The position numbers and the translations under genes were made by a program. From NCBI GenBank assembly GCA_017626395.1, contig JAGAIU010000028.1, forward strand, positions 1-64,000: a stretch of DNA of 64,000 nucleotides. Direction: 5' to 3'. The notes beneath the pieces were generated by a model that was given only the letters and a program-made list of their open reading frames with translations, did not search any database and was not told the DNA's origin. The stretch comes from Clostridia bacterium. Lineage in GTDB: Bacteria; Bacillota; Clostridia; TANB77; CAG-465. Positions 1 through 64,000 of this stretch are shown here, in pieces. How positions within the stretch are numbered: the stretch's first letter is position 1; each line of letters starts with the position of its first letter.

Positions 1-105
1 AAAGAATATATAGATCCTTTTAAAGGATAGCGAGTAATGAGCCGCGGTTGTCGTCATAAGATACCTCTTAAGAGGTGGCTCGTGATAGTCCCTTATAGGG
101 CGCAA
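1..105 (+). ncRNA. Possible 3' part of a structured RNA (5' end outside window)
   Basis: No convincing protein is encoded here. The stretch is unusually GC-rich and fold-rich for this genome. It has a perfect hairpin at 15-27, a perfect palindrome at 64-75, a GAGCC (39-43) that can pair with GGCTC (77-81) around that palindrome, and a CCCT/AGGG hairpin near 90-100. It runs directly into a strong intrinsic terminator at 113-138. This layout suits the 3' end of a small stable RNA or a structured leader. I could not assign it to a known RNA family and it lacks a tRNA T-arm motif. Confidence 0.4.
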
Positions 106-112
106 AGAAAAA

Positions 113-138
113 CTACGGGTTATACCCGTAGATTTTTA
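113..138 (+). terminator. Intrinsic terminator after the putative RNA
   Basis: An 8-bp GC-containing stem, CTACGGGT (113-120) with ACCCGTAG (124-131) around a 3-nt loop, is followed by a run of T. It ends the putative RNA at 1-105 and lies just before the stop codon of the minus-strand gene at 140-673, so it may serve both strands. Confidence 0.8.
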
Positions 139-139
139 T

Positions 140-673
140 TTATATTGTGTGTTGAACTTCATTTGGTTCTGGCATTTGTTTTTCTTGTTGGATTTCTTTT
201 GAAAGTTCTCTTTGTTCTCTAACTGCTGTATTTTTTGCAGCTTCTTCTGGAGTATAAGTATGTTCTTTTAGTTCAGCACAGAATTCTTTATGTTCTTCAC
301 TAATCCCTTGTTCTTCGTTTTCTTTTTCAGGATAATCTAAAGTGGAGTTGCTATATAGTGTATTTGATAAATCTTTAATATCTTTTTCCGCTAAATTATT
401 AGAAGATATTTTTTCTTTCCATGATTTTTTTATATCTAATTTTTTTATTTGATCTTTAGTTAATACATTTGCATTTGCTATCATTTCTGCTACTTCTTTA
501 GTGACTTTACCAGAATTATATACTTGAGCATATTTTTCTTTAAAGCCTGGATAAACTTCCTCTATTTCTTGAACAGTTTTTTTATCTAATTTTTTGTTCA
601 AAAATTCTTCTTCTGTTAAGTAATCTTCTGGTTTATCAAACTGAGGATTACCATATATTTTTTCGCTATTCAT
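140..673 (-). CDS. Hypothetical protein, charged, 177 aa
   Basis: I do not recognise this protein. It is very rich in Glu and Lys, has no membrane segment or signal peptide, and looks mainly helical, so it is probably cytosolic. The start was placed at the ATG at 673 because AGGTGATATT lies just upstream on the minus strand. A start at 739 would lack a ribosome site and would overlap the promoter of the divergent PHP gene. It stands alone, converging on the putative RNA and diverging from the PHP gene. Confidence 0.7.
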   Translation of the reverse strand: MNSEKIYGNPQFDKPEDYLTEEEFLNKKLDKKTVQEIEEVYPGFKEKYAQVYNSGKVTKEVAEMIANANVLTKDQIKKLDIKKSWKEKISSNNLAEKDIKDLSNTLYSNSTLDYPEKENEEQGISEEHKEFCAELKEHTYTPEEAAKNTAVREQRELSKEIQQEKQMPEPNEVQHTI

Positions 674-732
674 AATATCACCTAAAGTAAATATATCATA
701 TAATTCAAATAAAATAAATACTTTTATTCGTG

Positions 733-761
733 TTGACAATTATTTTTATATATGATAATAT
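733..761 (+). promoter_or_regulatory. Sigma-A type promoter of the PHP gene
   Basis: A perfect -35 TTGACA (733-738), a 17-bp spacer and TAATAT (756-761) preceded by TGA, i.e. an extended -10. It lies about 50 nt upstream of the start at 814. Confidence 0.75.
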
Positions 762-813
762 GACGTTGGTTACGTGTTTTTTTACTCACTATTTAATAAG
801 GAGTGTGGTTACT

Positions 814-1710
814 ATGAAAGGGAAATTTATTGACTTACATGTTCATACAAATTTCTCAGATGGATTTGATAGTATAGCAACCGTCATAAAAAAGGCAAAA
901 CAAAATAATGTAGGTGTTTTATCTCTTACAGAACATTATAATATTTCATCATATAAAATTGCATGTGAATTAGCAGGAGATGACATAGAAATAATACCAG
1001 GTATAGAACTTGGAACAGATATGTCAAAATATAATGAAAATAAGAAACATGTTTGCCATATAGTAGCATATTTTGTATCATATGATATATGCAAAGTGCT
1101 AGATATGTATGAAATAGAAAGATATGAGTGTGTTGTAAAAACTTTAGAATTATTAAGAAAGCAGAATATAAACATTACAATGTCGGACGTCTTAGAGCAT
1201 GCTAGAGATAAGAAGAGTGTTGGTAGATTTGATATTGCAAGAGCATTAAAAAAATTAGGCTATACAAAATCTACTGCAGAGGCTTATGGAAGATATCTTG
1301 AGCATGGTGGTCAAAGCTATGTAAAAAGAAAGAAACTAAAACCATTTGAGTTAATACAAAAGATAATTGAATGTGGAGGAGTACCTGTCTTGGCACATCC
1401 AAAGAGTTTGAGATTTAGCGAAGAGCAGGAAGATGAGTTCATAAGTAAACTTGTTGAAAGTGGACTTTGCGGTATTGAAGTATATAATAGCAATATCGGA
1501 GAAGATAAGAGGTTATGGTATTTGAGTCTATGCGATAAATATAACTTAATTCCTACAGTAGGTAGTGATTATCATGGTGGTAAAAGAAAACCAGTACTAG
1601 AGATTGGTAAAGGTAAAGATAACAATCTAAATGTAACGGATATGAGTATTATAGAAAGGCTAAAGAAGAAAAAAGAAGAAATAGATGCACTTAATAACCA
1701 AAAGGGTTAA
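814..1710 (+). CDS. PHP-domain phosphoesterase (TrpH/YciV-like)
   Basis: A 298-aa protein with the polymerase-and-histidinol-phosphatase (PHP) fold. The metal-binding motifs are present in order: HVHTNFSDG near the N-terminus, TEHYN, PGIELG, VLAHPKS and GSDYHGG near the C-terminus. Stand-alone members of this type hydrolyse nucleoside 3',5'-bisphosphates or trim RNA 5' ends, so a role in RNA or nucleotide turnover is inferred. The start at 814 follows AAGGAG. The gene is monocistronic, with its own promoter (733-761) and terminator (1701-1738). Confidence 0.85.
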   Translation: MKGKFIDLHVHTNFSDGFDSIATVIKKAKQNNVGVLSLTEHYNISSYKIACELAGDDIEIIPGIELGTDMSKYNENKKHVCHIVAYFVSYDICKVLDMYEIERYECVVKTLELLRKQNINITMSDVLEHARDKKSVGRFDIARALKKLGYTKSTAEAYGRYLEHGGQSYVKRKKLKPFELIQKIIECGGVPVLAHPKSLRFSEEQEDEFISKLVESGLCGIEVYNSNIGEDKRLWYLSLCDKYNLIPTVGSDYHGGKRKPVLEIGKGKDNNLNVTDMSIIERLKKKKEEIDALNNQKG

Positions 1711-1738
1711 TGGGATTCCATTAATCCTTTTTTCTTTT
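1701..1738 (+). terminator. Intrinsic terminator after the PHP gene
   Basis: The stem AAGGGTTAATGG (1702-1713) pairs with CCATTAATCCTT (1718-1729) with one G-U pair and a GATT loop, followed by a T-rich tract. Confidence 0.85.
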
Positions 1739-1804
1739 TCATTTGTTGTGAATTTGTGTGAAGTGAAGTTTGATTTTTGTGGATTTTCGCATATCTACTA
1801 TCTC

Positions 1805-1833
1805 TTGATTTTGCAATATGTATAGTGTATAAT
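1805..1833 (+). promoter_or_regulatory. Promoter of the Mur ligase-arginase operon
   Basis: TTGATT (1805-1810), 17-bp spacer, perfect TATAAT (1828-1833), 25 nt before the start codon at 1859. Confidence 0.75.
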
Positions 1834-1858
1834 CGTTATTGTAAAAAGGAGATATGCT

Positions 1859-3388
1859 ATGGAAAAGTTTAAGGTAAAAGAATATATAGAATTATTAAAA
1901 AAAGAAGGATTAATAAGTGAAGTCGTAGATTGCGACAATATTTTAGATAAAGAAGTTAATTTAGTATCTTTTAACTCTAAAGAAATAGAAGAAGATACAT
2001 TATTTATAGTAAAAGGAGCTACATTTAAATCTGAATATTTACAAGAAGCTGTAAATAACGGAACTTTTGTATATGTAAGTGCTGTAAAATATGATGTGGA
2101 TATACCATATATTTTAGTAAATGATATTCAAAAAGCTTTATCTTGTTTATCTGCTATGTATTTTAATTATCCAGGTGAAAGTATAAATGTAATTGGTGTA
2201 GGTGGAACAAAAGGAAAATCTACAACTACATATTATATAAAATCTATACTAGATGAATATTCAAAGAGCTTGAATAAAAAAGAAACAGCAGTTATATCAT
2301 CTATTGATACATATGATGGAGTGGAAAATTTTGAATCACATATAACAACACCAGAGTCTTATGATATTCATAGACATTTTTCAAATGCTCTAAATTCTGG
2401 TATGGAAAATGTTGTAATGGAAGTTTCATCTCAAGCTTGTAAATTAAATAGGGTAGGAGATGTATTCTTTGATGTTGGTATATTTATGAATATAAGTGAA
2501 GACCATATTAGTCCAATAGAACATCCGGATTTTGATGACTATTATAAATCAAAATTGAAAATGTTTGCTAATACTAAAAATGCTATTATAAATATGGATG
2601 CAGATTTAGCTGCAAATACACTTGCAGTTGCAAGAAGAGATAGTGCAAGAGTATTTACATTCTCTATGAAGACTAAAGATACAGATTTTTATGCATACGA
2701 TATTAGAAAAGATGGATTTAATACAATATTTAAAGTACATACACCATCATATGATGAAAAGTTTATGTTAACAATGCCCGGACTATTTAATGTAGAAAAT
2801 GCTTTAGCTGCTATTGCTACAGCATACCTAATGGAAGTACCAGTAGAAAATATAAAACACGGACTTGAAATTGCAAGATCAAGTGGAAGAATGGAAGTTT
2901 TCCATACTAAAGATATGAAAATAATAATCTTAGTAGATTATGCACACAATAAACTAAGTTTTGAAAAATTATTCTCTTCTGTAAAAGAAGAATATCCAGA
3001 TAGAAGAATTGTTTCTATATTTGGTTGCCCTGGTAAAAAAGCTTTACTTAGAAGAAAAGACTTGGGTACTGTTGCTGGAATGTATTCAGACTTTGTATAT
3101 TTAGTTGCAGAAGATCCAGGCGCTGAACCTGTAATAGATATTTCAAATGACATAGCACAATATGTAAAAAAATATACAGATAACTATGCTTTAATAGAAG
3201 AAAGAGGAGAAGCAATAGAGGATGCAGTACTTAAAGCAGAAAAAGAAGATAAACCTACTATTGTACTTCTTACAGGTAAAGGAAGAGAAACAAGACAGAA
3301 ATATGGAACTGAATATTTACCATGTATTTCAGATGTTGAATATACAGAAAAATATTTGAGCGAATATGATAAAAGACATAAAAACTAA
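1859..3388 (+). CDS. MurE-like Mur ligase family protein
   Basis: A 509-aa ATP-dependent amide ligase with the three Mur-ligase domains: an N-terminal UDP-MurNAc-type domain, a central ATPase with the P-loop GTKGKSTT (near residue 115), MEVSSQA and the EDHISP/YYKSK region with the lysine expected to be carbamylated, and a C-terminal domain with VDYAHN and LLTGKGRE. MurE adds the third residue to UDP-MurNAc-dipeptide. The diagnostic DNPR loop of meso-diaminopimelate enzymes is replaced by DPGAEP, so the added amino acid is uncertain. It may be a paralog rather than the housekeeping MurE. It is followed 18 nt later by an arginase-family gene, an unusual partner. AAGGAG precedes the start. Confidence 0.8.
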   Translation: MEKFKVKEYIELLKKEGLISEVVDCDNILDKEVNLVSFNSKEIEEDTLFIVKGATFKSEYLQEAVNNGTFVYVSAVKYDVDIPYILVNDIQKALSCLSAMYFNYPGESINVIGVGGTKGKSTTTYYIKSILDEYSKSLNKKETAVISSIDTYDGVENFESHITTPESYDIHRHFSNALNSGMENVVMEVSSQACKLNRVGDVFFDVGIFMNISEDHISPIEHPDFDDYYKSKLKMFANTKNAIINMDADLAANTLAVARRDSARVFTFSMKTKDTDFYAYDIRKDGFNTIFKVHTPSYDEKFMLTMPGLFNVENALAAIATAYLMEVPVENIKHGLEIARSSGRMEVFHTKDMKIIILVDYAHNKLSFEKLFSSVKEEYPDRRIVSIFGCPGKKALLRRKDLGTVAGMYSDFVYLVAEDPGAEPVIDISNDIAQYVKKYTDNYALIEERGEAIEDAVLKAEKEDKPTIVLLTGKGRETRQKYGTEYLPCISDVEYTEKYLSEYDKRHKN

Positions 3389-3406
3389 AGAAGAAAGAGG
3401 AAAATA

Positions 3407-4276
3407 ATGAGAAATATAGATATAATTAATGCTTGTACTGATTTAGGAGTAGCTGTAGATGGAGCCTCTCTTGGACCAGATGAATTAACACAAGGATTAA
3501 AAAATGATAATATAAATAATATATATAAAATTTATACAGATTGTTCAAATAAACAAACTGAAAAAGAAAATAAAAAGAAAAATTTGAAAAGACTAAATGA
3601 ATTTAATGAAAGATTATATGATGCAGTTTTAAAGAGTATAATTGCTGGAAATTTTCCACTTACTGTAGGTGGAGATCACAGCCTTGTAATAGCATCAGCT
3701 TTGGCTTCTATAAATAGAAATAAAAGTTTAGGAATTATATGGGTAGATGCTCATGGAGATTTTAATACTTTTGATACTACTATAACAGGTAATATACATG
3801 GCTTACCGCTTGCAGCTATAACTGGATATGAAAAAAAGGAACTTGTATATTTTCATAATAATAATCATTATAAATATGAAAACACAGTTATAGTTGGTGG
3901 AAGAGATATAGATCCTCTTGAAAAAGAAAATTTAGAAGATGCGGGAGTAACAGTATTTACAACTGAAGATATCAAAAAAGAGGGAATGACTGCTATAATG
4001 GAAAAAGCTATAGAGATTGCTTGTAATGGAACAGATGGTATGCACATAAGTTATGATTTAGATGTAATCGATCCTAAAATAGCACCTGGTGTATCAGTTC
4101 CAGCAAAAGATGGTATAAATTTAGAAGAAGCATATCAAGCAGTAGATTGTATAATAAAACATAAGGATAAGTTAAAATCCTTAGATTTAGTTGAATATAA
4201 TCCTACAAAAGATATAGAAAATAAAACAAAAGTAATTGCTAAGACAATACTTGAAAGTATAATTAATAATATATAA
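3407..4276 (+). CDS. Arginase-family ureohydrolase
   Basis: A 289-aa binuclear-manganese ureohydrolase. The metal motifs are complete: GGDHS, DAHGDFN and SYDLDVIDP. The C-terminal EYNPTKD followed by NKT resembles arginase (RocF) more than agmatinase, so hydrolysis of arginine to ornithine and urea is the best guess; formimidoylglutamate or agmatine remain possible. It is cotranscribed with the upstream MurE-like ligase (18-nt gap, AGGAAA ribosome site) and ends at a bidirectional terminator. Production of a diamino acid such as ornithine for the adjacent ligase is an attractive but untested inference. Confidence 0.85.
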   Translation: MRNIDIINACTDLGVAVDGASLGPDELTQGLKNDNINNIYKIYTDCSNKQTEKENKKKNLKRLNEFNERLYDAVLKSIIAGNFPLTVGGDHSLVIASALASINRNKSLGIIWVDAHGDFNTFDTTITGNIHGLPLAAITGYEKKELVYFHNNNHYKYENTVIVGGRDIDPLEKENLEDAGVTVFTTEDIKKEGMTAIMEKAIEIACNGTDGMHISYDLDVIDPKIAPGVSVPAKDGINLEEAYQAVDCIIKHKDKLKSLDLVEYNPTKDIENKTKVIAKTILESIINNI

Positions 4277-4290
4277 TAAATAAAAAAGAT

Positions 4291-4321
4291 AAAACACCTT
4301 GATTTCTCAAGGTGTTTTTTT
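4291..4321. terminator. Bidirectional terminator between arginase and lon-like gene
   Basis: AAACACCTTG and CAAGGTGTTT form a 10-bp stem around a 6-nt loop, with A-rich sequence on the left and T-rich sequence on the right. It can stop both convergent transcripts. Confidence 0.85.
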
Positions 4322-4350
4322 AATATAAGTAACTTGTATAAAGTTGAAAG

Positions 4351-6762
4351 CTAATTATTATATTTTGCACTATTAACAGCATACCTTTTTAATTTTTCTG
4401 CTACTAGATAGTTGATAGAATCTTTTGGATAATTTCCTTCTTCATCCATTTCTCCTGATTCAACACCAGTAAGAATTTCTATACCTTCATCAATTGTACT
4501 GATAGGGTATATATGGAATTTACCAGCTTTAACAGCATCTATAATTTCATCACTTAGATTCAAGTTTTTAACATTTTGATATGGTATAAGAACACCATTT
4601 TCCCCATTTAATCCTTTTTCTTTACATACTTTAAAAAATCCTTCAATTTTATCTGTAACACCACCGATTGGTTGAATTTCACCTTTTTGGTTAACTGATC
4701 CTGTTACAGCTAAACTTTGGTTAATAGGAACACCTGATAGAGAAGATAGTATTGCATATAATTCTGTTGAAGAAGCACTATCACCATCTACTGGGTTATA
4801 TAATTGTTCAAAGCAGATACTAGCAGTAAGAGATAGAGGAATATCTTGTGCATATTTTTCACCAATGTATGCTGAAAGAATGAATACACCTTTAGAGTGT
4901 GTTGTACCACTCATTGCAACTTCTCTTTCTATATTTACTATACCACTTTTCCCAATATATGTATTAGCTGTTATTCTAACTGGTTGACCGAATGAACAAT
5001 CTCCAGCAACAGCTATTGTTAATCCATTTATTTGACCAACTTTTTTACCATCAGTAGAAATTATAATATCGCCTTGTTTAATCATTTTATGGAATGAGTC
5101 GTTATATTTAGAAAATCTCTTTGTTTTAGATTCTAAAGCTTTTCTAACTTCATCACTTGAAACAACTTTTTTTCTTGTATTTGATGCTATAAAGCTAGCT
5201 TCAATAATTAAATCTGAGATATCTTGCATTATTGCAGTAAGTTTATTTTGGTTACCTGCACATTTTGAACTATATTCAATTATTTCTTTTACACCATCTT
5301 TATTGAAAGGTAGAAGAGAGTGTTTTTTACAAACGTAAGCAACAAATTGAACTAGCTTTTTGATATTCTCTTTATTTTTTTCATAACTATCATCAAAATC
5401 TGCTTTTACTTTAAATAATTTTTTGAAATCTGCATCCATTGCACATAATTGTTGGTAATGCATTTCTGATCCAATAAGTATTACTTGCGTGTTAATTGGA
5501 ATAGGTTCTGGTTTTAAAGATAAAACTGTTATTGGTTGGTTTATATCTCTAGAACTATCTATTGAAAGCTCTTGGTTTCTTAATACCCTTTTGAAAGCTT
5601 CCCAAGTAGGAGCACTCATAAGTAAATCACGAACGTTAACAATTAAGTAACCGCCATTAGCTTTATGTACAAGACCAGGTTTTAACATGTTATAGTTTGT
5701 TCTAGTTCCTTGTGGAGAACTTTCAAACTCGAGTTTACCAAATAAATCAAAATAATTTGGATTTTTACATAGTATAACTGGTGCATGTTGAAGTCTATCG
5801 TTATTTACTATTAAATTAACTCTATATTTTTCCCATGGTTTTTGTGCTTTCTTTTGCATCATTTGTTGCATCATATATGGGTTAGACATCATTTTCATAT
5901 CTTTTTCGTTGTCTTTTTTGAAAAGATTAACATTTTTAACAACATCACTTTGAATAGAGTATAAGAAGTTTTGAATCTTTAAGTTTTTCTTATATTTTAT
6001 TTTTAAATCACTCATACATTGAGTAACAGCAAAAGTAGCAAGGTTGTTTTCCCATTCTTTTAATACTTGTTCACATTTTTTATCTAAAGCATCTATTTCT
6101 TTTAATACTTGAAGAGTTTGTTCTTGTATTTCAGGACTTTTTTCTTCAAAATATTTTTTAGTTTTTTCATCTAGTACTTTGAAAGATTTTTCATCTAGTA
6201 CAACTCCGTTATGAACAGGAGAGAAGTAGATACCATTTTCTGTATTTCTAATTTTAAATCCTTTTTCATAAGTAGATTTATCAAATTCACGCATTAAATT
6301 ATCTTTTGCTCTTTTGTATCTATCAACAATTGTCTTTTTCTCTTTTTCGTACATATCACCGGTAAGTTCTTTATTTATGCGAGTAATAATAGAGTTTATA
6401 AATCTATTTATATCTTGTTTAAATTCCATTCCTTCGCCTGGATTTAAAGCTATAGCTACAGGCTCGTTTGGATTTTCAAAGTTGTTAATGTAACAATAGT
6501 CTTGAGGTACAGGCATTTTTTCACTTAATGAATTAACAACAGATAGAGCATATGCAGTTTTACCAATTCCAAGAGTACCTGAAATATATAGGTTAAATCC
6601 TTTTTGTGGAATTTGCATAGCAGATTTAATTGCTTCAAGAGCTCTTTCTTGCCCTATAATACCGTTAAATGGCTCAACTTCGTCTGTTGTTTCAAACTTT
6701 AAAGAATCCACATTGAATGAATTTTTTAGATTAACAGATTTTAGTTCTTTTACTTTTTTCAT
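4351..6762 (-). CDS. Lon-family ATP-dependent protease (AAA_32 plus Lon_C)
   Basis: An 803-aa cytosolic protease of the atypical LonB/LonC-like group. An N-terminal ATPase with Walker A GTLGIGKT (62-69) is interrupted by a long Lys/Glu-rich, probably coiled-coil insertion. The C-terminal peptidase has GDSASS with Ser near 662 and Lys near 705 in GGVTDK, the 43-residue spacing of the Lon Ser-Lys dyad. A Met/Gln-rich patch lies in the insertion. The canonical Lon substrate-binding N-domain is absent. The start at 6762 was chosen because GGAGGTAA lies 8 nt upstream. The gene is monocistronic, with a promoter at 6811-6839 that carries an inverted repeat. Confidence 0.88.
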   Translation of the reverse strand: MKKVKELKSVNLKNSFNVDSLKFETTDEVEPFNGIIGQERALEAIKSAMQIPQKGFNLYISGTLGIGKTAYALSVVNSLSEKMPVPQDYCYINNFENPNEPVAIALNPGEGMEFKQDINRFINSIITRINKELTGDMYEKEKKTIVDRYKRAKDNLMREFDKSTYEKGFKIRNTENGIYFSPVHNGVVLDEKSFKVLDEKTKKYFEEKSPEIQEQTLQVLKEIDALDKKCEQVLKEWENNLATFAVTQCMSDLKIKYKKNLKIQNFLYSIQSDVVKNVNLFKKDNEKDMKMMSNPYMMQQMMQKKAQKPWEKYRVNLIVNNDRLQHAPVILCKNPNYFDLFGKLEFESSPQGTRTNYNMLKPGLVHKANGGYLIVNVRDLLMSAPTWEAFKRVLRNQELSIDSSRDINQPITVLSLKPEPIPINTQVILIGSEMHYQQLCAMDADFKKLFKVKADFDDSYEKNKENIKKLVQFVAYVCKKHSLLPFNKDGVKEIIEYSSKCAGNQNKLTAIMQDISDLIIEASFIASNTRKKVVSSDEVRKALESKTKRFSKYNDSFHKMIKQGDIIISTDGKKVGQINGLTIAVAGDCSFGQPVRITANTYIGKSGIVNIEREVAMSGTTHSKGVFILSAYIGEKYAQDIPLSLTASICFEQLYNPVDGDSASSTELYAILSSLSGVPINQSLAVTGSVNQKGEIQPIGGVTDKIEGFFKVCKEKGLNGENGVLIPYQNVKNLNLSDEIIDAVKAGKFHIYPISTIDEGIEILTGVESGEMDEEGNYPKDSINYLVAEKLKRYAVNSAKYNN

Positions 6763-6797
6763 ATATATTATTACCTCCAAAATTTTGTCTTTTGTCT

Positions 6798-6822
6798 ATA
6801 CTATAATTACATTGTATAGTAT
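6798..6822. promoter_or_regulatory. Inverted repeat over the lon-like promoter (candidate operator)
   Basis: Perfect 8-bp arms ATACTATA (6798-6805) and TATAGTAT (6815-6822) are separated by 9 bp and overlap the -10 box of the minus-strand promoter. The arm-N9-arm geometry resembles the CIRCE heat-shock operator, but the sequence differs from the CIRCE and CtsR consensus. No regulator is assigned. Confidence 0.45.
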
Positions 6823-6839
6823 ATGTAAAAAATATTCAA
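6811..6839 (-). promoter_or_regulatory. Promoter of the lon-like gene
   Basis: Read on the minus strand: TTGAAT (6839-6834), 17-bp spacer, TACAAT (6816-6811), about 49 nt before the start at 6762. Confidence 0.65.
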
Positions 6840-6923
6840 CTTAAAATAATTAAAATTTTTATATAATTTATATATAATAATTATTATAATTAATAACGAA
6901 AATTGTAAAAAAAAATAAAACTA

Positions 6924-6952
6924 TTTACTTTAAAATTATTTAGTTGTATAAT
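6924..6952 (+). promoter_or_regulatory. Promoter of the 6983 membrane-protein gene
   Basis: TTTACT (6924-6929), 17-bp spacer, TATAAT (6947-6952), 30 nt upstream of the start codon at 6983. It diverges from the lon-like promoter. Confidence 0.65.
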
Positions 6953-6982
6953 TTAAATGTAAATTAACTAGGGAGGAATTAT

Positions 6983-7684
6983 ATGAAAAATAAAAAAATA
7001 TTATTCGGAATTATTGGAGTTATAGCACTTATAGTAATAATCGTGGTATCAGTATTATTATATAGATTTTTTAAAGATATGGATGCTAAAAATAAATTAA
7101 TATCAGAAATAAATAGCCTTAATGAAACAAATCTTAATACAGAAGTTACTTTAGAAGGTGAATATGGCTTAATTGAACAAATGGTAAAACAAGATTATAA
7201 AACATACTATGATTCAATTAATAAATTAAGAGAAAATTATGATAAATTAAGTGGTCTTGGTGTTTTAAACATCCAAAATTTTGAAAATGATGGACCTGAA
7301 TTTACAACATCACTTGATACTTTAAATACTTTAAAAACAGAAAATGAAACTATATTAGCTACATTAAATGATTTAGCAGATGATGCTAAAATAGATGAAA
7401 AATTAGCAAATAGTAATTTAAGTGAAGAAAACAAAAAATTATATAAAGAGATAATAAATCAATTAAAATTAAAAGATGGAGTAGCTAATATTAAAGAATC
7501 TGATACAAAATTTAGTACTTATCTTGCTTCTTTAATTGATGTATTAACATATCTAAAAGATAATAAAAATGAATGGTTTATCGAAAATGGTGCTTTAAAA
7601 TCTAAGAGTCAAACTTTCATAGATGAGTATAATAAAAAGATACAAGATATCGGTGGAATGGAAACAGTAGAAGGACAAAATTAA
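6983..7684 (+). CDS. Hypothetical membrane-anchored protein, 233 aa
   Basis: I do not recognise a family. Residues 5-29 form one strong hydrophobic helix after a short basic N-terminus, with no lipobox and no clear cleavage site, so the protein is probably anchored with an extracytoplasmic C-terminal part. That part (about 200 residues) is rich in Lys, Glu, Asn and Leu and predicted all-helical. The start follows GGGAGGAA. It has its own promoter and stands before a PH-domain protein and another anchored protein. Confidence 0.75.
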   Translation: MKNKKILFGIIGVIALIVIIVVSVLLYRFFKDMDAKNKLISEINSLNETNLNTEVTLEGEYGLIEQMVKQDYKTYYDSINKLRENYDKLSGLGVLNIQNFENDGPEFTTSLDTLNTLKTENETILATLNDLADDAKIDEKLANSNLSEENKKLYKEIINQLKLKDGVANIKESDTKFSTYLASLIDVLTYLKDNKNEWFIENGALKSKSQTFIDEYNKKIQDIGGMETVEGQN

Positions 7685-7714
7685 AAATTATGTAATTAAA
7701 TCTCCTAAAATGTA

Positions 7715-7743
7715 TTTATTTTATGCTAAATGTGTGATATAAT
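7715..7743 (+). promoter_or_regulatory. Probable promoter of the PH-domain gene
   Basis: A perfect -10 TATAAT (7738-7743) is preceded by TGA, giving an extended -10. The -35 region (TTTATT, 7715-7720) is weak, as is common with extended -10 promoters. Confidence 0.5.
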
Positions 7744-7781
7744 ATACGAGCATAAAAAATATATGATAGGAGGTTTTTTCT

Positions 7782-8162
7782 ATGAAAAATAATGATGTTA
7801 TTTGGAAAGACAGAAAAAGAACCATATTTGGACTACCGCTTTCGTTCACAGTCTATAGTTTGACTAGTGAAAAACTTTTAATTGATACTGGCTTTTTAAA
7901 CAAAAAACAGGAAGAGATAATGCTTTTTAGAATAATGGATATTACTCTTGAAAGAAAACTATCTCAAAGAATTTTCGGTGTAGGAACAATACACTGTTGC
8001 TCTGCAGATAAGACAACACCTGAATTTGAAATTAAAAGCGTTAAATGTCCACAACAAGTAAAAGAGACATTATCTAAAGAAGTATATAAGGCAAGACAAG
8101 CTAATAGAGTGGGCTCAAGGGAAATCCAATATGATGGAGATTTCGATGATATAGAACACTAA
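7782..8162 (+). CDS. Bacterial PH-domain protein (bPH2-like)
   Basis: A 126-aa soluble protein whose pattern WKDRKR, YSLTSEKLLIDTG, EIMLFRIMDITLERK and GVGTIHCCSAD fits the bacterial pleckstrin-homology fold (PF03703, YdbS/YdbT type). Most bPH2 proteins carry membrane helices; this one has none. Its molecular role is unknown. AGGAGG lies 9 nt before the start, and a terminator follows 7 nt after the stop. Confidence 0.65.
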   Translation: MKNNDVIWKDRKRTIFGLPLSFTVYSLTSEKLLIDTGFLNKKQEEIMLFRIMDITLERKLSQRIFGVGTIHCCSADKTTPEFEIKSVKCPQQVKETLSKEVYKARQANRVGSREIQYDGDFDDIEH

Positions 8163-8168
8163 ATATAG

Positions 8169-8198
8169 AATACCAATCTTAATTGATTGGTATTTTTT
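8169..8198 (+). terminator. Terminator after the PH-domain gene
   Basis: AATACCAATC pairs with GATTGGTATT around a 6-nt loop and is followed by a T tract. The same stem sequence recurs in the terminator at 9226-9257. Confidence 0.85.
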
Positions 8199-8278
8199 AT
8201 ATATTTTCTAAAAATTGTATACAAATTTTTATTTTTTATGTTAAAATTATAATATAGGTTTGTATAGGAGGAAGAATT

Positions 8279-9202
8279 ATGTTTTGTAATAAGTGTGGAA
8301 ATAATCTTGGAGATGTAGAAGGTGTAAGATTTTGCAATAAATGCGGAAATGATTTAAGTGGTAGTGTAAATAACGTTCAAGAGGAAGCTAAAACTATCGT
8401 TAACGGGCCAGAAACTCCAAATAACGTTATTAGAAGTGTAGACTATGATGCAAATATTATTCAATCTCAAGTAGTAAATGATGGAGGTTCAACAATAGAT
8501 TTAGAAAAAAGAAAAAGAAATAAAAAAAGCTTTATTATAACCGCTGTGGTATGTTCTACAATAGCCGGAATAATAGGGTTACTACTAATTAGTTTGCTTA
8601 TAGTATCAGTAGTGACAGCTTTTGGAAGAGCTTTTGATTTACTTGATGATGCTCAAGATAGAATCGATAGTTTAGATGATCCAATATATGAAAATAATTA
8701 CGATTATGATTACGATGATTCAGATTATGACTACGGTTCTATTTTTGATAACGAAGAAGATGAAGAAACAGAAGAAGATAATACTGAAGTTGCAAGTGAC
8801 GAACAAAGAGTAGGTAGTAAATCACAAGGATATGTAACAGTACCAGATAGTTGGAAAGAAAATGATACTGGATATGATGGAATGTTACAATACTTAAATC
8901 AATACCAAGGTTCTGTAACATTGTACTCTGTTGATACTTCATTATTAAGTGCTAAAGCTTATGCGGATAGTGTTGAAGATACTATGCCTTCACAAGGAAT
9001 AGACGAAGTTAGTAGAAAAGAAGTAACTATAGCAGGATATGATGCATACAAATTATGGGGATATTCAGATACTCTTAATATTTGGTTAACAGTTTGGGTG
9101 TTTGAAGCAGAAGATGATCAAACACATTATCTTGCAGTAGAAACATTAACAGAAGATAGCGAATATTTAGATATAGCTGAAACATTCTCACTAGATAAAT
9201 AA
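8279..9202 (+). CDS. Zinc-ribbon protein with one TM helix and extracytoplasmic domain
   Basis: A 307-aa protein. The N-terminus has a treble-clef or zinc-ribbon motif with CNKCG twice (Cys 3, 6, 19, 22). A basic stretch RKRNKK precedes one hydrophobic helix (about 80-112), then a highly acidic Asp/Glu/Tyr-rich linker (about 120-175), and a C-terminal globular domain of about 120 residues containing VTVPDSW and YDAYKLWG. The topology suggests a cytosolic zinc ribbon and an external domain. The function is unknown; the C-terminal domain resembles those of lipoproteins of the PsbP/DUF type only loosely. AGGAGGAAG precedes the start. Confidence 0.75.
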   Translation: MFCNKCGNNLGDVEGVRFCNKCGNDLSGSVNNVQEEAKTIVNGPETPNNVIRSVDYDANIIQSQVVNDGGSTIDLEKRKRNKKSFIITAVVCSTIAGIIGLLLISLLIVSVVTAFGRAFDLLDDAQDRIDSLDDPIYENNYDYDYDDSDYDYGSIFDNEEDEETEEDNTEVASDEQRVGSKSQGYVTVPDSWKENDTGYDGMLQYLNQYQGSVTLYSVDTSLLSAKAYADSVEDTMPSQGIDEVSRKEVTIAGYDAYKLWGYSDTLNIWLTVWVFEAEDDQTHYLAVETLTEDSEYLDIAETFSLDK

Positions 9203-9225
9203 TAAAAGAAAAAAACTAAAATAAA

Positions 9226-9257
9226 AAATACCAATCTTAAATGATTGGTATTTTTTT
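9226..9257. terminator. Bidirectional terminator between zinc-ribbon gene and rimI
   Basis: AAATACCAATC and GATTGGTATTT form an 11-bp stem with a 6-nt loop that contains the rimI stop codon. A-rich and T-rich flanks suit termination on both strands. The stem is nearly identical to that at 8169-8198. Confidence 0.85.
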
Positions 9258-9686
9258 CTCCATTATATAAGCATTTTCTTTTCCTTCGTAATATTTTTTT
9301 CTTTCAGATATTTTTGTAAATCCATGTTTTAAGTATAAGTTTTGAGCAACTGTATTAGTTTCTCTAACTTCAAGCATTATTCTAGAAATATTGTTTTCTT
9401 TACAAAATTCATAAATAGAATTAAGTAGTAAAGAGGCAATACCTTTTCTAGTATAATCATGAGACACTACTATTGAAATTATATCTGCTGTATCAAGTAC
9501 ATAAGATATTCCAATATATCCTAATATCATATTGTTACTTTTGGCAACTAGATAATAGTTGTTTTTTTCTTTTAAATCATTTTCTAATATTGATTTACTT
9601 AGTATATGGATATTATGACTTTCTTCTAAACTAATAGCTTCATCTATATCATTATTATTCATTTGTATAATTTGTATATTATCCAT
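9237..9686 (-). CDS. rimI: Ribosomal protein S18 alanine N-acetyltransferase RimI-like
   Basis: A 149-aa GNAT acetyltransferase. The acetyl-CoA loop is in the KGIASLLLN segment, followed by IMLEVRETNTVAQNLYLKHGF and a terminal YYEGKENAYIMEK, which are typical of RimI. It is the last gene of tsaE-tsaB-rimI, the usual clostridial and bacillar order, and its ATG overlaps the tsaB stop region by 8 nt (translational coupling). An upstream start at 9731 was rejected because it lies deep inside tsaB. Confidence 0.88.
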   Translation of the reverse strand: MDNIQIIQMNNNDIDEAISLEESHNIHILSKSILENDLKEKNNYYLVAKSNNMILGYIGISYVLDTADIISIVVSHDYTRKGIASLLLNSIYEFCKENNISRIMLEVRETNTVAQNLYLKHGFTKISERKKYYEGKENAYIMEKKIPII

Positions 9687-10389
9687 TTGTAGCCATTCTT
9701 TCTGCTTGTGAAGGTCTAGCATATAAAGCATCTAAACTGTAAGCATTATACATATAATCATTAACATTAGATATATTTAAATAACTATCTATTAAATCGT
9801 TAGTAGTAGGGTAGAAGTTTAGTAAAGTAGAAGAATAAGCTTCTAATTGTTCTTTAAATAATTCTACACAATCACCAGCTATAATTAATTCTTTATCTTT
9901 AACAAGTTCTGAAATATTAGCAAGTGCATCAGTTAATATATCGTTACTAACATCCATAACTTTTTCAATAACTACTTTATTATCTGAGTTTACATACACT
10001 TTGTTTATTCCATAATATACTCTTTTATTTTTAGCATCTATTAAAGATAACACATAAGCTTCTTTTTGAGCAGTTTGCTTTAATGCAGCATAAGATATTA
10101 AATCTATAGAAGAGATAGAATAGATGTCTAAATCTCTAACTTGAGCTAAAGCTTTAACTGTAGCAAGTCCTATACGAATACCTGTAAATGAACCAGGTCC
10201 GTTAATAGCTAAAAGTAATTCTATATCTTTAATTTTTAAATTAGATTCTTCTAAAGTTTCATGGATAATAGGTAGAAGCTTTTCTGAGTGTGTTATCTCA
10301 TTAGATATAGCTTTTGTATAATATTTATCTTCATTTAATACACTACAACTTGCAGATCTTGTTGTAGTATCAATTCCTAACATTTTCAT
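9679..10389 (-). CDS. tsaB: tRNA threonylcarbamoyladenosine biosynthesis protein TsaB
   Basis: A 236-aa ASKHA-fold protein with MLGIDTTTRSASC at the N-terminus and the hallmark GPGSFTGIRIGLATVKALA near residue 65. TsaB partners TsaD and TsaE to make t6A37 in ANN-decoding tRNAs. The catalytic TsaD is not in this window. It lies between tsaE (1-nt gap) and rimI (overlap). Confidence 0.93.
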   Translation of the reverse strand: MKMLGIDTTTRSASCSVLNEDKYYTKAISNEITHSEKLLPIIHETLEESNLKIKDIELLLAINGPGSFTGIRIGLATVKALAQVRDLDIYSISSIDLISYAALKQTAQKEAYVLSLIDAKNKRVYYGINKVYVNSDNKVVIEKVMDVSNDILTDALANISELVKDKELIIAGDCVELFKEQLEAYSSTLLNFYPTTNDLIDSYLNISNVNDYMYNAYSLDALYARPSQAERMATNG

Positions 10390-10390
10390 A

Positions 10391-10891
10391 TTATGATTTC
10401 CTCCAAATTCTAAATGTTCTTAATTCCTTATCTTTTTCATTTTTGTATATATCTATGTGAATTGTATTTTTAGGTAGTATATCTGAAATTATTTCGTCGC
10501 CCCATTCAATAAGACAAGCACCATTATAGAAATAATCTGTACCAACACCTTCTAAAAATTCATCACTGTTCTTTATTCTATATACATCAAAATGATATAT
10601 TGGAAAATCTCTATCTATGTTATATTCATTAACTATAGTAAAAGTAGGACTACACACATCATCTTCGATTCCAAAAAAACTTGCAAGACCATTTAAAAAT
10701 ACAGTTTTTCCAGATCCGAGTTCTCCGTTTAAAGTAATTATATTCCCTTGTGAAATATATTCACCAAATTTTTTACCAAGCTCTCTAGTATCTTCTGTAC
10801 TATGAGAAACATATTCATATTCAAAATTTTCTTGTGTATTAAATATATCATTTAGTATATCGTTTGCATTGTTTAAAGTTAATTCTTTCAA
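10391..10891 (-). CDS. tsaE: tRNA threonylcarbamoyladenosine biosynthesis ATPase TsaE
   Basis: A P-loop ATPase with Walker A GELGSGKT, SPTF and YHFDVYR, followed by LIEWGDE, the full TsaE signature. No ATG is suitably placed. I chose the TTG at 10891 (MKELTL) because GGTGA lies 6 nt upstream; an earlier TTG at 10903 would give 170 aa. With the predicted promoter at 10908-10936 the leader would be only about 10 nt. Confidence 0.88.
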   Translation of the reverse strand: MKELTLNNANDILNDIFNTQENFEYEYVSHSTEDTRELGKKFGEYISQGNIITLNGELGSGKTVFLNGLASFFGIEDDVCSPTFTIVNEYNIDRDFPIYHFDVYRIKNSDEFLEGVGTDYFYNGACLIEWGDEIISDILPKNTIHIDIYKNEKDKELRTFRIWRKS

Positions 10892-10907
10892 AAAAATCAC
10901 CAATATA

Positions 10908-10936
10908 ATTATACCAAAATATTATATAAATATCAA
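10908..10936 (-). promoter_or_regulatory. Promoter of tsaE-tsaB-rimI
   Basis: On the minus strand: TTGATA (10936-10931), 17-bp spacer, TATAAT (10913-10908). The predicted start of transcription near 10901 leaves room only for the GGTGA ribosome site before the TTG start. Confidence 0.6.
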
Positions 10937-10960
10937 TTAAAAATAAAAAAGTAATTTATC

Positions 10961-10989
10961 TTGCAAAATAAGTAATAAGAAGATAAAAT
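10961..10989 (+). promoter_or_regulatory. Promoter of addA
   Basis: TTGCAA (10961-10966), 17-bp spacer, TAAAAT (10984-10989), 22 nt before the addA start. It is divergent from the tsaE promoter. Confidence 0.6.
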
Positions 10990-11011
10990 ATATACAAAAA
11001 GGAGAGAGAGT

Positions 11012-14000
11012 ATGGCAGAAACTAAGTGGACTCAAGATCAAAGTCAAGCAATAGAAAAAAGAGACTCAAATATTTTAGTAAGTGCATCAGCTGGAAGTGG
11101 TAAAACAGCTGTCCTTGTAGAAAGAATTATACAAAAGGTATTAAATGAATATTTAGATGTAGATAAGATACTAGTTGTTACATTTACAAATGCAGCTGCT
11201 CAAGAGTTAAAAGAAAAGATATTAAATGCTATATATAAAGCATTGGATACAGCAACAGATGCTAAGAAAATAAATCACTTAAGAAATCAGCTAATATATA
11301 TAAATAGAGCAAGCATAACAACAATAGATGCTTTTTGTTTAAAAATAGTAAAAGAGAATTTTAATGTGTTAAATATTGACCCAAATATTAGAATTTGTGA
11401 AGAAGCACAAAGTATATTAATTAAATCTAGAGTATTAGAAGATTTACTTGAAGAAGAGTATGAAGGATATTCAAATGATAAAAATACATTTGGGTTATAT
11501 AACATTTTAGAACTATTTAACGGAAAAGATGAAGAGTTACTAGATAATATACTTAAAATATATAACTATATACAATCATTCCCATATCCGTTTGAATGGT
11601 TAAAAGAGCAAATAGAAAAGTATAATATAAATGAAAATATAGATTTATATAACACAGATTTTGGTAAAGATATATATGACGATATAGTTGAAGAAATAAA
11701 ACTATGTATAGTTAAATATGATGAATATTTAGATAAAATGTTAGGAAAAGAAGAATTTATTAAGCATGCAGCATTATTTAATGAGGATGTATATGCTTTA
11801 AAAAGTTGTATAAATATTCAAATACCTAATTGGGACGAATTATATAATAACTTAAATGAATTAGAATTTAAGGCTATGCCTAGAAATAAGGTAAGTAATG
11901 AGGAACTTAAAGAAGAGTTAAATACATTTAGAAAAAAAGAAGTTAAAGATGTTATTACAAAATTAAAGAAAAAAATATATGCAAAAAGCAGTGAAATACT
12001 AAAAGATAATAACATTGCATATGGATATATGAAATATTTATATGATTTTTTACTTGCTTTTGATGAAAGATTTAAGCAAGAAAAGAAAGAAGCAGGAGTA
12101 GCAGAATTTAATGATATTATGCACTATGCTTTAGAACTACTTGTAGATAAAGATAATAACTTAACTTCAATTGCAGATGTTTTAAAACAAAGATATAAAG
12201 AAGTATATACAGACGAGTATCAAGATACAAGTTATGTACAAGAAACTATTCTTCAAGCTGTGTCTAGTGTGGATAACAGATTTATGGTTGGAGATATTAA
12301 ACAAAGTATCTATGGATTTAGACAAGCAAGACCAGATATATTTAATGAAAAATATGTGGCATATAAGAAAAATGAAGAATGTAATGAAGAAGATAATGAA
12401 TGTAAAATAATATTATCTAAAAACTTTAGAAGTAGACAAGAAGTAATTGATTCTATTAATTACATATTTGAAAAAATAATGAGCATGAAAAATGGACAAT
12501 GTAATTATGATTTAGATGAGACTTTAAAATGTGGAAATACTAGTTATTTACCATCAGATAATTGTTCATATACAACTCAAATTAATATTATAGATTTAAA
12601 AGATCAAGAAATAGATATGTTCGAAAGTCAAGATGAAGAAGAAAATCTTGAAATAGATGAAGATTTATCTAGCTTTGAGATTGAAGCTAAATGTATTGCA
12701 TATAAAATACAAGATATAATGCAAAATATGCAAGTTACACAAAAAGATGGAACTTTAAGAAAAGTTCAATATAAAGACATAGTTATTCTTCTAAGAAGTA
12801 TTAAAGGTAAAGCTGAAATAATGGAAAAGATATTAAAAGAAAATAATATTCCAGTATTTTCAGATGTATCAAGTAGTATTTTTGAAGGCGATGAAGTAAA
12901 ACTTATACTATCATTCTTAAAAATATTAGATAATCCATATCAAGATATCTATATGATTAGTATAATGTTTAGTATAATAGGAAACTTCACATTAGATGAA
13001 ATAACAAAAATAAGATTATATGATAGTAAGAGCTATGTTTTAGATACATTAAATCTTATACTTAAAGATGAAGAATTTAAGAAAAATGAAAAAGAGATAT
13101 ATGCCAAAATAGAAAACTTCTTAAAGTTATTAGATGAATATTCTAGATATTCAAAAATATACAGTATATCAGATTTATTAATTAGATTATATAAAGATAC
13201 AAATATATATTATCAATTTGCACTAGAGGAAAATGCAAGTGCTAAAAAAGCTAATTTAGATTATCTAATTGAACTTGCATCAAACTTCTATTCTAGTGTA
13301 GGAAATACATTAAATGCATATATAAGATATATAGATGGTCTAAAAGATAAAACAGATAAAAGTAGTGGTAGTGCTAAAATAATTGGTGAAAATGAAGATG
13401 TTGTTAGAATAATGACAATACACAAATCTAAAGGTCTTGAATTTCCAATTGTTATTTTAGCAGATACAGCTAAACAATATAATTTCATGGATTTAAGGAA
13501 AAACAAAGTGCTATTCCATCATAAATATGGAATAGGTATAGACATAGTAAATCAAAAATTTGGAATAACTTATCCATCTTTAATTAAGCAGTCTATAAAA
13601 TCTGTAATAGAAAAAGAAACTAAATCTGAAGAACTAAGATTGTTATATGTTGCACTAACAAGAGCAAAAGAAAAATTATATATTTTTGCTACTACTAAAG
13701 ATTATCAAAAAGAATATGAAAGACAATCTTTAAATATTAAAAATAATAAATTTAATGAAAGCTTAATTGCTCAAAATGATAGTTATTACAAAAATATGCT
13801 ACCAGTAATTAAATATTATAATAAATTTGAAGGAAATAAAGGTGCTTTAGATATAGTAAATATAGAAGTAAATTCTAATACTACAGATAAAGCATTAAGA
13901 CAAATGCTTGCAGAAAAACAAGAAGAACAAGAAAGAATGTCTATTAGCGAGAAAATAACAGAATTAAATGTAGAAAGTAAAGAACTAAAAAATGAAGAAA

Positions 14001-14749
14001 TTATACAAGATGTAAAAGATATGTTTGAAAAAGAATACAAATATATAGAAGATGTATCATCACCAGCTAGAATAAGTGTTAGTAACTTAAAGAAAAATAA
14101 ACTAGATGAGGATGAAGAAAATTCTGAATTTTCGGTAGCTAAATTTAAAGATGAAAATATAGATTTAGATGATGAAGAGAAAGTAGAAATTAATAAAACA
14201 GAAAAAGCGTATAGAACTCCTACTTGTTTAGCCGAAGAAGAAAAAGGTTATACTGCTGTAAGAAAAGGTCTTTTAATTCACTTTATACTACAAAATTTAG
14301 ACTTTAAAAACTTAACAACAAAATCTGAAATAGCAAATTATATAGAAAAGCTAGTATTTGAAGGAACTATTAGTCAAAAGGATAAAAAATACATAAGTAT
14401 AACAAGAATATATAATTTCTTAAATTCAAAAATAGGTAGAGAACTTAAAAATGCAACTTATACATATAGAGAATATGAGTTTATATTAAAGAATGAAAAA
14501 ATATCTAATAGTCTAATTCAAGGTGTTATAGATTTATTCTATGTAAATCAAGATGGAAAAGTAATACTTGTAGATTTTAAAACAGATAGATTAGATGACG
14601 AAGCAGAATTTATTAAGAGATATAAAATACAACTGGATATATATAAAGAGGCAATTAACTCTTTAACTAATTATACAGTAGATAAAGTGTATATCTATTC
14701 ATTTAATTTAAATAAAGAAATTGAAGTAATGGAGGAAGAGAATGAATAA
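11012..14749 (+). CDS. addA: AddA helicase-nuclease subunit
   Basis: A 1245-aa UvrD/Rep-type helicase with a C-terminal RecB-family nuclease. Visible motifs are SASAGSGKTA (25-34, Walker A), EYQDTSYVQ (Walker B), GDIKQSIYGFR, IHKSKGLEFP and LYVALTRAK, then VDFKTD (near 1187) and YKIQLDIYKEA of the PD-(D/E)XK nuclease. AddAB resects double-strand breaks to load RecA. Its partner addB usually lies directly upstream but is absent here; the upstream neighbour is the divergent tsaE. GGAGAG precedes the start. Confidence 0.93.
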   Translation: MAETKWTQDQSQAIEKRDSNILVSASAGSGKTAVLVERIIQKVLNEYLDVDKILVVTFTNAAAQELKEKILNAIYKALDTATDAKKINHLRNQLIYINRASITTIDAFCLKIVKENFNVLNIDPNIRICEEAQSILIKSRVLEDLLEEEYEGYSNDKNTFGLYNILELFNGKDEELLDNILKIYNYIQSFPYPFEWLKEQIEKYNINENIDLYNTDFGKDIYDDIVEEIKLCIVKYDEYLDKMLGKEEFIKHAALFNEDVYALKSCINIQIPNWDELYNNLNELEFKAMPRNKVSNEELKEELNTFRKKEVKDVITKLKKKIYAKSSEILKDNNIAYGYMKYLYDFLLAFDERFKQEKKEAGVAEFNDIMHYALELLVDKDNNLTSIADVLKQRYKEVYTDEYQDTSYVQETILQAVSSVDNRFMVGDIKQSIYGFRQARPDIFNEKYVAYKKNEECNEEDNECKIILSKNFRSRQEVIDSINYIFEKIMSMKNGQCNYDLDETLKCGNTSYLPSDNCSYTTQINIIDLKDQEIDMFESQDEEENLEIDEDLSSFEIEAKCIAYKIQDIMQNMQVTQKDGTLRKVQYKDIVILLRSIKGKAEIMEKILKENNIPVFSDVSSSIFEGDEVKLILSFLKILDNPYQDIYMISIMFSIIGNFTLDEITKIRLYDSKSYVLDTLNLILKDEEFKKNEKEIYAKIENFLKLLDEYSRYSKIYSISDLLIRLYKDTNIYYQFALEENASAKKANLDYLIELASNFYSSVGNTLNAYIRYIDGLKDKTDKSSGSAKIIGENEDVVRIMTIHKSKGLEFPIVILADTAKQYNFMDLRKNKVLFHHKYGIGIDIVNQKFGITYPSLIKQSIKSVIEKETKSEELRLLYVALTRAKEKLYIFATTKDYQKEYERQSLNIKNNKFNESLIAQNDSYYKNMLPVIKYYNKFEGNKGALDIVNIEVNSNTTDKALRQMLAEKQEEQERMSISEKITELNVESKELKNEEIIQDVKDMFEKEYKYIEDVSSPARISVSNLKKNKLDEDEENSEFSVAKFKDENIDLDDEEKVEINKTEKAYRTPTCLAEEEKGYTAVRKGLLIHFILQNLDFKNLTTKSEIANYIEKLVFEGTISQKDKKYISITRIYNFLNSKIGRELKNATYTYREYEFILKNEKISNSLIQGVIDLFYVNQDGKVILVDFKTDRLDDEAEFIKRYKIQLDIYKEAINSLTNYTVDKVYIYSFNLNKEIEVMEEENE

Positions 14750-15581
14750 ATACGATAGTAAAGAAATACTTCACGTTAAAAATGGAGATTTAGAGTATTT
14801 ACAATTTAAAATTTTAAATGAACACAACGTTAAAAATTGTATTACTCTAAAACATGGCGGAGTAAGTGAAGGTGAGCTTGCAAGTTTGAATTTTAGAACT
14901 TTAGGAACAGATAAATTAGAAAATGTTTTAACTAATTTAGAGATAATTTCTAAAGAACTTAACTTTACAAATGTACACAAAGGAAAACAAGCTCATACAG
15001 ATAAAGTTTTAATATTAGATAAAGAAAACAAAGAAGAATATGTATTTAAAAATTTAAATCCTGATGAAGTAGATGGCTATATAACAAACGAAAAAGGAAT
15101 AGCAACACTTATAACTACAGCAGACTGTAACCCTATCATTATATTTGATACTAAAAATAGAGTTATAGCTAATGTACATGCAGGATGGAAAGGTGTAATA
15201 AATAGAATATATATAAATGCTATTAAAGTCATGAAAGAAAAATATAATAGCAATGTAGAAGATATTATTGTATGTATTGGCCCTTCTATTAGAAAGTGTT
15301 GTTTTACGAGCCAAGAAGAAAGTTTTAAAGAGAAATTTACTAATAGCTTTAAATATGATGAAGATTATTTAGAACATGAAGAAGATAATAAAACATTCCA
15401 TATTGATTTAATTGAAATATTAAAACATGAATTTAAAGAGAGAGGAATCAAGGAAGAAAATATTCATGTAGCAGATATATGTACAAGATGTAATACAGAG
15501 GATTTTTATTCATATAGAGAAACTGTACAAAATAAAAGAAAAGATTATGCAACAATGGCTACAATAGTGGAGATTAATTAG
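14742..15581 (+). CDS. pgeF: PgeF/YfiH-family (laccase-domain) purine nucleoside or peptidoglycan-editing enzyme
   Basis: A 279-aa Cu-oxidase_4 (YfiH/RlfA) family protein. The metal-site motifs are present: TTADCNPI, HAGWKG, IGPSIRKCCF and ADICTRCN. Characterised homologs edit UDP-MurNAc peptides or act as purine nucleoside phosphorylase/adenosine deaminase. It overlaps addA by 8 nt, so it is probably translationally coupled to it. Confidence 0.88.
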   Translation: MNKYDSKEILHVKNGDLEYLQFKILNEHNVKNCITLKHGGVSEGELASLNFRTLGTDKLENVLTNLEIISKELNFTNVHKGKQAHTDKVLILDKENKEEYVFKNLNPDEVDGYITNEKGIATLITTADCNPIIIFDTKNRVIANVHAGWKGVINRIYINAIKVMKEKYNSNVEDIIVCIGPSIRKCCFTSQEESFKEKFTNSFKYDEDYLEHEEDNKTFHIDLIEILKHEFKERGIKEENIHVADICTRCNTEDFYSYRETVQNKRKDYATMATIVEIN

Positions 15582-15611
15582 GTGAAATTGTTGTGAAATA
15601 AAGTCAAATTG

Positions 15612-15640
15612 TTGACTATGCAATTTTAGTTTGTTATAAT
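15612..15640 (+). promoter_or_regulatory. Promoter of pgsA
   Basis: TTGACT (15612-15617), 17-bp spacer, perfect TATAAT (15635-15640), 26 nt upstream of the start at 15667. Confidence 0.75.
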
Positions 15641-15666
15641 CTAAAATTGAAAGAGGGGTAATATAC

Positions 15667-16392
15667 ATGAAAGAAGAAAACTTAATTCAAGGAGAATGTA
15701 ACGATATGATAAAAATAAAAAAAGATGGTGGAAATTTACTTAAAAGAATGAATTTACCTAACAAATTAACAATGTTAAGAATAATATTAGTACCTTTATT
15801 TATTCTTTGCTTATCTATTCCAGCAGATGTTTGGGGAATGCTACCTTTTGTAAAAGATGCAGAAGGTGTAGTTAATGTTATGACATATGTAGCATTAATA
15901 ATATTTGCTGTTGCAGCTTTCACAGATTTTCTTGATGGTAAAATTTCAAGAAAAAATGGAATAGTAACTAAATTTGGTAAAATAATGGATCCATTAGCAG
16001 ATAAATTATTAGTATCAGCAGGATTTATTATGCTTACAGGTATTGGTGTTGTTCCAGCTTTTGTTACAGCAATAGTAGTATTTAGAGATTTCTTTGTAAA
16101 TGCTTTAAGAATGTTTGGATCAGATAATGCTAAAGATGTATCTGCAGGTATAAGTGGTAAAGTAAAAACTTTATTCCAAATGCTTACAATAACTTTCTCA
16201 TTACTAAATCAAGCAATGATGCCTGAAATGGGAATAGGAAGCTTTATGAAATATTCATTAGATATGAATGCATTTGAATTATTAGTTAATGTTACTATGA
16301 GTGTATCAATTATATTTGCTGTTATTGCAACAGTTTGGTCTTTTATAGATTATTTCAATAGATTTAAAGAAGATATTGATGTAGAAAATTAA
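15667..16392 (+). CDS. pgsA: CDP-diacylglycerol-glycerol-3-phosphate 3-phosphatidyltransferase
   Basis: An integral membrane CDP-alcohol phosphotransferase, 241 aa, with hydrophobic segments along its length and the catalytic signature DGKISR-(x)8-GKIMDPLAD. It makes phosphatidylglycerol phosphate. The first position of the usual DG-x2-AR motif reads SR instead of AR. Three possible starts exist: 15667 (after GAGGGG), 15705 (after AAGGAG) and 15747, the last matching the usual family N-terminus MNLPNKLTMLR. I kept the first because of its spacing; the extra N-terminal 27 residues are hydrophilic. Confidence 0.88.
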   Translation: MKEENLIQGECNDMIKIKKDGGNLLKRMNLPNKLTMLRIILVPLFILCLSIPADVWGMLPFVKDAEGVVNVMTYVALIIFAVAAFTDFLDGKISRKNGIVTKFGKIMDPLADKLLVSAGFIMLTGIGVVPAFVTAIVVFRDFFVNALRMFGSDNAKDVSAGISGKVKTLFQMLTITFSLLNQAMMPEMGIGSFMKYSLDMNAFELLVNVTMSVSIIFAVIATVWSFIDYFNRFKEDIDVEN

Positions 16393-16408
16393 TGAAATTT
16401 TAACATAG

Positions 16409-16439
16409 AAATATGGCACTTCAGTGTCATATTTTTTTT
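16409..16439 (+). terminator. Terminator after pgsA
   Basis: ATATGGCACT pairs with AGTGTCATAT (one G-U pair) around a 2-nt turn, followed by eight T. Confidence 0.85.
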
Positions 16440-16449
16440 GCTTTCATTC

Positions 16450-16465
16450 GACTGACCGCTCATTC
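16450..16465. promoter_or_regulatory. Candidate TetR/FadR-type operator before the acyl-CoA ligase
   Basis: GACTGACCGCTCATTC is an imperfect 16-bp inverted repeat (12 of 16 symmetric positions) that stands out by its GC content and abuts the -35 region of the ligase promoter. TGACCG/TCATTC half-sites occur in operators of fatty-acid-responsive TetR regulators (FadR). The match is from memory and no regulator gene lies nearby. Confidence 0.4.
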
Positions 16466-16467
16466 TA

Positions 16468-16496
16468 ATTACAAACTAAAAATTTTGGTATATAAT
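16468..16496 (+). promoter_or_regulatory. Promoter of the acyl-CoA ligase gene
   Basis: ATTACA (16468-16473), 17-bp spacer, TATAAT (16491-16496), 30 nt before the start at 16527. Confidence 0.55.
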
Positions 16497-16526
16497 TTGA
16501 GTATATTAAAAGCGGAGGGATAAAAT

Positions 16527-18383
16527 ATGAGCTTGTTAAATATAAAAGTACCTAAATTTAAATTCAAAAAGATGAAAATGGATGAAAGTGTTCTAAAAGA
16601 ATTAGAAACTATAGATTATGAAAATCTTGAAAAGAAAAGTATAAAAAATAGAAATACACCATATGAAGATGCAACACATTATAAGACAGTAAAAGAGTTT
16701 TTCTTAAATTCTGTTAAAAAATATGGAGATAGACCATGTATATTAGAGAAAAAAAATCATAAAGAGGCATATACAACTACTACATATAAAGAGTACGGAA
16801 AAGATGTTATAGGACTTGGAACTGCTCTTATCAATTTATTAAATCTTAAAGGAAAAAGAGTAATAATAATTGGTGAAACACAATATGGATGGTATATATC
16901 ATACATGGCTATGCTATGTGGTGTAGGTATTGCAGTACCAGCGGACAAAGAATTACCATTAAATGAACTTGAGAATATAGTTAGAAGATCTAGAGCATCA
17001 GCTATTATTTATTCTAAGAAAAAAGAAGATGATATTAAAAAATTAAAAGAAAAAGATTTAGGTATAGAATATTTTATTGAAATGAAATCAGATGAAAAAC
17101 TAAAAGGAAAAGATGTAGGACTTGAATATTTAGTTTCAGTTGGTAGAAAATTAGTAAAAAACGGAAATAAATCTTTTGAAAAAGTAGAAATTGATCCAGA
17201 AGAATTTAAAATATTATTTTTTACATCAGGAACAACTTCTAATTCAAAAGGTGTAATGCTAAATAATAGAAATTTAGCAGAAAATATAAATGCAGTTACT
17301 GCATATGTAAAAATTTATCCAAGTGATAGATTTTTCTCAGTACTTCCATTACATCATTGCTATGAGTCTACTATAGGATATTTAGTTCCAATAGCTTGTG
17401 GATGTTCAATAGCTATATGTGAAGGACTAAAATACGTAGTTCCAAACTTACAAGAATCTAAACCTACTGCTATGCTTGCAGTACCGCTTCTTGTAGAAAG
17501 TTTATATAAGAAAATAAACGAAAAAATAGTTAAAACTAAAAAAGACAAACTAGTAGCTACAATGATAACCGTTACAAATGGGCTTAAAAAAGTAGGAATA
17601 GATGTTAAGAAAAAAATCTTTAAAGAAATTTATGATAACTTAGGTGGAAATATACGAATAATAGTTTCTGCAGCTGCTCCTATAGATAAAAAAGCAGGTA
17701 CATGGCTTACAGATATAGGTATAACTTTCTTACAAGGTTACGGGCTTACTGAAACAGCACCAATTGCTGCTGTTACACCAGATTATAACCCTTCTTTAGG
17801 CTCAGTTGGTAAAGCTATAGTTGGAACAGATATACAAGTAAGAGAGCCAAATGAAAATGGTGAAGGTGAACTATATATAAAAGGTTCAACATTAATGATG
17901 GGTTACTATGAAGATGAAGAAGAAACTAAAAAGGTTATTGGTGAAGATGGATACTTTAATTCTGGAGATATAGGCAGAATAGATGAAGATGGATTCATCT
18001 ATATAACAGGAAGAAGTAAAAATGTAATCGTTACACAAAATGGTAAAAATATTTATCCAGAAGAAATAGAAATGATGCTAGATAAACTAGATGAAATTAA
18101 AGAATCTATGATTTATGGTAAAAAGCCAGAAAAAGATAGTAAAAAAGATGAAAAAGAACTAATAATAACTGCAAGAGTAATTCCAGATTATGATAAAATT
18201 AAAGAGTTATATGGCGATGTAAGTAAAGGTGAAATATATGATATTATTTGGAAGAAAATAAAAGAAGTTAATAAAAAGCTTACATCATATAAAGCTATAA
18301 AAGTTCTTGAACTTAAAGATGGTGAATTCGAAAAAACATCAACAATGAAAATTAAAAGATATAAAGAAATTAATAATAAATAA
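16527..18383 (+). CDS. AMP-binding long-chain fatty-acid-CoA ligase-like protein
   Basis: A 618-aa ANL-superfamily adenylating enzyme with FFTSGTTSNSKGVML (P-loop), GYGLTETAPI, and YFNSGDIGRIDEDGF followed by TGRSKNVIVTQNGKNIYPEEIE. The architecture fits bacterial long-chain acyl-CoA synthetases; acyl-ACP synthetase activity is also possible. A Lys-rich N-terminus and no membrane helix suggest a peripheral location. It is monocistronic; a putative TetR-type operator overlaps its promoter region, in line with control by fatty acids (inference). Confidence 0.85.
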   Translation: MSLLNIKVPKFKFKKMKMDESVLKELETIDYENLEKKSIKNRNTPYEDATHYKTVKEFFLNSVKKYGDRPCILEKKNHKEAYTTTTYKEYGKDVIGLGTALINLLNLKGKRVIIIGETQYGWYISYMAMLCGVGIAVPADKELPLNELENIVRRSRASAIIYSKKKEDDIKKLKEKDLGIEYFIEMKSDEKLKGKDVGLEYLVSVGRKLVKNGNKSFEKVEIDPEEFKILFFTSGTTSNSKGVMLNNRNLAENINAVTAYVKIYPSDRFFSVLPLHHCYESTIGYLVPIACGCSIAICEGLKYVVPNLQESKPTAMLAVPLLVESLYKKINEKIVKTKKDKLVATMITVTNGLKKVGIDVKKKIFKEIYDNLGGNIRIIVSAAAPIDKKAGTWLTDIGITFLQGYGLTETAPIAAVTPDYNPSLGSVGKAIVGTDIQVREPNENGEGELYIKGSTLMMGYYEDEEETKKVIGEDGYFNSGDIGRIDEDGFIYITGRSKNVIVTQNGKNIYPEEIEMMLDKLDEIKESMIYGKKPEKDSKKDEKELIITARVIPDYDKIKELYGDVSKGEIYDIIWKKIKEVNKKLTSYKAIKVLELKDGEFEKTSTMKIKRYKEINNK

Positions 18384-18441
18384 TCTAAACATAAAAATAA
18401 ATAAGTGAAAAATCTAAACAAAATAAACTAAACAAAATACA

Positions 18442-18484
18442 AAAGCAAGTGATTATTGATAATTACTTGCTTTTATGCTATATT
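18442..18484 (+). promoter_or_regulatory. Composite terminator-promoter element 1
   Basis: A 14-bp stem (18442-18455 with 18460-18473, one G-U) with loop TTGA is followed by TTTT and terminates the acyl-CoA ligase unit. The -35 TTGATA (18456-18461) begins in the loop, a 17-bp spacer follows, and the -10 TATATT (18479-18484) with upstream TGC lies just beyond the U-tract. It should drive the SDR-ASCH-ubiquitin operon. Confidence 0.75.
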
Positions 18485-18536
18485 AAAATTGTAAATATTA
18501 GAAAATAATATAAATAAAAATATGGAGAGTGATTAT

Positions 18537-19361
18537 ATGAAAACAGTAGTTATAACAGGTAGTGCAAGAGGATTAGGCTTTGAAATGGCCAAAGTATTTA
18601 GAAGAAATAACGTAAATGTAGTTATTAGTGATTTAAATGAAGAAAAATTAGCAAATGCTAAAAAAGAACTTGAAGAAATTGAGTCAGAAGCACAAGTAAA
18701 ATATTGTGTATGCAATGTTACTAGTTCAGAGAATATACAAAATTTAATAGATTTTGCTAAAAAAGAGTTTGAAGTTATAGATATATGGATTAATAATGCT
18801 GGTGTTAACCAACCAGAAAAACCAATTTGGGAATTAGAAGAAAGCGAAATAGATTTAGTTTTAGATGTAGATTTAAAAGGTGCTATAATAGGTTCTAAAC
18901 TTGCTATGGAAGAAATGTCTAAAAACAAAAAAGGTGCTATATACAATATAGAAGGATATGGCAGTAACGATGCTATGATGCTTGGACTTTCTATGTATGG
19001 AACAAGTAAAAGAGCTATAACATACTTTACACAAGCACTAGCTAAAGAAAGTGAAGAAAGACAAACAGGAGTTATTGTTGGAAGATTAAGCCCTGGAATA
19101 ATGATAACAGATTTTATTGTTACTGCTCTTGGAGATAAAGATAAAATACAATTATCAGATAAAACTAAAAAGGTATATAACATATTAGGAGATTATCCAG
19201 ACGTTGTAGCTAAATTTTTAGTTGAAGGAATGTTAAAGAATGAAAAGAATAATGCTAAAATTGAATGGTTAACAAATAGAAAAGCTGCTTGGAGATTTAT
19301 GACTGCAGGGTTTAATAAAAGAGATTTCTTTGGAGATGGAACTAAATTATTAAATAAATAA
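18537..19361 (+). CDS. Short-chain dehydrogenase/reductase (NYC1-like)
   Basis: A 274-aa Rossmann-fold oxidoreductase with TGSARGLGF (cofactor loop), NNAGVN, and catalytic YGTSK preceded by an EGYGSNDAM segment. The serine position of the classical triad is not obvious. The overall pattern resembles the NYC1/NOL-like branch of SDRs, whose bacterial members have unknown substrates. The start at 18537 fits GGAGAG; an ATG at 18522 lies in front of that ribosome site. It is the first gene of an operon with ASCH and ubiquitin genes (15- and 24-nt gaps). Confidence 0.82.
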   Translation: MKTVVITGSARGLGFEMAKVFRRNNVNVVISDLNEEKLANAKKELEEIESEAQVKYCVCNVTSSENIQNLIDFAKKEFEVIDIWINNAGVNQPEKPIWELEESEIDLVLDVDLKGAIIGSKLAMEEMSKNKKGAIYNIEGYGSNDAMMLGLSMYGTSKRAITYFTQALAKESEERQTGVIVGRLSPGIMITDFIVTALGDKDKIQLSDKTKKVYNILGDYPDVVAKFLVEGMLKNEKNNAKIEWLTNRKAAWRFMTAGFNKRDFFGDGTKLLNK

Positions 19362-19376
19362 GAATGGAGGCTTAAA

Positions 19377-19715
19377 ATGTTACACAAAATGAATTTGCAA
19401 CCAGGTCCATATAAAATGATTGAACGTGGAACTAAAACAATTGAAATGAGATTGTATGATGAAAAAAGACAAAAAATAAATATAGGAGATGTTATAGAAT
19501 TTACTAATGATGCTACAAAAGAAACTTTAAATGCTAAAGTTCTAAATTTACATAGATATAAAACTTTTGGTGAGCTATATTTAAAATTTGAAAAAGAAAA
19601 ATTAGGATATGAAAGCGATGATATAGCTAAACCAGAAGATATGGAACAATATTATAGTAAAGAAAAAATAGAAGAATTTGGTGTTGTAGGTATTGAAATA
19701 GAAGTAATTAGATAA
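19377..19715 (+). CDS. ASCH-domain protein
   Basis: A 112-aa protein with the beta-barrel ASCH pattern: MNLQPGPYKMIERGTKTIEMR at the N-terminus (an ERGTKTIE(M)R core), IGDVIEF and a C-terminal GVVGIEIEV strand. ASCH domains are related to PUA and bind RNA or process modified nucleosides (YqfB amidohydrolase). The specific role is unknown. It is the middle gene of the SDR-ASCH-ubiquitin operon, with GGAGG before the start. Confidence 0.8.
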   Translation: MLHKMNLQPGPYKMIERGTKTIEMRLYDEKRQKINIGDVIEFTNDATKETLNAKVLNLHRYKTFGELYLKFEKEKLGYESDDIAKPEDMEQYYSKEKIEEFGVVGIEIEVIR

Positions 19716-19739
19716 AATAAATATAATAGGAGTGATTAT

Positions 19740-20624
19740 ATGAAAAAAAGATTATTTTTAATAACTACAATTTTATGTATGTTACTATGTATGTCAACAT
19801 CAACTGTTTATGGAATGCAAATATTTGTTAAAACACTTGATGGAGAAACTATTACACTAGAGGTAGAACCTAACGATTCGATAGATGCAATAAGAGCTAA
19901 GGTGCAAGAAAAAGAAAGTATTCCGGCTTACAAACAAAAGTTAATATTTGCCGGGAAAATATTAGAAGATGGAAAAACGTTATCAGATTATAACATACAA
20001 AAAGAGTCAACTTTACATATGGTAATTACACTAGAAAATAGTGCAGTAATAGACACTACTAATGCAGTAGTTAAAGTAGATGGTGATGAAATTTCAGAAA
20101 TTGAATTTAGAAAAGACACAATAAAGGAATTCGAAATAACTGCAAATGAAGGATATGTACTAACATCTGTTACAGTAAATGATGTAGAAAAAATATCTGA
20201 AATAAAAGATAATATACTTCTAGTTGAAAAAGAAGAAGCAGTCGCTACTAATATAAAAGTTATTGCAGAATCAATTGAATACCATATAGATATTTCATTA
20301 ATTAAAGATCAAGAAACTTTAGAAAGTAATACAGAAACAATATTATATGGCAATGAATTTAGAAAAAATATTGTAGTAGATGAAAAATATGTAATAGATA
20401 AGTATGTATATAATGGAGAAGATATAACAGAACAAGTAGAAAATCATCAAGTTGTATTGAATGAATTTAAAGAAGAGGGAAATACTTTAGAAATATATGT
20501 TAAAGATAATCTAAATATAAATCCAGAAACAGGAGATACATTTGTTATGTATTTAAGTATATGTCTTGTAAGCATTTTAGGTATAGTATCATTATATAAA
20601 TTAAGAAAATTTAGAAAAAATTAA
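19740..20624 (+). CDS. Secreted, NPETG-anchored ubiquitin-domain protein
   Basis: A 294-aa precursor. Residues 1-25 form a signal peptide with a VYG-Met cleavage site, so the mature protein would begin exactly at the Met of ubiquitin. Residues 26-101 match eukaryotic ubiquitin at 53 of 76 positions (hand alignment), including [14 protein letters not shown] and [14 protein letters not shown]. The Ile44 patch (L8, I44, H68, V70) and K6, K29, K33, K48 and K63 are kept; K11 is Glu, K27 Arg, R72 Thr, R74 Glu and the Gly-Gly tail Asn-Ser, so it should not be conjugated. Two beta-rich segments follow, then NPETG (261-265), a membrane helix and a basic tail, a sortase sorting signal. It is cotranscribed with SDR and ASCH genes. 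The role is unknown; mimicry of host ubiquitin is an inference. Confidence 0.93.
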
Positions 20625-20633
20625 TATAAATTT

Positions 20634-20679
20634 AAAAGGAAGTAATTATATTGCTAATTACTTCCTTTTATGCTAATAT
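20634..20679 (+). promoter_or_regulatory. Composite terminator-promoter element 2
   Basis: A perfect 15-bp stem (20634-20648 with 20655-20669) ends the ubiquitin operon. The -35-like TTGCTA (20651-20656) lies across the loop, followed by a 17-bp spacer and TAATAT (20674-20679) with TGC upstream, serving the gene at 20718. Confidence 0.65.
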
Positions 20680-20717
20680 ACAATTAAGAATTAATATAAT
20701 TCTTAGAGGTGAAATAT

Positions 20718-21551
20718 ATGGAAAAAATAGGAGAATTACTTTGTATATTACAGACTGAAATGCCTGAAGCTACCGCATGGGGATGGTTTCATTTAATGTG
20801 GGTTGCATTAATTGTTATATCACTAATCGTATTGTACAAATTGAAAGGTAAATATAGTGAGAAGCAATTAAAAGCAGTTTTAGGAACATACGGAATAGTC
20901 GCATTAATTTTAGAGGTAACAAAACAATTAATCTGGACTTTTGATTATAATTCAGTAACTAATACATTTACAGCAGATTATCAGTGGTATGCATTTCCAT
21001 TTCAATTATGTACTACTCCAATATTTGTAAGTATTCTGTGTTTGTTTATGAAAAGAACAAAACTTAGACTATCATTGTTATCATACATGGCTTTTGTTAC
21101 GATTTTGGGAAGTTTTATGACGGTAATTATACCAGATGACTGTCTTGTAGAAACGATATTAATAAATGTTCATACTATGTGGTTACATTGCGGAAGTTTA
21201 GTAGTTTCAATTTATTTATTAATGTCTGGTGCAGTAGAAATAAACAAACAGAATTTCAAAAATGCAATTGGAATTTTTATAGTATTTGTAATATTAGCAC
21301 AAATACTAAATGTTGGAGTATATAATAGCGGAATACTTGGTGATGAAACATTTAATATGTTTTACATTAGTCCATATTTTATTAGCTCATTACCTGTATT
21401 TGATACAATACAACAAGCTGTTCCATATCCAGTATATTTAGCACTATATGTTATAGCATTGTCTTTAGGAGCATGCATTGTATATATGATTGCTAAAGTT
21501 ATAAGTAGTATTATAAATAAAAAAGAAAAAGTTAAAATAGAGGTAAAATAA
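20718..21551 (+). CDS. Polytopic membrane protein, YwaF/TMEM164-like
   Basis: A 277-aa integral membrane protein with about seven hydrophobic helices. The segment WYAFPFQLCTTPIF and the later NVHTMWLHCGS, each with conserved-looking polar residues inside helices, resemble the YwaF (TIGR02206)/TMEM164 family. TMEM164 is an acyltransferase in eukaryotes; the bacterial function is unknown. The start at 20718 follows GAGGTG. It begins a unit with two GNAT genes. Confidence 0.65.
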   Translation: MEKIGELLCILQTEMPEATAWGWFHLMWVALIVISLIVLYKLKGKYSEKQLKAVLGTYGIVALILEVTKQLIWTFDYNSVTNTFTADYQWYAFPFQLCTTPIFVSILCLFMKRTKLRLSLLSYMAFVTILGSFMTVIIPDDCLVETILINVHTMWLHCGSLVVSIYLLMSGAVEINKQNFKNAIGIFIVFVILAQILNVGVYNSGILGDETFNMFYISPYFISSLPVFDTIQQAVPYPVYLALYVIALSLGACIVYMIAKVISSIINKKEKVKIEVK

Positions 21552-21552
21552 A

Positions 21553-22071
21553 ATGGACAACTATATATGTAAAATAGCTAATTTAGATGAAATAAATGAA
21601 AAATGGGATTATGAAATAGAAAAACATCCAGATGATAGCAGATGGAAAGTATGGAAAGAACAATTTGTAACATCAGTAAAAAGGGGAAATAGAATTTGCT
21701 ATTATGGGATACTAAATGGTAAGATAATATCCGAAGCTACTGCTATTATAAATAAAGATGATGTAGATAAAAACAATCAAGATTTAATAAATGAAACTGC
21801 AGCATATCTTGTTGCTTTTAGAACAATAAAAGAATATCAATCACAAGGATATTTTTCTAAGTTATATAATTTTATGGAAAATGATTTAAAAAATAAAGGA
21901 TATAAAAAGTTAATACTTGGTGTAGAACCTTGTGAAGAAAAGAATAAAAAAATATACTTTAAATGGGGATATACAAATTTAGTTAAAATAGATGTTGAAG
22001 AATATCCAATTAAAGAGGGAGAAACAGAGCCAGAAATAATAGAAGTAGAATATTATTATAAAGAAATATAA
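21553..22071 (+). CDS. GNAT N-acetyltransferase
   Basis: A 172-aa GNAT-fold enzyme. YQSQGYFSKLYNFMEND is the acetyl-CoA-binding segment, and KKIYFKWGYTN is the usual final motif. The substrate is unknown. It starts 1 nt after the upstream membrane-protein stop, so it is probably coupled. Confidence 0.8.
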   Translation: MDNYICKIANLDEINEKWDYEIEKHPDDSRWKVWKEQFVTSVKRGNRICYYGILNGKIISEATAIINKDDVDKNNQDLINETAAYLVAFRTIKEYQSQGYFSKLYNFMENDLKNKGYKKLILGVEPCEEKNKKIYFKWGYTNLVKIDVEEYPIKEGETEPEIIEVEYYYKEI

Positions 22072-22081
22072 GGAGAAATTA

Positions 22082-22528
22082 ATGGAAATTAGAAAAATAG
22101 AATATGATAAAGAAAGATATTTGAGTTTGTTATTAGAAGCAGATCCAGAAAAAGAAGCGATAGATAAATATTTAGATAAAGGTGAAATGTATATAATTGA
22201 AGAAGATGGTGATGCAGTATGTGAAGTTGTAGTAACAGAAGTAGATAACGATACATGTGAACTAAAAAATATTGCAACTTTACCTAAAGTTCGTGGAAAA
22301 GGATATGCAAGTAAAATAATACAATATATTTTTGAAGTATATAAAAATAAATATAAAAGAATGATAGTTGGTACAACTGAAAATATGATACCATTTTACG
22401 TTTTAAATGGTTTTACTAAGTATCATCATACAGTTAAAAACTTCTTTATAGATAACTACAATGAAGAAATCTGGGATGGAGATTTACACTGTATAGATAT
22501 GTATTACTATTCAAAGGAATTTAAATAA
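22082..22528 (+). CDS. GNAT N-acetyltransferase
   Basis: A 148-aa acetyltransferase with CELKNIATLPKVRGKGYASK (the RGKGYA loop) and FYVLNGFTKYHHT. The pattern matches clostridial GNATs of unknown substrate. AAGGAG is 6 nt before the start. Adjacent to, but clearly different from, the GNAT at 21553; probably same operon. Confidence 0.82.
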   Translation: MEIRKIEYDKERYLSLLLEADPEKEAIDKYLDKGEMYIIEEDGDAVCEVVVTEVDNDTCELKNIATLPKVRGKGYASKIIQYIFEVYKNKYKRMIVGTTENMIPFYVLNGFTKYHHTVKNFFIDNYNEEIWDGDLHCIDMYYYSKEFK

Positions 22529-22531
22529 AAC

Positions 22532-22560
22532 TTGAATTCCTACCATTTTAGTAGTATAAT
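22532..22560 (+). promoter_or_regulatory. iscR promoter with overlapping Rrf2-type box
   Basis: TTGAAT (22532-22537), 17-bp spacer, TATAAT (22555-22560). The spacer carries AATTCCTACC (22535-22544), the same half-site found as a perfect inverted repeat at the iscS promoter, plus CTAC/GTAG symmetry (22540-22554). Autoregulation by IscR is inferred. Confidence 0.7.
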
Positions 22561-22589
22561 AGATATAACGATGTCGGAGGAAAAGAAAA

Positions 22590-22988
22590 ATGAAAATATC
22601 AACAAAAGGAAGATATGCATTAAGAGTAATGACAGATCTTGCAGTAAATAGTGGCGAAAAATACATATCATTAAAAGATATTGCAGAAAGACAAAAAATA
22701 TCTATTAAATATCTAGAGCAAATTATATCATTATTAAATAAAGCTGGATTTTTAGTAACAGCAAGAGGGTATACTGGTGGATATAAACTTGCAAAAGAAG
22801 CTAAAGAATATAAAATAGGAGATATATTAAGAGCTACGGAAGGAGATTTAAATCCTACATATTGTCTAACTGAAAATGGAGAATGTGAAAGAAAAAAAGT
22901 ATGCAAAACATATTCATTTTGGAAAGGATTGGATGATGTAATATCTCAATATGTAGATAGTAAAACATTAGAAGATTTAATAAAATAG
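22590..22988 (+). CDS. iscR: Rrf2-family Fe-S cluster regulator IscR-like
   Basis: A 132-aa winged-helix regulator: MKISTKGRYALRVM N-terminus, ISLKDIAERQKISIKYLEQI recognition helix region (IAERQKIS), ARGYTGGYKLAK wing. Cys 92, 99 and 105 have close to the IscR spacing, so [2Fe-2S] sensing is likely rather than CymR-type control without cysteines. It precedes iscS-iscU-mnmA but is separated from them by its own terminator and a second promoter bearing the same operator half-sites. Confidence 0.88.
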   Translation: MKISTKGRYALRVMTDLAVNSGEKYISLKDIAERQKISIKYLEQIISLLNKAGFLVTARGYTGGYKLAKEAKEYKIGDILRATEGDLNPTYCLTENGECERKKVCKTYSFWKGLDDVISQYVDSKTLEDLIK

Positions 22989-23019
22989 AAGTCTAAAATA
23001 TAGACTTCTATTATTTTTT
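22987..23019 (+). terminator. Terminator after iscR
   Basis: AGAAGTCTA pairs with TAGACTTCT around a 5-nt loop, followed by ATTATTTTTT. It overlaps the iscR stop codon. Confidence 0.85.
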
Positions 23020-23022
23020 GCT

Positions 23023-23067
23023 TAATTCCTATTGACAAGGTAGGAATTAAGTAGTATAATTCCTACC
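23023..23067 (+). promoter_or_regulatory. iscS promoter with IscR-type operator array
   Basis: Perfect TTGACA (23032-23037), 17-bp spacer and perfect TATAAT (23055-23060). A perfect inverted repeat, GGTAGGAATTA (23039-23049) and TAATTCCTACC (23057-23067) with 7 bp between, covers the spacer and the -10 box. A further half-site TAATTCCTA lies at 23023-23031, upstream of the -35. This is a strong repression site for the upstream Rrf2 regulator. Confidence 0.85.
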
Positions 23068-23091
23068 GAAATGGTATGAAAAGGAGAACGT

Positions 23092-24273
23092 ATGAAAAGT
23101 ATATATTTAGATAATGCAGCAACAACAAAATTAGATGAAGAAGTATTACAAGAGATGTTACCATATCTAAGAGAAAATTATGGTAATGCTTCATCAATAT
23201 ATGAATTAGGTAGAGAATCAAGAAAAGCAGTTGAAGATGCCAGAGAGAAAATTGCTAAAGTATTAAACTGCAAACCTAATGAGATTTATTTTACAGCAGG
23301 TGGAAGTGAAAGTGATAACACAGCTATAAAAGGAATAGCAAAAGCAAATAAAGGTAAAGGAAATCATATAATAACTTCTAAAATAGAACATCCTGCAGTT
23401 TTAGAAACTTGCAAACAATTAGAAAAAGAAGGTTTTGAAGTGAGCTATATATCAGTAGATGAAGATGGGATTTTAAATTTAGATGAACTTAAAAATAACA
23501 TTAAACCTACTACTATATTAATAACAGTAATGTTTGCAAATAATGAAATAGGAACAATTCAACCTATAGAAGAAATAGGAAAAATTGCAAAAGAAAATAA
23601 TATATATTTCCACACAGATGCAGTTCAAGCTGTAGGAAGTGTTAAAATTGATGTTCAAAAATTAAATATAGATGCTTTGTCTTTATCTGGACATAAATTT
23701 TATGGTCCAAAAGGAATAGGTGCATTATATGTAAAAAATGGAATGAAATTTGAAAAATTTGTTGATGGTGGACATCAAGAAAGAAATAAAAGAGCAGGAA
23801 CAGAAAATGTTGCAGCTATAGTTGGTATGGGTAAAGCTATTGAAATGGCTTATGACAATCTAGAAGAACATAATAAAAAAATAAAAGAGTTAAGAGATTA
23901 CTATGTAGAACAAGTTAAAGAAAAAATACCATATATAAAAATTAATGGAGATATGGAAAAAAGATTGCCAGGAAATAGTAATATTTCATTTAGATTTATA
24001 GAAGGTGAAGGATTATTATTAAATCTAGATTTAAAAGGAATTTGTGCTTCAAGTGGCAGTGCTTGTACATCAGGTTCACTTGACCCATCTCACGTGTTAC
24101 TTGCAATAGGTCTGCCACATGAGATTGCTCATGGTTCTTTAAGAATATCTATAGGAAAATATAATACAAAAGAAGAAATAGATTATTTAGTAAAAAATCT
24201 AGTAAATATAGTTAATAGGTTAAGAGATATGTCTCCATTATGGGAGAAATTTATTGAGGAGGAAAATAAATAA
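23092..24273 (+). CDS. iscS: Cysteine desulfurase IscS/NifS
   Basis: A 393-aa PLP enzyme that removes sulfur from cysteine for Fe-S clusters and tRNA thiolation. Visible features: YLDNAATT N-terminus, HTDAVQAVG, SGHKFYGPKG with the PLP lysine near 203, and GICASSGSACTSG with catalytic Cys near 325 and PSHVL after it. AAGGAG precedes the start. It overlaps iscU by one nucleotide. Confidence 0.95.
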   Translation: MKSIYLDNAATTKLDEEVLQEMLPYLRENYGNASSIYELGRESRKAVEDAREKIAKVLNCKPNEIYFTAGGSESDNTAIKGIAKANKGKGNHIITSKIEHPAVLETCKQLEKEGFEVSYISVDEDGILNLDELKNNIKPTTILITVMFANNEIGTIQPIEEIGKIAKENNIYFHTDAVQAVGSVKIDVQKLNIDALSLSGHKFYGPKGIGALYVKNGMKFEKFVDGGHQERNKRAGTENVAAIVGMGKAIEMAYDNLEEHNKKIKELRDYYVEQVKEKIPYIKINGDMEKRLPGNSNISFRFIEGEGLLLNLDLKGICASSGSACTSGSLDPSHVLLAIGLPHEIAHGSLRISIGKYNTKEEIDYLVKNLVNIVNRLRDMSPLWEKFIEEENK

Positions 24274-24713
24274 TGCAATATTCAAGAAAAGTTGTAGAAC
24301 ATTATACAAATCCAAGAAATGTTGGAAAAATAGAAAATGCTTCAGGAGTTGGTGAAGTGGGAAATCCAGTTTGTGGAGATATTATGAAAATGTTCATAAA
24401 AGTAGAAAATAATGTAATAGTTGATGTTAAATTTAAAACATTTGGATGTGGTGCAGCAATAGCTACGAGTAGTATATCTACAGAAATGATAAAAGGTAAA
24501 ACTTTAGAAGAAGCTTTAGAGTTAAAAAATGTAGATGTAGTAAATGCTCTAGAAGGATTACCACCTGTTAAACTTCATTGTTCTGTTTTGGCAGAAGAAG
24601 CTATTCATGAAGCAATAGCAGATTATTATAGAAAAGAAGGAAAACTAACAGAAGAAGAAATAAAGAAAAAATGCAAATTAAAAAAGCCACATTGTGCTCA
24701 TTGTGGTGAATAA
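24273..24713 (+). CDS. iscU: Fe-S cluster scaffold IscU/NifU-like
   Basis: A 146-aa scaffold with the three ligand cysteines in GNPVCGD, FGCGAAIA and LHCSVLAEEAI. The NPRNVGKIENASG N-terminus is like NifU N-domains of anaerobes. An extra C-terminal tail carries three more cysteines (KKCKLKKPHCAHCGE), not part of the canonical fold. TAATG overlap couples it to iscS. Confidence 0.93.
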   Translation: MQYSRKVVEHYTNPRNVGKIENASGVGEVGNPVCGDIMKMFIKVENNVIVDVKFKTFGCGAAIATSSISTEMIKGKTLEEALELKNVDVVNALEGLPPVKLHCSVLAEEAIHEAIADYYRKEGKLTEEEIKKKCKLKKPHCAHCGE

Positions 24714-24714
24714 T

Positions 24715-25779
24715 ATGAATAACAAACCTAAAGTATTATTAGGTATGAGTGGTGGAGTAGATAGTAGTGTTTCAGCTATTCTTCTAAAAGAACAAGGTTA
24801 TGATGTAATAGGAATAACAATGAAGCTTTTTGAAGGAGAAGTAGAAGGTAGTTGTTGTAACATAGAATCTACAATGGATGCTAAAAGAGTTTGTGATTAT
24901 TTAGGAATACCACATTATACATTAAATTTTAAAGATGAATTTAAAAAATATGTAATTGATGATTTTATAAATTGTTATGCTAATTGTAAAACACCCAATC
25001 CATGTATAGAATGTAATAAATATCTAAAATTTGGTGCAATGTATAAAATGGCACAAGAATTAAATTGTGAATATATTGCAACAGGGCATTATGCTAAAAT
25101 AGAGTATTCAGAAAAATATAAACAAAATGTACTTAAAAAAGCTAATGCAATAGCTAAAGATCAGAGTTATGTGTTATATAATCTACCTAGAGAATTAGTA
25201 AATAAATTAAAATTACCATTAGGAAATTTTAATAGTAAAGCAGAAATAAGAGAAATAGCAAGCAAACACAGTTTGCCAGTTGCAAATAAACCAGATAGTG
25301 AGGATATATGTTTTATCCCAGATGGAAATTATAAGAAATTTCTAGAAGAAAACTCAAATATAAAAGGATTTGAAGGAAATATTGTAACTACAGATGGTAA
25401 AGTTCTTGGAAAGCATAACGGATTATATAAGTTTACTATAGGTCAAAGAAAAGGGCTAAGACTTACATATAAAACACCATTATATGTTGTAGGATTTAAC
25501 AAAGATAAAAATGAACTAATAGTAGGAGAGGAAAGCGAATTATATAAAAAAGAATTTTTAGTATCAGACATTAATTGGTTAATATCTGAGCCGTTAGAAA
25601 ATGAACTAGAAGTTGAAGTTAAAACAAGATATTCTTCAAAAGCTGCTAGAGCGAAAATAACTAAAGATGGTGAAAATATAAAAGTAGTTTATGAAGAGCC
25701 ACAAAAATCTATAACACCAGGACAATCAGCTGTATTTTATATAGATGATGTTGTAATAGGTGGAGGAAAAATAAATTAG
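24715..25779 (+). CDS. mnmA: tRNA-specific 2-thiouridylase MnmA
   Basis: A 354-aa enzyme that thiolates U34 of tRNA Lys/Glu/Gln using sulfur relayed from IscS. It has GMSGGVDSSVSA (PP-loop), NPCIECNKYLKF with the first catalytic Cys, ATGHYAKIEY, DQSYVLYNL, SEDICFIPDGNY with the second Cys, and FTIGQRKGL. The start at 24715 directly follows the iscU stop (1-nt gap). Confidence 0.95.
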   Translation: MNNKPKVLLGMSGGVDSSVSAILLKEQGYDVIGITMKLFEGEVEGSCCNIESTMDAKRVCDYLGIPHYTLNFKDEFKKYVIDDFINCYANCKTPNPCIECNKYLKFGAMYKMAQELNCEYIATGHYAKIEYSEKYKQNVLKKANAIAKDQSYVLYNLPRELVNKLKLPLGNFNSKAEIREIASKHSLPVANKPDSEDICFIPDGNYKKFLEENSNIKGFEGNIVTTDGKVLGKHNGLYKFTIGQRKGLRLTYKTPLYVVGFNKDKNELIVGEESELYKKEFLVSDINWLISEPLENELEVEVKTRYSSKAARAKITKDGENIKVVYEEPQKSITPGQSAVFYIDDVVIGGGKIN

Positions 25780-25790
25780 ATAAATAATGT

Positions 25791-25833
25791 AAGCAAGTAA
25801 TTTATTGATAATTACTTGCTTTTATGTTACTAT
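25791..25833 (+). promoter_or_regulatory. Composite terminator-promoter element 3
   Basis: AAGCAAGTAATT (25791-25802) pairs with AATTACTTGCTT (25810-25821), with TTTT at the end, terminating mnmA. TTGATA (25805-25810) is in the loop, then a 17-bp spacer and TACTAT (25828-25833) for the SUFU gene. Confidence 0.7.
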
Positions 25834-25870
25834 TTTATTAGAGTATAAACAAATTTTAGGAGTTGATATT

Positions 25871-26536
25871 ATGGGAATATTAGATATGTTTAAGAAAAAT
25901 AAAAAAGAAGAGAAGAAAGAGAAAGAAATAGTAGCTTATGGGTGGGATGCTATAACTAAAAAATTTGAAGAAATATATCCAGGACAAACTAATCCTAAAC
26001 ATTATGGAACTTTAATTTCTTGGAATTTAGGTGGCAATGATCCTTTAAGGGGAATTAGTATTTATGATGGTGGAGATTATTGGCATTTTGTAAGTTATGG
26101 ATTATCTGAACTTTATGAAAAAGAATCAGATAACAAGGAAATAAGCGGATATGGAATGGAGTTTACACTAAAACTAAAGAAAGATAAATATGAAGATGAA
26201 GAAGCAGAAATCAAAGGAATATGTGGAATTTTCCAAATGATAGCACGTATAACATTTCAAAATGGTGAACTGTTTAGAGCTTTTGAATATTTATATACTG
26301 GACAAAAAGAAGGAATAGATACAAAAATGAAATCTAATATCACAGGCTTTATTACTATACCAGATACAAATGCGGGAAGTATTGACACTCCAAATGGTAA
26401 AGTAGATTTTGTAGAATTTATTGGAGTTACAGACGCAGAACTTATTGCTCTTAAAGATAAGAAAATTACTGTAAAGGAATTATATGAAAAATTAGGTTCT
26501 GATGTAACAAATTATAATAGAGAATCTGTTGTTTAG
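25871..26536 (+). CDS. Suppressor-of-fused (SUFU) domain protein
   Basis: A 221-aa cytosolic protein. After a short Lys/Glu-rich start, WDAITKKFEEIYPGQ, YGTLISW, LRGISIYDGGDYWHFVSYGLSELYEK (SYGLSELY core) and the C-terminal VEFIGVTDAEL follow the SUFU (PF05076) pattern. In animals SUFU binds Gli factors; the bacterial family is often linked to immunity or polymorphic-toxin loci, but no toxin is seen here. The start at 25871 follows GGAG; a start at 25805 would lie inside element 3. Confidence 0.8.
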   Translation: MGILDMFKKNKKEEKKEKEIVAYGWDAITKKFEEIYPGQTNPKHYGTLISWNLGGNDPLRGISIYDGGDYWHFVSYGLSELYEKESDNKEISGYGMEFTLKLKKDKYEDEEAEIKGICGIFQMIARITFQNGELFRAFEYLYTGQKEGIDTKMKSNITGFITIPDTNAGSIDTPNGKVDFVEFIGVTDAELIALKDKKITVKELYEKLGSDVTNYNRESVV

Positions 26537-26554
26537 AAAGAGAGGAATTAAGTA

Positions 26555-27106
26555 ATGACTGAAAAAGAAAAAATGCTTGCAGGTGAAATATACAATGCAA
26601 ATTATGATCAAGAATTATTTGAAGATAGAAATAGAATTAAAGATTTATGCTATGAGCATAACATGTTAAGACCTTCTAATATTGAAGAAAGACAAAAATT
26701 AATTAAGCAAATAGTAAAAAATACAGGAGAAAAATTTTGGTTTGAGCAACCATTTACTTGTGATTATGGAAATATTGAACTTGGTGAAAATTTCTATGCA
26801 AATCATAATCTAATAATCTTAGATCCAGCTTTAGTTAAGTTTGGAGATAATGTATTTATAGCACCAAATTGTGGCTTTTATACAGCAGGGCATCCAATAA
26901 ATAAAGACGAAAGAAATGAAGGATTAGAATATGCTAAACCAATAACAGTTGGAAATGATGTATGGATTGGTGGAAATGTTGTTGTACTTCCTGGTGTTAC
27001 GATAGGAGATAATGTTGTAATTGGAGCAGGTAGTGTGGTAAATAAAGATATACCATCAAATTCTGTTGCAGTTGGAAATCCTTGTAAAGTAATTAAGAAA
27101 ATATAA
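26555..27106 (+). CDS. Maltose/galactoside O-acetyltransferase-like
   Basis: A 183-aa left-handed beta-helix (hexapeptide repeat) acetyltransferase. The N-terminal MTEKEKMLAGEIYNAN is the Maa/LacA signature, and FIAPNCGFYTAGHP includes the catalytic His. Repeats such as IGGNVVVLPGVTIGDNVVIGAG follow from about residue 130. It transfers acetyl groups to sugars; the natural acceptor is uncertain. GAGAGG precedes the start, 18 nt after SUFU. Confidence 0.9.
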   Translation: MTEKEKMLAGEIYNANYDQELFEDRNRIKDLCYEHNMLRPSNIEERQKLIKQIVKNTGEKFWFEQPFTCDYGNIELGENFYANHNLIILDPALVKFGDNVFIAPNCGFYTAGHPINKDERNEGLEYAKPITVGNDVWIGGNVVVLPGVTIGDNVVIGAGSVVNKDIPSNSVAVGNPCKVIKKI

Positions 27107-27125
27107 TAAAAAAGGAGAAATATAT

Positions 27126-27659
27126 ATGGAACTAAATGAATGTATTAATACTAGAAGAAGTATTAGAAAATATCAAGAAAAACAAGTAAGTAAAGATACA
27201 ATACTAGAAATAATAAAAGCTGCTCAAATGGCACCTTCTTGGAAGAATTCACAGGTGTCTAGATATTATGTGGTAACTAGTGAAGAAAAGTTAAAAATGA
27301 TAAAAGAATGTTTACCAGATTTTAATCAAAATAATACTAAAGATGCACCAGTGATTATAGTTTCAACTGTAGTTAACGGTAGAAGTGGTTTTGATAGAGA
27401 AGGAAATTACGTCACTCATATAAAAGATGGATTTCAGTTTTTCGATAATGGACTACAAATTCAAAATCTATGCTTAAAAGCTCATGATTTAGGACTTGGA
27501 ACATTAATTATGGGATTATATGATGAAGCAAAAATAAGAGAAATATTAGAAATTCCAGAAGAACAAATAATAGTAGCAGTTTTAAGTTTAGGATATCCAG
27601 ATATCGAACCTGTTGCACCACAAAGAAAAGATGTGGAAGAAATAGTAAAATTTAGTTAA
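27126..27659 (+). CDS. Nitroreductase-family flavoprotein
   Basis: A 177-aa FMN-dependent oxidoreductase. RRSIRKYQEKQVSKD near the N-terminus, AAQMAPSWKNSQ (FMN contact), and GLGTLIMGLYDEAKIREIL with ILSLGYPD-like ending (VLSLGYPD) are typical. Small single-domain members use FMN and NAD(P)H; the substrate cannot be told. AAGGAG precedes the start. Confidence 0.88.
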   Translation: MELNECINTRRSIRKYQEKQVSKDTILEIIKAAQMAPSWKNSQVSRYYVVTSEEKLKMIKECLPDFNQNNTKDAPVIIVSTVVNGRSGFDREGNYVTHIKDGFQFFDNGLQIQNLCLKAHDLGLGTLIMGLYDEAKIREILEIPEEQIIVAVLSLGYPDIEPVAPQRKDVEEIVKFS

Positions 27660-27693
27660 AATAGATAGTTATTATAAAATATGAGGAATAAAT

Positions 27694-28302
27694 ATGAGTA
27701 AAGATAAATTAAAAAAATCAATAGTGTATAAAAATTTCAAAAAAGTATTGATACAAAAATTGGGAAATGAAAAAGCAAATAGAATGTGGGGAGAAGCAAA
27801 TGTGAATCTTAACCAATTTGAAAAACAATATCCAGATATAAAAGGTGACGAAAAGATGATGATATTACCTGCTGCTTCGTTATATATTGAACTAAAAAAA
27901 GAAGTACCAGATGAAGCATTAAATATATTAAAAGATTATGGCAAAGAAATGGGAGAAAAAATAGCCAAACTAATTCATTCGATAACTTCAATTCCAGGAG
28001 TATCTAAAATGCTATGGAATAATATGCCAAAACTTATGAGAAAATCAAGTAGTGAGAAAAAAGGATATACAAGAAAAATTGTTGGTGAGACAAAAGAACT
28101 AGTAGGAGTAGATATTCTATCATGTCCATTACATGATGTGGCAATAAAAATTGGAATGCCAGAAGTAGCACAAGTAGTTTGTGCTATGGATAAAGCATAT
28201 ATGTCAGGTTTTAAATATATTAATTATACACGCACTACGTCAGTTGCAGAAGGTGACAGTTGTTGTGATTATAGATTATCTTATGATAAAAATAAAAAGT
28301 AA
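27694..28302 (+). CDS. L-2-amino-thiazoline-4-carboxylic acid hydrolase-like (PF14196)
   Basis: A 202-aa protein whose C-terminal half shows CPLHDVAIKIGMPEVAQVVC, DKAYMSG and EGDSCCDYRL, the pattern of the ATC-hydrolase family. Only few members have been studied; most are annotated by homology and may act on other small molecules. Soluble, no signal peptide. Ribosome site GAGG. Probably cotranscribed with the nitroreductase. Confidence 0.7.
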   Translation: MSKDKLKKSIVYKNFKKVLIQKLGNEKANRMWGEANVNLNQFEKQYPDIKGDEKMMILPAASLYIELKKEVPDEALNILKDYGKEMGEKIAKLIHSITSIPGVSKMLWNNMPKLMRKSSSEKKGYTRKIVGETKELVGVDILSCPLHDVAIKIGMPEVAQVVCAMDKAYMSGFKYINYTRTTSVAEGDSCCDYRLSYDKNKK

Positions 28303-28325
28303 TTAATACTTTTAAGGAGGCTTCT

Positions 28326-28586
28326 ATGATTGAAATTAAATTTGATAAAGATAACAACAAAGCTATAGCTTTAGATGATAACAATGAAATTGGAATATGT
28401 GAATTTATAGAAAAAGAAGAACAATGGAACATAGTACATACAGAAGTTACTAATTTTTATCAAGGACAAGGAATTGCAAGAAAACTAGTAGAATGTGTTT
28501 TAGAGAATGCTAAAAAATATAACAAAAATGTTGTTGCAGATTGTTCTTATGCTAAAAGAGTAATAGAGAAAATGAATAATAATTAA
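28326..28586 (+). CDS. Small GNAT-like acetyltransferase (YjdJ type, PF14542)
   Basis: An 86-aa minimal GNAT. FYQGQGIARKLVECVLENA contains the acetyl-CoA loop GQGIA, followed by VVADCSYAKRVIEK, which matches the short YjdJ/GTNAT family that lacks the N-terminal strands of ordinary GNATs. AAGGAGG precedes the start. Last gene of the unit beginning at SUFU. Confidence 0.85.
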   Translation: MIEIKFDKDNNKAIALDDNNEIGICEFIEKEEQWNIVHTEVTNFYQGQGIARKLVECVLENAKKYNKNVVADCSYAKRVIEKMNNN

Positions 28587-28593
28587 AATATAT

Positions 28594-28637
28594 AAAGCAG
28601 ATAGCTTATTGATAGTTATCTGCTTTTATGATATTAT
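28594..28637 (+). promoter_or_regulatory. Composite terminator-promoter element 4
   Basis: AAAGCAGATAGC (28594-28605) pairs with GTTATCTGCTTT (28615-28626) and is followed by T. TTGATA (28609-28614) is wholly inside the loop, with a 17-bp spacer to TATTAT (28632-28637), preceded by TGA. Compensating stem changes relative to the other copies keep the fold. Confidence 0.75.
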
Positions 28638-28679
28638 TTTGATAAGATAAATAATAATTATAAATAATTTGGAGGGCAC

Positions 28680-29486
28680 ATGAATGATATTATCGGAATA
28701 ATTTGTATATTTTTTTCATCAATATATAAGAGTTTTATGGAATTTTATTTCAAGGAGCCATTATTTTGGATAGCAATATTATTAGGAATAACAGCTCCGT
28801 TATTTTATCCTAAACTTCGTGGATTTTTTGGGGAATTTTGGGTAAGAAAAGAGTTAGAAAAATTACCTCAAGATAAATACAATGTTTTAAATAATATAAT
28901 GATTAAATCTAGTAAAGGCACTCATCAAATAGATCATATCGTTATATCTAAATTTGGTATATTTGTTATAGAAATGAAAAATTATTACGGAATAATTGTT
29001 GGGGATGAGTATAAAGATAAATGGATACAATATTTAGGGAAAAATAAATATTATTTTAATAATCCAACACGTCAAAATTATGGACATGTAAAGGCTTTAG
29101 AAGAAGTATTAAGATTAGAAGAAAATAAATTTATACCTGTTGTATGTATATCAAATCAAGCAAAGCTTAAAATAAAAGCTAAAAATGTTACACAATTAGA
29201 ATTTTTAAATAATTTAATTGAATCGTATAAAGAAGAAATTTTGGATGATAATGTAAATTATATAAAAGAAAAACTAGAAGGAATAAATATTACAGACAAA
29301 AATGCTAGAAAAAATCATGTAAAAAATATAAGAAGTAATATAAAAGACAATGAAGCTAAAGAAGATAATATGATATGTCCAAAATGTGGTGGAATATTAG
29401 TTGAAAGAAATGGTAAATACGGGAAATTTATAGGATGCTCAAATTATCCTAAATGTAGACATATAGTAAAAAAGAATAATAATTAA
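28680..29486 (+). CDS. NERD-domain nuclease-like protein with topoisomerase zinc ribbon
   Basis: A 268-aa protein: a hydrophobic N-terminal region (about 5-45), a NERD domain (about 50-150) with GEFWVRKEL, HQIDHIVISKFGIFVIEMKN (DH...E.K catalytic pattern) and a C-terminal topoisomerase-type zinc ribbon CPKCGG-(x)-CSNYPKC (about 235-265). NERD proteins are predicted DNA-processing enzymes. The start at 28680 follows GGAGG closely. First gene after element 4. Confidence 0.85.
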   Translation: MNDIIGIICIFFSSIYKSFMEFYFKEPLFWIAILLGITAPLFYPKLRGFFGEFWVRKELEKLPQDKYNVLNNIMIKSSKGTHQIDHIVISKFGIFVIEMKNYYGIIVGDEYKDKWIQYLGKNKYYFNNPTRQNYGHVKALEEVLRLEENKFIPVVCISNQAKLKIKAKNVTQLEFLNNLIESYKEEILDDNVNYIKEKLEGINITDKNARKNHVKNIRSNIKDNEAKEDNMICPKCGGILVERNGKYGKFIGCSNYPKCRHIVKKNNN

Positions 29487-29505
29487 ATATAAGGGAGAGA
29501 ATAAA

Positions 29506-30054
29506 ATGAAAAATATATTTATAGCAGGAGTAGCTAAGTCGGGAAAATCAACAGTAGCTAAAGCACTAATACAAGATAAAAAATACAATCATATACCAAT
29601 GGATTATTTTGCTTCATCTTTAAAGCATAATTTTCCTGAAACTAAAATAACAAGTAATGTTGTAATAGATAGAGAAAGTAGTAAAAATTTATCTAAATTA
29701 TTATCTAGAGTTATACAAATAATGAATGGTACAGATGAAAAATTTATTTTAGATTCAGCACATATATTACCGCAAGATATAAGTCAATACTTAGATAGAG
29801 ATAAATGGGATATATACTTTTTAGGTTATCCATCTGTAACAGCTGAAGAAAAGCTAAAAATTATAAGAAAATATGAAACAGAAAATGACTGGACACATAA
29901 AAGAACAGATGAAGAAATGCTAATAATATTACAAAAATTAATAGATCTTAGTAGAGAAATAAAAAGTGAATGTGAAAGATTAGATATAACATTTATTGAT
30001 ACAGGAAAAGATTTAAATACAGTTATTAATGAATTAAAAGAATATAATAAATAA
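29506..30054 (+). CDS. P-loop kinase-like protein
   Basis: A 182-aa single-domain P-loop NTPase with AGVAKSGKSTVAKAL at the N-terminus, a DSAH segment near 83 that may be Walker B, and a FIDTG C-terminal strand. It resembles adenylate-kinase-like small-molecule kinases of unknown substrate. Ribosome site GGGAGAG. Located between NERD and CheY genes with short gaps. Confidence 0.75.
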   Translation: MKNIFIAGVAKSGKSTVAKALIQDKKYNHIPMDYFASSLKHNFPETKITSNVVIDRESSKNLSKLLSRVIQIMNGTDEKFILDSAHILPQDISQYLDRDKWDIYFLGYPSVTAEEKLKIIRKYETENDWTHKRTDEEMLIILQKLIDLSREIKSECERLDITFIDTGKDLNTVINELKEYNK

Positions 30055-30067
30055 AGGAGAAAACAAA

Positions 30068-30424
30068 ATGAATAAAATTTTAATCTGTGATGATTCAGCT
30101 TTTATGAGAATGATGATAAAAGAAGTTTTAAAAACTAACGAATATAAGACTATAGGTGAAGCTGTAAATGGAAGAGAAGGAATAGAAAAATATAACGAAC
30201 TAAAACCGGATTTAGTGTTAATGGATCTAACTATGCCTGAAATGAATGGAATAACTGCTTTAAAAGAAATAATAAAAAATGATTCTCAAGCAAAGATAAT
30301 AATATTATCTGCAATGGGCCAACAAGATAAAGTTGATGAAGCACTTAGTTGTGGTGCAAAAGACTTTATTGTTAAACCTTTTAAACCAGAGAGATTATTA
30401 GAAGCTATAAAGAAAGTGATATAA
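30068..30424 (+). CDS. CheY-like single-domain response regulator
   Basis: A 118-aa receiver domain with the acidic pair Asp8-Asp9, phosphoacceptor Asp53 in LMDLTMPEMNG, Ser in ILSAMG and Lys in IVKPF. The SAFMRMMI start is very like chemotaxis CheY. No histidine kinase, flagellar or chemotaxis gene lies in the window, so its partner is elsewhere. AAAGGAG precedes the start. Confidence 0.92.
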   Translation: MNKILICDDSAFMRMMIKEVLKTNEYKTIGEAVNGREGIEKYNELKPDLVLMDLTMPEMNGITALKEIIKNDSQAKIIILSAMGQQDKVDEALSCGAKDFIVKPFKPERLLEAIKKVI

Positions 30425-30429
30425 ACTAG

Positions 30430-30471
30430 AAGCAAGTAATTGTTGATAATTACTTGCTTTTATGCTATTAT
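30430..30471 (+). promoter_or_regulatory. Composite terminator-promoter element 5
   Basis: AAGCAAGTAATT (30430-30441) with AATTACTTGCTT (30448-30459) plus TTTT ends the CheY unit. TTGATA (30443-30448) is in the loop, with a 17-bp spacer and TATTAT (30466-30471) preceded by TGC, 25 nt before the methyltransferase start. Confidence 0.78.
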
Positions 30472-30495
30472 TTTCTTGAAAAGAGGTAAATGATT

Positions 30496-31284
30496 ATGGA
30501 TTTAAATAATGAGAGTAAAACACTGTTTATACCACTTTATGGAAAGGCTTTAATGAGTAAACAAAACTTATTTATTAAAGATAAAAAAGCTGAAGAGATA
30601 ATAAACAATGTAGAGTATAATTTTAAAAAATTAAAACAATCAAAATGGCTATCTATGTACATGGCTGCAAGAGCTAGACAGATTGATGAACTATGTAATG
30701 GGTATATTAAAGAAAATAAAAATCTAGTTGTTATACATTTAGGGTGCGGTTTAGATTCAAGGGCGTTAAGAGTTAATCAAGAATATAATATGTGGTATGA
30801 TTTAGATTTTGAATCTGTTATAGAACTTAGAAAACAATATTATAAAGAGTCGGAAAAATATAAAATGATAGGAAAATCTGTTACAGATTTAACGTGGTTA
30901 CAAGATATAAAAGAATGTGAAGAAATACTAATAGTTGCAGAAGGGTTAACTATGTATTTATCTGAAGAAGAGATAAAGGATATATTAGTAGCTATTAATA
31001 ATAAATTTAAAAATGTAACTTTAATATTTGATGCATATTCTAAAAAAGCAGTTAAAGCTTCTAAAATAAAAAATCCAGTAAATCAAATGAACGCACAAAT
31101 TAAATATGGTTTAGATAAAATGGAAGATTTTTTAAAGTTGAATAGCAATTTAAAATTTGTAAATGAGTATGTAATAGAATACAAGAAAGAAAATTTAAAA
31201 GGAATAACAAAAACTATATTTGAAAAAGTATATTGTGGAAAAATAGCACAATCATATTATAAAATATATGAGTTTAAATTATAA
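30496..31284 (+). CDS. Class I SAM methyltransferase, LCMT/Tcmp-like
   Basis: A 262-aa methyltransferase of the leucine-carboxyl-methyltransferase family (PF04072). VVIHLGCGLDSRALRV is motif I, WYDLDFESVIELRKQYY motif II, and LIVAEGLTMYLSEEE motif IV. Bacterial homologs appear in polyketide loci or have unknown targets. ATG at 30496 was preferred to 30490 since GAGGT would be too close to the latter. Confidence 0.85.
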   Translation: MDLNNESKTLFIPLYGKALMSKQNLFIKDKKAEEIINNVEYNFKKLKQSKWLSMYMAARARQIDELCNGYIKENKNLVVIHLGCGLDSRALRVNQEYNMWYDLDFESVIELRKQYYKESEKYKMIGKSVTDLTWLQDIKECEEILIVAEGLTMYLSEEEIKDILVAINNKFKNVTLIFDAYSKKAVKASKIKNPVNQMNAQIKYGLDKMEDFLKLNSNLKFVNEYVIEYKKENLKGITKTIFEKVYCGKIAQSYYKIYEFKL

Positions 31285-31307
31285 ATTTAAATCAGGAGGT
31301 AATATAT

Positions 31308-32000
31308 ATGGGAATATTTGATGTTTTTAAAGGTAAGCCAGTAACACCAGCACAAAGAAAACAAAACTCAATTAACAAAATAAGAACACAAGGTATAGTA
31401 TATAATCCACATTTACCTATGGTTGAATCAAGTGCAGATGTAAAACTAAAAAGTTTAGATGAAATTTGTCAAAGGGCTATAGCAAGTCTTCTTGCAATTC
31501 AACTTGCTTGTGATATTGCACAGGGGGGAGATTATCAAAAGTCTAAAAAGTTTTTCTGGGAACTTATTGAAAGATATGGTGTACAAGATAAATTATTAGC
31601 AAAAGAAAGAAAATTATTTGAAGGTGGGTATACACAACAAGATGCAATAGATGTTAGCTGGACATATGAATGCTATTGGTCTTTAATATGGGCACTAGGA
31701 CTTATAGGAAACATAGAACAAGCAAATGAAACTTGTGATTGTGATAAAGCAGTAAAGATAGTATCAAGTAGTGTAACATATGAAGACTTTAAAAATAAAT
31801 GTAAATTAAGAGATACAGAAAAAATATTAGATATGATAGATTTATACTATCGTTATCATTGGGCTTGTGTTGAAAAAAGAATTAGACCTGAAGTTCCTAT
31901 TGGAAATTTAGATCCTGGAGTTGTAATGGAAAGAAGAAGAGGACTTGAATGGCTAATAAGCGAAGAGGAAGATTGGAATGATATTTCGTTAGATACTTAG
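31308..32000 (+). CDS. DUF4272-like protein
   Basis: A 230-aa soluble protein. TPAQRKQNSINKIRTQGI, LPMVESS, LKSLDEICQRAIASL and a WTYECYWSLIWALGLI segment fit the DUF4272 family, seen near type VI or polymorphic-toxin immunity genes in some bacteria. No function is established and no effector gene is adjacent. AGGAGG precedes the start. Confidence 0.7.
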   Translation: MGIFDVFKGKPVTPAQRKQNSINKIRTQGIVYNPHLPMVESSADVKLKSLDEICQRAIASLLAIQLACDIAQGGDYQKSKKFFWELIERYGVQDKLLAKERKLFEGGYTQQDAIDVSWTYECYWSLIWALGLIGNIEQANETCDCDKAVKIVSSSVTYEDFKNKCKLRDTEKILDMIDLYYRYHWACVEKRIRPEVPIGNLDPGVVMERRRGLEWLISEEEDWNDISLDT

Positions 32001-32019
32001 AATATATTTTTTATCAAAA

Positions 32020-32048
32020 TTGACTTTATGAAAGCGTTTTGATATAAT
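32020..32048 (+). promoter_or_regulatory. Strong promoter of the decayed HipA-like gene
   Basis: TTGACT (32020-32025), 17-bp spacer, perfect TATAAT (32043-32048). A well-preserved promoter in front of a broken gene suggests the damage is recent. Confidence 0.75.
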
Positions 32049-32076
32049 TTACATAATAGAGATGGGAGTTGAAATT

Positions 32077-33099
32077 ATGGATTTCACAAAATGTGAACTA
32101 GATTTGTATAAGACATATTCTGGTAAGGAAACAAAAAAATAAATAATATATAATGGAAAATCACATATGTTAAAATTTAGAGGAGAAGATAGAGGAAAAG
32201 AAGTATATAGTGATTTATCCGAATTTTAAGGGTGTTCTATTTACAAAGCTTTTGGATTGGAAACTCAAAATGTTATTTTAGGAGAATATGAAGGAAAAGA
32301 TGTGGTAGTATGTGAAAATTTTCTAAAAAAAGGTGAAGAATTACAAGAGTTCTCAAACTTTACAAATAGTTATTCGGATACTGTAGACAAGAGATATTCT
32401 TTTTCAGAAATAATAGATACTATAGAAAATCATCCTAATATATTTGATAAAAAAGATGTTAAAGAAAAGTTTTGGAAGATGTATGTAATAGATGCTTTTC
32501 TAGGAAACTTTGATAGACATGGCGGTAATTGGGGATTTGTTGTAAATTCAGAAGAGAAATATTCTAAATTTGCTCCAATTTATGATTGTGGTAGTTGCTT
32601 GTATCCCCAAATGTCAGAAAAAGAAATGGATAATATTTTGAAAAGTGATTATGAAATTAAGAGGAGAGTATTTGAATTTCCTAATTCACAGATTGTTACT
32701 AATGAAACAAGAACAAAATCAAATTATTTTAGTATAATAAATAGTTTACAATATGAAGAATGTAATGAAGCAATAGAATGGTTCTGTAAAAATTTAGATT
32801 TTGATAAAATAAATAATATTATAGAGAGTGTTGATAAACTTAGTAAAAAAAGAAAAAATTTTTATAAAACTATGCTAAAAGAGCGATACGATTATATTAT
32901 TAAGCCGGCGCATGAAAAAATAAAAGATTTAAATGATATTCGAAAAACTATTAACGATTTAGAAGAAAAAGTTATTAGTAAAAATGATGAGCTAAGAGCA
33001 TATACAGAAGAATTAAATAATAAATCTGAAAAAATTAATGAAGCAGAAAAGTTATTAGAACAATATCAAAATTTAAAAAATAATAAGGATAAGGAATAA
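32077..33099 (+). pseudogene. HipA/CtkA-like kinase with two in-frame stops
   Basis: One frame runs from the ATG at 32077 (after GGGAG) to the TAA at 33097-33099 but is interrupted by TAA at 32140 and TAA at 32227. The parts before and between encode the N-lobe (MDFTKCELDLYKTY, NGKSHMLKFRGED, SDLSEF then GCSIYKAFGLETQ). The rest is intact: VIDAFLGNFDRHGGNWGF is the catalytic loop and FAPIYDCGS the metal loop of HipA-type Ser/Thr kinases, followed by a coiled-coil tail. A start at the TTG at 32257 would give a 280-aa protein without the ATP-binding N-lobe, so it is unlikely to be active. A suppressed-stop or sequencing error cannot be excluded. Confidence 0.8.
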
Positions 33100-33102
33100 T
33101 TA

Positions 33103-33339
33103 TGATAGAATTAAAAAGTAAAAAAATTGTTTTTGATAAAGAACAATATAAATTAGATAATAGGTATTATGATTCATACATTAATTTAGCAAAGCAAAAA
33201 AATAGCTTATTTTGAAAACAACATTAAAGAAATTGATAATCAAATTTCTTTAAAACGAGATATCATTGCTAAACAAGATAGAATATTAAATAGATATAAA
33301 GAAGTTATTTTAAAAATAAAAAAAATGGGAGAAAATTAG
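33103..33339 (+). pseudogene. Small coiled-coil gene with a frameshift
   Basis: Starting at the ATG at 33103, the frame encodes MIELKSKKIVFDKEQYKLDN and continues to a TGA at 33214-33216. A shift of one base in the run of seven A at about 33200 opens the other frame to TAG at 33337-33339, giving a continuous helical protein of about 78 aa with AYFENNIKEIDNQ and ending KKMGEN. It follows the broken kinase by 3 nt and precedes the 33341 gene. Loss of one A would restore it. Slippage on the A run is an alternative. Confidence 0.6.
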
Positions 33340-33340
33340 T

Positions 33341-33565
33341 ATGGATAATAGAGTATATGTTAATCAATTGAGAAGAGATTTAGAAATGTTAAAAAAAGCT
33401 ATTGAAAATAAAAACAAATATTTAGATTGTGAGTACTGTGAGATAGAAGCTGATTTAGAAAGTATATTTTTATGGAAAGAAGCTGAAATGGAAGAAGTGC
33501 ATGCTATATTAGAAGAATATGGATTGTTAGAAGAAGTAAGAAACAATATAACGTTAAAAATATAA
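33341..33565 (+). CDS. Small helical protein, 74 aa
   Basis: I do not recognise the family. The sequence is almost wholly charged and helical (RRDLEMLKKAIENKNKY, then Glu-rich), with one Cys pair near 26-29, and no membrane helix. GGGAG precedes the start, inside the end of the frameshifted gene. It is the last gene of the damaged HipA-like unit and might be an accessory of it. Confidence 0.6.
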   Translation: MDNRVYVNQLRRDLEMLKKAIENKNKYLDCEYCEIEADLESIFLWKEAEMEEVHAILEEYGLLEEVRNNITLKI

Positions 33566-33568
33566 ATT

Positions 33569-33627
33569 AAGCCCAGAAGTAAAGCTTACGCAGTTTACTT
33601 GCTAAGGGCTTTTATTTGATTTATAAT
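33569..33627 (+). promoter_or_regulatory. Composite terminator-promoter element, two-hairpin form
   Basis: An outer stem AAGCCC (33569-33574) with GGGCTT (33606-33611) encloses AAGTAAA (33577-33583) with TTTACTT (33594-33600). The T-rich tail follows. TTGCTA (33599-33604), a 17-bp spacer and perfect TATAAT (33622-33627) form a promoter for the hydrolase gene. It follows the same principle as the other elements with a different sequence. Confidence 0.6.
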
Positions 33628-33649
33628 AAAATAAAGTTGGTGATAGAAT

Positions 33650-34303
33650 ATGAAAGTTAATGTAAATGGAATAAATATACATTATGAAGTATATGGAGAA
33701 GGACAACCAATAATTTTACTTCATGGTAATAGTGAGAATTTAAATATTTTTGATAAACTAGTAGAACAACTAAAAAATGAATATAAAGTATATGCAATAG
33801 ATAGTAGATGTCACGGAGAAAGTGATAATCCAGAAGAAATATCATATGATTTAATGGCACAAGATGTAATAGAATTTATTAAAACTCTAAATTTAAATAA
33901 ACCAATATTATATGGTTTTAGTGATGGTGGAATAATAGGAATACTTGTAGCTATTAAAGAGCCAGATATATTATCTAAAGCAATAGTAAGTGGAGCAAAT
34001 GTAACTCCAGATGCTTTAAGTAAGATGTTTATGATTATAACAAAAATTATGGGATTCTTTACTAAGAATAAACTGTTTAAAATGATGCAAAATGAACCTA
34101 ATATAACTTGTGAAGAATTACAAAGTATAAAAATACCAGTTCATGTACTTGCTGGAGAAAAAGATGTAATAAAAGAGGAACATACTAAAATGATAGCAGA
34201 AAATATTCCTAATAGTACATTAGAAATAATAGCTGGTGAAAATCATGGAAGTTATATTATACATAGTGAAAAATTATATGATATATTAAAAAAATATATT
34301 TAA
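33650..34303 (+). CDS. Alpha/beta hydrolase
   Basis: A 217-aa alpha/beta-hydrolase: IILLHGNSEN (oxyanion loop), DSRCHGESD, nucleophile elbow GFSDGG near residue 90, and a catalytic His in GENHGSY near the end; Asp in AGEKDVI. The substrate is unknown. No signal peptide. It is cotranscribed with the DUF362 gene (14-nt gap). Confidence 0.88.
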   Translation: MKVNVNGINIHYEVYGEGQPIILLHGNSENLNIFDKLVEQLKNEYKVYAIDSRCHGESDNPEEISYDLMAQDVIEFIKTLNLNKPILYGFSDGGIIGILVAIKEPDILSKAIVSGANVTPDALSKMFMIITKIMGFFTKNKLFKMMQNEPNITCEELQSIKIPVHVLAGEKDVIKEEHTKMIAENIPNSTLEIIAGENHGSYIIHSEKLYDILKKYI

Positions 34304-34317
34304 GAAAGGATATTTTT

Positions 34318-35187
34318 ATGGAAAAAGCAAAAGTATATTTTACAAAAGAAATTACACCTGAAAGTGTAGTAAAAATGTTTGAAGTATTAAATAAAGAATT
34401 ACCAGGAAAAGTAGCAGTTAAAGTTCATTCTGGTGAGAAAGGAAACCAAAATTATCTACGTCCAGAATTTTTAAAGCAAATAATTGAACATGTAAATGGA
34501 ACAATTGTTGAATGTAATACTGCATATGAAGGACAAAGAAATACAACAGAAAAACATAAAGAACTTATGAAAGAACATGGATGGAGCGAAATATTTGATG
34601 TAGATATTCTAGATGCAGAAGGTCCAGACTTAGTATTAGATATACCAATAGGCAAAGTTATAACTAAAAACTATGTTGGGAAAAATATTGAAAAGTATGA
34701 TGCTATGCTTGTAGTATCACACTTTAAAGGACATCCAATGGGTGGATATGGTGGAGCATTAAAACAATTATCTATAGGTGTTGCTTCATCATATGGTAAA
34801 GCATATATTCATGGGGCAGGAAATGTAGAAAAAATATGGACATCAGATCATGATAAATTTTTAGAATCAATGGCTGATGCTGCATCTTCAGTAGTTAATT
34901 ATTTTAAAGATAATATTGCATATATAAATATAATGTGTAATATGTCAGTAGATTGTGATTGTTGTGCAGTAGCTGAAGATCCTTGTATGAAAGATATAGG
35001 GATACTTGCATCTTTAGATCCAGTTGCACTAGATAAAGCTTGTGTAGATTTAGTATATAATTCGAAAGATCCAGGAAGAGATCATCTAGTAGAAAGAATT
35101 GAATCTAGAAATGGCACTCATACAATTGATGTTGCTGCAGAAATTGCTGTTGGTACTAAAGAATACGAAATAATAGAAGTGGAATAA
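34318..35187 (+). CDS. DUF362-family (Fe-S associated) protein
   Basis: A 289-aa protein with VAVKVHSGEKGN at the start, HFKGHPMGGYGGALKQLSIG in the middle and SVDCDCCAVAEDPCM then GILASLDPVALDKACVDL near the C-terminus, the DUF362 pattern. The Cys cluster is reduced relative to members with two [4Fe-4S] ferredoxin domains. The function is not known. AAGGAT precedes the start. Confidence 0.85.
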   Translation: MEKAKVYFTKEITPESVVKMFEVLNKELPGKVAVKVHSGEKGNQNYLRPEFLKQIIEHVNGTIVECNTAYEGQRNTTEKHKELMKEHGWSEIFDVDILDAEGPDLVLDIPIGKVITKNYVGKNIEKYDAMLVVSHFKGHPMGGYGGALKQLSIGVASSYGKAYIHGAGNVEKIWTSDHDKFLESMADAASSVVNYFKDNIAYINIMCNMSVDCDCCAVAEDPCMKDIGILASLDPVALDKACVDLVYNSKDPGRDHLVERIESRNGTHTIDVAAEIAVGTKEYEIIEVE

Positions 35188-35248
35188 AAAGTATAACAAA
35201 ATAAAAAATTTTTCATATTATAATATTATGAAAGGAAGATAAAATAAT

Positions 35249-35758
35249 ATGGAAAATTACTATAAAAATAACTATAATTCATATATGAATTGCTACAATT
35301 TTGGATATGATACCAACTGTTCTAGAAGTAGTGAAAAAGATGGTATTTCTGAAAATGATAGACATGACTATGGTCCTGAACCGTTAGTAGTAGATATTGA
35401 AGATATGACTAAAAATAATGATACATTTAGAACAACATTATGGACTGGTGAATATTTACAACTTACTTTAATGAGCATACCAGTTGGCGATAGTATAGGG
35501 CTTGAAATGCATGCTGATACAGATCAATTTATACGAATTGAAGAAGGATTAGGATTAGTTCAAATGGGTGAAGAAGAAAATAACGTTACATATCAAAGAA
35601 GAGTAGGAGAAGATTATGCTACTTTAATACCAGCAGGTAAGTGGCACAACATAGTAAATATTGGTAATGTACCATTAAAACTATATTCAATATATGCACC
35701 TCCTCATCATCCATATGGAACAGTACAAAATACTAAAAAAGATGCAATGCATGAATAG
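35249..35758 (+). CDS. Cupin-domain protein
   Basis: A 169-aa protein with a Tyr/Asn-rich N-terminal tail (about 1-25) and a cupin barrel containing GLEMHADTDQFIRIEEG and PAGKWHNIVNIG, the two metal motifs. This Asn/Tyr tail plus cupin occurs in clostridial spore-coat-like proteins, but assignment is tentative. GGAAG precedes the start; a terminator follows. Confidence 0.85.
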   Translation: MENYYKNNYNSYMNCYNFGYDTNCSRSSEKDGISENDRHDYGPEPLVVDIEDMTKNNDTFRTTLWTGEYLQLTLMSIPVGDSIGLEMHADTDQFIRIEEGLGLVQMGEEENNVTYQRRVGEDYATLIPAGKWHNIVNIGNVPLKLYSIYAPPHHPYGTVQNTKKDAMHE

Positions 35759-35769
35759 AAAAGCAGAAA

Positions 35770-35804
35770 AATAAGGAATATCAATAGATATTCTTTATTT
35801 TTTT
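35770..35804 (+). terminator. Terminator after the cupin gene
   Basis: A 13-bp stem (35770-35782 with 35787-35799, one G-U pair) with loop AATA is followed by seven T. Confidence 0.85.
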
Positions 35805-35809
35805 ATAAT

Positions 35810-35833
35810 CTATTTAGAAAATATTCAAAATAG
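35810..35833. promoter_or_regulatory. Upstream SdpR-type operator (O1)
   Basis: A 24-bp imperfect palindrome with outer CTATTTAGAAA and AAATAG, 20 of 24 positions identical to O2 at 35865-35888. It lies directly upstream of the -35 box. Together O1 and O2 bracket the promoter at a centre distance of 55 bp. Confidence 0.65.
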
Positions 35834-35835
35834 AA

Positions 35836-35864
35836 TTGACAAGGTGTAAAAATAATGATATAAT
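35836..35864 (+). promoter_or_regulatory. sdpR-sdpI promoter
   Basis: Perfect TTGACA (35836-35841), 17-bp spacer, perfect TATAAT (35859-35864), preceded by TGA: near-ideal strength, as expected for a tightly repressed unit. Confidence 0.85.
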
Positions 35865-35888
35865 CTATTTAGAAATATTTCTAAATAG
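35865..35888. promoter_or_regulatory. Perfect palindromic operator O2 of sdpR
   Basis: A perfect 24-bp palindrome: CTATTTAGAAAT followed by its reverse complement ATTTCTAAATAG. It starts immediately after the -10 box and covers the transcription start. It is the obvious site for the ArsR-family regulator encoded 15 nt downstream. Confidence 0.85.
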
Positions 35889-35902
35889 AAAGAAGGGATT
35901 AT

Positions 35903-36181
35903 ATGGGAATGTCAGAAACTTTAAAAGCTATATCTGATCCTATCAGAAGAGATATACTTAATATGCTAAAAGATGGGAAAAAAACTGCAGGAGAGATAGC
36001 TGAAAAATTTGAACTTACTGGTGCGACTATATCATATCATTTATCTTTATTAAAAAAAGCGGGATTAATAGTAGAGTCGAAGTACAAGAACTTTATTTAT
36101 TATGAGCTAAATATATCTGTATTTGAAGAAGTTTTAATATGGATAAAAAGTTTAGGAGGAGATTTAAATGAAAAAAATTAA
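35903..36181 (+). CDS. sdpR: ArsR-family autorepressor SdpR-like
   Basis: A 92-aa winged-helix repressor: LKAISDPIRRDILNMLKDGKK, then ISYHLSLLKKAGLI as recognition helix, and FIYYELNISVFEEV. No metal-binding Cys motif, as in SdpR. In Bacillus, SdpR represses its own operon and is sequestered by membrane SdpI. It overlaps sdpI by 14 nt and is preceded by two matching operators. Confidence 0.88.
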   Translation: MGMSETLKAISDPIRRDILNMLKDGKKTAGEIAEKFELTGATISYHLSLLKKAGLIVESKYKNFIYYELNISVFEEVLIWIKSLGGDLNEKN

Positions 36182-36788
36182 TTTAAAAACTTTAATAGTA
36201 ACAAGTTTAGCTTGTTTGCTACCGATTTTAATTGGATTAGTTTATTATAATCAGCTACCAGAGCAAGTTGCAATCCATTTTGATATAAATAATAATCCGG
36301 ATAATTATTTTTCTAAAGCAGCATTCGTATTTGGAATGCCAGTAATAATGATGTTAATTCAAGTATTTAGTTGCCTTATGAGTGATTTAACAGACAAGAA
36401 TAAAGAGGCAAATAAAAAAGCTGTGAGTGTATTTAAATGGATTATACCTATGATTACTATTGTTCTATATATAGTAACTATATTATATGCTTTAGGTAAA
36501 GCGTTAGATATTAGAGTAATAGTTATGTTTATTCTTGGAACTATGTTTATAGTAATGGGAAATTATACACCTAAAACTAAAGGCATGCTTCATTTTGGAA
36601 CTAAAAAAATAACTGATGAAGAGCTTGAAAGAAAAGTTAACAGAATATCTGGATATATATTAATTTTAGATGGATTAATGTGTATAATTAGTACAATATT
36701 TAATCCTATAGTTAGTATATGTGTAGTTGGACTTTTAGTTGTTGAAGCAATTGTTTTAGCAATATATACATGGTCAAAAGTAAAATAA
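36168..36788 (+). CDS. sdpI: SdpI-family membrane immunity/signal protein
   Basis: A 206-aa polytopic protein with about six membrane helices. The DUF1648 motif (YNQLPEQVAIHFDINNNPD region, LPEQVAIHFD core) sits between helices 1 and 2, and the C-terminal SdpI domain with VNRISGYILILDG follows. In Bacillus, SdpI gives immunity to the SdpC toxin and recruits SdpR. No sdpABC toxin genes are in the window, so it may sense a foreign toxin. GGAGG is inside the sdpR end. Confidence 0.88.
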   Translation: MKKINLKTLIVTSLACLLPILIGLVYYNQLPEQVAIHFDINNNPDNYFSKAAFVFGMPVIMMLIQVFSCLMSDLTDKNKEANKKAVSVFKWIIPMITIVLYIVTILYALGKALDIRVIVMFILGTMFIVMGNYTPKTKGMLHFGTKKITDEELERKVNRISGYILILDGLMCIISTIFNPIVSICVVGLLVVEAIVLAIYTWSKVK

Positions 36789-36801
36789 AATTTATCAAGG
36801 T

Positions 36802-36838
36802 AAGGAGTATTGCAAAATACTCCTTTTTATGTTAATAT
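36802..36838 (+). promoter_or_regulatory. Composite terminator-promoter element 8 (divergent stem)
   Basis: AAGGAGTATT (36802-36811) pairs with AATACTCCTT (36816-36825) around a GCAA tetraloop, followed by T. TTGCAA (36810-36815), 17-bp spacer and TAATAT (36833-36838) follow the same arrangement as the other elements though the stem sequence is unrelated. The next gene starts 100 nt later. Confidence 0.6.
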
Positions 36839-36937
36839 ATTAGTCGGCAATTATAATAAAAATGCGAATACAGTTATTTGTATATACGGGTTAGATAATT
36901 ATTCTAATTGCAAATAAAAATGAGGAGGGATAATTTT

Positions 36938-37528
36938 ATGAAGATTGGAATAGACTTAGATGGTGTAGTAATTGATAGTGAAACTACTTTTAGAACTTTT
37001 GAGGAGATATTCTCAATAGATGTATTAAAAAATGGTGACAAAATAATAGATAGAGAAGAGCCTAAGTTTCAATCAAGATACAACTGGACTAAAGAGCAAG
37101 AGGATGAATTTATTCACAACTATATGTTAAAAGCTTCAAAAGAAAGTCACTTGATGTCAGGTTTTAAAACTGTATATGAATTGTTAAAAGAACAAGGTCA
37201 TGAGTTTGTAGTAATAACTGCACGTGGTGGGTATTTTCCAGAGATGAAAGATGATGCTCTACGAGCTTTAGAAGAAGGGAATATTACTTTTGATAAATTC
37301 TACTGGAGAACTAATAATAAACTACAAGCTTGTATAGACGAAAAAGTAGATATTATGATAGATGATGACTGGAAGATAGTTAAACATTTATCAGATAATG
37401 GAATTAAGACTTTGTATTTTAGAGATACAAATTTAAAAAGATTGCCTGAAAGTGAGCTTATTACAGAAGTGAATAACTGGGGAGACATCTATAGAGTTAT
37501 AACTAATCTTAATAATTCTCAAAAATAA
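36938..37528 (+). CDS. HAD-superfamily 5' nucleotidase-like (NT5C)
   Basis: A 196-aa HAD phosphatase with IGIDLDGVVID (nucleophile Asp pair), VITARGG (motif II Thr) and DIMIDDDWK (motif IV). The pattern fits the 5'(3')-deoxyribonucleotidase family PF06941. GGAGGG is 9 nt before the start at 36938. Cotranscribed with the zinc-ribbon gene. Confidence 0.82.
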   Translation: MKIGIDLDGVVIDSETTFRTFEEIFSIDVLKNGDKIIDREEPKFQSRYNWTKEQEDEFIHNYMLKASKESHLMSGFKTVYELLKEQGHEFVVITARGGYFPEMKDDALRALEEGNITFDKFYWRTNNKLQACIDEKVDIMIDDDWKIVKHLSDNGIKTLYFRDTNLKRLPESELITEVNNWGDIYRVITNLNNSQK

Positions 37529-37552
37529 ATTATATAAAAGGAGGGAAATATT

Positions 37553-37759
37553 ATGCCTAAATGGATATGTCCAAAATGCAATTGTACAGAATATGAAACA
37601 GATCAGATTCAAACAACAGGTGGAAATTTTTCAAAGGTATTTAATGTTCAAAATAAAAAGTTTGTTGCAGTAAGTTGTAAGAAATGTGGATATACAGAAT
37701 TTTATAAAAAAACAACGTCAGCAGCAATGAATATTTTTGACTTCTTTATGAATAACTAA
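37553..37759 (+). CDS. Zn-ribbon nucleic-acid-binding-like protein (DUF2082 type)
   Basis: A 68-aa zinc ribbon with CPKCNC and CKKCGY as two knuckles about 35 residues apart, and a hydrophobic FDFFMNN end. It matches PF09855-like small proteins of unknown function. AGGAGGG precedes the start. Confidence 0.82.
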   Translation: MPKWICPKCNCTEYETDQIQTTGGNFSKVFNVQNKKFVAVSCKKCGYTEFYKKTTSAAMNIFDFFMNN

Positions 37760-37767
37760 TTAACTAA

Positions 37768-37799
37768 CATCCAAAATTATATATTTTGGATGCTTTTTA
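37768..37799 (+). terminator. Terminator after the zinc-ribbon gene
   Basis: CATCCAAAAT pairs with ATTTTGGATG around a 5-nt loop, followed by CTTTTT. Confidence 0.85.
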
Positions 37800-37879
37800 T
37801 ATTGTATTAAATTTATTTATGATATAATTTTATTGATAAAAATAATAGAATAAAAAATAAATATAAAGGAGCGAGTTAT

Positions 37880-38374
37880 ATGATTTTAAGAGAATATATA
37901 GAAAGTGATGCAAAAGAAATATTAAGCTGGATAAAATCTGAAAGAGAATTAAGACTTTGGAGCTGGGAAAGATATAAAGATTATCCTGTAACACCTAAAG
38001 ACATTAATGATAATTATAATGAATGTAAAGAAAAAGGTGAATTTTATCCAATGACTTTAGTAGATAATGAAAAAATAGTTGGACATTTAATTTTAAGATA
38101 TCCAACAGAAGATAAAACACTTGTAAGAATTGGTTTTATCATTATTAATTCAGATATTAGAGGAAAAGGATATGGAAAAGCTATAATTAACGAAGCAATG
38201 AAATATGCAAGAGAAAAACTTGGAGCTAAAAAGTTTTGCTTAGGAGTTTTTTCTCCTAATGAGAGTGCAATTCATTGTTATAAATCAGTAGGATTTAAAG
38301 AAGTTAGAGTAGACAAAGATGTATACAAATTTAATGATGAAATTTGGGACTGTATTGAAATGGAATTAGAATAA
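37880..38374 (+). CDS. GNAT acetyltransferase, RimJ/RimL-like
   Basis: A 164-aa GNAT. LREYIESDAKEILSWI, IRGKGYGKAIINEAM (acetyl-CoA loop) and AIHCYKSVGFKEV mark the fold. Substrate unknown. AAGGAGCG precedes the start. The reading frame continues past its TAA into the remnant at 38375-38548. Confidence 0.85.
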   Translation: MILREYIESDAKEILSWIKSERELRLWSWERYKDYPVTPKDINDNYNECKEKGEFYPMTLVDNEKIVGHLILRYPTEDKTLVRIGFIIINSDIRGKGYGKAIINEAMKYAREKLGAKKFCLGVFSPNESAIHCYKSVGFKEVRVDKDVYKFNDEIWDCIEMELE

Positions 38375-38548
38375 AAAATAAACTTTAGCTTGAAAAAAAT
38401 AGATAAAAATAGATCAAGCTATTATAATATTGTATCTGGTAAACAATGGGGGAAAACTCAAAATTATGATTTATGTATAGATTCTTTAATTCGAAAACAA
38501 GAAACAGCAGATATTATATGCGAATATGTAAAAAGAGCAAGTAATTAA
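38375..38548 (+). pseudogene. C-terminal remnant of a cytidylate-kinase-like protein
   Basis: An open stretch of 57 codons without a start follows the GNAT stop in the same frame. It encodes LKKIDKNRSSYYNIVSG, WGKTQNYDLCIDS and ETADIICEYVKRASN, which matches the C-terminal third of the cytidylate_kin2 family (DK-R-YY, WG-NYDLC-DS pattern). The P-loop part is missing and no ribosome site is present. Its stop codon lies within terminator-promoter element 6. It looks like the trace of a deletion that joined the GNAT gene to the tail of a former neighbour. Confidence 0.65.
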
Positions 38549-38576
38549 TTGATAATTACTTGCTTTTTGATATTAT
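38536..38576 (+). promoter_or_regulatory. Composite terminator-promoter element 6
   Basis: AGCAAGTAATTA (38536-38547) pairs with TAATTACTTGCT (38553-38564), T run after. TTGATA (38549-38554), here a 16-bp spacer, TATTAT (38571-38576) preceded by TGA. The left arm includes the end of the kinase remnant. The region 38577-38739 before the next gene is AT-rich with one further promoter and nothing else recognisable. Confidence 0.7.
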
Positions 38577-38685
38577 TTAAAAAAATAAATTAATAGCTAA
38601 TATGCAAATAATTATTTAATTTAGACAGATAATATTACAGATAAGAAACAAATGACTAGATAACATTATATTTATGTTAAAAATA

Positions 38686-38714
38686 TTGAAAAAAGTATAG
38701 TTATATGATAATAA
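38686..38714 (+). promoter_or_regulatory. Second candidate promoter of the surface-protein gene
   Basis: TTGAAA (38686-38691), 17-bp spacer, TAATAA (38709-38714) preceded by TGA, 26 nt before the start at 38740. Closer to the gene than element 6. Confidence 0.5.
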
Positions 38715-38739
38715 ATTTAGTAAATAAGAGGGAAAAAGC

Positions 38740-41700
38740 ATGAGAGATAAAATATGGATATTAAGGTTAATCTGTATATTATGTGTGTTTTTTACGGTTA
38801 GTAAATATATTAAAGCGGCAAACGAGGAAATATTACCAGATGATGCAGCAAAAGTTTCTTCTGCCGTGGTAATTCAGACTAAAACTGGAACAGGACCTTT
38901 TGATAATGACGATAGCCCGGGAAATGATTCTAGTGAAGATAATAATATAGTAAGATCTTTTGATCAAGTAACGTGGACAGTTGAAAATACATTTATATTA
39001 AAAGATAGTAGTACAGAAGGAAAATATAGTGGTGGATATGTTAATGTGGAAGGATTTCTTCCAGAAAATTTAAAAGATACTGTGATTTGGGATACTGAAT
39101 CGATGGCATGGGCTCAAGATATAGTGCTATCTGAAGATGGACTAACATTTACAGCTAAATATTATATGACAGAGAAAGAAATAACAGTACCAGGTAAACA
39201 ATCTTTAGTTTTTGTGGCTAAAGTGTTAGGAGCGGGAAATGGTACTAGTATAGTTCCAGAAGTAAAAGTATGGTTAAACGGAAATGCTGATGGAGATAAA
39301 GTAAGTGTTTCAGGGATTAGTGAAACAATAGTCAGTTCAGCACCTAAATATAATATTAAATTAACTAGAAACACATATTGTTCAAAAAGAGTTACGGTAG
39401 ATTATGATTTGGAAGAAATAACAGGAAGAATGTATGGATATTCATTTGTATTACAATTGTATAATACAGATGCTACAAAAGGAATGAAAGGATTAGAATT
39501 CCCTAAAGGAGATATTACTTTTGATTTAGATCTAAGTTTTACTAGAAGTGATATTGAAACTGGTCAAACAGTAAATATAACAGATGATTGCACACCATTA
39601 TTATGGAACTATAAAGTTAATATGAGCGGAAAAAATAATGGAGTTATTGCAGATAGAGTAATGCAATGGTTAAATTCTGATGAATCATTTAATGTTAGAT
39701 GGGCACCATATGGTATGGCTAGAACTGATAGAAATAATTCTATATATGATTCTGGTAGCATTTCAATGACACAAAATGGAAGTAAAATATCGGTTACTGT
39801 TTCAGATTACAAATTTGATGGTATTTTTCCTAAATATAATGGGGAATATAATGCAAACACAATAATTTATCCCGAAAATATAGGATGTTTTAGTGCAGGC
39901 TATTTCCAAATTTTAGTGCCAGAAAATGAAGCAAGTCTTGATGATAATAAAACATATTATTTAACAGTAAAAGATACTAATATTAATGCAACGTCAATTA
40001 CAGATGCACAAGTGAATACTCAAATTATAAATAACGATGATAGCATTTCTATGACTCACGTACGTTTAGTAAAAGGTACATATGGTAAATTCGTAGACCT
40101 TTCAGCACAATCAGGTTATCCAATACTTGGCCTTACTAATAGAGGTAGAGGTGGAGATACAGTAATGACACCTGGAAATGTATTCAAAACTAATTTGGTT
40201 GCATCTGTAAGTAATTCTGCGGATGAACCATATTATATTTATAGTGCAAATCAAATGTATAAATTTGATGGTGAAGGATTTGAACCAAATACAGATAAGA
40301 TAGTATTCAGTGCAACTTCATCTTTAACATTTAATGCCTACTATTTAACTAAAAAAGATGGAACTAACTGGGCTTCTCAAGATGAAATGAATAATACAGT
40401 GGATTTAGCGGATTTTAATATTTACAAAAATAAATCAGATATACCAGACGGTCATATTTGTGTTGGATTATTCTTCGAATCAAATAATGATGGTGTATGG
40501 ATTCCTACTTGGAGTACAATTTCTGTGCAAATGAAGGTTAAAGAAACTGCACCGGTAAATCAGACTTATGGTATGACAATGGCTACAATGTTATGGGATG
40601 AAGCAAATAAGTTGGATAGAAGTATATACAATATAGAAAATAATATAGATTTTTCAACATATCCACAATATGTATATTATGCCGGTCAAATGCCATATGT
40701 AAAAACTGAGTATAATGAAGATGGAAGTATTGTATCAGGTACACATAGAGGAAGTTATACATATGGTAATACTATATATGTGGTTGGCGCAAATCAAACA
40801 GTTGAAATAGAAGCAGTAGACACTGATGGAAATATTAAAACTAACTATGATTTAGGAAAAAATGAATATGATGTAACTTATAAGATTTCTCCTATACTTT
40901 CATCAGACAATGATAATGTTAAAATTGGGGATATAACTGTAATACTTACAGATACATTACCACAAGGATTAACATATGTATCTGGAAGCTCAAATTATGG
41001 TGATCCAGAAATAACAGAAAATGATGATGGTTCAGCTACTTTAGTTTGGAAAATATATAATTGTGTTGTAGAGGAAGAAATTACTCCGTTAACATTTAAT
41101 GCACATATAGATGAAGAATCACCAAACGGGAAACAATTTACAAACAAAGTAGTAATTAGTACAGATAAGTTAGGAAATATTAAAGAAGTCAATAGAACAG
41201 ATACAACAACTATACAAGTAATAAACTTATCTTCACACAGATTATATAAAATAAGTAATACACCAACTATTGAAAAAGACGGAACAATAACATATGTATT
41301 ATCGTATAAAAATAATACAGACTATAAAATATCAGATTTCCAATTATTAGATATATTACCATATAATGGAGATGATAGAGGTAGTTCTTTTGAAGGTACA
41401 TATATACTAGAAAAACTTGTTGTAACTCAAGAAAAAACAGATGGAACTATAATTTCAAATGAGAATTTGAAAATACTTTATACATCAGATGAAAGTGTAA
41501 GAGGTACTGTAACAAGTAAAGACACTAATCTGGGTGAAGGGTGGAATACGATTACATCAACTGAAATAAATGATGATGCAACAGCTATTGCAGTAAGAGG
41601 AGAGATAGCAGAACAAGTTAAAGTTACAGTAGAATTTGTACTTAAAACTTCTGGAAATGGAGAGTCAGATAAGTATATAAATAATGCAACTGCACAAGTA

Positions 41701-42972
41701 TATCAAGAAACAGAAGAAATAACTACAAGTAGTGCTGTATCGCAAGTTATAAAAAGAATGATAGAAGGTATAGTATGGTATGACGAAGATGGAGATGGAT
41801 TAAAAGATGATACAGAACCTTTGGCAGAAAATATCGAAGTAATATTAACAAATGACGTTAGTGAACAAGTAAAAAATATAAATGGAGATATTATTTCTAG
41901 TGTAAGAACGGATGCTAATGGATATTATTCATTTAATAGTTTATCTAAACAAAATTACTATGTTACTATAACTATGCCAGATGAAAAATATATACTTACT
42001 ACAAAAGAGGTAGGTAGCAACGATGAAATAAATAGCAAATTTAATATAGATACTAATCAAACAGATTTAATTACTAAATTAAATAGTTCAGATTTACCTG
42101 ATCTTATAGAATCAAATGTAAATGCAGGTCTTGTAAAGAAACCTACAAGTGTAGTTACTAAATATCTAGATTTGAATACAAATAAAGAAATTTATACTAC
42201 AAGCACTCAAAATGGTAGAACAGATGATAGTTATACTACAGTAAATGAACTAGATAATATAAATGCTGCTAATGATAATAAATATGAATTTGTAAAAGTT
42301 GAAGGTCAAACATCAGGAACTATGACAGAAGAAGCAATATATGTTACATATTACTATCAAAAAATTGAAACTAGTGTACTGGTAAAACACGTAGATGAAA
42401 ATGGTAATAATCTTGTCCCAGAAGAAGCAATAAAGGGTAGAATAGACGATGAATACGAAACACAAGAGCAAGAATTTGAGGATTATGAAATATTAACAAT
42501 ACCAGATAATGCAACTGGTAAAATGGAAAAAGGACAAATTACTGTTACGTATGTATATAGTTTAGTAAAAGGGAAGATAACTGTAACTAAAGTAGATAAA
42601 AATGATGAAACTAAATTAATAGAAGGTGCAACATTCAGACTAGAAAAACTAGATGAAGATGGAAATGTAGATTCAACATTTACAGCTCAAGAAAAAACAA
42701 CAGATTCTACTGGTATAATCGAATATAGTGAACTGCTAGTTGGAAAATATAAAGTAACAGAAATAAAAGCACCAGAAGGTTATGAATTATCTAATGAAGA
42801 AATTATAGTAGAAATTACTAAAAATAATAGAAATTTAAATCTTTTGGCTAAAAATAGATTAAAACTTATATTACCAGAAACTGGTGGAATAAATACAACC
42901 ATATATTTTGTATTTATAGGAATTGTGATTATGATATTAACAGCTAAAACAGTTCTTAATAAAAATAATTAA
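38740..42972 (+). CDS. Large LPETG-anchored surface protein
   Basis: A 1410-aa cell-wall protein. It has a signal peptide (about 1-27), a large N-terminal beta-rich region of unknown fold (30-690), a DUF11/isopeptide-type repeat with DITVILTDTLPQGLTYVSG (about 700-820), a second one with FQLLDILPYNGDD (about 834-990), an SdrD/Cna-B-like calcium domain starting EGIVWYDEDGDGLKDD (about 1007-1120), two MucBP-like domains (about 1131-1205 and 1209-1275), a SpaA/Cna-B domain starting ITVTKVDKND (about 1278-1370), then LPETG (1378-1382), a membrane helix and a short basic tail. Such proteins are adhesins; MucBP domains suggest mucin binding. It is monocistronic. No sortase is in the window. Confidence 0.92.
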   Translation: MRDKIWILRLICILCVFFTVSKYIKAANEEILPDDAAKVSSAVVIQTKTGTGPFDNDDSPGNDSSEDNNIVRSFDQVTWTVENTFILKDSSTEGKYSGGYVNVEGFLPENLKDTVIWDTESMAWAQDIVLSEDGLTFTAKYYMTEKEITVPGKQSLVFVAKVLGAGNGTSIVPEVKVWLNGNADGDKVSVSGISETIVSSAPKYNIKLTRNTYCSKRVTVDYDLEEITGRMYGYSFVLQLYNTDATKGMKGLEFPKGDITFDLDLSFTRSDIETGQTVNITDDCTPLLWNYKVNMSGKNNGVIADRVMQWLNSDESFNVRWAPYGMARTDRNNSIYDSGSISMTQNGSKISVTVSDYKFDGIFPKYNGEYNANTIIYPENIGCFSAGYFQILVPENEASLDDNKTYYLTVKDTNINATSITDAQVNTQIINNDDSISMTHVRLVKGTYGKFVDLSAQSGYPILGLTNRGRGGDTVMTPGNVFKTNLVASVSNSADEPYYIYSANQMYKFDGEGFEPNTDKIVFSATSSLTFNAYYLTKKDGTNWASQDEMNNTVDLADFNIYKNKSDIPDGHICVGLFFESNNDGVWIPTWSTISVQMKVKETAPVNQTYGMTMATMLWDEANKLDRSIYNIENNIDFSTYPQYVYYAGQMPYVKTEYNEDGSIVSGTHRGSYTYGNTIYVVGANQTVEIEAVDTDGNIKTNYDLGKNEYDVTYKISPILSSDNDNVKIGDITVILTDTLPQGLTYVSGSSNYGDPEITENDDGSATLVWKIYNCVVEEEITPLTFNAHIDEESPNGKQFTNKVVISTDKLGNIKEVNRTDTTTIQVINLSSHRLYKISNTPTIEKDGTITYVLSYKNNTDYKISDFQLLDILPYNGDDRGSSFEGTYILEKLVVTQEKTDGTIISNENLKILYTSDESVRGTVTSKDTNLGEGWNTITSTEINDDATAIAVRGEIAEQVKVTVEFVLKTSGNGESDKYINNATAQVYQETEEITTSSAVSQVIKRMIEGIVWYDEDGDGLKDDTEPLAENIEVILTNDVSEQVKNINGDIISSVRTDANGYYSFNSLSKQNYYVTITMPDEKYILTTKEVGSNDEINSKFNIDTNQTDLITKLNSSDLPDLIESNVNAGLVKKPTSVVTKYLDLNTNKEIYTTSTQNGRTDDSYTTVNELDNINAANDNKYEFVKVEGQTSGTMTEEAIYVTYYYQKIETSVLVKHVDENGNNLVPEEAIKGRIDDEYETQEQEFEDYEILTIPDNATGKMEKGQITVTYVYSLVKGKITVTKVDKNDETKLIEGATFRLEKLDEDGNVDSTFTAQEKTTDSTGIIEYSELLVGKYKVTEIKAPEGYELSNEEIIVEITKNNRNLNLLAKNRLKLILPETGGINTTIYFVFIGIVIMILTAKTVLNKNN

Positions 42973-42995
42973 AAAGATTAGGATAATTTGTATAT

Positions 42996-43039
42996 AAAGC
43001 AAGTAATTAATTGATAATTACTTGCTTTTATGATACTAT
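42996..43039 (+). promoter_or_regulatory. Composite terminator-promoter element 7
   Basis: AAAGCAAGTAATTA (42996-43009) pairs perfectly with TAATTACTTGCTTT (43015-43028), ending the surface-protein gene. TTGATA (43011-43016), 17-bp spacer, TACTAT (43034-43039) preceded by TGA starts the NAD operon, 30 nt before nadD. Confidence 0.78.
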
Positions 43040-43068
43040 TTTTTTGAAAGAAAAATAGGAGTGATATT

Positions 43069-43674
43069 ATGAACGACATTAAAAGAATAGTAGTTTTTGG
43101 AGGAGCTTTTAATCCACCTTTAAATTCACACTTTTCACTTGCTGAACAAATAGTAAATGAATATGAAGAAGTAGATAAGGTATTATTTGTACCAGTTAAT
43201 AATTATTATAATAAACCAGGACTTTTAGGAAATGAACATAGATATAATATGCTAAAATTAGTTATAGATAAAAATCCTAATTTTGAGATTTCAAGAGTTG
43301 AACTTGATAGCTCAAGACCTCTTTTTACAATAGAAACAATGGAATTATTAAGTAAAGAATATCCAGATTATGATATGTTGTTTACTATTGGTAGCGATAA
43401 CTTAAAAGAAATTCATACTTGGGAAAAAGCAGAAGAATTAGTAACAAAATATAAAATACTTGTACTTGAAAGAGACGAAGATAACATGGATGAAATAATA
43501 ACATCTAATGACTTTTTAATAAAGCATAAAGATTCATTTATTAAAGTTAAAAATAATGTTAGAAGTAACTTGAGTTCTACTTTTGTTAGAAATAAAATAA
43601 ATGAAGGTAAAAGTATTAGATATTTAACTCCAGATGAAGTTGTATTTTATATTGAAGAAAATAATCTGTACTAA
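43069..43674 (+). CDS. nadD: Nicotinate-nucleotide adenylyltransferase (NadD-like)
   Basis: A 201-aa nucleotidyltransferase. GGAFNPPLNSH is the nucleotide-binding motif, in which the first His of the usual HxGH is Asn and the Gly is Ser. FTIGSDNL and the C-terminal LSSTFVRNKI plus RYLTPDEVVFYI agree with NadD. It forms deamido-NAD from NaMN and ATP. First gene of an NAD salvage operon with nadE, a nicotinamidase-like gene and pncB. Confidence 0.85.
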   Translation: MNDIKRIVVFGGAFNPPLNSHFSLAEQIVNEYEEVDKVLFVPVNNYYNKPGLLGNEHRYNMLKLVIDKNPNFEISRVELDSSRPLFTIETMELLSKEYPDYDMLFTIGSDNLKEIHTWEKAEELVTKYKILVLERDEDNMDEIITSNDFLIKHKDSFIKVKNNVRSNLSSTFVRNKINEGKSIRYLTPDEVVFYIEENNLY

Positions 43675-43689
43675 ATTGAGGTGATATAA

Positions 43690-44457
43690 ATGTTAGAAAA
43701 AGATAGATTATATAAAGAGGCGGATAATGCAATAAATTGGATAAAAGAATATGTGGAAAAAGCAGGAGCTAAAGGTGTGGTTATTGGTAATAGCGGTGGA
43801 AAAGACTCAGCGGTAGTTATAGCTATGGCTAGTAAAGCATTAGGTGCAGATAAAGTTCTAACTGTATCTATGCCTTGTCAATCAATAGCAACAGATTTTG
43901 ATGATGCAAAACTTGTGGCGGACACTTTTAATACAAGATTTATTAAAATAGATTTGACTGAGACATTTGAAATAATGATGAATGAAGTAAATAGGGCTTT
44001 AGAAGATACACAAGTATCAGTTGAATCTTGTGTAAATGTTAAACCTCGTCTTAGAATGACAACATTATATTCTATAGCACAAACTTATGGATATTTAGTA
44101 CTAGGAACTGGAAATCTATGTGAAGCTATGGTTGGATATACAACTAAATGGGGCGATAGTGCTTCAGATTTTAATCCTATTGGTAACTTTACTGTAGATG
44201 AAGTTCTTGCCATTGGTGCATATTTAGGAGTACCAGAGAAAATACTAAAAAAAGCACCAGCAGACGGACTAGGAAAACAAACAGATGAAGAGAAAATGGG
44301 GATAAAATATTTTCAAATAGCTGAAATGATTGAAACAGGAAATACAGATGAAAAAGCAAAAGTAGAAATACTAAGAAGATATAATGCATCAAAGCACAAA
44401 AGAACTTTAGTACCAGTATATAAATTTGATAGAAAGAATCATTTATTAGATTACTAA
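43690..44457 (+). CDS. nadE: NH3-dependent NAD synthetase
   Basis: A 255-aa ammonia-type NAD synthetase without the glutaminase domain. IGNSGGKDSAVV is the PP-loop, GTGNLCEAMVGYTTKWGD and KAPADGLGKQTDEEKMG are family motifs. It amidates deamido-NAD. GAGGTGAT precedes the start, 15 nt after nadD. Confidence 0.94.
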   Translation: MLEKDRLYKEADNAINWIKEYVEKAGAKGVVIGNSGGKDSAVVIAMASKALGADKVLTVSMPCQSIATDFDDAKLVADTFNTRFIKIDLTETFEIMMNEVNRALEDTQVSVESCVNVKPRLRMTTLYSIAQTYGYLVLGTGNLCEAMVGYTTKWGDSASDFNPIGNFTVDEVLAIGAYLGVPEKILKKAPADGLGKQTDEEKMGIKYFQIAEMIETGNTDEKAKVEILRRYNASKHKRTLVPVYKFDRKNHLLDY

Positions 44458-44477
44458 ATAAAAAAGAGGTAGATAAT

Positions 44478-45047
44478 ATGAAAAAGATAGAAGAAATTGA
44501 AAAACTAATTATAGTTGTAGATATGATAAACGGATTTGTAAAAGTAGGTAATATGTCAGATAGATATATAGAGCATACGATTCCAGATCAAATAAAATTA
44601 TTAACAGAGTTTAAAGAAAATAACGAAGGAATAGCTATAGTTAAAGACACACATAAAAAAGAATGTGCTGAATTTAAGAAATTTCCAGAACATTGTATTG
44701 AAGGAACATATGAATCAGAACTTATAGATGAACTTAAAGAATTTGAAAAAGATGCTTTAGTATATCCAAAAAATTCGACAAGTACAATGCATGCACCTGG
44801 ATTTGTAGAAGACTTAGAAAAAATGGTAAAACTTAAAGAAGTTGTAATTGTAGGATGTTGTACAGATATTTGTGTGTTAAATGCTGCGATACCATTACAA
44901 ACATATTTAGATCAACATGATAAAGATATTAAAATAAAAATATATAAAAGCTGTGTTGAAACATATGATGCACCAAATCATAATAGGGATGAGTATAATG
45001 AAATGGCATTTAAGTTAATGGCTCAAGCAGGAATTGAAATTATATAA
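44478..45047 (+). CDS. Nicotinamidase-like cysteine hydrolase
   Basis: A 189-aa isochorismatase-fold hydrolase. IVVDMINGFVKVGNM contains the catalytic Asp, KDTHKKECAEFKKFPEHCIEG (metal/substrate part; HKKEC and FPEHC), YPKNSTS the Lys, and VIVGCCTDICVLN the nucleophile Cys. Its place between nadE and pncB strongly supports nicotinamidase (PncA) activity: nicotinamide to nicotinate. Ribosome site GAGGT. Confidence 0.88.
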   Translation: MKKIEEIEKLIIVVDMINGFVKVGNMSDRYIEHTIPDQIKLLTEFKENNEGIAIVKDTHKKECAEFKKFPEHCIEGTYESELIDELKEFEKDALVYPKNSTSTMHAPGFVEDLEKMVKLKEVVIVGCCTDICVLNAAIPLQTYLDQHDKDIKIKIYKSCVETYDAPNHNRDEYNEMAFKLMAQAGIEII

Positions 45048-45063
45048 TAAGGGGAAATGATAT

Positions 45064-46497
45064 ATGAATAAAGAAAAACTTGAATTACTTGCAGATTTTT
45101 ATGAATTTACAATGTCAAATGGATATTTTGAAAGAAATAGAGATGAATATGCATGTTTTGATTTATACTTTAGAAAAGTACCAGATAATGGTGGATATGC
45201 AATAGTTGCAGGACTTGAGCAAGTAATAGATTATATTAAAAATTTACATTTTGATAATGAAGATATAGAATATTTAAGAAGTCAAAATTTATTCTCAGAA
45301 AAATATCTTGAATATTTAGCAAATTTTAAATTTAGTGGAGATGTTTGGGCAATACCTGAAGGAACAGTAGTATTTCCAAACGAACCATTAATTACAGTAA
45401 GAGCTCCAATAGTAGAAGCACAACTTTTAGAAACTATGTTACTTTTAACAGTAAATCATCAAAGTTTAATTGCTACTAAATCTTCAAGAATAGTAAATGC
45501 TGCTCAAGGTAGAACTGTTATGGAGTTTGGTGCAAGAAGAGCACATGGAATATCTGCTGCAATATATGGAGCAAGAGCTGCAATGATAGGTGGAGCAGTT
45601 GGAACATCTTGTACATTAACTGCACAAAAATTTAATGTACCTGCAAGTGGAACAATGGCGCATAGTTGGATTCAAAGTTTTGATACTGAATATGAAGCAT
45701 TTAAAACTTATGCTGAAATTTATCCATATAATTGTACTTTTCTTGTAGATACTTATGATACTTTAGCAAGCGGTGTACCAAATGCAATTAAAGTTTTTGA
45801 TGAAGTATTAAAACCACAAGGAATAAGACCAGTAGCAATAAGATTAGATAGTGGAGATTTAGCATATTTATCTAAAAAAGCTAGAGTAATGTTAGATGAA
45901 GCAGGATATCCAGATTGTAAGATCTGTGCAACAAATTCATTAGATGAATTTTTAATTAGTTCATTAATAGAACAAGATGCAAAAATAGATTTATTTGGTG
46001 TAGGAGAAAATCTAATTACAGCTAAGTCTAATCCTGTGTTTGGTGGAGTATATAAATTAGTAGCGTTAGAAAAAAATGATAGAATAATACCTAAAATAAA
46101 GATTAGCGAAAATATAGAAAAGATAACTAATCCAAGCTTCAAAAAGGTAGTAAGATTTTATGATAAAGCTACAAATTATGCTTTAGCAGATGTAGTGATG
46201 CTAAGAGATGAAGAAATACCAACAGAAGATTATGAAATTTTTGATCCTAACCATACATGGAAAAGAAAAACATTAACAAATTATTATGCTAAAGATCTAC
46301 AAGTAAAAGTATTTGAAAACGGTAAGTTAATATATAAAAATCCAGAAGTTGAAGAAATTGCAAAATATGCAAAAGAACAATTAAATACACTTTGGGATGA
46401 AGTAAAAAGACTTGAAAATCCACAAAAATACTATGTAGATTTATCTCAAAATTTATATGACTTAAAAACAAAATTATTACATAGCAAAAATAAATAA
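45064..46497 (+). CDS. pncB: Nicotinate phosphoribosyltransferase
   Basis: A 477-aa NAPRTase. YEFTMSNGYF near the N-terminus, MEFGARRAHG, GTMAHSWIQSF (phosphorylated-His-type region), VDTYDTLASG and IRLDSGDLAYLS are conserved. It makes NaMN from nicotinate and PRPP, feeding nadD. It completes the PncA-PncB-NadD-NadE route (Preiss-Handler) in one operon, closed by the terminator at 46505. Confidence 0.94.
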   Translation: MNKEKLELLADFYEFTMSNGYFERNRDEYACFDLYFRKVPDNGGYAIVAGLEQVIDYIKNLHFDNEDIEYLRSQNLFSEKYLEYLANFKFSGDVWAIPEGTVVFPNEPLITVRAPIVEAQLLETMLLLTVNHQSLIATKSSRIVNAAQGRTVMEFGARRAHGISAAIYGARAAMIGGAVGTSCTLTAQKFNVPASGTMAHSWIQSFDTEYEAFKTYAEIYPYNCTFLVDTYDTLASGVPNAIKVFDEVLKPQGIRPVAIRLDSGDLAYLSKKARVMLDEAGYPDCKICATNSLDEFLISSLIEQDAKIDLFGVGENLITAKSNPVFGGVYKLVALEKNDRIIPKIKISENIEKITNPSFKKVVRFYDKATNYALADVVMLRDEEIPTEDYEIFDPNHTWKRKTLTNYYAKDLQVKVFENGKLIYKNPEVEEIAKYAKEQLNTLWDEVKRLENPQKYYVDLSQNLYDLKTKLLHSKNK

Positions 46498-46504
46498 AAA
46501 ATAT

Positions 46505-46537
46505 AGCTCTATATAGCAATATATAGGGCTTTTTTTA
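46505..46537 (+). terminator. Terminator after pncB
   Basis: AGCTCTATATA pairs with TATATAGGGCT (one G-U) around a GCAA tetraloop, with seven T after. Confidence 0.85.
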
Positions 46538-46573
46538 TGCAAAATTCAACCTAAAAATAATGGTATATTTTTC

Positions 46574-46602
46574 TTGAAATAATACATGATATATAGTAAA
46601 AT
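46574..46602 (+). promoter_or_regulatory. Thioredoxin operon promoter
   Basis: TTGAAA (46574-46579), 17-bp spacer, TAAAAT (46597-46602), 36 nt before the start at 46639. Confidence 0.6.
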
Positions 46603-46638
46603 ATAAGTGTATTTTATGTTGTTATAGGAGGAATAAAA

Positions 46639-46944
46639 ATGGTAATAGAAATAAATAATGAAAATTTTGAACAAGAAGTTTTAAAAAGTAATAAAACAGT
46701 ATTAATAGATTTTTATGCTGAGTGGTGTGGACCTTGTCAAATGTTATCTCCAATAGTAGAGCAAGTAGCTCAAGAAAATGATAATATAAAAGTTGTTAAA
46801 GTTAATGTAGATGAAAATCAAAGTCTAGCTGTTGAGTTTGGAATAAAAGCTATACCTACATTGATAGTTATAAAAGAAGGAAAAGAAGCTAATAGAGCAG
46901 TTGGAATGTTAAGTAAAACTGAATTATTAGAACTTATAAAATAA
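46639..46944 (+). CDS. trxA: Thioredoxin
   Basis: A 101-aa classical thioredoxin with FYAEWCGPCQM (Cys30, Cys33) and AIPTLIV (cis-Pro). It reduces protein disulfides in the cytosol. AGGAGG precedes the start. Immediately followed by an FTR-like small Fe-S protein, a natural electron donor. Confidence 0.95.
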   Translation: MVIEINNENFEQEVLKSNKTVLIDFYAEWCGPCQMLSPIVEQVAQENDNIKVVKVNVDENQSLAVEFGIKAIPTLIVIKEGKEANRAVGMLSKTELLELIK

Positions 46945-46958
46945 AGGAGAGAGAGATT

Positions 46959-47135
46959 ATGAAGGGGTACAGAATAAATCCAGATATGGAACATGTAACA
47001 AGAATAATAACAGGGTTACAAAAGAAAGATGGACATTGCCCTTGCAAGATAGGACAAGCTGAAGAAAATCTTTGTCCATGTGATGAATTTGTAAGTACAG
47101 GAGTATGTCATTGTAAATTATTTTTACCTAAATAG
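46959..47135 (+). CDS. Ferredoxin-thioredoxin reductase catalytic-subunit-like protein, 58 aa
   Basis: A short gene with six cysteines: CPC (27-29), nine residues, CPC (39-41), eight residues, CHC (50-52). This is the FTR catalytic-chain arrangement (PF02943), in which a [4Fe-4S] cluster and a redox disulfide reduce thioredoxin using ferredoxin. The first inter-motif gap is shorter than the 16 residues of plant FTR. AAGGAGAGAG precedes the ATG, 14 nt after trxA. A ferredoxin-driven thioredoxin system without a variable subunit is inferred. Confidence 0.85.
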   Translation: MKGYRINPDMEHVTRIITGLQKKDGHCPCKIGQAEENLCPCDEFVSTGVCHCKLFLPK

Positions 47136-47157
47136 GAGAAATAAAAGGAGTTATATT

Positions 47158-47859
47158 ATGAAAGAAAAATTTTTTGAAAAACATGAAACATTAATAGCTA
47201 TTGCTTTAATAGTTATTTATATAGTTTCAAATTCATTTTGTATGCAAAATTTTGGACAAACAGATTTTAGATCTGCATTAGTAAATGGTGTTTTATCATT
47301 ACTAATAATAGGTTTTATAGCTAAAAATAAATTAGGGGAATATTATGGATTGACTAGATTTCCTAATCCTAAGAAATTCTTATATTTTATTCCATTAATT
47401 ATTTTAATGTCAGTAAATTTATGGACTGGAATAAATATTAATAATACAATAAGTGAAATTATATTCTTTATGATTTCTATGGTTTTTGTGGGATTTTTAG
47501 AAGAAATAATCTTTAGAGGATTTTTATATCAAATGATGGCTAAAGATAATGTTAAAACAGCTACTTTAGTAACATCTTTAACATTTGGTATAGGGCATAT
47601 AATAAATCTATTAAATGGAGCAGATTTAGTTCCAACTTTAATACAAATAGTATATGCGGTAGCAACAGGATATGCCTTTGCAGTAATATTACAAAAAGGA
47701 AAAAGTTTATGGCCTTGCATTATAACTCATTCTGTAGTTAATGCATTATCTATTTTAAATATTGAAAATACAATTTCAATGTATGTTGCTCCTGTAATAC
47801 TTACAGTAGTGCCATTACTATATGTTGTATATTTAAAGAAAAATATTAAAGAGGAGTAG
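47158..47859 (+). CDS. CPBP-family intramembrane metalloprotease
   Basis: A 233-aa membrane protein with about seven helices and the Abi/CAAX-protease motifs: EEIIFRGFLYQMM, a GIGHIINLLNG helix and IITHSVVNAL, giving the Glu and His ligands. Homologs process prenylated or bacteriocin-related substrates; the target here is unknown. AAAGGAG precedes the start. Confidence 0.9.
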   Translation: MKEKFFEKHETLIAIALIVIYIVSNSFCMQNFGQTDFRSALVNGVLSLLIIGFIAKNKLGEYYGLTRFPNPKKFLYFIPLIILMSVNLWTGININNTISEIIFFMISMVFVGFLEEIIFRGFLYQMMAKDNVKTATLVTSLTFGIGHIINLLNGADLVPTLIQIVYAVATGYAFAVILQKGKSLWPCIITHSVVNALSILNIENTISMYVAPVILTVVPLLYVVYLKKNIKEE

Positions 47860-47866
47860 ATGAATT

Positions 47867-48436
47867 ATGAAGAAAACTAAGTTAAGTGGACCAGCTATAT
47901 TTATGTACAGTGTAATTGCTATTACACTTATTACATCATTAATATGTTTTGGTGTATATTATGGAAATATTAATACAAACGATTTGTTTTTATGGATAGG
48001 TGTAACTTCATTTACAATAATGTACCATTTATGGATGAGAATTATTTTAGGTAATTTTACTACTAAATTTAAAAAGCATATAAGTTATAAACACTGGTGG
48101 TTTAAAGAAAGAAAATTTGAAAAAGGCTTATATAAATTTCTAAAAGTTAAAAAATGGAAAAATAAAGCTTTAACATTTCAACCAGAATTATTTTCTGTAA
48201 AAGATTATTCATTAGAAGAAATTGCTAATACTATGACTAAATCAGAATTAGACCATTGGATAAATGAAATACTTTCTTTAACTACTTTAATATTTGGTCT
48301 AATATGGGGAGAAATGTGGATATTTGCATTAACAGCTTTTGCTGCAATGTTATTTGATGCACAATTCATAGTTATTCAAAGATTTAATAGACCTAGAATT
48401 ATTAAGATTATAGAAAAACAAAAAAATAAGAAATAG
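47867..48436 (+). CDS. CrtO-like acyltransferase family membrane protein
   Basis: A 189-aa membrane protein: two N-terminal helices, a basic loop with YKFLKVKKWKNKALTFQPELF (the KVKKWK core), and two C-terminal helices. That core resembles the glycosyl-4,4'-diaponeurosporenoate acyltransferase (CrtO) family, widespread in Firmicutes without carotenoid genes. No carotenoid genes are seen here, so the substrate is unknown. Starts 7 nt after the CPBP gene. Confidence 0.6.
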   Translation: MKKTKLSGPAIFMYSVIAITLITSLICFGVYYGNINTNDLFLWIGVTSFTIMYHLWMRIILGNFTTKFKKHISYKHWWFKERKFEKGLYKFLKVKKWKNKALTFQPELFSVKDYSLEEIANTMTKSELDHWINEILSLTTLIFGLIWGEMWIFALTAFAAMLFDAQFIVIQRFNRPRIIKIIEKQKNKK

Positions 48437-48445
48437 AGGGGAAAA

Positions 48446-49021
48446 ATGAATCAGAATAATAAATTTGTTTTTGAAGATAAAGAAATGGATTTTGGAATAG
48501 TAGAGCTTTGGGAACAGAAATATTCTAATATTTATAATATGCAAGAAACGATAGCAGAATTTCTAGTGGAGAGAGCTTTAGGTCTAGAAAAATCATTCAA
48601 TTCTGATTATTGGACTTTATATGATATATTATATAGAGATTATAGAATAGAGGTAAAAGAAACAGGATATTATCATCCTTGGAATGAAGAGGGGAATATT
48701 TCTTTGCAAAGAGTATTTGGTATAACAAAAGCTAATAGTAATTATGAAGATAATACTAAGGAAAATAAATATGAAAGACAAAACGATATTTATGTATTTT
48801 GTTTAAATACTGGAAAAGATAAAGAGACATCTAATCCTATGAATATTAATAATTGGAAGTTTTATATTATTCCTACAGCTGTTATAAATAAACAATGTGG
48901 AAATAATAAAACAATTAGTCTAAATAGAGTTAAAAATCTAGCTAGAGAAGTTCAATATAATGAAATTAAAGAAGTTATTGATAATATAATAGATAATAGT
49001 ATTTTTAGAGGTGAAAAATAA
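48446..49021 (+). CDS. PD-(D/E)XK nuclease-like protein A of a tandem pair
   Basis: A 191-aa soluble protein. The pattern AEFLVERAL, then YDILYRDYRIEVKETGYYHPW (IEVK core) and RQNDIYVFCLNTGKD is compatible with a restriction-endonuclease-like fold (E, D, ExK, then a conserved strand). It shares this order with the next gene, including KTISL and NPxxIxxWxFYI. I do not recognise a named family. GAGGGG precedes the start; it directly follows the CrtO-like gene. Confidence 0.7.
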   Translation: MNQNNKFVFEDKEMDFGIVELWEQKYSNIYNMQETIAEFLVERALGLEKSFNSDYWTLYDILYRDYRIEVKETGYYHPWNEEGNISLQRVFGITKANSNYEDNTKENKYERQNDIYVFCLNTGKDKETSNPMNINNWKFYIIPTAVINKQCGNNKTISLNRVKNLAREVQYNEIKEVIDNIIDNSIFRGEK

Positions 49022-49597
49022 ATGTTACCTTCTATAAAATTTGAAAGAAAAAATGGTAAAGAAAATTTTGAAAATATAAATAAACAAATTACTTTATTAG
49101 ATTTTTGGACTTGGGCATATTCGGATTTAATGGATAATACTCAAAGAGGAAAATTAGCAGAATATATAGTTGCTATAGCAATAGATAAAGAGAATACTAT
49201 TAATGATAGTTTTTCAAAATATGATTTAACAACAGAAACAGGAATAAAAATAGAAGTTAAAGCTTCTGCATATTTGCAATCTTGGAAACAGAAAAATTAT
49301 TCTAACATAGTATTTAATATTCCTGAAACATATGGTTGGAATTCAGAAGATAATGTTTATGAATCTGAAAAGAAGAGACAATCGGATATTTATGTGTTTT
49401 GTTTATTAAATCATAAAGATAAACAAACAGTAAATCCACTAGATATAAAACAATGGGAATTTTACATATTAAAAACAAGTATTATAAATGAAAAATGTTG
49501 TAAGAGTAAAACTATATCTTTATCTAAACTAGAAAAATTAGGTGCAATTAAATGTGTACATAAAGATATATTAAAAGTAATAAATCAACTGACATAG
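49022..49597 (+). CDS. PD-(D/E)XK nuclease-like protein B of a tandem pair
   Basis: A 191-aa paralog of the preceding protein, starting directly after its stop. RGKLAEYIVAIAI, YDLTTETGIKIEVKASAYLQSW (IEVK core), RQSDIYVFCLLNHKDKQTVNP and KTISLSKLEKLG align with the partner. The equal length, tandem order and retained catalytic-type residues in both copies suggest a heteromeric nuclease. A role in defence or DNA repair is a guess. The ribosome site is weak (GAGGTGAAA in the upstream gene end). Confidence 0.7.
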   Translation: MLPSIKFERKNGKENFENINKQITLLDFWTWAYSDLMDNTQRGKLAEYIVAIAIDKENTINDSFSKYDLTTETGIKIEVKASAYLQSWKQKNYSNIVFNIPETYGWNSEDNVYESEKKRQSDIYVFCLLNHKDKQTVNPLDIKQWEFYILKTSIINEKCCKSKTISLSKLEKLGAIKCVHKDILKVINQLT

Positions 49598-49619
49598 AAT
49601 AATCCTATTCTATGTTTTC
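49592..49619 (+). terminator. Terminator after the nuclease-like pair
   Basis: ACATAGAATA (49592-49601) pairs perfectly with TATTCTATGT (49606-49615) around ATCC, followed by TTT. The stop codon of the second paralog is within the left arm. Confidence 0.7.
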
Positions 49620-49632
49620 AGTGCGTATATGA

Positions 49633-51669
<2,037 letters not shown>

Positions 51670-51670
51670 T

Positions 51671-54600
51671 ATGAATCCACTTATTAAAAGTTTAGCGAAT
51701 AGTAGTAACTATTCATCACTTATTAAACAGATAAGTAAAGAAGATAAAAATAGATTAAGCATTGTAGGCCTTACTGATAGCAGTAAGGCTTGGATGCTAT
51801 ACGGAATAACTCAAAATACAAATAAAAGCTCAATTGTAGTTTGTAGTAATATCTTCCAAGTAAATAAAATAATGCAAGACTTAAAGTTCTATGCTACAGA
51901 TATAGAAATTGTATATTTACCAGCAAGAAATTTACAATATTATGATATTGAAGCTGAAAGTAAAGATATAGCTAACCAAAGAATGTATGCTATTGAAAGG
52001 ATACTTAGTGGTAAAAGAATAATCGTTGTAACTACAATAGATTCATTACTTGTTAAAATGTTTCCTAATACTAGATATAGAGGTGAAGAATTTACTCTTA
52101 AAGTTGGAGATAGTATTGAAATTAATAAAGTAGTAGAAAAACTTGCTAAGTTTGGTTTTGAAAGAAGCGAGAATGTTGAAGGTAAAGGACAATTTGCTGT
52201 AAGAGGTGGAATAATTGACTTATTCTGTATAAATAATGATTTACCATATAGAATAGAGTTTTTCGGAGATGAAGTAGATAGTATAAGAACTTTTGATCCT
52301 ATAACTCAAAGAAGTATAGATACAGTTAAGAAAATAGATATGTCACAAGTATCAGAAAACTACGTAACTCAAGAAAAAGTAGATACTGTTCTTAGTGAAC
52401 TGAAAAAATATGCACATAATGAAGAACTAAATAGTGAGCTAAGAGCAAATATTAAAAATGATATAGAAAAGATTAAAGATGGTGCTTTAGATAATCTTGT
52501 AGATAAATATTTTAATTTACTTGTTAAAAGACCAGATACATTATTAGATTATTTAACAGGATTTAACATTTTTATAGATGAACCTACAAGATGTAGAGAG
52601 AAAGCAAATAATATAGGATATGAAAATGTAGAAACAATAAAGGTACTTGCTCAAAGAGATTATATTTATATGCCTTTTGTAAATAGCTATTTATCATATG
52701 AAGAAATAGAAACTAAAATAGAAAATGAAATGTCTAGTATTTATATGGAAAGAATAAATATAGATAAAGTAGTTTTAAGAAATAGAGTAGTATATAACTT
52801 TAGTGTTAAAGAGGCTAATTTCTATAAAAGCTCTATGGAAATATTAACATCTGACCTTATTAAATCTAAAGATAAAGCAGTACTTCTTGTATTTCCTACA
52901 GATACTAGATATAACCAAATAAAAAACTATCTACAAGATAATCAAATAAGAGTAGAAGAAGTAAGTAATATATTTGGTGTAGATGAACTAGATATAGGTA
53001 AAGTATATATAACTAAAGGAATTTTATCTGGTGGATTTGTATCAGAAGAGTTTGAAGTATTAGTTATAGCAGAACCTGTAAGTGGACTATCAACTACATC
53101 TAAAAAAATAAAGAAGACATCAACAGGACAAAAAATAAATACTTATGCAGATTTACAAGTAGGAGACTATGTAGTACATGAAAATCATGGTATAGGTATT
53201 TATAGGGGAATAGAAACAGTACGTGTTGAAGATGTACAAAAAGATTATATTAAAATAGAATATTCAGATAAAGGTATGCTATATGTTCCAATAAACCAAT
53301 TAGACTGTGTTGGTAAATATGTTTGTGATGATGGAGCAAAGCCTAAAATAAACTCTTTAGGTACTAAAGAGTGGGAAAAAACTAAAACAAAAGTTAAAGC
53401 TCATGTTAAAGAAATGGCTAAAGAATTAATGCTTCTTTATGCTAAAAGAGAGAAAATGAAAGGTTTCATGTTCTCTAAAGATACACCTTGGCAACGTGAG
53501 TTTGAAGATTCATTTGAATATGAACTTACAAAAGATCAAAGAACTTCTCTTGAAGAAATAAAAGAAGATATGGAAACGGATAAACCTATGGATAGACTTC
53601 TATGTGGAGATGTTGGATATGGTAAAACAGAACTTGCATTAAGAGCTGCATTTAAAGCTGTGATGGATTCTAAACAAGTTGCATATCTTGTACCTACTAC
53701 AGTTCTTGCATTGCAACAATATAGAACTTTCTCAAATAGAATGAAAGAGTTTGGTATTAAAGTAGAATTGTTAAGTAGAGTTAAAACTAAAAAAGAACAA
53801 ACTGAAATTTTAAAGAAATTAGTAGATGGAGAAATAGATATAATAGTTGGAACACACAGAATATTGTCTAAGGATGTATTCTTTAAAGATTTAGGACTAT
53901 TAATTATAGATGAAGAGCACAGATTTGGTGTTAAGGATAAAGAAAAAATAAAAGCTTTAAAAGAGTCTATAGATGTACTTTCTATGACTGCTACTCCTAT
54001 ACCAAGAACATTACATATGTCAATGATTGGTATAAGAGGTATGAGTACATTAACAGAACCACCAATGGAAAGACTTCCTGTTCATACATATGTACTTGAA
54101 TATAATGACCATATAATTAAAGAGGCAATAGAAAAAGAACTGTTAAGAGATGGACAAATTATATATTTAAATAATAGAGTAAGTGCAATAGATGAAATCA
54201 CAATGAGGTTAAGAAATATGGTGCCACAAGCAAGAGTTGCTAGTGCACATGGACAAATGCCACCAGAAATGGTAGAAGATGTAATGCTTAAATTTATTAA
54301 TCATGAAATAGATATTATAGTTTGTACTACAATACTTGAATCTGGTATAGATGTTGCAAATGCTAACACTCTTATTGTTGAAGATGCAGATACTTTAGGA
54401 CTTGCTCAACTTTATCAAATAAGAGGAAGAGTAGGAAGATCAAATAGACTTGCTTATGCATATATAACATATGAAGCAAATAAATCTTTACCAGAAGTAT
54501 CACAAAAAAGATTAAAAGCTATAAAAGATTTTACAGAATTTGGAAGTGGATTTAAAATAGCACTTAGGGACTTAGAAATAAGAGGTGCAGGAAACTTACT

Positions 54601-55096
54601 TGGTAAAGAACAACATGGACACATGGCAAAAGTAGGGTATGAGCTTTATCTTGCATTACTAGAAAAAGCTATCCGTGAAGAAAAAGAAGGTAAAGATGTA
54701 ACAAGTAAAGAAGAAATTGCTAAAGAGGTTAAAATTGATATTAATGTATCGGCATATATCAGTGATATGTATATTAAAGATCCAATACAAAAAATAGATA
54801 TGTATCAAAAAATATCAGATATTAAAAATGAAGAAGAATCTATGGAAATTGTTGATGAGTTACTTGATAGATTCGGAGATATACCAAAAGAAACTGAAAA
54901 TCTAATCAAGATAGTAGAGATTAGAAACAAGGCAAGAAAGCTTGGAATTACTAGAATTTATGCCAATGACAAAATGGTAAAATTTGAGCCAATGAATTTA
55001 AAATTCGCATTGACAAACTCTAGCAATAATGATATACTTATCCGTGTACAGTTAGAGATTAGTAAATTAGAAAATACTATGAAGGAAAAGGGGTAA
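51671..55096 (+). CDS. mfd: Transcription-repair coupling factor Mfd
   Basis: A 1141-aa ATPase that removes stalled RNA polymerase and recruits UvrA. It has UvrB-like N-domains, a CarD-like RNA-polymerase interaction domain (GDYVVHENHGIGIYRG, about 495-560), helicase Walker A GDVGYGKTELAL (near 646), DEEHRFG (near 748), and RGRVGRS, then a TRCF C-terminal domain. Starts 1 nt after ligA. Confidence 0.96.
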   Translation: MNPLIKSLANSSNYSSLIKQISKEDKNRLSIVGLTDSSKAWMLYGITQNTNKSSIVVCSNIFQVNKIMQDLKFYATDIEIVYLPARNLQYYDIEAESKDIANQRMYAIERILSGKRIIVVTTIDSLLVKMFPNTRYRGEEFTLKVGDSIEINKVVEKLAKFGFERSENVEGKGQFAVRGGIIDLFCINNDLPYRIEFFGDEVDSIRTFDPITQRSIDTVKKIDMSQVSENYVTQEKVDTVLSELKKYAHNEELNSELRANIKNDIEKIKDGALDNLVDKYFNLLVKRPDTLLDYLTGFNIFIDEPTRCREKANNIGYENVETIKVLAQRDYIYMPFVNSYLSYEEIETKIENEMSSIYMERINIDKVVLRNRVVYNFSVKEANFYKSSMEILTSDLIKSKDKAVLLVFPTDTRYNQIKNYLQDNQIRVEEVSNIFGVDELDIGKVYITKGILSGGFVSEEFEVLVIAEPVSGLSTTSKKIKKTSTGQKINTYADLQVGDYVVHENHGIGIYRGIETVRVEDVQKDYIKIEYSDKGMLYVPINQLDCVGKYVCDDGAKPKINSLGTKEWEKTKTKVKAHVKEMAKELMLLYAKREKMKGFMFSKDTPWQREFEDSFEYELTKDQRTSLEEIKEDMETDKPMDRLLCGDVGYGKTELALRAAFKAVMDSKQVAYLVPTTVLALQQYRTFSNRMKEFGIKVELLSRVKTKKEQTEILKKLVDGEIDIIVGTHRILSKDVFFKDLGLLIIDEEHRFGVKDKEKIKALKESIDVLSMTATPIPRTLHMSMIGIRGMSTLTEPPMERLPVHTYVLEYNDHIIKEAIEKELLRDGQIIYLNNRVSAIDEITMRLRNMVPQARVASAHGQMPPEMVEDVMLKFINHEIDIIVCTTILESGIDVANANTLIVEDADTLGLAQLYQIRGRVGRSNRLAYAYITYEANKSLPEVSQKRLKAIKDFTEFGSGFKIALRDLEIRGAGNLLGKEQHGHMAKVGYELYLALLEKAIREEKEGKDVTSKEEIAKEVKIDINVSAYISDMYIKDPIQKIDMYQKISDIKNEEESMEIVDELLDRFGDIPKETENLIKIVEIRNKARKLGITRIYANDKMVKFEPMNLKFALTNSSNNDILIRVQLEISKLENTMKEKG

Positions 55097-55100
55097 AAAT

Positions 55101-56171
55101 ATGAATAGTAAAACAAAAAAATTAAAAACTGGAAATGAAAATAGCGTTATAGTTATAATACTTGCTGTTCTTCTTGTAGTAGTTCTAGGAATTGTTGGCG
55201 TAATAGTAGCTAAAGACAACCAAGGAATTGCAACTTTTGATGGAGGAAAAGTAACAAAAGCCGAGTACAAAGTGTACTATCAAATGTTTGCATCATACTT
55301 ACAAATGTATGGATATTCACAAGATGAAATACCAGGAGAAATTGCTGATAAAGCAGCTCTAGATAAAATGATTCTAACAGATGCAAAAGCAGCTGGAGTA
55401 GAATTAACAGAAGAAAATAAAACTGAGTTAGATACAATATTTAATGATGAAGAATATATTGAATATTTCCAAAGCTTAGGATTTGATTTAGATGATTTAA
55501 GAGAAATATATCAAAATGACTATATAATTCAAAACTATATTCAAAAATTAGCTGATGAAGCTACAGCTGAAGTTATGACTACTTACATCACTTCAAAATA
55601 TGAAGAAGGAGAAACAATAGATATGAATGAATATGATACATCTCATATACTATTCTCTTTCACAGATGAAAGTGGAAATACATTAGATGATGCTGCAAAA
55701 GCTACATTAAAAACAGAAGCAGAAGCTGTTTTAGCAAGAGCTTTAGCAGGAGAAGATTTTGCTACATTAGTAGGAGAATATTCTGATGATACTGGTACAG
55801 CTGCAAACGGTGGACAATACACAGTTTATATGGATGGATATACTGTAGATGAATATGCAGATGCTGTAACTACTATGCAAGTAGGAGAAATTAAAGCGGC
55901 TTTAGTTGAAACAACATATGGATATCATATAATAAAACTAAATGCAAAAACTGAAAATGGAAGAGTAAACAATACAACTGAAAGAGAAGAATATGCTAAT
56001 AGCTTATTTGGTGAAGAATACATAACAGCTAAAAATAAAGTTGTTGATGAAGAATTACTAGTTGAATTTGTTAAAGAAATAGATCCAGATGCATATACTG
56101 AAGAATCTACTGAAACTGCAACAGATACTACTACATCAACAGATGGAACAACAACAGTAACTGTTGAATAA
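55101..56171 (+). CDS. Membrane-anchored peptidyl-prolyl isomerase (PrsA/SurA-like)
   Basis: A 356-aa foldase: basic N-terminus, a membrane helix (about 14-34) without a lipobox Cys, a SurA-N-like helical region (about 50-175), a parvulin (PpiC) domain (about 175-285) with SHILFSF, GEDFATLVGEYSDD, ANGGQYTVY and TYGYHIIKL, and a Thr-rich tail. It helps extracytoplasmic proteins fold; useful for the surface proteins seen here. It lies 4 nt after mfd, AAGGGG before the start. Confidence 0.9.
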   Translation: MNSKTKKLKTGNENSVIVIILAVLLVVVLGIVGVIVAKDNQGIATFDGGKVTKAEYKVYYQMFASYLQMYGYSQDEIPGEIADKAALDKMILTDAKAAGVELTEENKTELDTIFNDEEYIEYFQSLGFDLDDLREIYQNDYIIQNYIQKLADEATAEVMTTYITSKYEEGETIDMNEYDTSHILFSFTDESGNTLDDAAKATLKTEAEAVLARALAGEDFATLVGEYSDDTGTAANGGQYTVYMDGYTVDEYADAVTTMQVGEIKAALVETTYGYHIIKLNAKTENGRVNNTTEREEYANSLFGEEYITAKNKVVDEELLVEFVKEIDPDAYTEESTETATDTTTSTDGTTTVTVE

Positions 56172-56182
56172 TAGGAGAAAAT

Positions 56183-56992
56183 ATGGAAGCAATTTTTAGT
56201 AAAGCTAATGAAAATGTAAAATTCATTAAAAGTTTAAATGAAAAGAAATTTAGAAATAAGAATAAAGCTTTTTATTTAGAAGGTGTAAAAGTTGTTAACG
56301 AAATATTAGATAAAGAAGAAGCGATAGACATAATGTTTATCGCTTATTCTAAATCTATATTACTTGCAACAAATGGTGGTGAAGAGCTACTTGAAAGATT
56401 AAGTAACCTGAAAAATATTAAGACTTTAGAGTTTGAAGAAAAAATATTTGAGTATATGACAGATACTGTAAATCCACAAGGAGTTCTTGCAGTAATAAAA
56501 ATGCCTGAATATAATTTAAAAGATATATTAGCAGGATATAATAAAAATATAGTTGTTTTAGATAAAGTACAGGATTTAGGAAATATAGGTACAATTGTTA
56601 GAAGCTGTAATGCTTTTGATGTTGAAATGATTGTGTGTACTTTAGGTACAGCAGATGTATATTCACCTAAAACTTTACGTTCAACTATGGGAGCTATATT
56701 AAATACTAAAGTTATATATTTAGATAATATTTCTGAACTTAATTTATTGAAAGAAAATGGTTATAGCATTGTAACAACAAGTCTACAAGGAACTGAAAAT
56801 TTAAATATATTAAGTGAGAACAAAAAGTTTGCTTTTGTAATGGGAAATGAAGCAAATGGTGTATCTGATGAAATAGTAAATATGTCAGACTTACTTGTAA
56901 AAATCCCTATGACAGATAAAATTGAATCATTAAATGTTGGTGTGGCAACATCAATTATTTTATATGAACAATATAAAAAAACATCTAGATAA
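56183..56992 (+). CDS. SpoU-family 23S rRNA/tRNA 2'-O-methyltransferase
   Basis: A 269-aa TrmH/RlmB-type methyltransferase: N-terminal substrate-binding domain (NKAFYLEGVKVV), then SPOUT knot domain with DKVQDLGNIGTIVRSC, VMGNEANGVSDEI and IPMTDKIESLNVGVATSIILYE. It methylates ribose of a structured RNA, target uncertain. AGGAG precedes the start, 11 nt after the foldase gene. Confidence 0.92.
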   Translation: MEAIFSKANENVKFIKSLNEKKFRNKNKAFYLEGVKVVNEILDKEEAIDIMFIAYSKSILLATNGGEELLERLSNLKNIKTLEFEEKIFEYMTDTVNPQGVLAVIKMPEYNLKDILAGYNKNIVVLDKVQDLGNIGTIVRSCNAFDVEMIVCTLGTADVYSPKTLRSTMGAILNTKVIYLDNISELNLLKENGYSIVTTSLQGTENLNILSENKKFAFVMGNEANGVSDEIVNMSDLLVKIPMTDKIESLNVGVATSIILYEQYKKTSR

Positions 56993-57014
56993 ATTCTAGA
57001 TGTTTTCTTTTTTT
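56974..57014. terminator. Bidirectional terminator between the SpoU gene and DUF378 gene
   Basis: ACATCTAGA (56981-56989) pairs with TCTAGATGT (56995-57003). A run of A precedes it and a T-rich run follows, so it can serve both convergent genes. Confidence 0.85.
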
Positions 57015-57022
57015 CTAGGTAT

Positions 57023-57238
57023 TTAGGAATGACTTACTTCACCTTCGTTGATAGGCTTATATAGTGTTATTGCACCAAGACCGCATATACCAACTAAAAC
57101 AAATAGAACTCTACTTATCGCACTAGTCATTCCACCAAATATAGAACCTATAAGATCCATTTTGAATAAACCTAGTATACCCCAGTTTATAGCACCTATA
57201 ATAACTAGAGTAAGCATTATATTGTATAAAGTTCTCAT
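57023..57238 (-). CDS. DUF378-family small membrane protein
   Basis: A 71-aa protein with two membrane helices: VIIGAINWGILGLF then VLFVLVGICGLGAITLY. The INWGLxG core is the DUF378 signature. The function is unknown. The start at 57238 follows GGAGGT on the minus strand. Confidence 0.9.
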   Translation of the reverse strand: MRTLYNIMLTLVIIGAINWGILGLFKMDLIGSIFGGMTSAISRVLFVLVGICGLGAITLYKPINEGEVSHS

Positions 57239-57304
57239 AAATACCTCCTGACAAAATATATTTGTCAAAAATATTGTGTGCTTTTTTCGTAATTATATAA
57301 CAAA

Positions 57305-57517
57305 TTAAATTATATTTTGTAATATTTCAAATAATTTAAATGAATATTTTATTTGAGACTCTTCTTCATTTTTTTCTTTATCATAAATTTTATCTATACC
57401 AGGAAAGATAGTTTTAAGTTCAGATACTTTAGTCATATTTTCTCTATTTGGTAACATACTAGTAAATATTATAAAAACATATAAATAAACCATAAAACAA
57501 TTTTTAATTCTTTTCAT
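57305..57517 (-). CDS. Hypothetical small protein with N-terminal membrane segment, 70 aa
   Basis: Unrecognised. MKRIKNCFMVYLYVFIIFTS is a signal-like or anchor segment; the rest is polar, with Lys/Glu-rich DKEKNEEE. The start at 57517 follows AGGTGAT. It may be exported. The stop is near an AT-rich stretch without a clear terminator. Confidence 0.6.
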   Translation of the reverse strand: MKRIKNCFMVYLYVFIIFTSMLPNRENMTKVSELKTIFPGIDKIYDKEKNEEESQIKYSFKLFEILQNII

Positions 57518-57652
57518 TTTTATCACCTAGAAATATAATGTGCAAAAAGTTTAATCTTTAATAAAATAAAAATGTCAAAATTAATCACAAGATATAATAA
57601 TACAAAATTTTTAAATACTTTAGTTTAAAATATATCTCGAGGTGTTTTTTAT

Positions 57653-58084
57653 ATGAAAAATATTAAAGTTTGTTCTTTTGTAGCAAGTTATACACATTCG
57701 TGTATTGTAGCAAATAATTTTATTGCTAAAGAGTTTGCAAATGCTAAGGTTATATACATAAATGAGAAAAGTGAGAAAGAAAAATTAAGAAGCATAGTAA
57801 ATAAATATTTTAAGAAAATAAATGAAAAGATTTTATACATGGAATGGTTAAATGAAGAGGTAACTAATGACTATGTAAATGAGAATATAATACTTGTGGT
57901 AAATGGAAGTGAACATTTTATTACAAAAGTAAATGAGTATATGTGTTTTTTACAAAGTGACATTGTAGTAATTAATTGTTATAACATTACAGATTTAAAA
58001 AGTAATATAGAGGATATAATATCAAAGCATGATTATTATTTAAATACAAATGGTATAGAAATAAGGGGAGATAAGATAATCTAA
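57653..58084 (+). CDS. Hypothetical protein, 143 aa
   Basis: I do not recognise a family. Soluble, alternating helices and strands; the N-terminus KVCSFVASYTHSCIVANNF holds two Cys, and IILVVNGSEHF and IVVINCYNI read like buried strands, so a Rossmann-like sheet is possible. GAGGTG precedes the start. It stands alone between small proteins and the phosphatase. Confidence 0.7.
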   Translation: MKNIKVCSFVASYTHSCIVANNFIAKEFANAKVIYINEKSEKEKLRSIVNKYFKKINEKILYMEWLNEEVTNDYVNENIILVVNGSEHFITKVNEYMCFLQSDIVVINCYNITDLKSNIEDIISKHDYYLNTNGIEIRGDKII

Positions 58085-58143
58085 AAATATTTACTTTTAG
58101 TTAAATATATAGTAATATTAACATATATAAGGAGAAAAGTGAT

Positions 58144-58755
58144 ATGAACGTATATTTAATTAGACATGGAGATGATGATGAAAGATATAGAGGTGGTTGG
58201 AGTCAATTACCTTTAATAGATGTTGGGATAGGAAAGTGTAAAAAACTTGCAAACTACTTAGCTGAACATAGTGAAGAATTTAAGATAGACAGAATAATTA
58301 GTAGTGATTTAAAAAGAACTCAAATGACATCTGAAATTTTAAATGAAAAGCTAAATGTAGAAATTAAATTTGATAGTAGATTAAGAGAAAATAATAACGG
58401 TGAGCTTGCAGGAATGTTAAATGAAGAAGCTGTAAAAAAATATCCTAATGTACATTTTTCGGGGCTGGGATATGATGAACCATTTCCAGGTGGAGAAAGC
58501 CCAAGACAATTTTTTGAGAGAGTAAATAGAGATTTTAAAGATATAATTGAAGAAAATAAAGATGTTAAAAATCTTATGCTTGTAACACATGGTGGTGTTA
58601 TTTCAATTTTAAGACATATAATAAACAACGTAAAATGGGATCATACAACAAAAGGAATGAAGATATCTAAAACATCTATAACTAAACTTGTTATAGATGA
58701 AAATAACAATATGCATTTTGAATATGAAAATATCACTCCACATCTAGAAAATTGA
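58144..58755 (+). CDS. Histidine phosphatase (phosphoglycerate-mutase-like)
   Basis: A 203-aa histidine phosphatase: LIRHGDDDERYRGGW with the phosphorylated His, SSDLKRTQMTSEIL, LREN and LVTHGGVI with the second His. The GGESPRQFF segment fits the broad-specificity GpmB/CobC group. It ends in TGA, one of few TGA stops in the window. AAGGAG precedes the start. Confidence 0.9.
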   Translation: MNVYLIRHGDDDERYRGGWSQLPLIDVGIGKCKKLANYLAEHSEEFKIDRIISSDLKRTQMTSEILNEKLNVEIKFDSRLRENNNGELAGMLNEEAVKKYPNVHFSGLGYDEPFPGGESPRQFFERVNRDFKDIIEENKDVKNLMLVTHGGVISILRHIINNVKWDHTTKGMKISKTSITKLVIDENNNMHFEYENITPHLEN

Positions 58756-58799
58756 CATAATATGTGATATAATACCTATGTTATTTGGAGGAGTAAATA

Positions 58800-59669
58800 A
58801 TGAATACAGAAGAATTATATACATATATCTTAACTTTTTTTGAAGGTAAAAGTTTTGAGAATCTTATATTAAATAAAAATAATACAGAATATAAAGAAAC
58901 ATTTGAAAATGAATATAGAGAAAAAATAATTCAAGCTATGAATACAGATGAGTATTCAAAAGTAATGAATAAACTATCTCAAAGTTTCTTAACAAATCTT
59001 GCTAAAGGAACTAATAGTAATAAATTTAGTAAAGAAGATTGTAACGAGATACTTAGTATTTATCATAGCTTAATTGAAAATATAGGAAATAGTGAAATGC
59101 CATATGAAAAAATTGCACTTGAGCATTTTACTAAAGTAAGAAATTTTATAAATAAATTTACATCAAAAATAGATGAAGAAAAAGAAGAATCAACTTCAAA
59201 ATATTCACCAGAATTTATACTTGAGATTTTAAATGTTGATGAAAACGAACTAAAAGGTAAATCATTAGATTTAGGATGCGGTAAAAAAGGTGAATTAGTT
59301 GAATATTTAGCAGCAAAAGGTATGGATGCATATGGAATGGATATGGAATGTGAAGATACAGATAGACTAGAACAAGAAGATTGGCTAGTTAAAAATTATC
59401 CAGAAAAAGAATATGATTTAATAACTGCTAATTTAACATTTACTAAACACTTTAATGAAGCAAACTCAGAAGAACAAAATGACCAAGAATGCTTTGAATA
59501 TGCACAAGCATATATGAAGATATTAAATTCATTAAAAGTTGGTGGAAAATGGCATTATGTTCCAGCTGTTACATTTATTGAAGAACTATTACCAGAAGAT
59601 AAATTTGAAGTAACAAACTCATTTGTAAATGAAAATATAATGAGAACAGTAATAAAAAGAATAAAATAA
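58800..59669 (+). CDS. SAM-dependent methyltransferase-like protein
   Basis: A 289-aa protein with a helical N-terminal half (1-135) and a C-terminal Rossmann methyltransferase domain containing KSLDLGCGKKGELVEYL (motif I), AYGMDME and YDLITANLTFTKHF. The substrate is unknown. GGAGG precedes the start; an extended -10 TGATATAAT lies about 30 nt upstream. Confidence 0.8.
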   Translation: MNTEELYTYILTFFEGKSFENLILNKNNTEYKETFENEYREKIIQAMNTDEYSKVMNKLSQSFLTNLAKGTNSNKFSKEDCNEILSIYHSLIENIGNSEMPYEKIALEHFTKVRNFINKFTSKIDEEKEESTSKYSPEFILEILNVDENELKGKSLDLGCGKKGELVEYLAAKGMDAYGMDMECEDTDRLEQEDWLVKNYPEKEYDLITANLTFTKHFNEANSEEQNDQECFEYAQAYMKILNSLKVGGKWHYVPAVTFIEELLPEDKFEVTNSFVNENIMRTVIKRIK

Positions 59670-59718
59670 AAGGAAGCACTTATACTAAGGTATAGGTGTT
59701 ATATTTTAATATTTAAAA

Positions 59719-59732
59719 CGTACATTTGTTCT
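59719..59732. promoter_or_regulatory. Candidate LexA (SOS) box of uvrA
   Basis: CGTACATTTGTTCT agrees with the Gram-positive LexA consensus CGAAC-N4-GTTCG at 8 of 10 defined positions. It sits 8 bp upstream of the -35 box of uvrA, a gene commonly under LexA control. Confidence 0.5.
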
Positions 59733-59739
59733 AAAAATA

Positions 59740-59768
59740 TTGTCAAACAAATTACAATATGGTATAAT
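59740..59768 (+). promoter_or_regulatory. uvrA promoter
   Basis: TTGTCA (59740-59745), 17-bp spacer, TATAAT (59763-59768), 28 nt before the start at 59797. Confidence 0.75.
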
Positions 59769-59796
59769 ACGAGAGAATCAATTAGAAGGTGAGAAA

Positions 59797-62631
59797 ATGA
59801 ACGATAAATTAATAATAAAAGGAGCAAAAGAGAATAACTTAAAAAATGTAAGTATAGAAATACCAAGAGACAAGCTTGTAGTATTTACAGGGCTTTCTGG
59901 TTCAGGTAAATCATCACTTGCATTTGATACAATATATGCAGAAGGTCAAAGAAGATATGTTGAGTCTTTATCTTCTTATGCAAGACAATTTTTAGGTATT
60001 ATGGAAAAACCTAATGTTGAATATATAGAGGGATTATCACCAGCTATATCAATTGATCAAAAAACAACTTCAAAAAATCCTCGTTCAACAGTTGGTACAG
60101 TTACAGAAATATATGACTATCTAAGATTATTATATGCACGTGTTGGTGTACCTCATTGTCCAAAATGCGGAAAGAGAATAAAAAGACAAACAGTAGATGA
60201 GATTGTTGACCAAATTTTAGGATATAAAGAAGGTACCAAAATTCTAGTTATAACTCCTGTTATTCGTGGTAGAAAAGGTGAACATGTAAAAGTACTTGAA
60301 AGAGTATTAAAAGATGGATATATTCGTGTAAGAATAGATGGACAAATATATGATTTATCTGAAGAAATACCAGAACTAGATAAGCAAAAGAAACATAATA
60401 TCGATGTTGTTGTAGATAGACTTGTTGTACGTGAAGATATAAGAAAAAGACTTGCAGATTCAGTAGAACTTGCATTAAAATATGCTGAAAATTTAGTTAC
60501 AGTATATAACATGGATACAGATGAAGAGCAAGTATTCTCACAAAATTATGCTTGTGTAGATTGTGGAATAAGTTTAGAAGAACTTACACCAAGAATGTTT
60601 TCTTTTAATAGTCCATTTGGTGCTTGTTCATATTGTACAGGACTTGGAGAAATATTAAGAATTGATCCAGATAAAATAATGCCTAAAAAAGAAAAACGTC
60701 TTTGTGATTATGGTGCAATACAAGGATGGACTGGTGCTGGAAGTATAGTAGATGGTATTAGTAAAATGTATTTAGAAGGACTTTGTGCACATTACAACGT
60801 AAGCCCCAAGACTAAACTTCAAGACTTACCAGAAAAATTTATGGACGTATTACTTTATGGAAGTAAAGGCGAGCAAATAAAATTTGTACATAATACAAAG
60901 ATAATGCAAAAAGAATTTGAAGCTGAATTTGAAGGTGTAGTAAATACATTACAAAGAAGATTTAATGAAACTAAATCTCAAGGAATGAAGACTTTCTACG
61001 AAGGATTCATGTCTAGTTCACATTGTAACTATTGTGATGGTGCAAGACTTAAACCTGAAACACTAGCAGTTACAGTAGGTAAACTTAACATACATGAACT
61101 TTGTTGTAAAAATGTAGTAGATATAAAAGAATATATAAATAAAGAATATGAAAAAATGGGGCAAAAAGATAAAACTATTGCTGCTCAAATAGTAAAAGAA
61201 TTAAATGCTAGATTACAATTTTTAATAGATGTAGGGCTTAGCTATTTGACACTTTCTAGAAGTTCTGGAACTTTATCTGGTGGTGAGTCTCAAAGAATAA
61301 GACTTGCAACTCAAATAGGATCAGGGCTTACAGGAGTACTATATATTTTAGATGAACCAAGTATAGGATTACATCAAAAAGATAATGAAAAACTATTAAA
61401 CTCATTAAAGAAAATGAGAGATTTAGGTAATACACTTATCGTTGTTGAACATGATGAAGATACTATGAGACTTGCAGATCATATAGTAGATATAGGACCT
61501 GGAGCAGGTGTACATGGTGGAAATGTAGTGTTCTCAGGGAAACCAGAAGATATAGTAAATTGTGAAGAATCAATAACAGGTAAATATTTAAGTGGTGAAT
61601 TAAAAATTCCTGTACCTAAAAAGAGAAGAAAAACAGAAATAGGATATTTAGAAATAAAAGGTGCAAAAGAGCATAACTTAAAGAATATAGATGTTAAATT
61701 TCCAGTTGGAGTATTTAACTGTGTTACTGGTGTATCTGGTTCTGGTAAATCTACACTTGTTAATGAAATATTATATAAAACAATGGCAAGAGATTTAAAT
61801 AGAGCTTTTGAAAGACCAGGAGAATATGACAAAATAAAAGGTCTAAAATATTTCGATAAAGTAATAAATATAGACCAATCACCAATAGGAAGAACTCCTC
61901 GTTCAAATCCAGCAACATATACAGGTATGTTTGATGCAATAAGAGATATATTTGCAACCACAAATGAAGCGAAACTTAGAGGATATGCTAAAGGCAGATT
62001 TAGTTTCAATATACCAGGTGGAAGATGTGAAGCATGTTCTGGTGATGGTATAATTAAAATTGAAATGAACTTCTTACCAGATGTTTACGTACCTTGTGAA
62101 GTATGTAAAGGAAAAAGATATTCAAGAGAAACTTTAGAAGTAAAATATAAAGGAAAAAGTATAAGTGATGTACTAGATATGACAGTTGAAGAAGGATTAG
62201 AGTTCTTTAAAAATCATATAACAATAAAAAACAAATTACAAACACTTATGGATGTTGGACTTGGATATATTAAAATAGGTCAACCTTCAACTACATTATC
62301 TGGTGGTGAAGCACAAAGGGTAAAACTTGCAACAGAACTTTCTAGAAAATCTACAGGTAAAACAATGTATATACTAGATGAACCTACAACAGGGCTTCAT
62401 ATGGCAGATGTACATAAATTAATTAACATTCTTCAAAGATTAGTAGATTCTGGAAATACTTTAGTTGTAATAGAACATAATTTAGATGTAATTAAAAGTG
62501 CAGATAACATTATAGATTTAGGACCGGAAGGTGGAGATAAAGGTGGTACACTTGTAGCAACAGGAACACCTGAACAAGTAGCTAAAGTAGAAGAAAGTTA
62601 TACTGGTGAATTTTTAAGAAAAATATTATAA
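59797..62631 (+). CDS. uvrA: Excinuclease ABC subunit UvrA
   Basis: A 944-aa damage-recognition ATPase with two ABC modules: Walker [10 protein letters not shown] (32-40) and GVSGSGKST (near 645); signatures [12 protein letters not shown] and [12 protein letters not shown]; Zn-binding [17 protein letters not shown] and [17 protein letters not shown]. UvrB and UvrC are not in the window. The start at 59797 follows GGTGAG; an upstream start at 59740 would overlap the promoter. A LexA-like box lies upstream. Confidence 0.97.
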
Positions 62632-62637
62632 AAAAAT

Positions 62638-62671
62638 AAAGTGGAAGAAATATAAATCTTCCACTTTTTTA
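62638..62671 (+). terminator. Terminator after uvrA
   Basis: AAAGTGGAAGA pairs with TCTTCCACTTT around an 8-nt loop, followed by T. An A-rich left flank could also stop the convergent small gene at 62687. Confidence 0.85.
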
Positions 62672-62686
62672 TGTATTTATGTGCAA

Positions 62687-62842
62687 TTAGTTACAACAGC
62701 AGCAAAGAACTATGATTATTAAGATTATCCAGATACAACAGCAGTTTCCACCACCGAAGAATCCATTTCCTCCACCGAATCCGCCGCATCCGCAGTTTCC
62801 ACATCCACCGCAGTTGCCACATCCGCATCTTTCATCCATCAT
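62687..62842 (-). CDS. Gly/Cys-rich small membrane protein, 51 aa
   Basis: A short protein that begins MMDERCGCGNCGGCGNCGCG, continues Gly/Phe-rich, then CCCIWIILIIIVLCCCCN. It has 13 Cys, with CCC and CCCC flanking a single hydrophobic helix. It resembles 'chorion-class high-cysteine' small proteins of Clostridia by composition only. Metal or lipid binding is possible; a spore-coat or envelope role is a guess. GAGGTG precedes the ATG. Local GC is well above that of its neighbours. Confidence 0.75.
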   Translation of the reverse strand: MMDERCGCGNCGGCGNCGCGGFGGGNGFFGGGNCCCIWIILIIIVLCCCCN

Positions 62843-62871
62843 TGTATTCACCTCGCTTTATATATAAACTT

Positions 62872-63003
62872 CTAAACACCTTCAAAGAAAGTGTTGAAGT
62901 TTAATGGTCTAGATGAATTCCTGTCGTTACATATAAAGAATAGGATGATAAGTATAAGAACTAATATTATTAGCCATAATAGGTTATCACAATCCCTGCA
63001 CAT
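62872..63003 (-). CDS. Small membrane protein, 43 aa
   Basis: MCRDCDNLLWLIILVLILII, then FFICNDRNSS and a polar tail FNTFFEGV. A CxxC pair precedes one membrane helix and a third Cys follows it. It lies directly upstream of the Gly/Cys-rich gene on the same strand, so the two are probably cotranscribed. AAAGGAG precedes the start. No known family recognised. Confidence 0.65.
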   Translation of the reverse strand: MCRDCDNLLWLIILVLILIILFFICNDRNSSRPLNFNTFFEGV

Positions 63004-63022
63004 ACATTTTCAACTCCTTTGT

Positions 63023-63045
63023 TTAAGTTGAACTAATCAACTTAA
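63023..63045. promoter_or_regulatory. Perfect inverted repeat upstream of the small Cys-rich genes
   Basis: TTAAGTTGA (63023-63031) and TCAACTTAA (63037-63045) with a 5-bp spacer lie between the divergent small-gene unit and rlmD-like gene. No U-tract follows in the reading direction of either gene, so an operator is more likely than a terminator. Confidence 0.45.
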
Positions 63046-63087
63046 TATACTATATTCAAAAAAAATAAATTGGTTACAAATAATCAG

Positions 63088-63117
63088 TTGAATTATTTAA
63101 TTATGTTATGATATAAT
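63088..63117 (+). promoter_or_regulatory. Promoter of the rlmD-like gene
   Basis: TTGAAT (63088-63093), 18-bp spacer, perfect TATAAT (63112-63117) preceded by TGA, 32 nt before the TTG start. Confidence 0.65.
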
Positions 63118-63148
63118 AAAAAATAGTTTAGAGAATAGGGTGAAAAAT

Positions 63149-64000
63149 TTGAAAAAAAACGATATTGTAGAATTAGAAATTCTAGATAATGGTATGAACT
63201 TTGAAGGAATCGCTAGAGTAGATAACAAAGTGGTTTTTGTTCCAGAAGCTATAAAAGGTGAAAAAATTTTAGCCAAAATTATTAAAGTTAATAATTCATT
63301 TTGCATAGGTAAAATTCAAGAAATAAAAGAAAAAAGTAAAAAAAGATCAGAACCTTTTTGTAGTGTATATAAGAGATGTGGTGGATGTTCAGGACAACAT
63401 ATCTCATACGAAAAACAATTAGACATTAAATATGATTTAGTGAAAGCTACACTTGCAAAACAGAAAGTAGAATATAAGGAATTAACAAAAGTTGTTGGAA
63501 TGGGAATACCATTTAATTATAGGAATAAAGCACAATATCCTGTTAGAAAAAATATGGACGGAGAAAACAAAATAGGATTTTATGCTAAAAGAAGTCATGA
63601 GATAATTGAGAATGAAGAATGTTTAATACAAAATGAAGATATAGATAGATTATCTAAAGAAGTGTTTAAACTACTACTTTTAAAAGGTTTTTCTGGATAT
63701 AATGAGCAAGATAATTCAGGAGATATAAGACATATATTAATAAGACGTGGATATCATACATCTGAAACAATGATAGTAATTATTGTAAATAAAAAAGAAG
63801 TCTTTGATGATGTAAGAATGGAAGAAGTGGTAGAAATATTAAAAAATAATAATGAAGATATTAAGAGCATAGTATTAAATTTAAACACATCAAAAACTAA
63901 TGAAATACTAGGAAAAGAAGAAAAAATAGTATATGGTTCTGGATATATAACAGACTATATAGGAAAATATAAATATTATATAAGTTCAAAATCATTTTTC
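63149..64000 (+). CDS. 23S rRNA (uracil-5-)-methyltransferase RlmD/RumA-like, 3'-truncated by window
   Basis: The frame is open from a TTG start (after AGGGTG, no earlier ATG) to the window end, 284 codons so far. An N-terminal TRAM domain (NDIVELEILDNGMNFEGIA) precedes the [4Fe-4S] motif CSVYKRCGGC with a further Cys expected near 150 (ECLIQ), then NYRNKAQYPV, as in the RumA/RlmCD family. The SAM and catalytic motifs lie beyond 64000. It methylates U in rRNA or tRNA; subgroup uncertain. Its TTG start is the reason it may be missed. Confidence 0.85.
   Translation, partial: MKKNDIVELEILDNGMNFEGIARVDNKVVFVPEAIKGEKILAKIIKVNNSFCIGKIQEIKEKSKKRSEPFCSVYKRCGGCSGQHISYEKQLDIKYDLVKATLAKQKVEYKELTKVVGMGIPFNYRNKAQYPVRKNMDGENKIGFYAKRSHEIIENEECLIQNEDIDRLSKEVFKLLLLKGFSGYNEQDNSGDIRHILIRRGYHTSETMIVIIVNKKEVFDDVRMEEVVEILKNNNEDIKSIVLNLNTSKTNEILGKEEKIVYGSGYITDYIGKYKYYISSKSFF

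Follow-up and report, generated by a model that had tools for sequence, protein, structure and literature searches.

A predicted wall-anchored ubiquitin of Entamoeba type in a gut clostridium, with secreted relatives scattered among bacteria

Introduction

Secreted bacterial ubiquitin has so far been described essentially from one species. BfUbb of Bacteroides fragilis was described as unique (PMC3352274); it is secreted with a signal peptide that is cut exactly at Met1 (PMC5705921), inhibits other strains of its own species (PMC5705921, PMC3352274), and has an entomopoxvirus ubiquitin as its nearest reported relative (PMC3352274, PMC5705921). A passage in PMC5705921 also describes an effector of Globodera rostochiensis in which a signal peptide is fused to ubiquitin and which acts outside the producing cell; this effector is eukaryotic, and according to the same passage its 12-aa C-terminal extension is cleaved off in the plant.

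Here we analyze a ubiquitin gene in a 64-kb stretch of clostridial DNA (hereafter, the window). Like BfUbb, its product is bacterial, predicted to be secreted and cleaved at Met1, highly identical to eukaryotic ubiquitin, and altered at the C-terminus. Unlike BfUbb, a free protein of 76 aa, the window's ubiquitin domain is of Entamoeba type and forms the front part of a protein that bears a sortase signal. By HMMER scores, the consensus of its bacterial clade cannot be told apart from Entamoeba histolytica ubiquitin (PDB 4gsw), but the latter is an ordinary intracellular modifier, whereas the window domain is predicted to be secreted and lacks the terminal GG. The precursor also resembles Gram-positive LPXTG proteins in its signal peptide, tip domain, beta-rich stalk, xPxTG motif, membrane helix, and basic tail, differing from them in that its tip is a eukaryotic-type ubiquitin and its motif is NPETG rather than LPETG.

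In this gut clostridial branch, the type of eukaryotic donor can be named from the unusual sequence, which would make it a concrete instance of gene transfer from amoeba to bacterium. The case also raises the question of what a bacterium gains by wearing ubiquitin on its outside, where conjugation is impossible.

Results and discussion

Gene and precursor

The ubiquitin gene and its surroundings comprise the following features:

18385..22530, plus strand: variable block of SDR, ASCH, ubiquitin, TMEM164/YwaF, and two GNAT genes, lacking in sister species, where the AMP-binding and Rrf2 genes lie next to each other (ends approximate)
19728..19732, plus strand: Shine-Dalgarno-like AGGAG, seen in the sequence 7 nt upstream of the ORF
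19740..20624, plus strand: gene for the ubiquitin protein, predicted to be secreted and anchored (294 aa, one uninterrupted ORF)
19740..19814, plus strand: predicted signal peptide of 25 aa, ending in VYG right before ubiquitin Met1 (sequence and a simple rule)
19815..20033, plus strand: Entamoeba-type ubiquitin domain, residues 26-98 (Pfam, alignment, AlphaFold2, Foldseek, tree)
20034..20519, plus strand: beta-rich stalk without a recognised family
20520..20534, plus strand: NPETG sorting motif, residues 261-265
20535..20621, plus strand: membrane helix and basic tail LRKFRKN (sequence, AlphaFold2)
20633..20670, plus strand: inverted repeat with a 16-pair stem, likely the transcription end (scan; called there on the minus strand, with the plus-strand stem ending in TTTT too)

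The Pfam ubiquitin family PF00240 matches residues 28-98 with 93 bits against a cut-off of 25.4 bits (E=9.6e-27; profile positions 1-71 of 72). Alignment with human ubiquitin gives 53 identical residues of 76, exactly the count made by hand in the initial annotation, which had also described the signal peptide, sorting motif, membrane helix, and basic tail now located in the ORF and the predicted cleavage (VYG/M) that leaves Met1 at the N-terminus. The changes from human ubiquitin fall at positions 9-32 (T9D, K11E, S20N, T22S, E24D, N25A, V26I, K27R, I30V, D32E), 35-54 (G35S, P38A, D39Y, Q40K, R42K, Q49I, R54K), and 69-76 (L69M, L71I, R72T, R74E, G75N, G76S). The same alignment agrees with the earlier reading that L8, I44, K48, K63, H68, and V70 are retained, as is G47, and that R72, R74, G75, and G76 are lost; the human LRLRGG (71-76) is ITLENS in the window domain and runs on into the stalk. 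Judged from these residues, conjugation of the window's ubiquitin is excluded by the loss of GG together with the C-terminal fusion to the stalk.

AlphaFold2 placed pLDDT at 95-98 over the ubiquitin domain and 83-96 over the membrane helix, with most of the stalk below 55 and hence left unmodelled, and Foldseek aligned the domain with ubiquitin crystal structures, mostly at about 0.7-1.3 Å. The modelled domain is a eukaryotic-type ubiquitin with the ubiquitin beta-grasp fold, a high-confidence prediction of the kind that the initial annotation had named as support. The stalk, the roughly 160 aa between the ubiquitin domain and the sorting motif, matched no sibling protein and gave no convincing hit in Pfam or the PDB. 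The precursor is predicted to be exported and anchored to the wall by sortase; the missing GG, the stalk fusion, and 10 sortase matches over the cut-off in the window's genome all agree with the original description of a eukaryote-derived, non-conjugable protein carrying a predicted sortase anchor. A second sortase-signal protein lies in the window at 38728-42969 (plus strand), where an open frame of up to 1414 codons encodes a long surface-type sequence with LPETG, a membrane helix, and a tail.

Genomic context

Eukaryotic contamination or chimeric assembly could produce such a gene, the genome being a 78-contig draft; moreover, four related loci in metagenome-assembled genomes (L064, L066, L073, and L077) encode ubiquitin without a signal peptide and could be eukaryotic contamination. 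For the window, however, an artefact is exceedingly improbable. The gene is a single ORF with a bacterial signal peptide, a Shine-Dalgarno site, and a sorting signal, and it lies mid-contig, at 20 kb in a contig of 114 kb whose first 64 kb form the window, in a region of uniform composition with 24-29% GC throughout. Its flanks match sister species that show the empty site, and relatives occur in isolates and on a plasmid of Ruminococcus albus 7. Contamination or chimerism, raised as a concern in the initial annotation, is effectively ruled out by the uniform composition, the contig context, and the empty site.

In G022 and G025, which are sister species, only about 120 and 630 bp, respectively, separate the AMP-binding gene (upstream) from its neighbor, the Rrf2 gene (downstream), while in the window's genome a block of about 4.1 kb lies between them. 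This block is variable cargo, not necessarily acquired in one insertion: none of the 27 other genomes of the genus has its YwaF gene, and a homologue of its SDR gene is present elsewhere in several of them. The ubiquitin gene itself occurs in 1 of 36 family genomes and in 5 of 391 and 2 of 398 genomes sampled across the class and the phylum, respectively, each count taking in the window's own genome. Such patchy occurrence, counted directly, indicates horizontal transfer.

Sequence type and origin

The initial annotation compared the domain with human ubiquitin and missed that it is closer to that of Entamoeba: Foldseek gives 81% identity to 4gsw and 70-73% to human ubiquitin, and 58 of 72 residues are identical to Entamoeba ubiquitin, with 14 changes over residues 1-72. 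Gut clostridial ubiquitins have eight common differences from the human protein (N20, S22, D24, A25, I26, E32, E52, and K54), of which the window copy carries seven (position 52 is D) and 14 relatives carry all eight. Counts of these residues are bimodal, with 60 sequences holding 0-3 and 25 holding 5-8. The window copy is one of 25 gut-bacterial ubiquitins that together give a consensus sequence indistinguishable from E. histolytica ubiquitin. This identity, read from HMMER scores and a Foldseek percentage rather than from a printed alignment, is indicated by a consensus score of 154.4 bits against 4gsw, equal to the self-score, compared with 141.6-141.8 bits for human ubiquitin. Each single substitution tested in the consensus lowered the score, and when human and clade residues were combined in all 256 ways, two independent 4gsw scores could be reproduced only by the sequence that carries the full set of eight clade residues. 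One relative (L013) reaches 97% identity with 4gsw and 86% with human ubiquitin (1ubq) by direct alignment.

Trees, based on 72-73 columns, placed Entamoeba ubiquitin on a zero-length branch inside a 26-row clade with the window copy (support 98/89). The grouping with eukaryotic ubiquitin that the initial annotation had named as support is thus seen for Entamoeba, within a gut-bacterial clade, and not for human. When the tree was constrained to a single bacterial clade apart from human and Entamoeba, the log-likelihood was 33.5 worse (AU p 0.06), which falls short of rejecting one common origin of the secreted bacterial ubiquitins and lends it no support.

Since the clade consensus carries all eight differences as Entamoeba does, the ultimate donor was probably an Entamoeba-type amoeba, and because ubiquitin is universal in eukaryotes, the direction would be from amoeba to bacterium. 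The immediate donor of the window gene was probably another gut bacterium. A direct recent transfer from a mammalian host was also considered and is ruled out by the amoebal signature. By title, the Entamoeba-type relatives come mostly from ruminants (goats, sheep, deer, and water buffalo), a link that is suggestive only, as ruminant Clostridia are common in the collection anyway. One locus (L015 7033-8171, the L128/L132 pair) carries two adjacent secreted ubiquitins, one of Entamoeba type and one ordinary, which suggests two separate acquisitions.

The placement of the window copy in a clade with Entamoeba rather than human ubiquitin also means that mimicry aimed at an animal host, the view taken in the initial annotation, is not the interpretation that suggests itself first. 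In such mimicry, the domain would engage deubiquitinases, E3 ligases, receptors, or antibodies of the host. The retention of L8, I44, G47, H68, and V70 is consistent with such mimicry, and activities of extracellular ubiquitin in mammals are reported (PMC10892293). Yet the sequence type is amoebal rather than mammalian, drift in the window copy (R42K, Q49I, R72T) takes it further from the mammalian binding surface, and the wider family includes free-living bacteria, so that we consider this role quite improbable.

Secreted ubiquitins in other bacteria

A locus scan with one genome per species returned 174 related places. We kept 80 of them, in addition to five viral contigs. Because the search was seeded with exact peptides of the window protein, the resulting 87 ubiquitin ORFs are biased to close relatives; in 79 of them, the window's included, the predicted signal peptidase site lies exactly at Met1, as called by a simple rule (a hydrophobic segment together with acceptable residues at -3 and -1) rather than by a trained predictor. 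Extra loci found with the Pfam profile instead of peptide patterns show the same design by eye. The hosts include Clostridia, Paenibacillaceae, Pseudomonadota, Verrucomicrobiota, Bacteroidota, Prochlorococcus, Planctomycetota, Acidobacteriota, Nitrospirota, Lindowiibacteriota, and Actinomycetota. About ten bacterial phyla are represented, with isolates among the hosts, most relatives being metagenome-assembled genomes. Of the initial annotation's picture of a transferred and recast gene, the transfer stands, but the gene is not an isolated case, and several of these relatives have sortase-type anchors as well.

The tails that follow ubiquitin are mutually unrelated. Besides xPxTG tails (the window copy, L004, L005, L006, L018, and L030), they include InlB-type repeats, SLH (L035), T9SS (L023), and IPTL/PEP-CTERM signals, and autotransporter barrels in L020, L029, L045, and L057 (PF03797 behind PF00240), autotransporters in which the ubiquitin domain is the passenger. 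These sequences appear to form a scattered, wide family of fixed design, with a signal peptide, ubiquitin at the mature N-terminus, and an interchangeable anchor. Our searches of the open-access literature turned up no description of this wider family or of an anchored or PEP-CTERM ubiquitin, which may have been described elsewhere.

Two plasmid matches were found, one of them a true secreted ubiquitin: the gene at L187 3923-4663 on plasmid pRUMAL01 of R. albus 7, located near an integrase gene and a gene for a PI-specific phospholipase C. No phage in the phage collection carried the ubiquitin gene. Neighbor comparison identified no gene partner conserved across the family, the largest neighbor clusters being frame-shifted or antisense readings of the ubiquitin gene. 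An uncharacterised gene family without a Pfam match, present at L022 9243-10247 and at six further loci (L016, L020, L021, L042, L048, and L075), is separated from secreted ubiquitin genes by 4-73 bp; most of these loci are proteobacterial.

A rival explanation is interbacterial antagonism, in which the displayed domain would inhibit competing bacteria on contact by binding a target on their surface or in their envelope, much as secreted BfUbb inhibits other strains of its species. BfUbb is the only secreted bacterial ubiquitin found with a tested function, is likewise cut at Met1, and likewise has last residues unlike those of human ubiquitin (PMC5705921, PMC3352274); surface display and patchy carriage are, in addition, typical of competition genes. 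However, BfUbb is free, whereas the window protein extends beyond the domain into a stalk and has a predicted wall anchor. The neighborhood offers no conserved gene that could confer immunity, and the broad range of host bacteria does not suggest one bacterial target. Antagonism is a possible, if doubtful, explanation.

Selection and possible role

Purifying selection on the ubiquitin domain is strong. In two clostridial pairs, dN/dS was 0.08 in the ubiquitin part and 0.67 in the tail (L004/L005) and 0.04 and 0.62, respectively (L006/L018), and most other estimable pairs showed the same direction, the exception being the short-tailed pair L010/L012. Since the domain is constrained while the tails diverge, the domain is likely to be the functional part. 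Conservation is spread broadly over it: in a permutation test that omitted positions 1-6 and 57-64, the source of the locus-search peptides, conservation of the Ile44 patch did not significantly exceed that of the remaining exposed sites (p 0.17 for Entamoeba-type sequences, 0.64 for the others), and selection specific to this patch was accordingly not found. The pattern speaks neither for nor against a classical ubiquitin-binding partner.

Domain-wide conservation without a focus on the Ile44 patch, like the fusion of ubiquitin to many unrelated tails and anchors, could point to a neutral scaffold, a small, very stable, fast-folding domain that caps surface proteins at the N-terminus without binding any particular partner. 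We regard this as unlikely, given that the purifying selection takes in many exposed residues and that the clostridial copies have retained almost the whole donor sequence even as their tails diverged.

The window protein is instead most likely a displayed, non-conjugable ubiquitin ligand. We infer that the signal peptide exports the precursor, that signal peptidase cuts directly before ubiquitin Met1, and that sortase cuts NPETG and links the protein to the wall, which would leave the ubiquitin domain outermost, at the tip of a fast-evolving stalk. Gram-positive surface proteins often bear a binding domain at this N-terminal outer tip. The ancestral gene would have been captured from an Entamoeba-like gut amoeba and then have moved among gut Clostridia and some Bacteroidales by horizontal transfer. 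Since the domain is nearly constant while stalk and anchor change freely, the domain's surface may be the working part, serving as a ligand for ubiquitin-recognising proteins.

The binding partner and the benefit to the bacterium are more speculative. The amoebal origin and the niche favor protist partners, and our first choice would be the ubiquitin-binding proteins of amoebae or other protists that graze these bacteria. This combined reading, of an amoeba-derived ligand that meets proteins of grazing protists, is plausible while still somewhat short of probable. Amoebal ubiquitin-binding proteins are expected to be cytosolic, the Ile44 patch shows no excess conservation, and there is no family-wide partner gene. 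Furthermore, since ordinary-type secreted ubiquitins occur in marine and soil bacteria, a role specific to Entamoeba would account for only part of the family. A broader version, in which about ten phyla display captured protist ubiquitins and the gut Clostridia use the type of co-resident Entamoeba-like amoebae, to interact with grazing protists, is conceivable but on balance doubtful; if true, ubiquitin display would be a shared and so far undescribed strategy. In two of the relatives (L072 and L084), the secreted ubiquitin is free and stops right at LRLRGG, so that the conjugable C-terminus is kept.
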